Shown here in pieces: positions 1-22,676 of a stretch of DNA of 22,676 nucleotides; within the stretch, counting starts at the first letter, position 1, and each line of letters starts with the position of its first letter. Below the pieces are notes generated by a model. It did not search any database. It was given only the letters and a program-made list of their open reading frames with translations, and had not been told where the DNA came from. The stretch is from a virus, in IMG/VR virus record IMGVR_UViG_3300030060_008361, positions 1 to 22,676 of that record, one strand, 5' to 3'. A program made the position numbers and the translations under genes.

Positions 1-2
1 AT

Positions 3-542
3 GGTCTTTATGTTGAGTTTCACAATTTCTATAATCAATCAGAGTCAAAACCAGAGGCCAATCAATCGGAAGTTGAAAAAGCTATTGTTTCCGGCTTTGA
101 AATCTTTCAAAATGACTCTAGTGATCAGATGCTTGCCATGTCTGATGATATTTTAAACCAGCGAAGTGACGCTCAACCAGACACTATGGTTGCCGACACT
201 CCAACTTCAATAAAAAGACAACAGGAATCTAAAACAATGAACCAAGATGAAATCAAAAAACTAATTAAAGAAGCTTTTACGGACAAAGTTTATGGCAAGT
301 ACCCATATAGCCATCGCCCAGGTGATGAAGAAGAGCCGGCAGCAGACTATGCCGAAGACTGGAAGAAATTTTGTCTAGAAATCATAAGAGATCAGACTAA
401 ATTAAAAGCTATAACCTTGGCAAAAATACTAGTAAAGGATCTAGAACTTTTTGAGGACGTTCTAGATCTCGCAGGACAAAATCAATCAATTGGTTCAGAA
501 ATCCTAAGAAAAATGGAAGAAGCCAAAAAAGATATGTTATGA
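3..542 (+). CDS. Virion-type protein, 5' end cut off by window
   Basis: The frame is open from base 3, so the true start lies upstream; 179 residues are visible. The first ~78 residues are acidic and Asn/Gln/Ser-rich, apparently disordered. At residue 79 an internal Met opens a different type of sequence: M-N-Q-D-E-I-K-K-L-I-K-E-A, then a G-K-Y-P-Y-S-H segment and a helical C-terminus (I-L-V-K-D-L-E-L-F-E-D-V-L-D-L-A-G). From memory this last segment recurs in virion-related proteins of marine T4-like phages; I cannot name a function. The helix carries I-K-E|A, which fits the (L/I)-x-E cleavage consensus of T4-type prohead proteases. The stop overlaps the next start as ATGA. The coding frame is secure; the structural role is inference. 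Confidence 0.8.
   Translation, partial: GLYVEFHNFYNQSESKPEANQSEVEKAIVSGFEIFQNDSSDQMLAMSDDILNQRSDAQPDTMVADTPTSIKRQQESKTMNQDEIKKLIKEAFTDKVYGKYPYSHRPGDEEEPAADYAEDWKKFCLEIIRDQTKLKAITLAKILVKDLELFEDVLDLAGQNQSIGSEILRKMEEAKKDML
222..239 (+). promoter_or_regulatory. Possible internal in-frame ribosome start
   Basis: An AGGAA-type Shine-Dalgarno sequence lies about nine bases before the in-frame ATG at 237. Starting there would give a separate 101-aa product that begins with the amphipathic motif, as several other proteins in the window do at their own N-termini. It may be a real second start or the scar of a gene fusion. Confidence 0.35.
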
Positions 543-1033
543 TAGTGACAATGAATCCATTGTCAAAAAAAAGATGGGCCTCAGGCTCAGGTGTGCTACA
601 CTCATTTGAAGATATAGAAAAAGAAGTCTTAACACACTCTAAAAACAATAAAATATTTATTGGATCAGATTCATTTCTAACAAAAAAACGAACATGTTTT
701 GTAACAGCCGTCTGCCTTTTAACAAAAAATAAAGGAGGCAAATACTATCTTTACAAAGAATATTTAAAAACAAATCAATTTAATATATTATCAGTGAGAA
801 TTACCGAAGAAGTTAGGAGGTCTATAGAGTTAGCTGAGTACTTCATGGACACTTACAGCGTTTTGCCTCAAAATATCGAACTTCATCTAGATGTATCCCC
901 ATTTGCAGCAAAAAATGGCACTTCTAAGTTTTCAGACATGCTCAAAGGTTATGTACAAGGGTACGGATTCGGGTGTAAACTTAAACCAAATGCTTGGGCT
1001 TCACAAACAGTTGCGGACAAACACTCAAAATGA
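539..1033 (+). CDS. YkuK-like (DUF458) RNase H-fold protein
   Basis: A 164-aa protein with the pattern of the YkuK/DUF458 family, predicted to have an RNase H-like fold. Visible marks are F-I-G-S-D-S-F near residue 41 (first acidic strand), F-V-T-A-V on the next strand, H-L-D-V-S-P near residue 118 (second Asp), and the C-terminal signature G-x-x-x-K-P-N-A-W-A-S-Q-T-V-A-D. The fold and Asp placement suggest a nuclease or nucleic-acid-binding role, but the biochemistry of this family is poorly known, so I claim only the family. The start at 539 overlaps the previous stop by four bases, and its own TGA overlaps the next ATG, which points to translational coupling. Confidence 0.75.
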   Translation: MIVTMNPLSKKRWASGSGVLHSFEDIEKEVLTHSKNNKIFIGSDSFLTKKRTCFVTAVCLLTKNKGGKYYLYKEYLKTNQFNILSVRITEEVRRSIELAEYFMDTYSVLPQNIELHLDVSPFAAKNGTSKFSDMLKGYVQGYGFGCKLKPNAWASQTVADKHSK

Positions 1034-1380
1034 ATACAGAACCTAGAGTATTAAGCCCTTCAATATTTACAGTATCTTTCAACGACATGATTGACATATG
1101 GGTTGAGACAATGCACCCAAATGATAATGTTGTTGTTATATGGGATGCGACGAAACATTTAGATTTAATAAAAGCATCTGGTTTTCTTTTAGATGATAAG
1201 GTTTTGTTTGATAATAAGGTCTTAACTATACTACTTGATGATATAAGAGACTGTTTTTATGTTATGGATGTTTTAGGGGCTGCTGAGGACCACCCATTCA
1301 TACAAATCTACACAGGTGGTAGGATACTAACTGATAATTTGGAAAACTTACGAACAGACCTTGACGAACTTCCTAATTAA
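1030..1380 (+). CDS. Unknown 116-aa acidic protein
   Basis: I chose the ATG at 1030 because it forms an ATGA overlap with the YkuK-like gene; a longer reading from 994 would overlap that gene by 40 bases. The product is acidic and looks like a compact alpha/beta protein: N-V-V-V-I-W-D-A-T resembles a hydrophobic strand ending in Asp, followed by D-D-K-V-L-F-D-N-K-V-L-T-I-L-L-D-D. No cysteines or membrane segments suggest a role. I do not recognise a family. Its tight coupling to the upstream gene suggests co-expression. Confidence 0.65.
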   Translation: MNTEPRVLSPSIFTVSFNDMIDIWVETMHPNDNVVVIWDATKHLDLIKASGFLLDDKVLFDNKVLTILLDDIRDCFYVMDVLGAAEDHPFIQIYTGGRILTDNLENLRTDLDELPN

Positions 1381-1383
1381 TAT

Positions 1384-1566
1384 ATGAAAGACTACTTTAA
1401 AATGATTTTAGATCTATTAATAAGGGACAATAAAGAAAAACACGAAGAAGACGATGCTCGTCCTTGTATTCAACTTGAAATACAAGATGAACATACCATA
1501 TATTCAGAAAATAATCAAGAGGATGATGAAGAAAAAGAATCTTCTGTCATCATTATTGATATTTAA
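1384..1566 (+). CDS. Unknown small acidic protein, 60 aa
   Basis: A 60-residue protein starting three bases after the preceding stop. The N-terminal third (M-K-D-Y-F-K-M-I-L-D-L-L-I-R) is a likely amphipathic helix. The rest is strongly acidic, with E-E-D-D and E-D-D-E-E-K-E runs, and ends in V-I-I-I-D-I. I see no clear Shine-Dalgarno sequence, so it may depend on coupling to the gene before it. No family is recognised. Such acidic phage miniproteins are sometimes inhibitors or DNA mimics, but nothing here proves that. Confidence 0.5.
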   Translation: MKDYFKMILDLLIRDNKEKHEEDDARPCIQLEIQDEHTIYSENNQEDDEEKESSVIIIDI

Positions 1567-1583
1567 GATATCGAGGCTAAAAA

Positions 1584-2450
1584 ATGATCAAATTATCAAT
1601 AAAAAATGAAAAATTCACAAATTCTGGTCTCTTGGTACCAAAAAATACCTTAAATCCAAAGCTCTGGACAGATATGGAGATAGACCCGGAGGCTCAAGCA
1701 CAACTGAAGGCTATTGCGGAAGATGTAATTAAGAATATGGAAATAAATGCTGATGTGAAAGACGTCATCATCACAGGGTCCTCTGCATCTTATAATTGGC
1801 ACTCAGGGTCCGATATTGACCTTCATATCCTACTTGACTTTACAGAAATCGACAAAAACCTTGAATTAGTTAAAAGAATGCTGGATCAATCAAGAATAAA
1901 TTGGAATAAAACTCACGATATCTTTATTAGAGGTCATGAAGTCGAGTTATACTTTCAAGATATTAATGAACCACACGAATCGTTGGGTGTCTGGTCAATT
2001 TCAAAAGAGGAGTGGGTTGCAGAACCTGTAAAACTAAATCCTGAGCTTGATTTGCGAACTGCTGAGAAGAAAGCAGAACATATCGCCAAAGCTATCGACC
2101 ATGCAGTGGAGACTTTTGAGAGTGGAGATAACCTCGATGCTTATGAGTATGCTACTAAAATCAAAAAGAAGATAGCAAACTTGCGTTCTGCCGGGCTTTC
2201 CAGAGAAGGGGTATACTCTCCAGAGAATTTAGCATTTAAGATGCTTAGAAACTCAAACTACCTTGAAAAGCTTTCAAATATAAAAATTGACTCATATGAT
2301 AAAATGATGTCAATCCAAGAGATGTATATAAAAGACTATTTTAACTCAAACAAGAACAAAGAGCACATGGAGTTTGAAGGAAAATATGATCTAGAAGAAC
2401 TGCTCGACCCCGATGGTCCAGCGCCTTGGGGAGAAACTGAAGATGTATGA
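1584..2450 (+). CDS. Predicted nucleotidyltransferase (Pol beta fold)
   Basis: A 288-aa protein with the minimal nucleotidyltransferase signature: G-S-S-A-S-Y-N-W-H-S-G-S-D-I-D-L at residues 65-80, giving the G-S loop and the D-x-D metal-binding pair D77/D79. A third carboxylate is plausible in H-E-V-E-L-Y-F near residue 121. The block N-P-K-L-W near residue 24 and the W-N-K-T-H-D-I-F-I stretch match a group I recall from marine myoviruses. Residues ~155-260 are helical. The Pol-beta-like fold transfers a nucleotide to a protein, nucleic acid or small molecule; the substrate cannot be told. The start at 1584 follows a weak GAGG at 1573. It ends in ATGA overlap with the next gene region. Confidence 0.75.
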   Translation: MIKLSIKNEKFTNSGLLVPKNTLNPKLWTDMEIDPEAQAQLKAIAEDVIKNMEINADVKDVIITGSSASYNWHSGSDIDLHILLDFTEIDKNLELVKRMLDQSRINWNKTHDIFIRGHEVELYFQDINEPHESLGVWSISKEEWVAEPVKLNPELDLRTAEKKAEHIAKAIDHAVETFESGDNLDAYEYATKIKKKIANLRSAGLSREGVYSPENLAFKMLRNSNYLEKLSNIKIDSYDKMMSIQEMYIKDYFNSNKNKEHMEFEGKYDLEELLDPDGPAPWGETEDV

Positions 2451-2616
2451 ATATTTTGATTTAGGCTTGATTTTTATTAATCTATTGTTCTGTGGCTTGC
2501 TTTTACATAGGACAAATAAACTTAATGATCGCCTTGCTAAAATAGAAACACTCGCCAGAGTAACTGCTAAAAACCCAAAGATGGGAAGAAAGCTGTTAAA
2601 CGAAATGGAACAATAA
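2443..2616 (+). CDS. Small membrane-anchored protein, 57 aa
   Basis: I start this at the ATG at 2443, which overlaps the end of the nucleotidyltransferase gene by eight bases; a longer frame from 2413 would overlap more and adds charged residues before the hydrophobic helix. Residues ~6-22 (D-L-G-L-I-F-I-N-L-L-F-C-G-L-L-L) form one likely transmembrane helix, followed by a basic helical tail, giving an N-out/C-in or short anchor layout. A GAGAAACTGAAG purine stretch precedes the start. No function is assigned. Because the endolysin lies far away, I would not call this a holin on size alone. Confidence 0.6.
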   Translation: MYEYFDLGLIFINLLFCGLLLHRTNKLNDRLAKIETLARVTAKNPKMGRKLLNEMEQ

Positions 2617-2655
2617 AGTATAATCATTTTATAACCCCTCATAAAAGGATTCAAA

Positions 2656-3663
2656 ATGATTGCTGATATAGTTGTCGACCTTCAATACGGAGACTGCGGG
2701 AAGGGCAAGGTCGCACATGCCTTATGCCGTCAGAATAATTACACCCACGTTATTCGATATAATGGCGGCTGCAACGCAGGTCACACAATATACCATGAAG
2801 GCGTTAAATTTATAACGCATCATATTCCTTGTGGTGTGTTCTTTGGTATTAAGTCTATCATAGGTCCTGGTTGTGTTGTTCATGTTGACACTTTTCTAGA
2901 TGAAATAGAGAAACTTGAAGAAGCTGGTATACCGGCAAAAGAACTTGTAAAGGTTGCAACTAATGCCCACATCATTACAGACTTTCATAGAGCACAAGAC
3001 AGCAAAGACGAAGAAATTGGAACAACCAAAAGAGGTAACGGACCAGCATATCGAGACAAATATGGTCGAAAAGGTGTCAGAGCCATAGACGACCCAAGAT
3101 TGAGCAACTATCTAACAAATATTTATCTTGAACTTTATGAAAATGAAGAATTTGATGATATTGAAGTCCTTTTTGAAGGCGCCCAAGGTTTTGGCTTGGA
3201 CGTTGACTGGGGTGACTATCCCTATGTTACCTCTTCTCACTGTACAGTTGGTTCTGCTCTTCTTAACGGTGTTCCTCCAAGTGCAATAAGAAATACTTGG
3301 GGTGTTGCTAAGATATATGAAACATACGTTGGTGCAAAAGAATTCGAGGGCCCATATGATGAATTTGATGAAATTAGAGAACTTGGCCAGGAATATGGCG
3401 CCACAACTGGTAGACCAAGGCAAATAAATTGGCTTGACTTTGATTTATTAAAAATGGCGGCAAGGATTAACGGAATTAACAAACTTGTTGTTAACAAAAT
3501 GGATATTCTAGATGCCATAGGCAAATGGCATGCGTATAATGGGCCACACATACTTCAGTTTGATAGTCGAGAGGATATGGAATTTTGGATAGAAACAAAA
3601 TTAGAAATGGAAGTATCTGAGGATATAGAAACATTTTTTTCTGGAGACAAAGAACACATTTAA
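2656..3663 (+). CDS. Adenylosuccinate synthetase family (PurA/PurZ-like)
   Basis: A 335-aa member of the PurA family. PurA joins aspartate to IMP using GTP; its phage paralogue PurZ joins aspartate to dGMP to begin 2-aminoadenine (Z) synthesis. Visible marks: Q-Y-G-D-C-G-K-G-K at 10-18 (PurA has Q-W-G-D-E-G-K-G-K), G-G-C-N-A-G-H-T with the catalytic-acid His at 43, I-G-T-T-K-R-G-N-G-P-A-Y, F-E-G-A-Q-G, Y-P-Y-V-T-S-S, aspartate-loop G-A-T-T-G-R-P-R, and base-recognition N-K-M-D. The length matches archaeal PurA and phage PurZ (~340) rather than bacterial PurA (~430). The catalytic Asp13 is kept, while PurA Glu14 is Cys and Asp21 is His. Keeping Asp13 argues against canonical PurZ, so I leave the substrate open. 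AAAGGA precedes the ATG. Confidence 0.9.
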   Translation: MIADIVVDLQYGDCGKGKVAHALCRQNNYTHVIRYNGGCNAGHTIYHEGVKFITHHIPCGVFFGIKSIIGPGCVVHVDTFLDEIEKLEEAGIPAKELVKVATNAHIITDFHRAQDSKDEEIGTTKRGNGPAYRDKYGRKGVRAIDDPRLSNYLTNIYLELYENEEFDDIEVLFEGAQGFGLDVDWGDYPYVTSSHCTVGSALLNGVPPSAIRNTWGVAKIYETYVGAKEFEGPYDEFDEIRELGQEYGATTGRPRQINWLDFDLLKMAARINGINKLVVNKMDILDAIGKWHAYNGPHILQFDSREDMEFWIETKLEMEVSEDIETFFSGDKEHI

Positions 3664-3675
3664 CCTAATTATGGT

Positions 3676-4878
3676 ATGACTAAAGATCAAAAATATAAAT
3701 TCCTATTTGAAAACTGGCGCTCCTTTTTAAAAGAAGAAGATAAGGAGTCTCCTGAAGAGGATGAAGACGAAGTTAATTTTAGGAGCCAAGTAGATCTAAC
3801 TGATCCCGTGGAAAAAGGCTCTAGCTGGGATGCTCTTTCTGATTATGTTGGAGACACTTATATGATGATTAAACAAAAGTACCTTGGCTCTCCCGATTCA
3901 TCAAAGGGTGAGACTGATGAGTATGGTTTAGATGCTCCGATTGCAAATCAAATGACAGCCCTCAACAAAGATACGAGAGAAGAGCTAAAAAGTTGTGCCA
4001 AAAATTATTTACATTCTGGACCAGGCAAAAAGTGTAGAATAAAAGAACCTCATAAACTACCAAAACAACTTCGAGATTTCTTTTACAAATCCATGAAAGA
4101 AGAGTGGGAAAAAGCAAAAAAAGAAGCAGGCGATTCCCAAGAAGATAAAACTAAATTAAGCATATATAGTTCAAATTTTGAAACTTTCTTGGCGCTCTTA
4201 AAAAAGACCCCACCGCACCAGAAGCCAGAACAAAAACCAGTATCTAAATCTTCTGCCAGCAGCTCAGCACCAAACAACGATCATGTTAGTGTAGTTCGTC
4301 AAGAGCTTAAAAAATTCAAAGATAAGACCACAGGCAAACAAATTAAAGAAAAGGACCGACGGACATGGGAACATATAGCGAAATATTGGAAAAATATCAG
4401 ACGCAACGACCTGGCTACGGGCACTTTGGCAGGCAAATACAGGATAGATACATGGGCCGATGACATGAAATGGAGCGCAGCATTTATACAATATTGTATG
4501 CGGGGTAATAATGAGTTTAAAAAACTTGGATATAAATACGGTAAGTGGGCCGGCCCGGGAAATCACAAGTGGTATTGGATGGCCGCAAGAGAAAACACCA
4601 AATCGCTAAAAAATGGAACTCTGCCTGAAGATGATTGGTTTTTTCTTACCGCAAAGCAAATGAGAGAGATTGGCTATAGTCCTCAAGTAGGTGACATAGG
4701 TATGAGTCCTAATATGCATGGAGATATATATATTTCTCCGCGGAAGAAAGTCGGCGGAAATGTAAGCGACTCTGTCAGGCGTGCTTATACCAAGACAGTT
4801 GCAGTTGTAACCCAAAATACTGAAGCTAAAGAAAAGTTTTTAAAATTTCACAATGCTAGAAACCAAAACACAGTTTAG
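3676..4878 (+). CDS. DUF2272/NlpC-P60-like protein with packaging-like leader
   Basis: A 400-aa protein in three parts. Residues 1-25 hold K-F-L-F-E-N-W-R-S-F-L-K-E-E, a leader that I recall from many marine phage proteins; L-K-E at 18-20 resembles a T4 prohead-protease site. Residues ~25-210 are a charged linker with a basic patch. The C-terminal ~200 residues contain W-S-A-A-F-I-Q-Y-C-M-R, then H-K-W-Y-W-M-A-A and later V-G-D-I-G and H-G-D-I-Y-I. This matches the layout of DUF2272, which belongs to the NlpC/P60 cysteine-peptidase superfamily where such proteins cut or bind peptidoglycan. The usual Cys position reads Ser, so activity is uncertain. A virion-associated wall-directed role is an inference. 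Confidence 0.65.
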   Translation: MTKDQKYKFLFENWRSFLKEEDKESPEEDEDEVNFRSQVDLTDPVEKGSSWDALSDYVGDTYMMIKQKYLGSPDSSKGETDEYGLDAPIANQMTALNKDTREELKSCAKNYLHSGPGKKCRIKEPHKLPKQLRDFFYKSMKEEWEKAKKEAGDSQEDKTKLSIYSSNFETFLALLKKTPPHQKPEQKPVSKSSASSSAPNNDHVSVVRQELKKFKDKTTGKQIKEKDRRTWEHIAKYWKNIRRNDLATGTLAGKYRIDTWADDMKWSAAFIQYCMRGNNEFKKLGYKYGKWAGPGNHKWYWMAARENTKSLKNGTLPEDDWFFLTAKQMREIGYSPQVGDIGMSPNMHGDIYISPRKKVGGNVSDSVRRAYTKTVAVVTQNTEAKEKFLKFHNARNQNTV

Positions 4879-4891
4879 GAATAAATAATCA

Positions 4892-5512
4892 ATGGCCATA
4901 ACAAACATTGAAGATAATTACGTCTTAACAAACTATAGCTCATCTGTAGATGAAAGACGACAGAGAGACCCAAGCAATGATGCTGCTGGTGTTAAAGCGG
5001 AGGGTACTATTGTAATAATGGCATCTTCAACAGGTGATTTAGACGGCGGAACAGTAACAATAACAAATCACGTCGGCCTACAAAAGGTTTATATTTTTGA
5101 TGATGACTCTGATGGTAACACAGGAACTCTAGACGGCTCTAGTCGAGTAAGAGTACAAATAAGCGGATTTGATAAATCAGCTCACGCTACACAGTTAAAA
5201 ACAGCTATTACACATGATAATGGACACGGAAGTACAATTACCATTCTAGGGCCAGACGAAGACTCTACCGGGGATGGAAAGCTGTATCTAACCCAAAGTG
5301 TCGCCGGCGATAGCGGCAATGTTGATATCACCAGTGATATAAATCCTGGATTCTTAGAACCAAACGGATTTGAAAGTGGGTCTACTGGTGCTATAGCTTT
5401 TAAGGACGCGACTGTGGCACCATTTATATTGTCTACAAGGTCGACACAGAATTTGCGAGGACAAACTGTAAGTGCTCGCTATCGAACTTTTCTTGGTGAA
5501 GATAGAACATAA
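4892..5512 (+). CDS. Beta-rich structural protein, probable
   Basis: A 206-aa, Gly/Thr/Ser/Asp-rich protein with alternating short strands and no Cys. The middle section (V-Y-I-F-D-D-D-S-D-G-N, then S-R-V-R-V-Q-I-S-G, then L-K-T-A-I-T, then G-D-G-K-L-Y-L-T-Q-S-V-A-G-D-S-G-N) follows a pattern I recall from repeat modules in phage adhesin and tail proteins: a field value, an index range, an L-T-Q-x-x-A-G-x-x-G-N ending. Only one complete copy is present here. The C-terminus is basic and polar (S-A-R-Y-R-T-F-L-G-E-D-R-T). AGGA at 4877 sets the start. A decoration, neck or tail role is plausible but unproven. Confidence 0.65.
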   Translation: MAITNIEDNYVLTNYSSSVDERRQRDPSNDAAGVKAEGTIVIMASSTGDLDGGTVTITNHVGLQKVYIFDDDSDGNTGTLDGSSRVRVQISGFDKSAHATQLKTAITHDNGHGSTITILGPDEDSTGDGKLYLTQSVAGDSGNVDITSDINPGFLEPNGFESGSTGAIAFKDATVAPFILSTRSTQNLRGQTVSARYRTFLGEDRT

Positions 5513-5543
5513 AACTACTTATTTATAGTTGTTTTTTTATTTT
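5513..5543 (+). terminator. Weak candidate rho-independent terminator
   Basis: Directly after the stop of the beta-rich protein gene, AACTA (5513-5517) can pair with TAGTT (5526-5530) across an eight-base loop, followed by G and seven T. The stem is short and has one GC pair, so it would be weak alone; phage late transcripts may read through. Confidence 0.3.
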
Positions 5544-5554
5544 AGGAACTATAA

Positions 5555-6433
5555 ATGCAAAACTTACAACCTTTTATTGACAGTCTTCAAAAATTTGCCC
5601 AAAAAAGGCTTGATTTTAAAGAACCACCAAAGCTTTTTTTAAAACAAGACCAAGAAAACGCTAAAGATGTATTTGGTAAAACCGCATTTTATGACCCAAA
5701 TGAAAAATCAATAACCATTTTTACAACTGGTCGTCACCCAAAGGATATACTTCGCTCAATTGCTCATGAGTTAGTTCACCACTGCCAAAACTTGCGTGGT
5801 GATTTAAGTCCTGAAAAATGCGGATCAATGGGTACTGACTATGCTCAAAAGAATGACCATATGAGAGAAATGGAAAGAGAAGCTTATGAAAAAGGAAACT
5901 TATGCTTTCGCGACTGGGAAGATGGAATAAAGGTCGCGATGCAACAAGAAAATAACCAACTAAAGGAGAACAAGAAAATGGTTAAGATATCAAAAAAAGA
6001 ACTTAAGGGTCTCATTGGAAAGATTCTTGAGGCAAGATTAGAGAAAGAGCAAACAGAAGAATTAGAAGAGGGCAGCTGTGTGCCTGGGGGTAAGGCTCAC
6101 AAGCGCGACGTAAAGAAAATGGAAGAAAATGAAGAACTCGAAGAGGGCGAAAAAATGCCAGATGAAAATAATGATGGTATTCCTGACTATGCACAAGATG
6201 GAAAGGGCGCAAAGGATCTAGGCAAAGCCAAGGGTTCTGATCCTGACAACAAGGAAGAAAAGTCTGATAAAGATCTAAGTAACGTCCCTCCGCAGCTAAG
6301 AGATAGTGTTGCTAAAAAAATGAAAGAATCCAAAATTCAAACACCAGAGCAAGAAAAAGCACTTTACGAATCAAGATTTAATAAAAGAAATGAAGAAATC
6401 TTTGATAAACTAAAGAAACTTTGGACCAAGTAA
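5555..6433 (+). CDS. HExxH metallopeptidase fused to motif-bearing tail
   Basis: A 292-aa protein. Residues 1-130 form a small zinc peptidase-like domain: H-E-L-V-H-H at 71-76 gives two His ligands and the catalytic Glu, and R-E-M-E-R-E-A-Y near 104-111 supplies a third ligand. From 142 a new segment begins with M-V-K-I-S-K-K-E-L-K-G-L-I-G-K-I-L-E-A; I-L-E|A at 157-160 fits a T4-type prohead-protease site. Then follows an acidic linker, D-E-N-N-D-G-I-P-D near 203 (a dockerin/EF-hand-like calcium loop), and a lysine-rich C-terminus. A perfect Shine-Dalgarno sequence precedes the internal Met142. The peptidase substrate is unknown. A virion role is an inference from the neighbours. Confidence 0.75.
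   Translation: MQNLQPFIDSLQKFAQKRLDFKEPPKLFLKQDQENAKDVFGKTAFYDPNEKSITIFTTGRHPKDILRSIAHELVHHCQNLRGDLSPEKCGSMGTDYAQKNDHMREMEREAYEKGNLCFRDWEDGIKVAMQQENNQLKENKKMVKISKKELKGLIGKILEARLEKEQTEELEEGSCVPGGKAHKRDVKKMEENEELEEGEKMPDENNDGIPDYAQDGKGAKDLGKAKGSDPDNKEEKSDKDLSNVPPQLRDSVAKKMKESKIQTPEQEKALYESRFNKRNEEIFDKLKKLWTK
5962..5980 (+). promoter_or_regulatory. Internal Shine-Dalgarno and in-frame ATG
   Basis: AAAGGAG at 5962-5968 sits nine bases ahead of the in-frame ATG at 5978, better than most true starts in this window. It would yield a 151-aa protein made only of the motif, calcium-loop and lysine-rich tail, separate from the HExxH domain. Confidence 0.5.
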
Positions 6434-6446
6434 GGAATCTTAAATC

Positions 6447-9400
6447 GTGAAAAAAGAACTTCTCTTAGAAGGTGCTGTTGCTGGACATATGAACCATATC
6501 TATGATAATGGTGAAATGACTTTTGGCGAACTAAAGCAACTTCTACAAATGGCAGTGGATGGCAAGCTACGCGGAACAGAAAAAACTGACGGTCAGAACG
6601 TTTTTCTCTCCTTTGACGTTTCAACCCAAAAAGCTAGAGCTATCCGAAACAAAGGCCACATAAAAGCAGGTGGGCTTACTGTTGAGGAGTTTGATGATTT
6701 TTTTTCCGCACACCCAAACCAAGCTTTAAGGTATAGTTTTGTTGAAGCATTAGAAGCATTCGAAGATATAATAAAACAACTAGACAAAGATACTCAATTT
6801 AAAATTTTTGGAAACAAAAAAGATAATATCTACTTTAATACAGAGGTAATGAATCCTGGAGTACCTGATGCTGTAGGTGATGACCCAAGAGGTGCCGGCA
6901 CCACAAATGTAATCCCTTATGATAAGAAAACCTTGCTGGTTCATGAAGTTGGGCATGGTATGTTCGACCCAAAGACAGCATTACCGTATGATGACCCCGA
7001 GTCAAAGAAAAGAGTAGCAAATGCTTATTCTGTTTTAGAGAATGCCCTAATAGGGAAATCTACCGAAGACCCCAGTGTATTTTCTGTTGAAACTCATCCG
7101 CGCAGAAAATTAGAAAAAGCTGGTATGAAAAGAGCTAGCAAAGTGCTTCCAGATGCCATCACTGCAATTGATAATATCGTTGAAGATTTTGGACTAAATG
7201 ATGCATCGACAATTCAAGATATGGTTATGGTGCAAATAAAACCTATAATTGATAGCTTTGGCCTAACAGAGGATAGAAATAAAGAATTTATTTTAAGATT
7301 AATGGGACTTTGCAAGAGCATTGATGACCCCAATAAATTAATTCCTTGTGGCACAAAAGACCCAACAACTGGAAAAAGTCTTCATTATTCACGAATAAAT
7401 ATCAGAGACTTGACCTCTGGGGTGCCCCAAGAGCTAACAGACAGAATAAGACAATTTGACAGCGAATTTAAATATCAAAACTACACAGCTGCTTTAAGCA
7501 AATCTTTATATGAGTTTACAAACGCAATATTACAAGACTTTGATTCCTCTTTTATCGGAGATAACCAAAAAGCCATAAAAGAACTTCAAGATGAATTAAA
7601 GCAATCTATTCAGAAAATACAAGATTCTTCAAATGAAGCCGCACAAGAAGACTTAAAAAAACAACTAGAAAAATTACAAGATGTAAAAAATGTTAATACT
7701 CCTTCAGAGGGGTTTGTTTTCAATTTTAATGGAGTCACTTACAAGTTTACTGGTTGGTTTGCTCCAAGCAACCAAATACTGGGTACAGAGCGTTATGGAC
7801 GCTTTGGGCCTATAGAGCCTAAAGAAACCGAAGAAACGGACTTAGAGGGCAAAACTGGGCCTCTTACGATAGCTGTAGTGCCCGGCGCATTCAAGCCTCC
7901 TCATAAAGGTCACCTCTCTATGGTTGAATCTTTAGCTCAAAACGCAGACAAGGTGATAGTGATAGTATCAACACCACTGAAAGGCGGAAGAACGTTGCCA
8001 TCTGGAAAGATTATTGATTCAGACCATGCCGTACAAATTTGGAACGCTTATCTTGATAACTCTCCTGCGGGAAGTAAAACTACTGTTATCAAGTCACCCT
8101 CTGCTTCTCCGGTAGGGGTAACTTATGATTTTGTTATGAAAGAGCCAGACCCAACTAATTTATTGATTGCTCCACCAGACGCAACTATTCTTTTGGGTTG
8201 TGGTGACAAAGAAGACGATAAAACTAGATTTCAAACGATTGCTTCTAAAGCAAGAGAGGATTTAAAAATACAGGTTCAAGTTTGCGACTTGACAGCAAAA
8301 CATTCAAATGAATATTTACAAATGCTGAAAGAGCATCCTGCTATCTTGGAAGGTTTGCCATCTAACAAGAAGAGCACGGTTTCTGTTGATGACTTACATG
8401 CTTCGGACATGAGGTACATGATTGATGCTGCCGCAAGAGAGTCAATAGGGCTAACCCTGCTTCAGGACTTTGTACCAACAGCAGAAGATGCACTAGCAGT
8501 GCTTGGAATATTAGGATTAAACCCCGCTGATGGTAATGAGCCCGAAGAAGACCAGGTAGAGGAGCCAGAGCTTGATGCTGATGGCCTGCGTGAGATGATT
8601 GAAAAAAGTTTAGAAAACATGCTACAAGAAGATTTTAGAGCACAAAAAGCTCCAAAAGCTAGTCCTGATAGTGGTAAGTTTCAAAATTCTATGAAGTCTA
8701 GACTATCGAAGGCGCATGCAACCTATTTAGATATGGGTCGCAAAGATTTAACAAAACATGGTGGAGGTTTTCACCTTGATAGACCCAAGGATATTTCGAA
8801 TGCTTTTCTAGCGGAAGAGCAAGAAGAAATAGAAGAAATCAGCACAGCGGTTGGCCTCCAGGGCGCACCAGCTGTAAAAAAAGAGGATGAAGAATTGAAA
8901 GAACAAGAACAGCAATTAAGAAAAACTATTAGAATAGGCCTTAGAGAGTTTTTTGATAACAAACAAAAAGAACAAGAAAACCTTATTGAATATGTCATAC
9001 AAGAGCATAATCTTAGGCTGAACTTAAGAACAATGATACTCTCGGAGGCAGCTAGTGAAGATCCAACTGTTGATGTGGCTGATAGTACTGGCATTAATAC
9101 CTTGAAAGATCTTCTTAAAAACTCCAATGTTCTTTCTACTCTTAGAAATGTCTACAAGACTCTCACAACTGATGAAGACCAAAAACTTTCATTTCGAGCA
9201 CACATCGTAAAATGGACACAAGACACTCTAGCACCAGTTAGATTGAACGATATGAAACCAGAAGGAGAAGAGGCGCTTTCCGAAGCAGTTGGTATTGATG
9301 TTGCTGGTATTGATACCGATCCCGCGGATATTAATAAGTTTATTGATGCACAAGATGGCTCAGAAAAAGAAAAACCAGAAGAGCCGCAAGAAGAAGAGGT

Positions 9401-9644
9401 AATGACACCCATATCCGGCGCTGATACTACTGGTCGCAACAAGGCTGAAAGAGTTTACCCTGTGATCGAAAAGTCAATCGTTGATTATTACGGAGAGCTT
9501 GACAATCCAGAAGACCAAGAAATGTTCTATGACTATCTAATTGCCAACCTTAAGCTTTACTTTGATAAATGGGATGGTGAAATGTCTAAAGAAATTGAAG
9601 AGCCAACCAATGATGAGTATGAACAGGCTAAACAAGCTGTCTAA
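6447..9644 (+). CDS. RNA-ligase-like + NMNAT-like fusion, phage polyprotein
   Basis: A 1065-aa protein from a GTG start with AGGAA ten bases upstream. Residues ~1-445 resemble covalent nucleotidyltransferases (RNA ligase/capping type): E-K-T-D-G at 45-49 fits motif I K-x-D-G with K46 as the adenylylated Lys, R-N-K-G at 67, F-N-T-E-V-M at 130-135 fits motif III, S-E-G-F-V-F at 420-425 fits motif IV, and Y-K-F at 432-434 fits motif V. Residues ~472-660 are an HxGH adenylyltransferase: V-P-G-A-F-K-P-P-H-K-G-H ending at 489, and S-D-M-R at 653-656, where NMNAT-type enzymes keep S-x-x-I-R. The C-terminal ~400 residues are helical and acidic with L-S-E|A at 865 and 944, and a G-R-N-K-A-E-R-V-Y-P-V-I-E-K block that I recall from marine phages. 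L-L-E|G at 6-9 is a further possible cleavage site. Neither enzyme activity is proven. Confidence 0.75.
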   Translation: MKKELLLEGAVAGHMNHIYDNGEMTFGELKQLLQMAVDGKLRGTEKTDGQNVFLSFDVSTQKARAIRNKGHIKAGGLTVEEFDDFFSAHPNQALRYSFVEALEAFEDIIKQLDKDTQFKIFGNKKDNIYFNTEVMNPGVPDAVGDDPRGAGTTNVIPYDKKTLLVHEVGHGMFDPKTALPYDDPESKKRVANAYSVLENALIGKSTEDPSVFSVETHPRRKLEKAGMKRASKVLPDAITAIDNIVEDFGLNDASTIQDMVMVQIKPIIDSFGLTEDRNKEFILRLMGLCKSIDDPNKLIPCGTKDPTTGKSLHYSRINIRDLTSGVPQELTDRIRQFDSEFKYQNYTAALSKSLYEFTNAILQDFDSSFIGDNQKAIKELQDELKQSIQKIQDSSNEAAQEDLKKQLEKLQDVKNVNTPSEGFVFNFNGVTYKFTGWFAPSNQILGTERYGRFGPIEPKETEETDLEGKTGPLTIAVVPGAFKPPHKGHLSMVESLAQNADKVIVIVSTPLKGGRTLPSGKIIDSDHAVQIWNAYLDNSPAGSKTTVIKSPSASPVGVTYDFVMKEPDPTNLLIAPPDATILLGCGDKEDDKTRFQTIASKAREDLKIQVQVCDLTAKHSNEYLQMLKEHPAILEGLPSNKKSTVSVDDLHASDMRYMIDAAARESIGLTLLQDFVPTAEDALAVLGILGLNPADGNEPEEDQVEEPELDADGLREMIEKSLENMLQEDFRAQKAPKASPDSGKFQNSMKSRLSKAHATYLDMGRKDLTKHGGGFHLDRPKDISNAFLAEEQEEIEEISTAVGLQGAPAVKKEDEELKEQEQQLRKTIRIGLREFFDNKQKEQENLIEYVIQEHNLRLNLRTMILSEAASEDPTVDVADSTGINTLKDLLKNSNVLSTLRNVYKTLTTDEDQKLSFRAHIVKWTQDTLAPVRLNDMKPEGEEALSEAVGIDVAGIDTDPADINKFIDAQDGSEKEKPEEPQEEEVMTPISGADTTGRNKAERVYPVIEKSIVDYYGELDNPEDQEMFYDYLIANLKLYFDKWDGEMSKEIEEPTNDEYEQAKQAV

Positions 9645-9652
9645 AATAATAC

Positions 9653-9681
9653 TTGATATTCAAAACATAATATGCTATTTT
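9653..9681 (+). promoter_or_regulatory. Candidate sigma70-like promoter
   Basis: TTGATA at 9653-9658, a 17-base spacer and TATTTT at 9676-9681 lie in the only sizeable gap between the large polyprotein gene and the HTH gene. The -10 box is a partial match, so this is tentative. Confidence 0.35.
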
Positions 9682-9716
9682 AGTTGAGGTGGTTGGGTTC
9701 GGCAGAAAAGGACAGC

Positions 9717-10079
9717 ATGTTATTCGATAACACATTTAGAGGTTCTAAATACAAATCAAAAAATGAAAATTTTGATTATAAAAAGAAACTTCTAGAAGAA
9801 AAAAAGATAAATAAAGATTTTTTAAATAGAATAAAGTTAGTAACCCTTGAAGAGTTAGTGTATCTTAAACTAGACTCTATAACTTCAAGTCTTAATGGTA
9901 AGTTGTTGGGCTTTCCCATCATGAAGATGTTGCCTGATATTTGTAAAGAAGCTTTTGTTCTTTTCGCTCTTTCTGTAACAAAAAATCAAAAAGATGCTTG
10001 TGCTATGCTAAACACTGATAAGGTTGGCCTTATAAATTATATGAAGCGATATAAAATTAATGTTGGAGATAAAAAATGA
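9717..10079 (+). CDS. Fis-type helix-turn-helix protein, probable
   Basis: A 120-aa basic protein. I choose ATG 9717 because AAGGA lies just before it; a TTG start at 9684 would add 11 residues without a good ribosome site. The N-terminal half is highly charged (K-Y-K-S-K-N-E-N, K-K-K-L-L-E-E-K-K). The C-terminal ~50 residues (K-E-A-F-V-L-F-A-L-S-V-T-K-N-Q-K-D-A-C-A-M-L, then V-G-L-I-N-Y-M-K-R-Y) have the spacing of a Fis/NtrC-type helix-turn-helix, where the last helix contacts DNA. A regulator of phage transcription, or a DNA-organising protein, would fit. The stop overlaps the cupin start as ATGA. Confidence 0.6.
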   Translation: MLFDNTFRGSKYKSKNENFDYKKKLLEEKKINKDFLNRIKLVTLEELVYLKLDSITSSLNGKLLGFPIMKMLPDICKEAFVLFALSVTKNQKDACAMLNTDKVGLINYMKRYKINVGDKK

Positions 10080-10432
10080 TTGATCAAATAAGAACTGTTG
10101 AAAAACCTTGGGGCGGAGAATTAATCTGGGCTGAGACTAAAGATTATGTAGGAAAGATACTTTTTATTAAAAAAGATAACAGATTATCAAAACAGTACCA
10201 TAAAATAAAAGAAGAGACAATATTTGTAAAGACTGGAATTTTAGGCTTAGAAGTTGGACAAGGTGAAGAACTGCAACAATTAGCTTTAAATGCAGGGCAA
10301 ACCTACCACGTTAAGCCAGGCACTATTCATAGGTTTTGTGCGCCCTACGGAGATGTAGAGCTTATAGAAGTTAGTACCCCACATCTAGATGATGTAGTGA
10401 GATTAGAAGATGATTACAGTAGATCCGAATAA
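10076..10432 (+). CDS. Phosphomannose-isomerase-type cupin
   Basis: A 118-aa single cupin domain matching the C-terminal isomerase part of type II mannose-6-phosphate isomerases (ManC/AlgA family). Marks in order: E-K-P-W-G-G-E at 9-15, K-x-x-x-R-L-S-K-Q-Y-H with the metal His at 42, K-E-E with E46/E47, P-G-T-I-H-R with the metal His at 85, and the diagnostic S-T-P-H-L-D-D-V-V-R-L-E-D-D-Y end. These enzymes convert fructose-6-P and mannose-6-P. The guanylyltransferase half of ManC is absent. It overlaps the phosphomannomutase gene by 23 bases, so two consecutive steps from fructose-6-P to mannose-1-P are encoded together. Confidence 0.85.
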   Translation: MIDQIRTVEKPWGGELIWAETKDYVGKILFIKKDNRLSKQYHKIKEETIFVKTGILGLEVGQGEELQQLALNAGQTYHVKPGTIHRFCAPYGDVELIEVSTPHLDDVVRLEDDYSRSE

Positions 10433-11165
10433 GATTTGTTATATTTTTGATGTTGATGGAACACTAACAGAGCCTAGGCAGAAAATGACTGCGAAATTTT
10501 CTGAAGAATTTAAAGTTTGGCTAGAGGATAAGCAATCTATTATTGCTACAGGTTCCGACTATAGAAAAACTAAAGAACAAGTTCCGAAAAATATTTTATC
10601 GCTCTTTAAATACACTTTTTGTTGTATGGCAAATGAAGTAAGAGATTCAAATGAAAACGTTATCGAGAAATCAGATTTTACTATTCCGATAGAACTAGAG
10701 GACTCTTTGGCTAATTTTCTCATGTGGACTAAGTTTCCTTACAAATGTGGAAATCATATTGAATTTAGAACTGGTATGATTAATTTTTCTGTTGTTGGTA
10801 GAAATGCCACCCAAGAGCAAAGAAATGAATACAATAAATGGGATAATTTAAATGGAGAAAGAGAGCACATCGCAGAGTTTATAAATAATAATTTTCCAAC
10901 CCTTGAGGCAAGCATTGGTGGAAGTATATCGGTAGATATCATAGAACAAGGGTGCGATAAAGGTCAGGTTATCCATTACTTAGAAAACGCAGGAGTAACA
11001 AAAATTGTATTTGTTGGAGATAGATGCTTCCCTGGAGGCAACGATTATGGTATAATAAGAGAGTTAAAAAAATCAGATTTAGCATTCGAATGGTATAATG
11101 TTTCTGGTCCGGAAGATACTTTAGGACTAATTAGATTAAACCCCGTTTTTGGAGGAGGAAAATAA
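10410..11165 (+). CDS. Phosphomannomutase, eukaryote-type HAD family
   Basis: A 251-aa HAD-superfamily protein of the length and motif order of eukaryotic-type phosphomannomutase (PMM). F-D-V-D-G-T-L-T at 13-20 contains the nucleophile Asp and the acid/base Asp. T-G-S-D follows at 47. R-T-G-M-I-N-F-S-V-V-G-R-N-A matches the PMM cap segment R-x-G-M-x-N-x-S-P-I-G-R. G-G-S-I-S-V-D-I-I-E-Q-G-C-D-K-G matches the substrate-specificity loop, and V-G-D-R-C-F-P-G-G-N-D-Y-G is the metal-binding end. It converts mannose-6-P to mannose-1-P. PMM of this type is unusual in bacteria, where the ManB/AlgC type prevails. The start overlaps the cupin gene. The 3' end contains the GGAGGAGG site for the next small gene. 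Confidence 0.85.
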   Translation: MITVDPNKICYIFDVDGTLTEPRQKMTAKFSEEFKVWLEDKQSIIATGSDYRKTKEQVPKNILSLFKYTFCCMANEVRDSNENVIEKSDFTIPIELEDSLANFLMWTKFPYKCGNHIEFRTGMINFSVVGRNATQEQRNEYNKWDNLNGEREHIAEFINNNFPTLEASIGGSISVDIIEQGCDKGQVIHYLENAGVTKIVFVGDRCFPGGNDYGIIRELKKSDLAFEWYNVSGPEDTLGLIRLNPVFGGGK

Positions 11166-11167
11166 TT

Positions 11168-11263
11168 ATGAAAAAGTTTCTACATAAATTGGCCACATTG
11201 TTCGATTCAAAGCATTGCTGCTGCTGTTGTGGTTGCTGTGCGTGCGAGAGTGGCTGCTGCTAA
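11168..11263 (+). CDS. Cysteine-rich microprotein, 31 aa
   Basis: A short open frame with a strong GGAGGAGG ribosome site ~10 bases upstream and an ATG three bases after the phosphomannomutase stop. The N-terminal half is a basic amphipathic helix (M-K-K-F-L-H-K-L-A-T-L-F-D-S-K-H). The C-terminal 15 residues hold ten Cys as C-C-C-C-C-G-C-C-A-C-E-S-G-C-C. The next gene follows after its own AAGGAGA site, so the frame fills the gap with normal phage spacing. The Cys density suggests metal binding of metallothionein type, or palmitoyl-like membrane attachment, but no family is recognised. Confidence 0.6.
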   Translation: MKKFLHKLATLFDSKHCCCCCGCCACESGCC

Positions 11264-11274
11264 GGAGATAAAAA

Positions 11275-11718
11275 ATGCCAAAGTTTTACAGACAAAATAA
11301 AAAAAGAATTGACCCTCGTTATTTTTTAAACGAGACAACAAATAGAGACTTAGATGAGAGTGCCGAGAGGTTTACGGTCGACCAAGGTATTAAATTTTTA
11401 AGTGATAGGTTGCTTGATATGGCTGAATCCGGACAATACATAAACCAGAGTGAAACAATCGACACACTGCTAAAGCAGATAGATAAGTTTAAGTGTGGAA
11501 GAGTACAGGTTGACCAATCAGTTCCATCTCTAAGTCCAATGAATATTCAACAGCTCACAGGGCTTATGAATGATGAAAATATTTCTAGATTTTTTGAAAT
11601 CGCAGCAATGTTGTCGAAGACAAATAACCCAGGTATCGCCGCGGGTTCTGATGGTGATGATGATGGTATTAGCGATGAAAAGGAAGCAGCATTGAGAAAA
11701 GTTATAGACAGTCCTTAA
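11275..11718 (+). CDS. Small virion-type protein with calcium-loop motif
   Basis: A 147-aa protein with AAGGAGA eight bases before the ATG. The N-terminus K-K-R-I-D-P-R-Y-F-L-N-E-T is a motif I recall near the start of proteins from marine T4-like phages; L-N-E|T at 18-21 resembles a prohead-protease site. The middle is helical. The C-terminus contains G-S-D-G-D-D-D-G-I-S-D-E-K-E, an EF-hand or thrombospondin-3-like acidic loop also seen in the HExxH-fused tail at ~6.16 kb. I cannot assign a precise function. Its stop codon lies directly before the tmRNA 5' end. Confidence 0.65.
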   Translation: MPKFYRQNKKRIDPRYFLNETTNRDLDESAERFTVDQGIKFLSDRLLDMAESGQYINQSETIDTLLKQIDKFKCGRVQVDQSVPSLSPMNIQQLTGLMNDENISRFFEIAAMLSKTNNPGIAAGSDGDDDGISDEKEAALRKVIDSP

Positions 11719-12029
<311 letters not shown>

Positions 12030-12056
12030 ACTTTTTCTTAATCACTACTAAATAAA

Positions 12057-12103
12057 GATACTATTTATAATATATAAGTTTACCTTGTGAGGATAGTATT
12101 ATA
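12057..12103 (+). promoter_or_regulatory. AT-rich leader with TATAAT box and inverted repeat
   Basis: A perfect TATAAT is present at 12066-12071 in the gap after the tmRNA, without a good -35 box. ATACTAT (12058-12064) and ATAGTAT (12093-12099) form an inverted repeat spanning the GAGGA ribosome site at 12089-12093. Either a promoter or an RNA hairpin affecting initiation is possible. Confidence 0.35.
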
Positions 12104-12499
12104 ATGGAAAAGAAAAAACTAAAAGCAAAAATAAGAAGAGTCCTTGGTAAAGAGGGCGGCGCAGCCGGAATGAAAGCTTTAAAAAAGCAGACTGATTCCT
12201 CTGAAAAAGATATAAAATCAGCAGTTGCAGATGATGAAAAAGTAGCACAACATCCAGATAAAGACTACATTCTCGCCAAGGGGAAAATACAAATCTCTGA
12301 AGATGAAATTATTGATATGATTCAAGAAGAACTAAAAATTGTTCTTGATGAAAAACGCAAAAAGAAAAAAAGCAAGAAAAAGAAAGATGATAGATGCACA
12401 AGGATAGCCAAGAGAAAATATAATGTCTGGCCATCTGCTTATGCTTCAGGGGCTGTAGTTCGCTGCCGCGCCGGAAAAATCTGGAAAGGCGAAAAATAA
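12104..12499 (+). CDS. Basic Cys-containing protein, possible head cargo 1
   Basis: A 131-aa, very basic protein. Residues 1-60 include a helical start (M-E-K-K-K-L-K-A-K-I-R-R-V-L-G-K) and a charged stretch. Residues 63-83 hold the recurrent amphipathic motif I-S-E-D-E-I-I-D-M-I-Q-E-E-L-K-I-V-L-D-E, with I-Q-E and L-D-E as possible prohead-protease sites. A lysine run (84-94) precedes the terminal domain R-C-T-R-I-A-K-R-K-Y-N-V-W-P-S-A-Y-A-S-G-A-V-V-R-C, a Cys-flanked block I recall from marine phage proteins. First of four neighbouring genes of the same character. An internal-protein-like packaging role is inference. Confidence 0.65.
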   Translation: MEKKKLKAKIRRVLGKEGGAAGMKALKKQTDSSEKDIKSAVADDEKVAQHPDKDYILAKGKIQISEDEIIDMIQEELKIVLDEKRKKKKSKKKKDDRCTRIAKRKYNVWPSAYASGAVVRCRAGKIWKGEK

Positions 12500-12500
12500 G

Positions 12501-13052
12501 ATGAATATTCGCATCAAAATTCAAAAGTCTATTGATACGGCTAAATCTGACGTTGAAAAGATGCAGTGCCCTGATGCGACTCAAAACTTAAAGCTGAACA
12601 CCAAAAATAGAAATGGAGCTATAAAACAAGAGCATATTCAATATGGGCCACTCAATGTTGACGAGCCTGGTATGTACTGGAAAGATATTGCAGAGTTTTG
12701 GAACACTTCAGAAAATGCAGCAAAAAAATCAAATTGCTCGAATTGTGTCGCGTTTGATATATCACCTCGCATGGATGAATGCATGCCCGGGCCAGTAAGT
12801 GACCCTGACGGGCGCCTAGGGTACTGCTGGATGCATCACTTTAAGTGTCATTCTGCTAGAGCTTGTAGAACTTGGGCAAAAGGCGGCCCAATAAAAATTG
12901 ATGATAAGTCCTATGAATGGCAGGAAAAAAACGAAAACAAAATAGAAGAAAGGTGCCAAAAAGGATACAAAACTCATTCAAAAAGAAAAACGAAAAAAAT
13001 GTACGGTAAAACATATAGGAACTGTGTAAAAGCAGAACAATTATCCAAATGA
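12501..13052 (+). CDS. Cys-rich basic protein, possible Fe-S or Zn site
   Basis: A 183-aa protein starting with M-N-I-R-I-K-I, like the M-K-I-K-I-K-I start of the gene at 13375. The central domain (~48-130) is strikingly ordered: Y-G-P-L-N-V-D-E-P-G-M-Y-W, then Cys 79 and 82 (C-x2-C), Cys 94, Cys 109, Cys 116 and Cys 122, with G-Y-C-W-M-H-H-F-K-C-H. A C-x2-C followed by spaced Cys is the layout of small Fe-S (HiPIP-like) or zinc proteins; I cannot choose. The C-terminus is a basic R-C-Q-K-G-Y...R-K-T-K-K-M-Y-G-K-T-Y-R-N-C segment. A single base separates the previous stop from its ATG; its own TGA overlaps the next ATG. Confidence 0.65.
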   Translation: MNIRIKIQKSIDTAKSDVEKMQCPDATQNLKLNTKNRNGAIKQEHIQYGPLNVDEPGMYWKDIAEFWNTSENAAKKSNCSNCVAFDISPRMDECMPGPVSDPDGRLGYCWMHHFKCHSARACRTWAKGGPIKIDDKSYEWQEKNENKIEERCQKGYKTHSKRKTKKMYGKTYRNCVKAEQLSK

Positions 13053-13375
13053 AAAAGCAAGAACTCATAGATATAATAAAAGAAGAACTATCTATAGTTC
13101 TTGAAAAAAGAAAAAAGAAACGCAAAAAAGCCGGCACTGAATCGAGCAAAGAATCCTCATTAAGAGATTGGTTTGGCCGTAAAGGAGCCAAAGGCAAAAA
13201 GAAAGGGTGGGTTGATTGTAACGCCCCTGATGGAAAGGGCGGATATAAATCTTGTGGTCGCTCTTCTGGGGAGAAAAGGTCAAAGTATCCGGCATGCCGA
13301 CCAACTCCCGGTGCATGTAAAGAGAAAGGTCGAGGTAAATCTTGGGGTAAGAAAGCCAAGAGAGGTAAAAAATAA
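13049..13375 (+). CDS. Basic Gly/Cys-rich protein, possible head cargo
   Basis: A 108-aa, highly basic protein. Residues 1-20 (M-K-K-Q-E-L-I-D-I-I-K-E-E-L-S-I-V-L-E-K) are almost the same as residues 66-84 of the protein at 12104, followed by the same sort of R-K-K-K-R-K-K run. The remaining ~75 residues hold V-D-C-N-A-P-D-G-K-G-G-Y-K-S-C-G-R, K-Y-P-A-C-R-P-T-P-G-A-C-K and a K-G-R-G-K-S-W-G-K-K tail: four Cys in a loop-like basic domain. I recall this block from marine phage proteins but know no function. ATGA overlap upstream and TAATG overlap downstream mean it is translated with its neighbours. Confidence 0.65.
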   Translation: MKKQELIDIIKEELSIVLEKRKKKRKKAGTESSKESSLRDWFGRKGAKGKKKGWVDCNAPDGKGGYKSCGRSSGEKRSKYPACRPTPGACKEKGRGKSWGKKAKRGKK

Positions 13376-13950
13376 TGAAGATTAAAATTAAAATAAATGA
13401 AGCAAGAGAGCAAAGTCAACTAAAAGAGCAAGTCGAAGACGAAGAGACTCTTATGGCGTTAGCTATGCAGGCATTGCAAAGATTAACACCAGACCAATTG
13501 GGTGATGTAATTGAAATGGCACCACCAGAACAAGTTACAGAACAAAACGAACTTTTAAACGAATATGCAACTGTTGATGGATACTTTGATTTGTATGAAG
13601 CACTTCAAGACGCAATTGATGAAGATGGCAACACTCCATGTCCACAGTGCTTATATGAGACCATGGTCGATGCCGATTGTGGCTGCCCAGATATGCTTTC
13701 AGAAGCCGAATACAAGGGTAGAAAGGTCCAACTTAATAAGCGACTCCCTGGTGATGTAAAGAAATTTAAAGCTTTTGTAAAAGGTTGCGGTAAAGATAAA
13801 AGCCGTGTAAAGAAGGTAAACTTTGGTGACAAAAAAATGAAGATTAAAAAGTCTAACCCAAAACGCAGAAAATCTTTTAGAGCACGCCACAAGTGCCACA
13901 CAGCAAAGGACAAATGCACTGCAAGATATTGGTCCTGTAAGGCTTGGTGA
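13375..13950 (+). CDS. Two-part Cys/Lys protein, possible cleaved head cargo
   Basis: A 191-aa protein in two halves of opposite charge. Residues 1-110 are acidic, starting M-K-I-K-I-K-I-N-E|A (an I-N-E|A site at 7-10), and contain a Cys cluster at 89, 92, 102 and 104 (C-P-Q-C and C-G-C) that could bind zinc. L-S-E|A at 108-111 marks the border. Residues 111-191 are strongly basic (E-Y-K-G-R-K-V-Q-L-N-K, K-K-F-K-A-F-V-K-G-C, N-P-K-R-R-K-S-F-R-A-R-H) with four further Cys. Cutting at L-S-E would free an ~81-aa basic domain from an acidic leader, as in T4 internal proteins. That processing is inferred. Confidence 0.7.
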   Translation: MKIKIKINEAREQSQLKEQVEDEETLMALAMQALQRLTPDQLGDVIEMAPPEQVTEQNELLNEYATVDGYFDLYEALQDAIDEDGNTPCPQCLYETMVDADCGCPDMLSEAEYKGRKVQLNKRLPGDVKKFKAFVKGCGKDKSRVKKVNFGDKKMKIKKSNPKRRKSFRARHKCHTAKDKCTARYWSCKAW

Positions 13951-13956
13951 TTAGTT

Positions 13957-14784
13957 ATGAAGCATTGGATTCACGAGGAAGGGAATAAGGGACAAGAAGT
14001 AAGAAGGCTTCAGGATGCCCTTGGTATAACTGCTGATGGTGACTTCGGCCCTATGACTAAGAAAGCAGTAGAGCAATATCAATCTGATAGCGGCTTATCT
14101 GTAGATGGCCGAGTAGGGCCACAAACAAGAGAAAATTTAGGAATACAAATCTATCCAGGCCTTGACATAAGTTCGCATCAAGGCAAGGTAGACTGGAATG
14201 GTGTTGTGTCCTCTGGAGTTGTAGATTACTGTTGGATAAAGGTAACTGAAGGAAACACTCACGTTCAAAAGACAATAAAAGAATATTTTGATGGAGCCAA
14301 GAAAGTTGGCATACCAACAGGTGGGTATCATTTCGCAAGGGCAGATCTACACAAAGACCCGACAAAAGAAGTAGAGAATTTCGCAAAGAACTGCCCAGTT
14401 GAATCGGGAGGCCTAAAACCTGTTTTAGATTTTGAGGTTTCAGATAATCATGATAAAGATTCAGCCCATGCTTGGGTTTTAGAATTTGTTCAACAGGCAG
14501 AGAAAAAGCTTGGCGTCCCATTAGTTATTTATACTGGCGCTAATATGATACGCTATTCTCTCTTTAATAAAACGGATGGCTTTGATCATTGTCCTCTTTG
14601 GATCCCCGCATATAGCAAGAAAGTGTTTTCTAAGGGTATCCCAAAGAAAAATTATGATAATTGGAAAGAATGGACAATTTGGCAATGGACAGACCAGGAA
14701 AGAATTCCCGGAGTGAACACCAAAGTTGATAGGAATTGGCTTGTAGGTGGCCCAGCAGGTCTTAAAAAAATAATGGTGGATTGA
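13957..14784 (+). CDS. Endolysin: PG-binding domain + GH25 lysozyme
   Basis: A 275-aa peptidoglycan hydrolase. Residues 5-62 are a PG_binding_1 domain (G-Q-E-V-R-R-L-Q-D-A-L-G, D-G-D-F-G-P-M-T-K-K-A-V-E-Q-Y-Q, V-D-G-R-V-G-P-Q-T). Residues ~66-270 are a glycoside hydrolase 25 muramidase: G-L-D-I-S-S-H-Q-G with D70, K-V-T-E-G, G-G-Y-H-F-A-R near 122, and P-V-L-D-F-E-V with D158 and catalytic E160; I-W-Q-W-T-D closes the barrel. It cuts the MurNAc-GlcNAc bond. No signal peptide is visible, so release from the cytoplasm would need a holin, which I did not identify here. It precedes the fibre gene by one base. Confidence 0.9.
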   Translation: MKHWIHEEGNKGQEVRRLQDALGITADGDFGPMTKKAVEQYQSDSGLSVDGRVGPQTRENLGIQIYPGLDISSHQGKVDWNGVVSSGVVDYCWIKVTEGNTHVQKTIKEYFDGAKKVGIPTGGYHFARADLHKDPTKEVENFAKNCPVESGGLKPVLDFEVSDNHDKDSAHAWVLEFVQQAEKKLGVPLVIYTGANMIRYSLFNKTDGFDHCPLWIPAYSKKVFSKGIPKKNYDNWKEWTIWQWTDQERIPGVNTKVDRNWLVGGPAGLKKIMVD

Positions 14785-14785
14785 G

Positions 14786-16183
14786 ATGGCAGACAGAAGA
14801 AGCACCATAACAGGTGACCAAATAAAAGACGGAACAATAACGTCTACAGATATATCGGGTAGTGTTATATCAGGGCAAACTTTGATAACTTCTGTTGACA
14901 CTTCTAATGACCACCTGTTGATACTTGATGCAACAGATGGAGCACTTAAGAAAGTCGCCCCTGGCAACTTGGGTTTAGGTTCAGGGGGAAGTGGGATTTC
15001 ACACGATGGAAGCACAGCAGACGGGGTTTTAACATACAAAGATTCAGACGAAGCAACTGTCGAGTCAAATCTTACCTTTGATGGTTCCACTTTGACAGTT
15101 TCTGGCGATATACTTGTCAATCAATATATTAAACACAACGGCGATGAAAATACGCACATCAATTTTGCTGATAATAAGATAATCCTCAAAGCAGGCAACA
15201 TATCATTTGTTAAAGTCGATAAAAAAGACTCTGCACCTCACGAAATCACCATTAACGATGGAAGTAATAATATTGATTTTATCGTTAAGGGTAACGGCTC
15301 CAATGGGGGAAACCCCGGAATGAAGTTTGATGCATCTACAAATAAGTTAGGTATTAATGGAGTAGGTACTCCCACATACGAACTAGATGTCGCCGGCAAT
15401 ATTGGGCTTCATGAGTATATTTACCATAACGGTGATGATGACACCTTTATTCGATTTGAAACCGATAATATCAGTTTATCGGCCGGCGGGACCGCATTAA
15501 CCATCGCTGATGGAGGTAAGGTTACATTCCCTGCCGGCTTTGATGTGGGATCAGATGCCGCAGGTGATATACTATACCACAACGGCACTAGTTACGTTCG
15601 CCTAGCAAAAGGTTCTGCCGATCAAGTGCTTACCATGAACGACGCGGCCACGGCCCCTAACTGGGAAAATGCAGCAGGAGGCGGAGGTTCTGATACATTC
15701 GTCATGTCACAGGCTATTGAACAAACTGCTAATATGTCTACTGGCTACTATTATTATAAGGCCGGAGTTGGCAGTTATATTTTTACAAACAGCATCAGTA
15801 CTTCAAATTTTGCTACGACATTTCCTTATTGGAGAATAGGTAGATATGCCACATCTGGAGTTCTAGTAGTAGATGCAAACCTAACAGGCTATCACCTCAC
15901 AGGCCACAAAGATGGGTCAGATAATGACACTATAACTCTAAAAGTGTGGAAAGCCCCAGCCCCCAGCGATGGAGCATCTGAAACTGGCACAACTACGTTG
16001 GTGGAGATGATATCTGTTGAGCTTGATGTTAACGGAAATCAAATGATAAATAAGAGCGGCACACTAAGTTCATCAAACTCATTCTCTGCTGGTGACCAAT
16101 GGCTTATTACGCTCAATGCGACTAGTGCGTATATGTCTTCTGACCATTATCTTCAACTTTCTCTAAAATTTGAACCATCTTAA
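14786..16183 (+). CDS. Tail-fibre-like structural protein
   Basis: A 465-aa Gly/Ser/Asp-rich protein with beta repeats. The start I-T-G-D-Q-I-K-D-G-T-I-T resembles phage fibre N-termini. Two related units occur: Y-I-K-H-N-G-D-E-N-T-H-I-N-F near residue 114 and Y-I-Y-H-N-G-D-D-D-T-F-I-R-F near 211, each followed by a strand with L-x-A-G. D-I-L-Y-H-N-G-T-S-Y-V-R-L and Q-V-L-T-M-N-D-A-A-T-A-P-N-W are standard phage-fibre phrases. After a Gly-rich hinge at 297-301 a ~165-aa beta-rich, Cys-free domain follows, perhaps the receptor-binding or tip part. I do not see an autocleaving chaperone. It follows the endolysin immediately, suggesting shared late expression. Confidence 0.8.
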   Translation: MADRRSTITGDQIKDGTITSTDISGSVISGQTLITSVDTSNDHLLILDATDGALKKVAPGNLGLGSGGSGISHDGSTADGVLTYKDSDEATVESNLTFDGSTLTVSGDILVNQYIKHNGDENTHINFADNKIILKAGNISFVKVDKKDSAPHEITINDGSNNIDFIVKGNGSNGGNPGMKFDASTNKLGINGVGTPTYELDVAGNIGLHEYIYHNGDDDTFIRFETDNISLSAGGTALTIADGGKVTFPAGFDVGSDAAGDILYHNGTSYVRLAKGSADQVLTMNDAATAPNWENAAGGGGSDTFVMSQAIEQTANMSTGYYYYKAGVGSYIFTNSISTSNFATTFPYWRIGRYATSGVLVVDANLTGYHLTGHKDGSDNDTITLKVWKAPAPSDGASETGTTTLVEMISVELDVNGNQMINKSGTLSSSNSFSAGDQWLITLNATSAYMSSDHYLQLSLKFEPS

Positions 16184-16190
16184 AGACTTC

Positions 16191-16219
16191 TTGACTTATA
16201 TTTGTTTATAAAGTATATT
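16191..16219 (+). promoter_or_regulatory. Sigma70-like promoter abutting tilS
   Basis: TTGACT at 16191-16196, exactly 17 bases, then TATATT at 16214-16219. The next gene's ATG is at 16226, where transcription would be expected to begin, so the mRNA could be leaderless or nearly so. No Shine-Dalgarno sequence is present. Confidence 0.65.
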
Positions 16220-16225
16220 TAAGTC

Positions 16226-16831
16226 ATGATTCGCATTATAGGTAAAATACCACCAAAAGTTACTATTGCTTGTTCCGGCGGCATCGACTCTATGGTTTTC
16301 ACTAATTTCCTCTTACAAGGAAAAAGAGAAGTAGAGTTAGCTTATTTTAATCATGATACCAAACATGGCCAAGACGCAGAAGAATTTGTAAAAGAATATG
16401 CGGAAAAGAATAATCTAAAACTGAATATCGGAAGAGTAAAGGGCACAAAGGGTAAACGCTCTGTAGAAGAATTCTGGCGTGATGAGCGATACGCTTTTTT
16501 TGACACTCTTGAGAGTGATTATATCATAACCTGCCATCATTTAGGTGATTGTGTCGAAACTTGGATTATGTCAAGTTTACATGGAACAGGAAAAGTGATA
16601 CCATTTAGGAGAGCATCAAATATCTACAGGCCCTTTTTGATGACAGAAAAAAAGAGCATAAAAAGATATGCTGAAAAGCACCAAGTATCTTGGATAGAAG
16701 ATCCATCCAACTCAAGCATTCACTATATGCGAAATTATGTTAGAAAAAATATAGTACCGCACGCCTTGAAGGTCAATCCAGGATTAAGAAAAGTTCTTCG
16801 TAAAAAAATGCTTGAACTTTATGTAAAATAA
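16226..16831 (+). CDS. tilS: tRNA(Ile)-lysidine synthetase
   Basis: A 201-aa PP-loop ATPase. S-G-G-I-D-S-M at 17-23 is the ATP-pyrophosphatase loop, Y-F-N-H-D near 40 is the second strand, H-H-L-G-D-C-V-E-T at 104-112 matches the H-H-x-D-D-Q-x-E-T motif with changes, and E-D-P-S-N plus M-R-N-Y-V-R-x-x-I-V-P at 158-178 is the TilS-specific signature. TilS puts lysine on C34 of tRNA-Ile(CAU), switching it from AUG/Met to AUA/Ile reading. The protein is a catalytic core only; bacterial TilS often has extra C-terminal domains. A CAU tRNA lies 19 bases downstream. The promoter next to its ATG suggests independent expression. Confidence 0.85.
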   Translation: MIRIIGKIPPKVTIACSGGIDSMVFTNFLLQGKREVELAYFNHDTKHGQDAEEFVKEYAEKNNLKLNIGRVKGTKGKRSVEEFWRDERYAFFDTLESDYIITCHHLGDCVETWIMSSLHGTGKVIPFRRASNIYRPFLMTEKKSIKRYAEKHQVSWIEDPSNSSIHYMRNYVRKNIVPHALKVNPGLRKVLRKKMLELYVK

Positions 16832-16850
16832 TAGTATATTAGTTTTTATC

Positions 16851-16927
16851 GGACCTCTAGCTCAATCGGTTAGAGCATCCGGCTCATAACCGGCAGGTTC
16901 GCGGTTCAAGTCCGCGGAGGTCCACCA
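16851..16927 (+). tRNA. tRNA with CAU anticodon, likely Ile2 (AUA)
   Basis: A complete 77-base tRNA with encoded CCA. The acceptor GGACCUC pairs with GAGGUCC, discriminator A. The anticodon loop CUCAUAA places CAU at 16885-16887; the T arm is CGCGG-UUCAAGU-CCGCG. Sequence alone gives Met or Ile2. C4-G69 and C5-G68, the pairs reported to be read by TilS, are present, and a tilS gene is directly upstream, so I favour tRNA-Ile2 whose C34 becomes lysidine. Confidence 0.93.
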
Positions 16928-16943
16928 ATATTTAAGGAGTAGT

Positions 16944-17576
16944 ATGAGAGATTATTTTTGGGGTTCAAGCGAAGAAGAAAAGCAACCCAAAACAATTCAT
17001 GAGGTAACCCAAGAAAGCACTGGGCATGCCTCTGAGGATTTTAATGTCGTAGAATTTAGCCACAATAGAATTTATTTTTATTCTGGGGTCACTAGGCCAA
17101 AAATTTTAAAATTAAATAAAGGTATTTTCAATATGAACATCAGCATGGCTTCGAAGTCCGGACCCCTCGGGTATGAGCCACCTCCAATTATGCTGCATAT
17201 TAATAGTTATGGTGGTAGTGTTTTCGCAGGCCTATCAGCCGTTGATTATATTAAAAATTCTAAGATTCCTGTTCACACTGTTATTGATGGCTGCGCAGCT
17301 TCCGCCGCAACTCTGATGTCCTGCGTCGCAGAGAGAAGATATATGCATAAAAATGCATGTATGTTAGTACATCAACTTTCTGGTATGATGTGGGGTAAAT
17401 TTCAAGAGATGCAGGATGATATGGAAAACTCGGAGATGTTAATGAAGAAAATAAAAAATATCTACAAAGAGCACACAAAGATTCCTAAAAAAGAAATGGA
17501 CAATATTCTAAAACATGACATTTGGTGGGAGGCCGAAAAATGTTTAGAATATGGATTAGTGGATGAGTTAATTTAA
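16944..17576 (+). CDS. clpP: ClpP-like serine protease
   Basis: A 210-aa ClpP-family protein. I-N-S-Y-G-G-S-V-F-A-G near 86-96 is the oxyanion/strand region, G-C-A-A-S-A-A at 116-122 holds the nucleophile S120, L-V-H-Q at 141-144 holds H143, and H-D-I-W-W-E-A-E-K-C-L-E-Y-G-L-V-D-E gives D192 plus the ClpP ending. The triad is complete. The first ~32 residues are polar and extra. AAGGAG seven bases before the ATG fixes the start, just past the tRNA CCA end. Phage ClpP-type enzymes may act with the host ClpX/ClpA or as head-maturation proteases; both are possible. The tmRNA tag ending L-A-A makes the first reading attractive. Confidence 0.9.
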   Translation: MRDYFWGSSEEEKQPKTIHEVTQESTGHASEDFNVVEFSHNRIYFYSGVTRPKILKLNKGIFNMNISMASKSGPLGYEPPPIMLHINSYGGSVFAGLSAVDYIKNSKIPVHTVIDGCAASAATLMSCVAERRYMHKNACMLVHQLSGMMWGKFQEMQDDMENSEMLMKKIKNIYKEHTKIPKKEMDNILKHDIWWEAEKCLEYGLVDELI

Positions 17577-17577
17577 T

Positions 17578-17874
17578 ATGAAAACTAGATCTGTAACATC
17601 AAAAGAGTCTTTAGATATATTAAAACCATTAGCAGAAAAAGAAGATTTTATTAATTTCACCGGCCACAAAAAGTTTCCACATAAAGGTTTGGGAGAAAAT
17701 GTATATCGGTTTACTATAAACATCATGTCTTTAGACTTGTTAATAAGTATCATGGAACACGAGCAGGTACAAAATGTATATTTTACACCATCATCTCCAC
17801 CCACCGGCGCCGGCATGGATAGTATTTCTATGATATACAAGGTTTACGTTAAGTATCATCCTGTTGAAGAATAA
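17578..17874 (+). CDS. Unknown 98-aa protein after clpP
   Basis: A 98-aa protein beginning one base after the clpP stop, probably co-translated. It looks like a small alpha/beta domain: I-N-F-T-G-H-K-K-F, Y-R-F-T-I-N-I-M-S, V-Q-N-V-Y-F-T-P-S-S-P-P-T-G-A-G and I-Y-K-V-Y-V-K-Y-H as strands, with a helix S-L-D-L-L-I-S-I-M-E-H between. No catalytic residues, Cys or membrane segment stand out. Its 3' end overlaps the convergent minus-strand gene by 26 bases. No family is recognised; the position suggests a partner or regulator of ClpP, but that is only a guess. Confidence 0.6.
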   Translation: MKTRSVTSKESLDILKPLAEKEDFINFTGHKKFPHKGLGENVYRFTINIMSLDLLISIMEHEQVQNVYFTPSSPPTGAGMDSISMIYKVYVKYHPVEE

Positions 17875-18637
17875 AAAGCTCTAACATTTTTTGAGTTCTT
17901 AATAAAAAGTTTTTAACTCTACTATGATTTATTATTAAAGTTGAGTTTTTAAAGTTAGGGTGTACAGCAAAAACAACTCCATATATCCTATTAGAAAGCG
18001 ACAAAACAGCGCCCCCACTAGAGCCTCCATGAGAAGGTAAGCTGGTTATTGACACAAACTTATCTATTGGCCCACTGTACACTCCTTTAAGCATTAATAC
18101 ATTCGGAGGGTGGTATATTCCTAGTGGCGCCCCCATATAGTAAATATCTTCTCCATTCTTGGGCGCCCTCGTTTCAATTTTAATATCATCATCTTGACCT
18201 TTTAGCCCCATAACAACAAGGCTACACAAGTCGGCACTTGTATGTGTGGCAAGTTCAGCAATCACAGTCTTAGCACTAAAAAATCTATTTTGATAATTTT
18301 GAACCATAATTTCTTCTTCTAAGCTGTATGAAAAAGTTGGGTCCTTTTTGTTAATTTCATGACTTGAATCGCAAACATGCCCAGAGGTCAATACAACTGC
18401 GTATTCTTTTACAACTTTAACAAAAGCTCCCGAGCCACTTCTTCCAAACTTTTTTGTTTCACATTGCTTTGTTGGATCTTTCTGTTTTTTCTTAAAGCAC
18501 TTGGTTATTGTAAGTGTCTTATATACTTTAACAAATTTGTCTGTAGGTGGATTTTTTATAACAGAAGTGTTATGAATCATTGTACATCCTGTACAAAAAA
18601 TAAAAAAAGCATATAAAAATAGGATTTTCCACTTCAT
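17849..18637 (-). CDS. Trypsin-like serine protease, predicted lipoprotein
   Basis: The only clear minus-strand gene, 262 aa. The N-terminus (M-K-W-K, hydrophobic L-F-L-Y-A-F-F-I-F, then C-T-G-C) is a lipoprotein-like signal with C18 as the likely lipidated Cys; the -3 residue is Cys rather than Leu, so the lipobox is imperfect. The chymotrypsin-fold triad is visible: V-L-T-S-G-H-V-C with H87, S-A-D-L-C-S-L with D136, and G-G-S-S-G-G-A with S207. M-G-A-P-L-G and G-V-Y-S-G-P resemble HtrA-like trypsin-2 domains. It would sit at the cell envelope. The start has no Shine-Dalgarno sequence; TATACT and TATTAT boxes lie directly upstream. Strand and secretion suggest an accessory gene of the moron type. 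Confidence 0.85.
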   Translation of the reverse strand: MKWKILFLYAFFIFCTGCTMIHNTSVIKNPPTDKFVKVYKTLTITKCFKKKQKDPTKQCETKKFGRSGSGAFVKVVKEYAVVLTSGHVCDSSHEINKKDPTFSYSLEEEIMVQNYQNRFFSAKTVIAELATHTSADLCSLVVMGLKGQDDDIKIETRAPKNGEDIYYMGAPLGIYHPPNVLMLKGVYSGPIDKFVSITSLPSHGGSSGGAVLSLSNRIYGVVFAVHPNFKNSTLIINHSRVKNFLLRTQKMLELFILQQDDT

Positions 18638-18660
18638 CTATAATAAGTATACAAAAGAAA

Positions 18661-18677
18661 ACACTTTTTTTAAGTGT
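18661..18677. repeat. Inverted repeat between divergent genes
   Basis: ACACTT, five T, AAGTGT form a perfect six-base inverted repeat in the 65-base gap between the minus-strand protease and the plus-strand small secreted protein. It could be an operator or a weak hairpin; promoters for both genes must lie in or near this gap. Confidence 0.4.
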
Positions 18678-18702
18678 ATGAGAATTTTTCGAGGATTTAA
18701 CA

Positions 18703-18879
18703 ATGATATATTTAGTTTTGATTGGCTTGCTGGGCCTAGGCCAATTTAATACTTCAGTGCCCCCATTTCAGGCCAACACAGTACAATTTGAAACACACGA
18801 TGGAAAGAGTGTTTCGCACAACAATAAAATAATATACACAAAAGCACCAACAGCATGGGTAAAACTTATTAATAATTGA
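18703..18879 (+). CDS. Small secreted or membrane protein, 58 aa
   Basis: ATG 18703 is preceded by GAGGA with eight-base spacing. The 58-aa product opens with a hydrophobic stretch I-Y-L-V-L-I-G-L-L-G-L-G, without N-terminal Lys/Arg, followed by a polar region T-V-Q-F-E-T-H-D-G-K-S-V-S-H-N-N and a hydrophobic-aromatic end A-W-V-K-L-I-N-N. It may be exported or membrane-anchored. It is divergent from the trypsin-like lipoprotein gene; the two envelope-directed products could act together. No family is recognised. Confidence 0.55.
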   Translation: MIYLVLIGLLGLGQFNTSVPPFQANTVQFETHDGKSVSHNNKIIYTKAPTAWVKLINN

Positions 18880-18926
18880 TATTTATTATGATACTATCGT
18901 TCTAGATAATATCAAGGATATCGATT

Positions 18927-20225
18927 TTGGCTAAGAAGACTTACGTTTTAGATACAAATGTTTATTTAACAGAAGCTGAATCTATAATGTCATTTTCAAA
19001 TAATGACATTTTGGTTCCCCTTAAGGTTTTAGATGAAATAGACAAACACAAAAAAAGACAAGATGTTGTAGGAGCCCAGGCTAGACATACAATACGAAAA
19101 CTAGACCATTTACGCAGCAAAGGAAATCTTTTCAAAGGAGTACGTCTAGATAAGGGAAAAGGAATAATAAAAGTTAAAAGTTATAACCCCCTTTGCTTGC
19201 CTGACGACTTGGACTTGGAAGATGCAGATAATCAAATTATTGCGACTGCGTTATCGGAAATGGACCAAAACCCATCCAGAAAAGTCATTATGGTATCCCG
19301 AGACATAAACATGAGGGTTAAGTGTGACGCTTTAGGGATAACAACTGAAGATTACCAAGTAGAGCAAGTGGTCGCTAAATCTGATGATTTGTACTCCGGA
19401 ACAGCAGAAATCCTTGTTGATGAACAATTGATTGATGATTTCTATGCTGGTAAGCCTGTTACACTTGATTACAAGAACTTAAATCCAAATCAGTTTATAA
19501 TGCTAGTATCTAATTCGAATCCCAAAAAAGCAGCACTTGCGAGGTTTACAAACAGTGATACTCCACTAAAAAAAGTCCAACAAGTCAACGCCTGGGATAC
19601 AAGACCCAGAAATAAAGAACAACAGTATGCCCTCAACTTACTCATGGATCCAGAAGTTCCTGTTGTTAGCCTCATTGGGAAAGCCGGCTCCGGTAAGACC
19701 TTGTTAGCTTTGGCTGCTGGTTTGGAGCAAACCCTTGGAAAATCAATATATAAAAAGATGGTTGTAACAAAGCCGGTAGAACCAGTTGGTAAGGACATAG
19801 GCTTTTTACCTGGTACGCTTGAAGAAAAAATGATGCCATGGCTTGCCCCTATACAAGATAACTTGCAATTTCTTATGGGTGATGATAAAATGACATTAGA
19901 CATGTATCACGAAAAAGGTCAAATAGAAGTTGAAGCTATGACATTTATTCGCGGGCGATCAATATCAAACGCGTTTATTGTTATTGACGAAGTTCAAAAT
20001 ATGACACAGCACGAAATTAAAACTGTCTTAACCCGTGTTGGAGAAGGTACTAAGATCGTCCTTACGGGCGATATTGAACAAATAGATAACGTGTATATAG
20101 ACGCAACTAATAATGGCCTCTCATACGTCGTAGAGCGCCTTAAAAGTGAAACCATTACTGGGCACGTAACATTAATGAAAGGAGAAAGGTCAAAAGTTGC
20201 GACGATTGCGGCTTTGAAGCTATAA
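18927..20225 (+). CDS. phoH: PIN-PhoH fusion (PhoH2-type)
   Basis: A 432-aa protein from a TTG start preceded by AAGGA eight bases away. Residues 1-~140 are a PIN-type RNase domain: Y-V-L-D-T-N-V-Y with D9, L-D-E-I-D with the acidic pair near 35-39, E-D-A-D-N-Q-I near 98, and S-R-D-I-N-M near 124. Residues ~225-432 are a PhoH ATPase: Walker A G-K-A-G-S-G-K-T at 251-258, T-K-P-V-E-P-V-G-K-D-I-G-F-L-P-G, Walker B F-I-V-I-D-E-V-Q-N-M, and T-G-D-I-E-Q-I-D. PIN-PhoH proteins of this kind are RNA helicase/RNases in bacteria. PhoH is very common in marine phages. All motifs look intact. Confidence 0.93.
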   Translation: MAKKTYVLDTNVYLTEAESIMSFSNNDILVPLKVLDEIDKHKKRQDVVGAQARHTIRKLDHLRSKGNLFKGVRLDKGKGIIKVKSYNPLCLPDDLDLEDADNQIIATALSEMDQNPSRKVIMVSRDINMRVKCDALGITTEDYQVEQVVAKSDDLYSGTAEILVDEQLIDDFYAGKPVTLDYKNLNPNQFIMLVSNSNPKKAALARFTNSDTPLKKVQQVNAWDTRPRNKEQQYALNLLMDPEVPVVSLIGKAGSGKTLLALAAGLEQTLGKSIYKKMVVTKPVEPVGKDIGFLPGTLEEKMMPWLAPIQDNLQFLMGDDKMTLDMYHEKGQIEVEAMTFIRGRSISNAFIVIDEVQNMTQHEIKTVLTRVGEGTKIVLTGDIEQIDNVYIDATNNGLSYVVERLKSETITGHVTLMKGERSKVATIAALKL

Positions 20226-20227
20226 AA

Positions 20228-20485
20228 ATGAATTTAGAGATTAACAAAGATAGTGAACTAAAAGAAATAATTGTAAATTATGTAGGAAACAAAACAAACC
20301 CAAAAGACGACGAAGTAACATTAGAGCACATAGCAGAGATATTTTCTGAAGAGTTTCCAGAGTTTTTATTGACTTTGGCCGAAGAAAACTGGATCAATGG
20401 ATACACTCAAGCACTTAATGATGTTGATTTCGTAAAAAACGAGATGAAAAAACAAAATGTCACTGAAGAACTCAATCAAGAATAA
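20228..20485 (+). CDS. Small acidic phage protein, 85 aa
   Basis: An 85-aa, acidic, all-helical protein starting two bases after phoH. The block I-F-S-E-E-F-P-E-F-L-L-T-L-A-E-E-N-W-I-N-G-Y-T-Q-A-L is one I recall as conserved in marine T4-like phages next to phoH, but its role is unknown. No Cys, no membrane helix. Its end overlaps the next start by 29 bases, which supports translational coupling. Confidence 0.65.
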   Translation: MNLEINKDSELKEIIVNYVGNKTNPKDDEVTLEHIAEIFSEEFPEFLLTLAEENWINGYTQALNDVDFVKNEMKKQNVTEELNQE

Positions 20486-21134
20486 ACAAAATAGATCAAA
20501 AAGATTTACCTGGAAGGGCGTAGAGGTAATCGTAAAAGACCAAATTATAGACCCAGAGATCAACTTAAGGGTTGTCTTAGATACAATTGGTTCCAAGATT
20601 CCAAAAACTTTCTTAACGAACGTTGATGTAATATATGTTGGAGATTTTGATTTTTTCAAAGAAAGGGATATTCAAGCTATGTATGAAAATTCTTGTATCT
20701 TTGTGACTAATCAACAAGATAGCGTTGAAGATATGTGTGATGATGTAGTTCATGAAATTGCCCACTCCTTAGAAGAGGTTTATCGCAGTATGATATATTC
20801 TGATGGTCAAATAGAGAAAGAGTTTCTACAAAAAAGAAAGCAATTATATTCTACTTTAAGAGGAGAGGGGTACGAAGCAGATCTTATTAATTTTCTAAAT
20901 CCTATCTATAAAAAAGATTTCGACGAATACTTGTACAAAGTTATCGGATATCCAGCTTTGAATATGTTAAGTGCTGGTATATTTTATTCTCCGTATGCTG
21001 CCACTTCATTGAGGGAATATTTTGCCAATGGTTTTGAGGCATTTTTTTATTTTGGGGAATATGATTTTATAAAAAAGTATTGTCCCGAGTTGTTTATAAA
21101 ACTTAGTGAACTTATGGAGCAAAACAATGATTAA
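20457..21134 (+). CDS. HExxH metallopeptidase-like protein
   Basis: A 225-aa protein starting inside the end of the preceding gene. V-V-H-E-I-A-H-S at 97-104 gives H99, E100 and H103; a third ligand is likely in R-E-Y-F-A-N-G-F-E-A-F-F at 186-197, the arrangement of zincin peptidases with a downstream Glu. The N-terminus is basic (K-N-K-Q-N-R-S-K-R), which might bind nucleic acid or membrane. No signal peptide is seen. The domain differs from the HExxH domain at 5555 outside the motif. Substrate unknown. It could be a virion or host-acting protease. Confidence 0.75.
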   Translation: MSLKNSIKNKQNRSKRFTWKGVEVIVKDQIIDPEINLRVVLDTIGSKIPKTFLTNVDVIYVGDFDFFKERDIQAMYENSCIFVTNQQDSVEDMCDDVVHEIAHSLEEVYRSMIYSDGQIEKEFLQKRKQLYSTLRGEGYEADLINFLNPIYKKDFDEYLYKVIGYPALNMLSAGIFYSPYAATSLREYFANGFEAFFYFGEYDFIKKYCPELFIKLSELMEQNND

Positions 21135-21528
21135 AGATATAATAGAAACAATTGAAGGAGAATTTTTAACTGTAAATGTTTTATGTAAGGAAAGAAAGTT
21201 TTGTTCAATTCCAATAAAATTCTTGACAACCGAAGAAGTTGTTGATAAGATAAATAATAAATATAAAGTTTTAACAACAGTTAGTGCGCCAAAATACAAG
21301 GTTGGCAACTCTGTAACAAGAGGCATAAAAACTCATGGTACGTGGAAATTTAAAGTTGAAATAGAAAAGCCCCCCGTACAGAAAAAAGAAGAAAAAATTG
21401 AAAAACCTAAACCGAAAACAAAAAGCACAAGAACTCCAAAAACTTCACCAACCGCCAAACAAAAGCAAACCAGCCAAAAGCCCTCACTCAGAGGCAGAAT
21501 ATCAAAGCTTGCCAATAAAGAAGATTAG
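21127..21528 (+). CDS. Basic-tailed protein of unknown function
   Basis: ATG 21127 overlaps the previous stop and has GGAG seven bases upstream; a start at 21106 is less likely. The 133-aa product has a compact N-terminal ~80 residues (I-I-E-T-I-E-G-E-F-L-T-V-N-V-L-C, then V-G-N-S-V-T-R-G) and a disordered C-terminus rich in Lys, Pro, Thr and Ser (K-P-K-P-K-T-K-S-T-R-T-P-K-T), histone-tail-like and likely to bind nucleic acid. The last 20 bases overlap the nuclease gene in another frame. No family is recognised. Confidence 0.6.
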   Translation: MIKDIIETIEGEFLTVNVLCKERKFCSIPIKFLTTEEVVDKINNKYKVLTTVSAPKYKVGNSVTRGIKTHGTWKFKVEIEKPPVQKKEEKIEKPKPKTKSTRTPKTSPTAKQKQTSQKPSLRGRISKLANKED

Positions 21529-22288
21529 TTATTCTGAATTTAAGAACTGGACAGAATGCCCCTATCGCCACAAGCTGATATACATAGATAAGCTTCCATA
21601 TTTTTCAGGAAACGAATATACGGCTTTTGGAACCGCTATACATAAGGCCTGCGAAGAAAAAATACCAAACAATCAAGTTGATGCGCATGAAGTATTTCAG
21701 CAAACATTCCTTGAAGAACTTAGGGTGCTAAAAGCAGAGGGTCACGACTTTAATAAAGGCCTTGTAACAGAAATGAGATCCCAGGCTAAACTAATATGTG
21801 ATAATATTTTGTCATCTGTATTAGAGCACTTTGGGGAGTTTACTGTAGTTTCTATTGAAGAGGAGCTATTAGAAGATATAAATGATTTTGACTCCCATGG
21901 TAGAAAGTTCAAAGGGTTTATTGATTTAGTCATAAAAACACCAGATGAGAAATACCACATCATCGATTGGAAAACTTGCTCTTGGGGCTGGAATAGCAAA
22001 AAGAAGGCTGACAAAATTGTAAATTATCAACTCACGATGTATAAGCACTTCTTTTCAAAGAAGCACAACATTGACCCAAAGAACATTGAAACGCACTTCG
22101 CACTCCTAAAAAGAACAGCCAAAAAAAACAATATTGAGATCTTTCGCGTAACATCTGGAGAAAAGAAAACAAATAACTGCTTAAGTAGTTTGGAAAAATC
22201 TGTTATAAATATGGAAAAAGGAGTAGCCATAAAAAATAGGTTATCCTGCAGATATTGTAAATTTTACCAAACAGAGAATTGTAAATGA
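21509..22288 (+). CDS. Cas4/RecB-like PD-(D/E)XK nuclease with Fe-S cluster
   Basis: I start at TTG 21509, giving 259 aa that open at the family-like sequence K-K-I-S-Y-S-E-F; the frame also has TTG 21398, but that adds a low-complexity stretch and a 131-base overlap. Visible parts: C17 in E-C-P-Y-R-H-K, H45 in G-T-A-I-H, D139 in G-F-I-D-L, and D153-W-K155 in H-I-I-D-W-K-T (the D-E-K core), then Cys 247, 250 and 258 near the end. One N-terminal plus three C-terminal Cys is the 4Fe-4S pattern of Cas4/AddB-type exonucleases. It likely acts on DNA ends. The stop overlaps the next ATG. Confidence 0.8.
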   Translation: MPIKKISYSEFKNWTECPYRHKLIYIDKLPYFSGNEYTAFGTAIHKACEEKIPNNQVDAHEVFQQTFLEELRVLKAEGHDFNKGLVTEMRSQAKLICDNILSSVLEHFGEFTVVSIEEELLEDINDFDSHGRKFKGFIDLVIKTPDEKYHIIDWKTCSWGWNSKKKADKIVNYQLTMYKHFFSKKHNIDPKNIETHFALLKRTAKKNNIEIFRVTSGEKKTNNCLSSLEKSVINMEKGVAIKNRLSCRYCKFYQTENCK

Positions 22289-22676
22289 AAAAGAAAAAAA
22301 TATTAGTGATTGCTGACAGTCCACTAGCTCCATCCGGCGTGGGTACTCAGACAAGATATATGATTGAAGCGATGTTAATGACCCAGGAGTATTCGTTTGT
22401 TTGTCTTGCCGGAGCTTTAAAGCACGCCAGTTATCAGCCACTAAAGGTAGACCCCCATGGGGACGATTGGATAATTCACCCTGTCGATGGTTACGGAAAC
22501 CCACAAACAATAAGAGATGTTTTGGAACACTACAAGCCAGACTTTATGTGGTTTATGACTGATCCGAGATTTTATGTTTGGTTATGGAATATGGAGGACG
22601 AGATTAGGCCTCACATTCCAATGATATATTATCATGTTTGGGACAACTATCCGTACCCAAATTTCAACAAAAAATA
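22285..22676 (+). CDS. Glycosyltransferase, GT-B type, 3' end outside window
   Basis: Starts with ATGA overlap after the nuclease gene; 130 residues are visible and the frame continues past the window. I-L-V-I-A-D-S-P-L-A-P-S-G-V-G-T-Q-T-R is the Rossmann-strand and glycine loop typical of phage GT4-like enzymes, and the segments F-V-C-L-A-G-A and M-W-F-M-T-D-P-R-F-Y-V-W fit the N-terminal domain. Such enzymes move a sugar from a nucleotide sugar to glycan, protein or DNA. The acceptor is not visible. The phosphomannose genes at 10-11 kb could feed a mannose-based donor, though that needs a guanylyltransferase not seen here. Confidence 0.75.
   Translation, partial: MKKKKILVIADSPLAPSGVGTQTRYMIEAMLMTQEYSFVCLAGALKHASYQPLKVDPHGDDWIIHPVDGYGNPQTIRDVLEHYKPDFMWFMTDPRFYVWLWNMEDEIRPHIPMIYYHVWDNYPYPNFNKK

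Follow-up and report, generated by a model that had tools for sequence, protein, structure and literature searches.

The window analysed here, a stretch of 22,676 nucleotides from the viral IMG/VR record IMGVR_UViG_3300030060_008361, contains a GTG-started open reading frame for a protein of 1065 residues which, as judged from its sequence, is a two-enzyme phage protein (Table 1). All the motifs named in the original prediction are present in this frame and in the order given there, K46-T-D-G49, N131-T-E133-V-M, S420-E421-G-F-V-F425 and Y432-K433-F in the ligase half, followed by G480-A-F-K-P-P-H486-K-G-H489 and S653-D-M-R656 in the HIGH half. Since they are conserved across 68 aligned ligase-like domains and 40 aligned HIGH domains, they are not due to chance. 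An identical layout is found in the relatives L005 to L009 (L005 being truncated at its start), and the protein belongs to a large marine phage family, the window-type ligase-like domain being present in at least 589 IMG/VR stretches. The label polyprotein, previously attached to this product, should be read as a prediction. No earlier description of a ligase-HIGH fusion was found in the passages of open-access literature searched.

Table 1. Features predicted at the locus, with their positions in the window and the evidence for each.
Feature	Position	Strand	Evidence
Whole gene, 1065 aa: ligase-like domain, HIGH adenylyltransferase, linker, C-terminal module	6447..9644	+	ORF, relatives
Leader (residues 1-8) with L-L-E|G at its end, where a T4 gp21-type prohead protease is predicted to cut	6447..6470	+	Conservation, related records, L/I-X-E rule
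Ligase-superfamily nucleotidyltransferase domain, residues 1-455; predicted Lys-AMP at K46	6447..7811	+	Motifs, model, fold matches
HIGH-type adenylyl/cytidylyltransferase domain, residues 472-693 (GAFKPPHKGH ... HASDMR)	7860..8525	+	Profiles, model, fold matches
Conserved linker block, residues 724-798; LAE at 788-790, possible second cut site	8616..8840	+	Alignment
C-terminal module, residues 864-1052; its start may be cut at L865-S-E867|A868	9036..9602	+	Conservation, separate genes
HExxH protein gene (zincin-like, by eye), directly upstream	5555..6433	+	Homologues in 40/88 loci, one in the same ORF
Pol-beta-type nucleotidyltransferase gene	1584..2450	+	Homologue of S-CREM2 ORF156
Small conserved downstream gene, 131 aa	9684..10079	+	Homologues in 44/88 loci within the fetched stretch

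Downstream of the two enzymes, the LAE of the linker is invariant in the six proteins aligned. The end of the protein had been described as a long acidic tail, which is partly right; however, residues from about 864 to 1052 form a conserved module, found in the same ORF in 21 of 89 loci and standing alone in other phages as a separate gene of 244-310 aa (26 of 89). Among the neighbouring genes, the HExxH product matches part of a Flavobacterium phage immuto protein which also holds a HIGH domain (43% identity over 122 aa). An immuto 'NAD synthetase' (QQO91850.1) was not used, its DNA, read by eye, giving no sign of NAD synthase. The Pol-beta gene product resembles S-CREM2 ORF156 (29% over 245 aa, E 5e-33), which appears in the virion list given in Table 3 of PMC10665884. 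The name RlaP was dropped for this gene, Pfam having returned other Pol-beta models and no RlaP at E up to 0.05. Like the window protein, polyvalent phage proteins combine several enzymatic domains per chain, and HExxH and Pol-beta neighbours or fusions are common to both groups; in the passages covered of the work describing them (PMC5512222), ATP-grasp RNA ligases are named only as unassociated with 2H domains, and HIGH enzymes are absent.

From the comparison of fold and catalytic residues, residues 1-455 are almost certainly a ligase-superfamily enzyme, and they form a new family within the ligase-superfamily nucleotidyltransferases, no description of which was found. E45, K46, D48, G49, R67, E421, G422, F425, Y432 and K433 are invariant in all 68 aligned domains (window included), and E133 is kept in 67 of them, with D in the other. 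Thus, the KxDG nucleophile motif of the ligase/capping superfamily is complete throughout, and the motif III acid, the EGhh of motif IV and a single motif V lysine are present in order. The predicted structure is confident (pLDDT 94.4, pTM 0.90), and its nearest solved folds in both Foldseek and VIA-align are RNA/DNA ligases and capping enzymes. Among the 50 best VIA-align rows, 49 are titled ligases or capping enzymes (Z 5.3-8.2, rmsd 4.3-5.6), the remaining one, 9cq3_F, being a chain from an end-joining complex. Structure prediction and fold search, which had been suggested as a check on the ligase half, have therefore recovered a ligase-type nucleotidyltransferase core, and the RNA-ligase-like domain originally proposed is backed by motifs, model and fold matches alike.

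The window domain shares its core fold with trypanosome REL1 (TbREL1, the top VIA-align match, Z 8.2, rmsd 4.5 over 209) and with T4 Rnl1 and Rnl2 (Z 7.8 and 7.7), a Z of about 8 being middling on the tool's own scale. KxDG, a downstream Arg, the motif III acid, EGhV and the motif V lysine follow each other in the order of the ligase motif scheme. It differs from these three enzymes in its low identity to them (9-17% in the VIA-align rows), in the almost 290 residues, mostly helical, that are inserted between its motifs III and IV, in its one motif V lysine, in its fusion to a HIGH enzyme and in scoring below the Pfam RNA_ligase cut-off. Searches of Pfam, PHROGs and PDB sequences gave the domain no name, save for a weak RNA_ligase match in one of ten family ligase-like domains (E 0.067), the sole ligase model among the weak Pfam matches. 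A FUSC-like Pfam match (E 0.001, under cut-off) falls in the helical insert and was disregarded.

As regards the substrate, the fold matches also include DNA ligases and capping enzymes, and AsfvLIG comes first in Foldseek (best E 0.036), which would fit a domain that seals nicks in the DNA of the incoming genome, or that nucleotidylates a protein or a cap, instead of acting on RNA. However, the six top VIA-align rows, T4 Rnl1 and Rnl2 included, are all RNA ligases, RNA_ligase (PF09414) was the one ligase model among the weak Pfam matches, and a screen of 30 records with this ligase model reached the motif I end of family genes in two of them, both times below the cut-off (E 8.5e-5 and 4.6e-4; 18.6 and 16.2 bits vs 27). 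Although these observations are weak discriminators, we consider a DNA or capping role unlikely, and RNA repair, with a probability somewhat short of even, is the leading guess for the predicted role of the window protein.

The second domain is, by its predicted fold, a HIGH-type adenylyltransferase, for which several acceptors are candidates. Its model is confident (pLDDT 94.0; VIA-align Z up to 14.7), and it passes both TIGR00125 (36.4 bits vs a cut-off of 27.7) and PF01467 (23.7 vs 21). Across the 40 aligned domains G480, P484 and H489 are invariant, and position 656 is R in 36. The NMNAT-like domain of the original prediction thus holds as an adenylyl/cytidylyltransferase, but not as an NMNAT in particular: NadM, NadD and NadR models score 12-23 bits on the window domain against cut-offs of 112-449, and the CoaD/PPAT model (TIGR01510), which fails as well (26.9 vs 103.3), nevertheless lies above every one of them. 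The fold search gave a divided answer, with VIA-align placing PPAT (Z 14.7) before NadM (13.4) and NadD (13.3), whereas Foldseek ranks NMNAT (1.6e-5) before NadR (2.7e-5) and PPAT (2.8e-5).

An alternative proposal is that the HIGH domain is an NMNAT restoring NAD after the action of an NAD-depleting defence, while the ligase repairs RNA alongside. Besides the Foldseek ranking, it draws on a profile of HIGH domains which, searched against PDB sequences, puts the M. jannaschii NMNAT (1f9a) first (3.7e-10) and PPAT second (3e-9), and on two relatives, L063 and L077, with the HIGH motif GRFQPFH.GH or similar, which place NMNAT models first. Moreover, HxGH has H rather than T in 37 of the 40 aligned domains, and H in this position suits NMNAT better than PPAT. 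NMNAT-like proteins have also been reported from cyanophage virions in a source seen in part (PMC9602691). These points are countered by the failure of all equivalog cut-offs, by CoaD outscoring the NMNAT models and by the lead of 1.3 Z held by PPAT in VIA-align. Furthermore, according to the covered part of a survey (PMC9503650), each NadM phage has NadV too, whereas the search for this NAD-salvage partner, which the original prediction had called for, detected NadV (PF04095) in none of 40 records (32 of the family, 7 isolate genomes with 'complete' in their titles, these being the new ones in a set of ten, and the record of the window itself, which is partial), the virus records being partial or of uncertain completeness and the controls being detected in 6 of 14. 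The fusion itself has parallels in large phages, in which NadM (NMNAT-Nudix) and NadR (NMNAT-kinase) join a HIGH adenylyltransferase to a second enzyme (passages of PMC9503650 and PMC7824862); in addition to the differences in NadV and NMNAT scores, the partner in the window is ligase-like and not a Nudix or kinase. Taken together, it is doubtful that NMN is the substrate of the predicted enzyme, and NAD restoration as the explanation of the protein appears rather improbable.

The leader ending in L-L-E|G, which had been pointed out before, is real and conserved. Of 60 scorable proteins, 50 have directly before the ligase domain a site of the gp21 type, [LIVMF]-x-E|G (the third place accepting any of L, I, V, M or F), compared with 2 among the 757 other GG/GA sites; by position, it is present in 29 of 31 leaders and in 21 of 29 boundaries where the ligase lies inside the chain. 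A cleavage rule of the L/I-X-E type has been described for the T4-type prohead protease (PMC9026906, seen in part). The T4 internal head proteins (IPI-IPIII and Alt) likewise carry a short N-terminal leader ending in L/I-x-E; in the window family it spans 5-27 residues, often 7-9, and its cleavage and packaging are predicted here. Mel-JY01 (Microcystis) is one of the relatives with the leader-type site. Many phages of the family have the S77 protease and gp23: Peptidase_S77 occurs in 16 of 26 related records (15 over the cut-off) and was not found in the other 10, gp23 occurs in 13 of 16, and all 11 gp23 N-termini read have several [LIVM]xE sites in a stretch of 60 residues, a similar style of capsid propeptide.

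These sites could also be explained if the protein were an ordinary cytoplasmic enzyme, L-x-E-G-G being just a conserved start of the ligase fold, neither cut nor packaged. Residues 1-8 indeed lack structure in the model, G9 is almost invariant, and 27 of 89 proteins begin at M-G-G without a leader, which makes the leader dispensable. Moreover, the search for an S77 protease in the window's own record, a partial one of 97 kb that ends inside a portal-like gene, found none, and the DUF6267 protein of S-CREM2 (58914-59762), discussed below, is missing from the virion list of that phage in the part of PMC10665884 covered. However, the site is kept far over background, also where the ligase is internal, and the M-G-G starters would show the same Gly-Gly once their methionine is removed. 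In addition, the HIGH proteins of S-CREM2, S-SCSM1 and S-SM1 start with M-K-x-F-x-x-F-L-x-E|A leaders, and cyanophage HIGH proteins are among the virion proteins identified by MS in two papers seen in part (PMC10665884, PMC9602691), which allow for carry-over after CsCl. A purely cytoplasmic enzyme is thus a somewhat improbable reading, and head processing or packaging of the window protein, as predicted from sequence, is probable. The virion carriage first suggested for this protein has in its favour the conserved site, the protease, the capsid propeptides and the HIGH enzymes of related virions, and against it the gap in its own record and the S-CREM2 list; by analogy, delivery in the virion is likely.

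A pair of genes analogous to the window fusion exists in cyanophages, where T4-GC 71 (DUF6267, PF19782, phrog_455) adjoins T4-GC 190, a 'cytitidyltransferase'. DUF6267 lies beside a HIGH enzyme or is fused to it in 8 of 15 records (fused in S-PM2), and it contains KWDGAP-like, QGDL-like, EG(F/Y)V, K-(L/I)-V and F-x3-N motifs in the same order as the window domain. The ligase-like model also matches a 591-aa S-PM2 entry of BFVD (E 2.3e-3, prob 0.99, TM 0.29-0.36, rmsd 13.5), which its phage, its length and its name, but not its sequence, link to S-PM2d138. BLAST found no similarity between DUF6267 and the window domain, and the attempt to prove their homology by profile-profile comparison was unsuccessful, since its score of 24.0 (P 0.037) lay within the shuffled range, with 2 of 60 column-shuffled controls reaching it (shuffled median 15.1; reversed profile 14.4; two unrelated profiles 14.5 and 15.2). 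In a loose full-length alignment, K-x-D-G and E-G-x-V of both are in register. DUF6267 was found in none of 30 records bearing the window-type domain, nor did Pfam return it for the window protein or for any of ten family ligase-like domains. What remains is motif order, gene partnership and the loose BFVD match, by which homology is suggested. DUF6267, present in 462 phage records and in at least 600 IMG/VR stretches, is not named in the passages of open-access literature searched, and the member of the pair reported from virions, in the part of PMC10665884 covered, is the HIGH enzyme and not DUF6267.

Ligase and HIGH domains are fused in 78 of 89 loci, and taking into account that both domain orders and gene pairs occur, the two activities would work together. 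It is proposed that the window protein is made late and enters the prohead with the core, where a gp21-like protease would trim it after L-x-E, exposing a Gly-Gly or Gly-Ala end and perhaps freeing the C-terminal module. The trimmed protein would then be injected along with the DNA. In the host cell, the ligase domain would be loaded with AMP from ATP on K46, and its most probable task would be to rejoin broken RNA, such as tRNA cleaved by the nucleases of host defence. The HIGH domain would use ATP to adenylylate a phosphate acceptor, for which NMN, a pantetheine-like phosphate, a nucleotide phosphate and an RNA end are candidates. A head-trimmed, injected ligase plus HIGH adenylyltransferase, with RNA resealing as its likeliest task, is the best explanation of the whole, plausible although just under an even chance.

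More speculatively, T4-like marine phages, including hundreds of sequenced cyanomyoviruses, may carry in their heads an injected adenylyl-transfer kit, trimmed by the prohead protease, in which a HIGH adenylyltransferase and a Pol-beta nucleotidyltransferase accompany a ligase-type enzyme, be it that of the window or DUF6267, and which would repair the damage done by host immunity to RNA and nucleotides before phage genes are expressed, DUF6267 being then an unrecognised ligase. The published, unexplained 'NMNAT/cytidylyltransferase' of cyanophage virions would thereby be linked to a ligase-like partner, and through this link a 'metabolic gene' is recast as a possible injected counter-defence. 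A testable enzyme class is now available for these widespread unannotated genes.

The GTG-started fusion gene encodes a protein of 1065 aa, in which every motif quoted in the original prediction was found, in the order given there. Its N-terminal part had been read as RNA-ligase-like, and this reading holds at superfamily level, on the basis of conserved catalytic residues and an AlphaFold model with fold search. Direct relatives amounted to 6 IMG/VR loci at first search and to at least 589 IMG/VR stretches with an alignment query, of which the best 80 were kept for study; 3 records of the phage record collection matched the window query. Across an alignment of 68 domains, one of them from the window, the residues E45, K46, D48, G49, N51, R67, E421, G422, F425, Y432, K433, T435, G436, F438, N442 and Q443 are invariant; at position 133 one domain has D and the other 67 have E. 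The model (pLDDT 94.4, pTM 0.90) places the ligase motifs on or beside strands 42-46, 128-135, 422-427 and 430-434. The first 13 rows of a Foldseek comparison with the PDB are ligases or capping-complex chains (best E 0.036; no row with E < 0.001), and VIA-align ranks TbREL1 at the top (Z 8.2, rmsd 4.5, 209 aligned), followed by a Naegleria RNA ligase, T4 Rnl1 (Z 7.8) and Rnl2 (Z 7.7). Among the 50 VIA-align matches listed, 49 are titled ligase or capping enzyme, the remaining one being 9cq3_F, a chain of an end-joining complex. A Z of about 8, middling by itself on VIA-align's own scale, together with the conserved catalytic set makes the assignment of residues 1-455 as a predicted ligase-superfamily domain convincing. 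Of 30 records, 2 contain weak matches to Pfam RNA_ligase (E 8.5e-5, 4.6e-4; both under cut-off); by our own coordinate reckoning these lie in the fusion genes of two relatives, L056 and L060, at the end that carries motif I.

The following domain (residues 472-693) had been proposed to be an NMNAT. As a HIGH-type adenylyltransferase it stands, passing the cut-offs of Pfam CTP_transf_like (23.7 bits against 21) and TIGR00125 (36.4 against 27.7), but NMNAT activity is unproven, with all NMNAT models far under their cut-offs; the CoaD model likewise reaches 26.9 bits against a cut-off of 103.3. For its structure model (pLDDT 94.0), VIA-align gives Z values of 14.7 for PPAT, 13.4 for NadM and 13.3 for NadD, while Foldseek returns M. 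thermoautotrophicum NMNAT, NadR and PPAT with E values within a factor of two, and a sequence profile of HIGH domains finds M. jannaschii NMNAT (3.7e-10) and a PPAT (3e-9). Taking into account this split ranking and the equivalog scores under cut-off, no single substrate was assigned. In 40 aligned HIGH domains, H486 is H in 37 and T in 3, and K588, R594 and R656 are conserved in 39, 38 and 36, respectively.

The family set comprises 89 proteins, from the window and 88 loci (L004, the window's own record again, was dropped). By pattern search, a HIGH motif follows the ligase domain on its C-terminal side in 57/89 and stands on its N-terminal side in 20/89; a motif variant in one relative, L013, was spotted by eye beyond these counts, and of the proteins left over 4 are cut by contig ends and 7 are without HIGH motif. 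The occurrence of the fusion in both domain orders points to a functional partnership of the ligase-like and HIGH domains. At 7 internal boundaries the sequence is L-L-M|G-G, which may be a relic of a formerly separate MGG gene that kept its start codon. In 26/89 loci, residues 864-1052 have their match in a separate gene of 244-310 aa a short distance downstream of the ligase gene, and in 21/89 a homologue lies within the same ORF as the ligase (matches were listed up to E 1, the weakest being 1.6e-7). This C-terminal module received no name from the family libraries searched. In the loci read, LRxxIRxLI-x-E-like helices often precede it, the window counterpart being L-S-E|A.

Other arrangements were seen in individual relatives. 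In a 1564-aa protein (L036), DUF4116 repeats (best at 1244-1283) separate the ligase-like domain from the HIGH motif at 1329, which they immediately precede. In L002 the order is ParB-like N-terminal domain, HIGH and ligase, with a terminase-like ORF (by eye) about 3.3 kb downstream. L003 encodes only the ligase-like domain, which has a leader in the style of T4 internal proteins (MKFLKSYEEFLNE), and the next gene has a HIGH-like motif close to its C-terminus (by eye).

Around the fusion gene, an HExxH gene lies upstream in at least 40/88 loci, a small gene downstream in at least 44/88 and a PhoH-like gene (named by eye) nearby in at least 32/88, these being lower bounds (E up to 1e-4, limited flanks). 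In the Flavobacterium phage immuto, a 907-aa protein unites the HIGH domain with three parts read by eye, one Pol-beta-like and two of HExxH type; a 145-aa immuto protein (QQO91850.1), annotated 'NAD synthetase', resembles by eye a GIY-YIG-type N-terminal domain. Homologues of the adenylosuccinate synthetase-like gene lie upstream of the fusion gene in 15/88 loci, and its product is a candidate PurA, or PurZ of base-Z phages. The PP-loop ATPase gene is directly followed by a tRNA with CAT anticodon, called Met; the two may be a phage tRNA-Ile2 and its own lysidine synthase (TilS). In the window's record, the sugar-gene run suggests modification of surface glycans.

Coordinates of the fusion gene and of features in the window, its source record and relatives
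Feature	Position	Strand	Remark
S-CREM2 ORF156 homologue	window 1584-2450
Adenylosuccinate synthetase-like gene	window 2656-3663	+	by eye
Fusion gene	window 6447-9644	+
tmRNA gene	window 11719-12029	+	tag ANDDVENFEDFALAA; ribosome-rescue RNA carried by the phage; 2 kb downstream of fusion gene
PP-loop ATPase gene	window 16226-16927	+	PF01171, E 9.8e-37
Sugar-gene run	window record 22634-39596		NeuB-like, nucleotidyl-sugar, glycosyltransferase-like (by eye)
Giant ORF	window record 43849-57930		4693 aa; near tail/baseplate-like genes (by eye)
Giant ORF	window record 62135-75640		4501 aa; near tail/baseplate-like genes (by eye)
Relative, ParB-like/HIGH/ligase	L002:6480-9227
Relative, ligase-like alone	L003:7971-9236
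Relative with DUF4116 repeats	L036:137-4831
immuto QQO91850.1	L090:5271-5708

It had also been suggested that the protein is carried in the virion, a proposal with more support than was then apparent. The T4 prohead protease gp21 is described as cutting after L/I-X-E (PMC9026906). In the family, [LIVMF]-x-E stands immediately before the ligase Gly-Gly/Ala in 29/31 short leaders and 21/29 internal boundaries, counts that are not independent events because the sequences are related; 27/89 proteins start with M-G-G, and 2/89 could not be scored. At all other positions of these proteins, the motif precedes GG/GA in 2/757 places and any residue in 1656/72086. Peptidase_S77, the gp21 type, occurs in 16/26 related records (15 above cut-off) and gp23 in 13/16, and all 11 gp23 N-termini read have several [LIVM]xE sites in their first 60 residues. 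On the other side, the search for an S77 protease was negative in the record that the window comes from (97,256 bases, the window being bases 1-22676); this record ends within a portal-like gene (by eye), so that head genes are probably missing from it.

Cyanophage HIGH proteins bear on the same proposal. According to two virion papers, S-CREM2 ORF154, a HIGH protein of 286 aa, is listed with 3 unique peptides, together with its neighbours ORF155 and ORF156 (PMC10665884), and S-SCSM1 ORF91 is also reported from virions in a paper that cites S-CBWM1 (PMC9602691); both allow for carry-over into virion preparations. The window's ORF156 homologue shares 29% over 245 aa (E 5e-33). The HIGH proteins of S-CREM2, S-SCSM1 and S-SM1 start with M-K-x-F-x-x-F-L-x-E|A, in the manner of T4 internal-protein leaders. 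In several cyanophages the HIGH gene's neighbour is DUF6267 (T4-GC 71, phrog_455; 17/17 scanned), of unknown function, whose motif order (K-x-D-G, Q-x-D, EG-x-V, then a lysine) would suit a counterpart of the window's ligase domain. Of 15 records, 1 (S-PM2) has it fused to the HIGH gene and 7 have the two genes side by side (including S-CAM8, where the neighbour is described only as similar to gp184); 1 has a single gene between them, 1 has them within 4 kb of each other, and in 5 the two do not lie close together. Matches to DUF6267 and to ORF154 occur in 462 and 528 records, respectively. However, DUF6267 of S-CREM2 is absent from the S-CREM2 virion list (PMC10665884), which also weighs against virion carriage, its gene lies far away from the HIGH gene, and sequence comparison with the ligase-like domain does not prove homology. 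DUF6267 was found in 0/30 window-type records, the same search being positive in 5/7 phage records.

If the fusion protein is delivered from the virion, the mechanism proposed for this family would be an injected RNA repair activity, coupled with the adenylyltransferase.

Follow-up and report, generated by a model that had tools for sequence, protein, structure and literature searches.

What do four consecutive genes for small, Lys- and Cys-rich proteins contribute to the phage that carries them? They lie in a 22,676-nucleotide window, the opening 22.7 kb of an IMG/VR virus record of 97,256 bases (IMGVR_UViG_3300030060_008361). The remainder of the record holds T4-type genes related to those of Flavobacterium phage immuto (baseplate wedge, primase, terminase large subunit, and, at the right end, a truncated gp20 portal gene). 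The record breaks off within gp20, ahead of the place where gp21 is expected, and the gp21 and gp23 genes fall outside the 97 kb. The original prediction, made from the letters of the window, was that the four genes encode head-packaged cargo resembling the T4 internal proteins and built by swapping domains behind a common leader.

Four adjacent genes and their neighborhood

The four ORFs (gA to gD, 12104 to 13950, on one strand) follow each other with overlaps of at most 4 bases or gaps of at most 1 base, in agreement with the adjacency first described, and are flanked by a tmRNA gene (11719 to 12029) and a GH25 endolysin (13957 to 14784; E = 5.8e-39) that abuts gD. Their products have 131, 183, 108, and 191 aa, net charges (K+R-D-E) of +17, +11, +24, and +5, and 2, 9, 4, and 8 Cys residues, respectively. 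All four are Cys-bearing as predicted, but "very basic" does not describe gD as a whole (pI 8.7), in which an acidic N-terminal half precedes 81 C-terminal residues with a charge of +25 and a pI of 10.7. The helix held to be a shared N-terminal module is present in gA (residues 69 to 81, IIDMIQEELKIVL) and in gC (residues 6 to 18, LIDIIKEELSIVL), each time with a Lys/Arg run after it, but in gA it lies between two modules, so that the term "N-terminal" is wrong for this protein. The similar starts noted in the other two genes are MNIRIKI in gB and MKIKIKI in gD.

None of the four proteins could be assigned to a functional family with Pfam, PHROG, or NCBIfam. PHROG 727 (a 450-position profile) matched gA and gC at different places of the profile, the first hint that the proteins are made of modules. 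Using module HMMs, the architectures in the window are E-A for gA, B-H for gB, C for gC, and D for gD (Table 1).

Table 1. Features of the four-gene cluster and of one further leader in the same record (positions are those of the window; arrows mark predicted cleavage sites)
Feature	Position	Strand	Basis
gA: module E, internal helix leader, Lys run, and module A	12104..12499	+	ORF
gA module E (EGGAAGM...H...DYIL, ~55 aa), residues 9-61	12128..12286	+	HMM, 77.8 bits; alignment
gA internal leader helix DEIIDMIQEELKIVLDE, flanked by predicted sites ISE↓DE and LDE↓KR	12302..12352	+	Junction statistics
gA module A (Cys/basic, DUF5872-like), residues 94-123	12383..12472	+	HMM, 64.9 bits
gB: MNIRIKI start, module B, and module H	12501..13052	+	ORF
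gB MxIxIKI start (leader type 3), without L/I-x-E close behind	12501..12521	+	
gB module B (six conserved Cys)	12621..12902	+	HMM, 190 bits; tblastn; alignment
gB module H (CQKGYKTH...YRNCVKAE), predicted site IEE↓RC just before	12948..13034	+	HMM, 48.6 bits
gC: N-terminal helix leader, Lys run, and module C	13049..13375	+	ORF
gC leader MKKQELIDIIKEELSIVLE↓KRKKK; I-x-E at IIKE, V-x-E at the Lys-run boundary	13049..13105	+	
gC module C (four conserved Cys)	13151..13354	+	HMM, 120.6 bits; alignment
gD: MKIKIKINE↓AR leader, acidic spacer, and module D	13375..13950	+	ORF
gD module D (Tlr6F/DUF5754-like), predicted site LSE↓AEY directly before	13705..13947	+	HMM, 117.8 bits; AF2; junction test
Capsid-targeting-like leader KFLFENWRSFLKE↓ of a separate protein of the record	3676..3744	+	

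Several other genes of the window deserve mention in their own right. The tmRNA gene directly upstream of the cluster is complete and phage encoded, with the tag ANDDVENFEDFALAA. A TilS-like PP-loop protein (16226 to 16927; ATP_bind_3, 9.8e-37) is directly followed by a CAT tRNA, called as Met by ARAGORN, and the two together hint that the phage encodes a tRNA-Ile2 along with a lysidine synthetase for it; a ClpP-like protease (16944 to 17576; 5.3e-28) adjoins this tRNA. An adenylosuccinate-synthetase/PurZ-like protein (2656 to 3663; phrog_1211, 5.8e-70) gives a hint of 2-aminoadenine metabolism. A single minus-strand gene amid plus-strand genes (17849 to 18637) encodes a trypsin-like protease domain (1.3e-9) behind a lipoprotein-like N terminus. 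Finally, the protein at 5555 to 6433, which shares homology with a portion of the NMNAT-like protein of immuto, combines a HELVHH metalloprotease-like motif with an internal leader-like helix, KKELKGLIGKILEARLEKE.

A kit of short modules

In a tblastn search of cultured phages, those of Pelagibacter, Roseobacter, Methylophilales, and Flavobacterium proved to carry the gD C-terminal domain. Among them, Flavobacterium phage immuto is an isolate with module genes 172 (module D) and 187 (A and C), and its gene 187 has the gA and gC domains side by side, in the order leader-A-leader-C. Three IMG/VR scans provided about 240 viral loci, from which the module profiles were built and among which A, B, C, and D appear single or in many orders. 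With 14 module HMMs (A to D and ten further recurrent pieces), 81 architectures were distinguished in 410 ORFs, counts that include related sequences and are not independent; the fusions included A-C, C-A, A-D, A-C-D, C-A-D, and B-A-C. The modules measure about 20 to 95 residues and are mostly basic, mostly with conserved Cys. The proposed domain swapping behind leaders is strongly supported by this number of architectures and by the interchangeability of the leaders. To judge from their sequences, the four window genes belong to a widespread kit of short basic modules recombined behind interchangeable leaders, and no paper describing this kit was found in the open-access literature searched. 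The endolysin neighborhood was rejected as a defining property of the cluster, since relatives lack the endolysin adjacency.

As for the identity of the modules, ten of 30 members of D matched DUF5754 (PF19058) over most or all of the profile (best E = 9.8e-4), although below the curated Pfam cut-off (14.8 bits for the window member against 27.4), and D was for this reason not filed as a DUF5754 member. It is probably a remote relative of Tlr6F/DUF5754 that, in these phages, follows a leader or is joined to a prohead protease. Tlr6F, an orphan without known structure or function, is reported to be conserved in almost every polinton-like virus, in many giant viruses and several virophages, and in some phages (PMC4642659, PMC12220804). 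The AF2 model of D (pLDDT 87.6; this and the other structure models were built from IMG/VR rows only) has five strands and two helices and matches other phage proteins, one of them an XkdF fusion, with no PDB neighbor. A Csa3-like assignment of D was discarded (E = 0.002 over 30 residues only, with a per-domain E of 0.9). Module A matched the N-terminal part of DUF5872 (PF19197), a family also listed in an alga virus, in 18 of 20 members (best E = 2.6e-4), a partial match that stays below the curated cut-off (23.0 bits for immuto gene 187 against 27.5). GenBank relatives of module B are annotated as high potential iron-sulfur protein (HiPIP), and both are Cys-rich with CxxC and a Trp/Gly-rich C terminus, but this identity was not adopted, with six conserved Cys in B against four in HiPIPs and no match to Pfam, NCBIfam, or PDB profiles. 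The AF2 model of B was unusable (pLDDT 44), and no solved structure was matched convincingly by the sequence profiles of A, B, C, or D.

Leaders and predicted cut sites

The leaders are of at least four kinds, the helix LxxIIxEELxxVLxE, MKLLxENWRxFIxE, MxIxI(K/R)I, and MxDLYGxLDE; one module may stand behind different leaders, and one leader before different modules. Within the first 45 residues, a strict helix regex retrieved 19 ORFs in six phage records versus about 1.7 in shuffled sequences. Because a single strict regex misses most leaders, looser regexes with shuffle controls were used, and these found leader motifs in 147 of 344 module ORFs versus 89 of 883 other ORFs (14 and 42 with shuffled N termini), an enrichment whose P value (2e-35) is not to be taken literally because the counts include related sequences. 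More than half of the module ORFs (197) had no match to these regexes. A single common leader is not supported as proposed; the leaders comprise several interchangeable types that are not always N-terminal.

Besides gC residues 1 to 19, MKLLLENWRKFINE is a candidate leader. The ENWRxFIxE type also precedes a ParB-like protein (recognized by eye), an ART-PolyVal-like protein (E = 0.006, below the cut-off), and a SET-domain protein, and NUDIX (6e-13) and HAD-like proteins have related leaders of the form WxxFLxE. The SET-domain protein (4e-10) is encoded at positions 14032 to 14415 of a marine phage record (L309), behind the capsid-targeting-like leader MKVLFENWRKYINE. In immuto, the end of the scaffold protein (SEQVSRWQKLAGIIK) and the start of gene 188 (SEQFRRMQKLAGIITE) are near copies (L001, 15231 to 15695; L006, 9227 to 10468), and the gene 188 leader seems to mimic the scaffold C terminus.

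In T4, the prohead protease gp21 cuts after L/I-X-E and the capsid-targeting sequences (CTS) removed have 10 to 19 residues; in the IPIII leader, targeting depends mainly on residues 4 and 7 and processing on residues 8 and 10 (PMC9026906). Upstream of modules A and C, the Lys run is preceded by hydrophobic-x-Glu in 145 of 156 distinct segments, against 50 expected when the preceding 18 residues are permuted, and by L/I-x-E in 133. The site occurs alike at N-terminal and internal positions and across leader types, and L/I-x-E is found even in 89 of 108 segments without a recognized leader. Of 77 distinct starts of module D, 73 have hydrophobic-x-Glu directly before A-x-Y. Three cultured phages that lack gp21 encode a D protein beginning with M-A-x-Y exactly at the predicted cut residue, so that the product expected from cleavage is identical in extent to this free-standing homologue. 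Among the four window genes, L/I-x-E behind a leader is clear in gA and gD and partial in the other two: gC has it within the helix (IIKE↓E), while its Lys-run site (VLE↓K) is V-x-E and not L/I-x-E, and gB lacks it near the N terminus, with IEE only before module H.

Of 28 large IMG/VR records with modules, 21 encode peptidase S77 (gp21, PF03420), and the other records may be fragments. Of ten cultured carriers of D or B, the four T4-like phages encode gp21 and the other six lack it; the N-terminal extension of D accompanies gp21 in four of four gp21-plus records and is missing or nearly so in five gp21-minus D carriers. CRP-6 has no S77 peptidase, and its D module forms part of one protein with an XkdF-type prohead protease (PF14550, 7.2e-18). 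Moreover, gp21 of the relatives itself starts with MKLLREYFELC...LLTE, and MKLLxE(Y/N)(F/W) is common to gp21 and cargo leaders. This pattern, formulated after inspection of the sequences, occurs in 18 of 25 gp21 proteins versus 16 of 651 ORFs genome-wide, four of the latter being gp21 and most others leader genes. Sequence comparison demonstrates modularity, leader exchange, the placement of the predicted cut sites, and gp21 in the relatives. As a separate observation, a gene for a bS21-like ribosomal protein (4.2e-5, below the cut-off) lies close to the prohead protease gene in relatives (L285, 4763 to 4975; G023, 118762 to 118977).

Virion evidence and the role of the four proteins

By virion mass spectrometry, Synechococcus phage S-CREM2 yielded seven unique peptides of the "hypothetical" ORF160 (PMC10665884, Table 3), which is composed of modules A (E = 6e-21) and H/I (7e-12 and 1e-12). 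What counts most for the packaging reading is that a protein built from the window's module types was thereby detected in purified cyanophage virions. ORF160 has homologues in 365 phage records, almost all of them from cyanophages, and Syn9 gp114 and S-SM1 115 contain A and H/I together with a terminal DUF6321 (5.4e-21 and 2.8e-22). ORF160 has no clear T4-type leader; a predicted junction cut in it falls between ISE and GKKDACYHK. A T4-derived CTS pattern (aromatic-x-x-aromatic-hydrophobic-x-Glu) was found in 5 of 50 S-CREM2 virion proteins versus 2 of 167 others (P = 0.008); the five are a SAM hydrolase, a Cas9-like nuclease, a kinase, a cytidylyltransferase, and hypothetical ORF136, and most non-structural virion enzymes of this phage begin with T4-like capsid-targeting sequences. 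Only the T4-like aromatic leader was enriched; the helix type alone was not (2 of 50 versus 8 of 167). The Cas9-like nuclease (L323, 7704 to 10313), located in virions by its authors, has the T4-CTS-like RFASFMAE near its N terminus. NMNAT-like proteins are recurrent in other cyanophage virions.

Taken together, we consider it likely that the four genes encode prohead-targeted, protease-trimmed internal head proteins in a T4-like myovirus. The precursors would be directed to the prohead's scaffolding core by short leaders (LxxIIxEELxxVLxE, MKLLxENWRxFIxE, or MxIxIKI). A gp21-type protease would cut them there after hydrophobic-x-Glu, stripping the leaders and separating fused modules, and leaving with the DNA a mix of small, Cys-bearing, strongly basic domains (A, B, C, D, E, and H). 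The phages would keep the modules as an exchangeable kit; one phage has them as separate genes and another fused in whatever order, either form being tolerated because cleavage would make gene order irrelevant. This mechanism appears the most likely, with targeting and trimming argued from sequence and relatives and retention from one homologue; for the window phage itself, we infer packaging and cleavage. The claim of head-packaged internal proteins is to this extent upheld, by the L/I-x-E junctions, gp21 in relatives, the shared leader, and a homologue in virions, while that of injected effectors like IPI is not supported as stated. From their charge and by analogy with T4, the basic modules may bind the packaged DNA and/or be injected.

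The same virion data could be read differently. The S-CREM2 authors propose encapsidation, yet caution about carry-over, and gp21 (4 peptides) and the scaffold (7) are detected in the virions about as sparsely as ORF160 (PMC10665884), which makes core remnants or carry-over possible. The four proteins might thus be core or scaffold components, basic prohead assembly proteins comparable to T4 gp67 and gp68 that are cut by gp21 and mostly gone before DNA packaging, as the many cut sites per protein (like those of T4 core proteins) and the likeness of the immuto scaffold C terminus to the gene 188 leader would also suggest. We regard this as unlikely, since the leaders are also carried by enzymes without a scaffold role, the predicted products are compact conserved basic domains instead of disposable fragments, and D is free-standing in phages without gp21.

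It is quite improbable that the proteins remain outside the virion as nucleic-acid-binding or host-takeover proteins, with the helix as an oligomerization or docking element and LxE as a by-product of the transition from acidic to basic sequence. The modules are indeed basic, Cys-bearing, and without a known domain, and the EEL helix leaders look generic and show no virion enrichment of their own in S-CREM2. However, hydrophobic residues at position -2 far exceed what shuffling of the same residues gives, the leader is common to gp21, a module homologue is in virions, and D is fused to a prohead protease. A tail, baseplate, or lysis-associated function, as tail-tip or cell-wall-acting cationic peptides encoded upstream of the GH25 endolysin, is very improbable, for although the endolysin abuts gD and some cyanophage homologues are labeled "structural protein," neither endolysin nor baseplate genes adjoin the modules in immuto or in those cyanophages that were examined, the modules of Syn9 and S-SM1 lie between gp16 and gp17, and gp21-type sites point to the prohead.

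If the four proteins are internal head proteins, the combination of leader, L/I-x-E junction, and module would provide a sequence rule predicting packaged, unannotated proteins of abundant marine T4-like phages; the proteins it flags, probably delivered to the host, include SAM hydrolase, Cas9-like nuclease, NMNAT-like, and SET-domain proteins. For the orphan Tlr6F and DUF5872 families, it offers a lead toward a virion-internal, DNA-associated role. A broader and tentative possibility is that marine T4-like phages fill their heads with combinatorial, protease-released basic mini-domains, a virion "chromatin" made from shuffled polyproteins with a logic like that of adenovirus core-protein maturation, and that Tlr6F/DUF5754 and DUF5872 act likewise in giant viruses, virophages, and polinton-like viruses, in which case these orphan families would gain a function across viral realms.

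Among known systems, the inner-body and ejection proteins of phiKZ and SPN3US, with a gp21-like protease, are similar in that many head proteins are trimmed after x-x-E and identical N termini occur on diverged proteins, but they differ in the motif (S/A-x-E) and the long propeptides, and no modules common with the window were found here (PMC5694885). The likeness to T4 IPI-III and Alt, with their CTS and gp21, comprises the short leader ending in L/I-x-E, the S77 prohead protease in relatives, variable cargo behind a common leader with basic products, and, in one relative, an ADP-ribosyltransferase-like cargo behind the same leaders. The cargo domains themselves gave no Pfam or PHROG match indicating homology to T4 internal proteins or Alt. 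Unlike the T4 internal proteins, the proteins described here have several leader types, internal leaders and cut sites where several modules are fused into one protein, and recurring Cys/Lys modules shuffled in any order. Thus, internal-protein-like working is already known from T4, and what is new is the shuffled multi-module precursor with internal cut sites.
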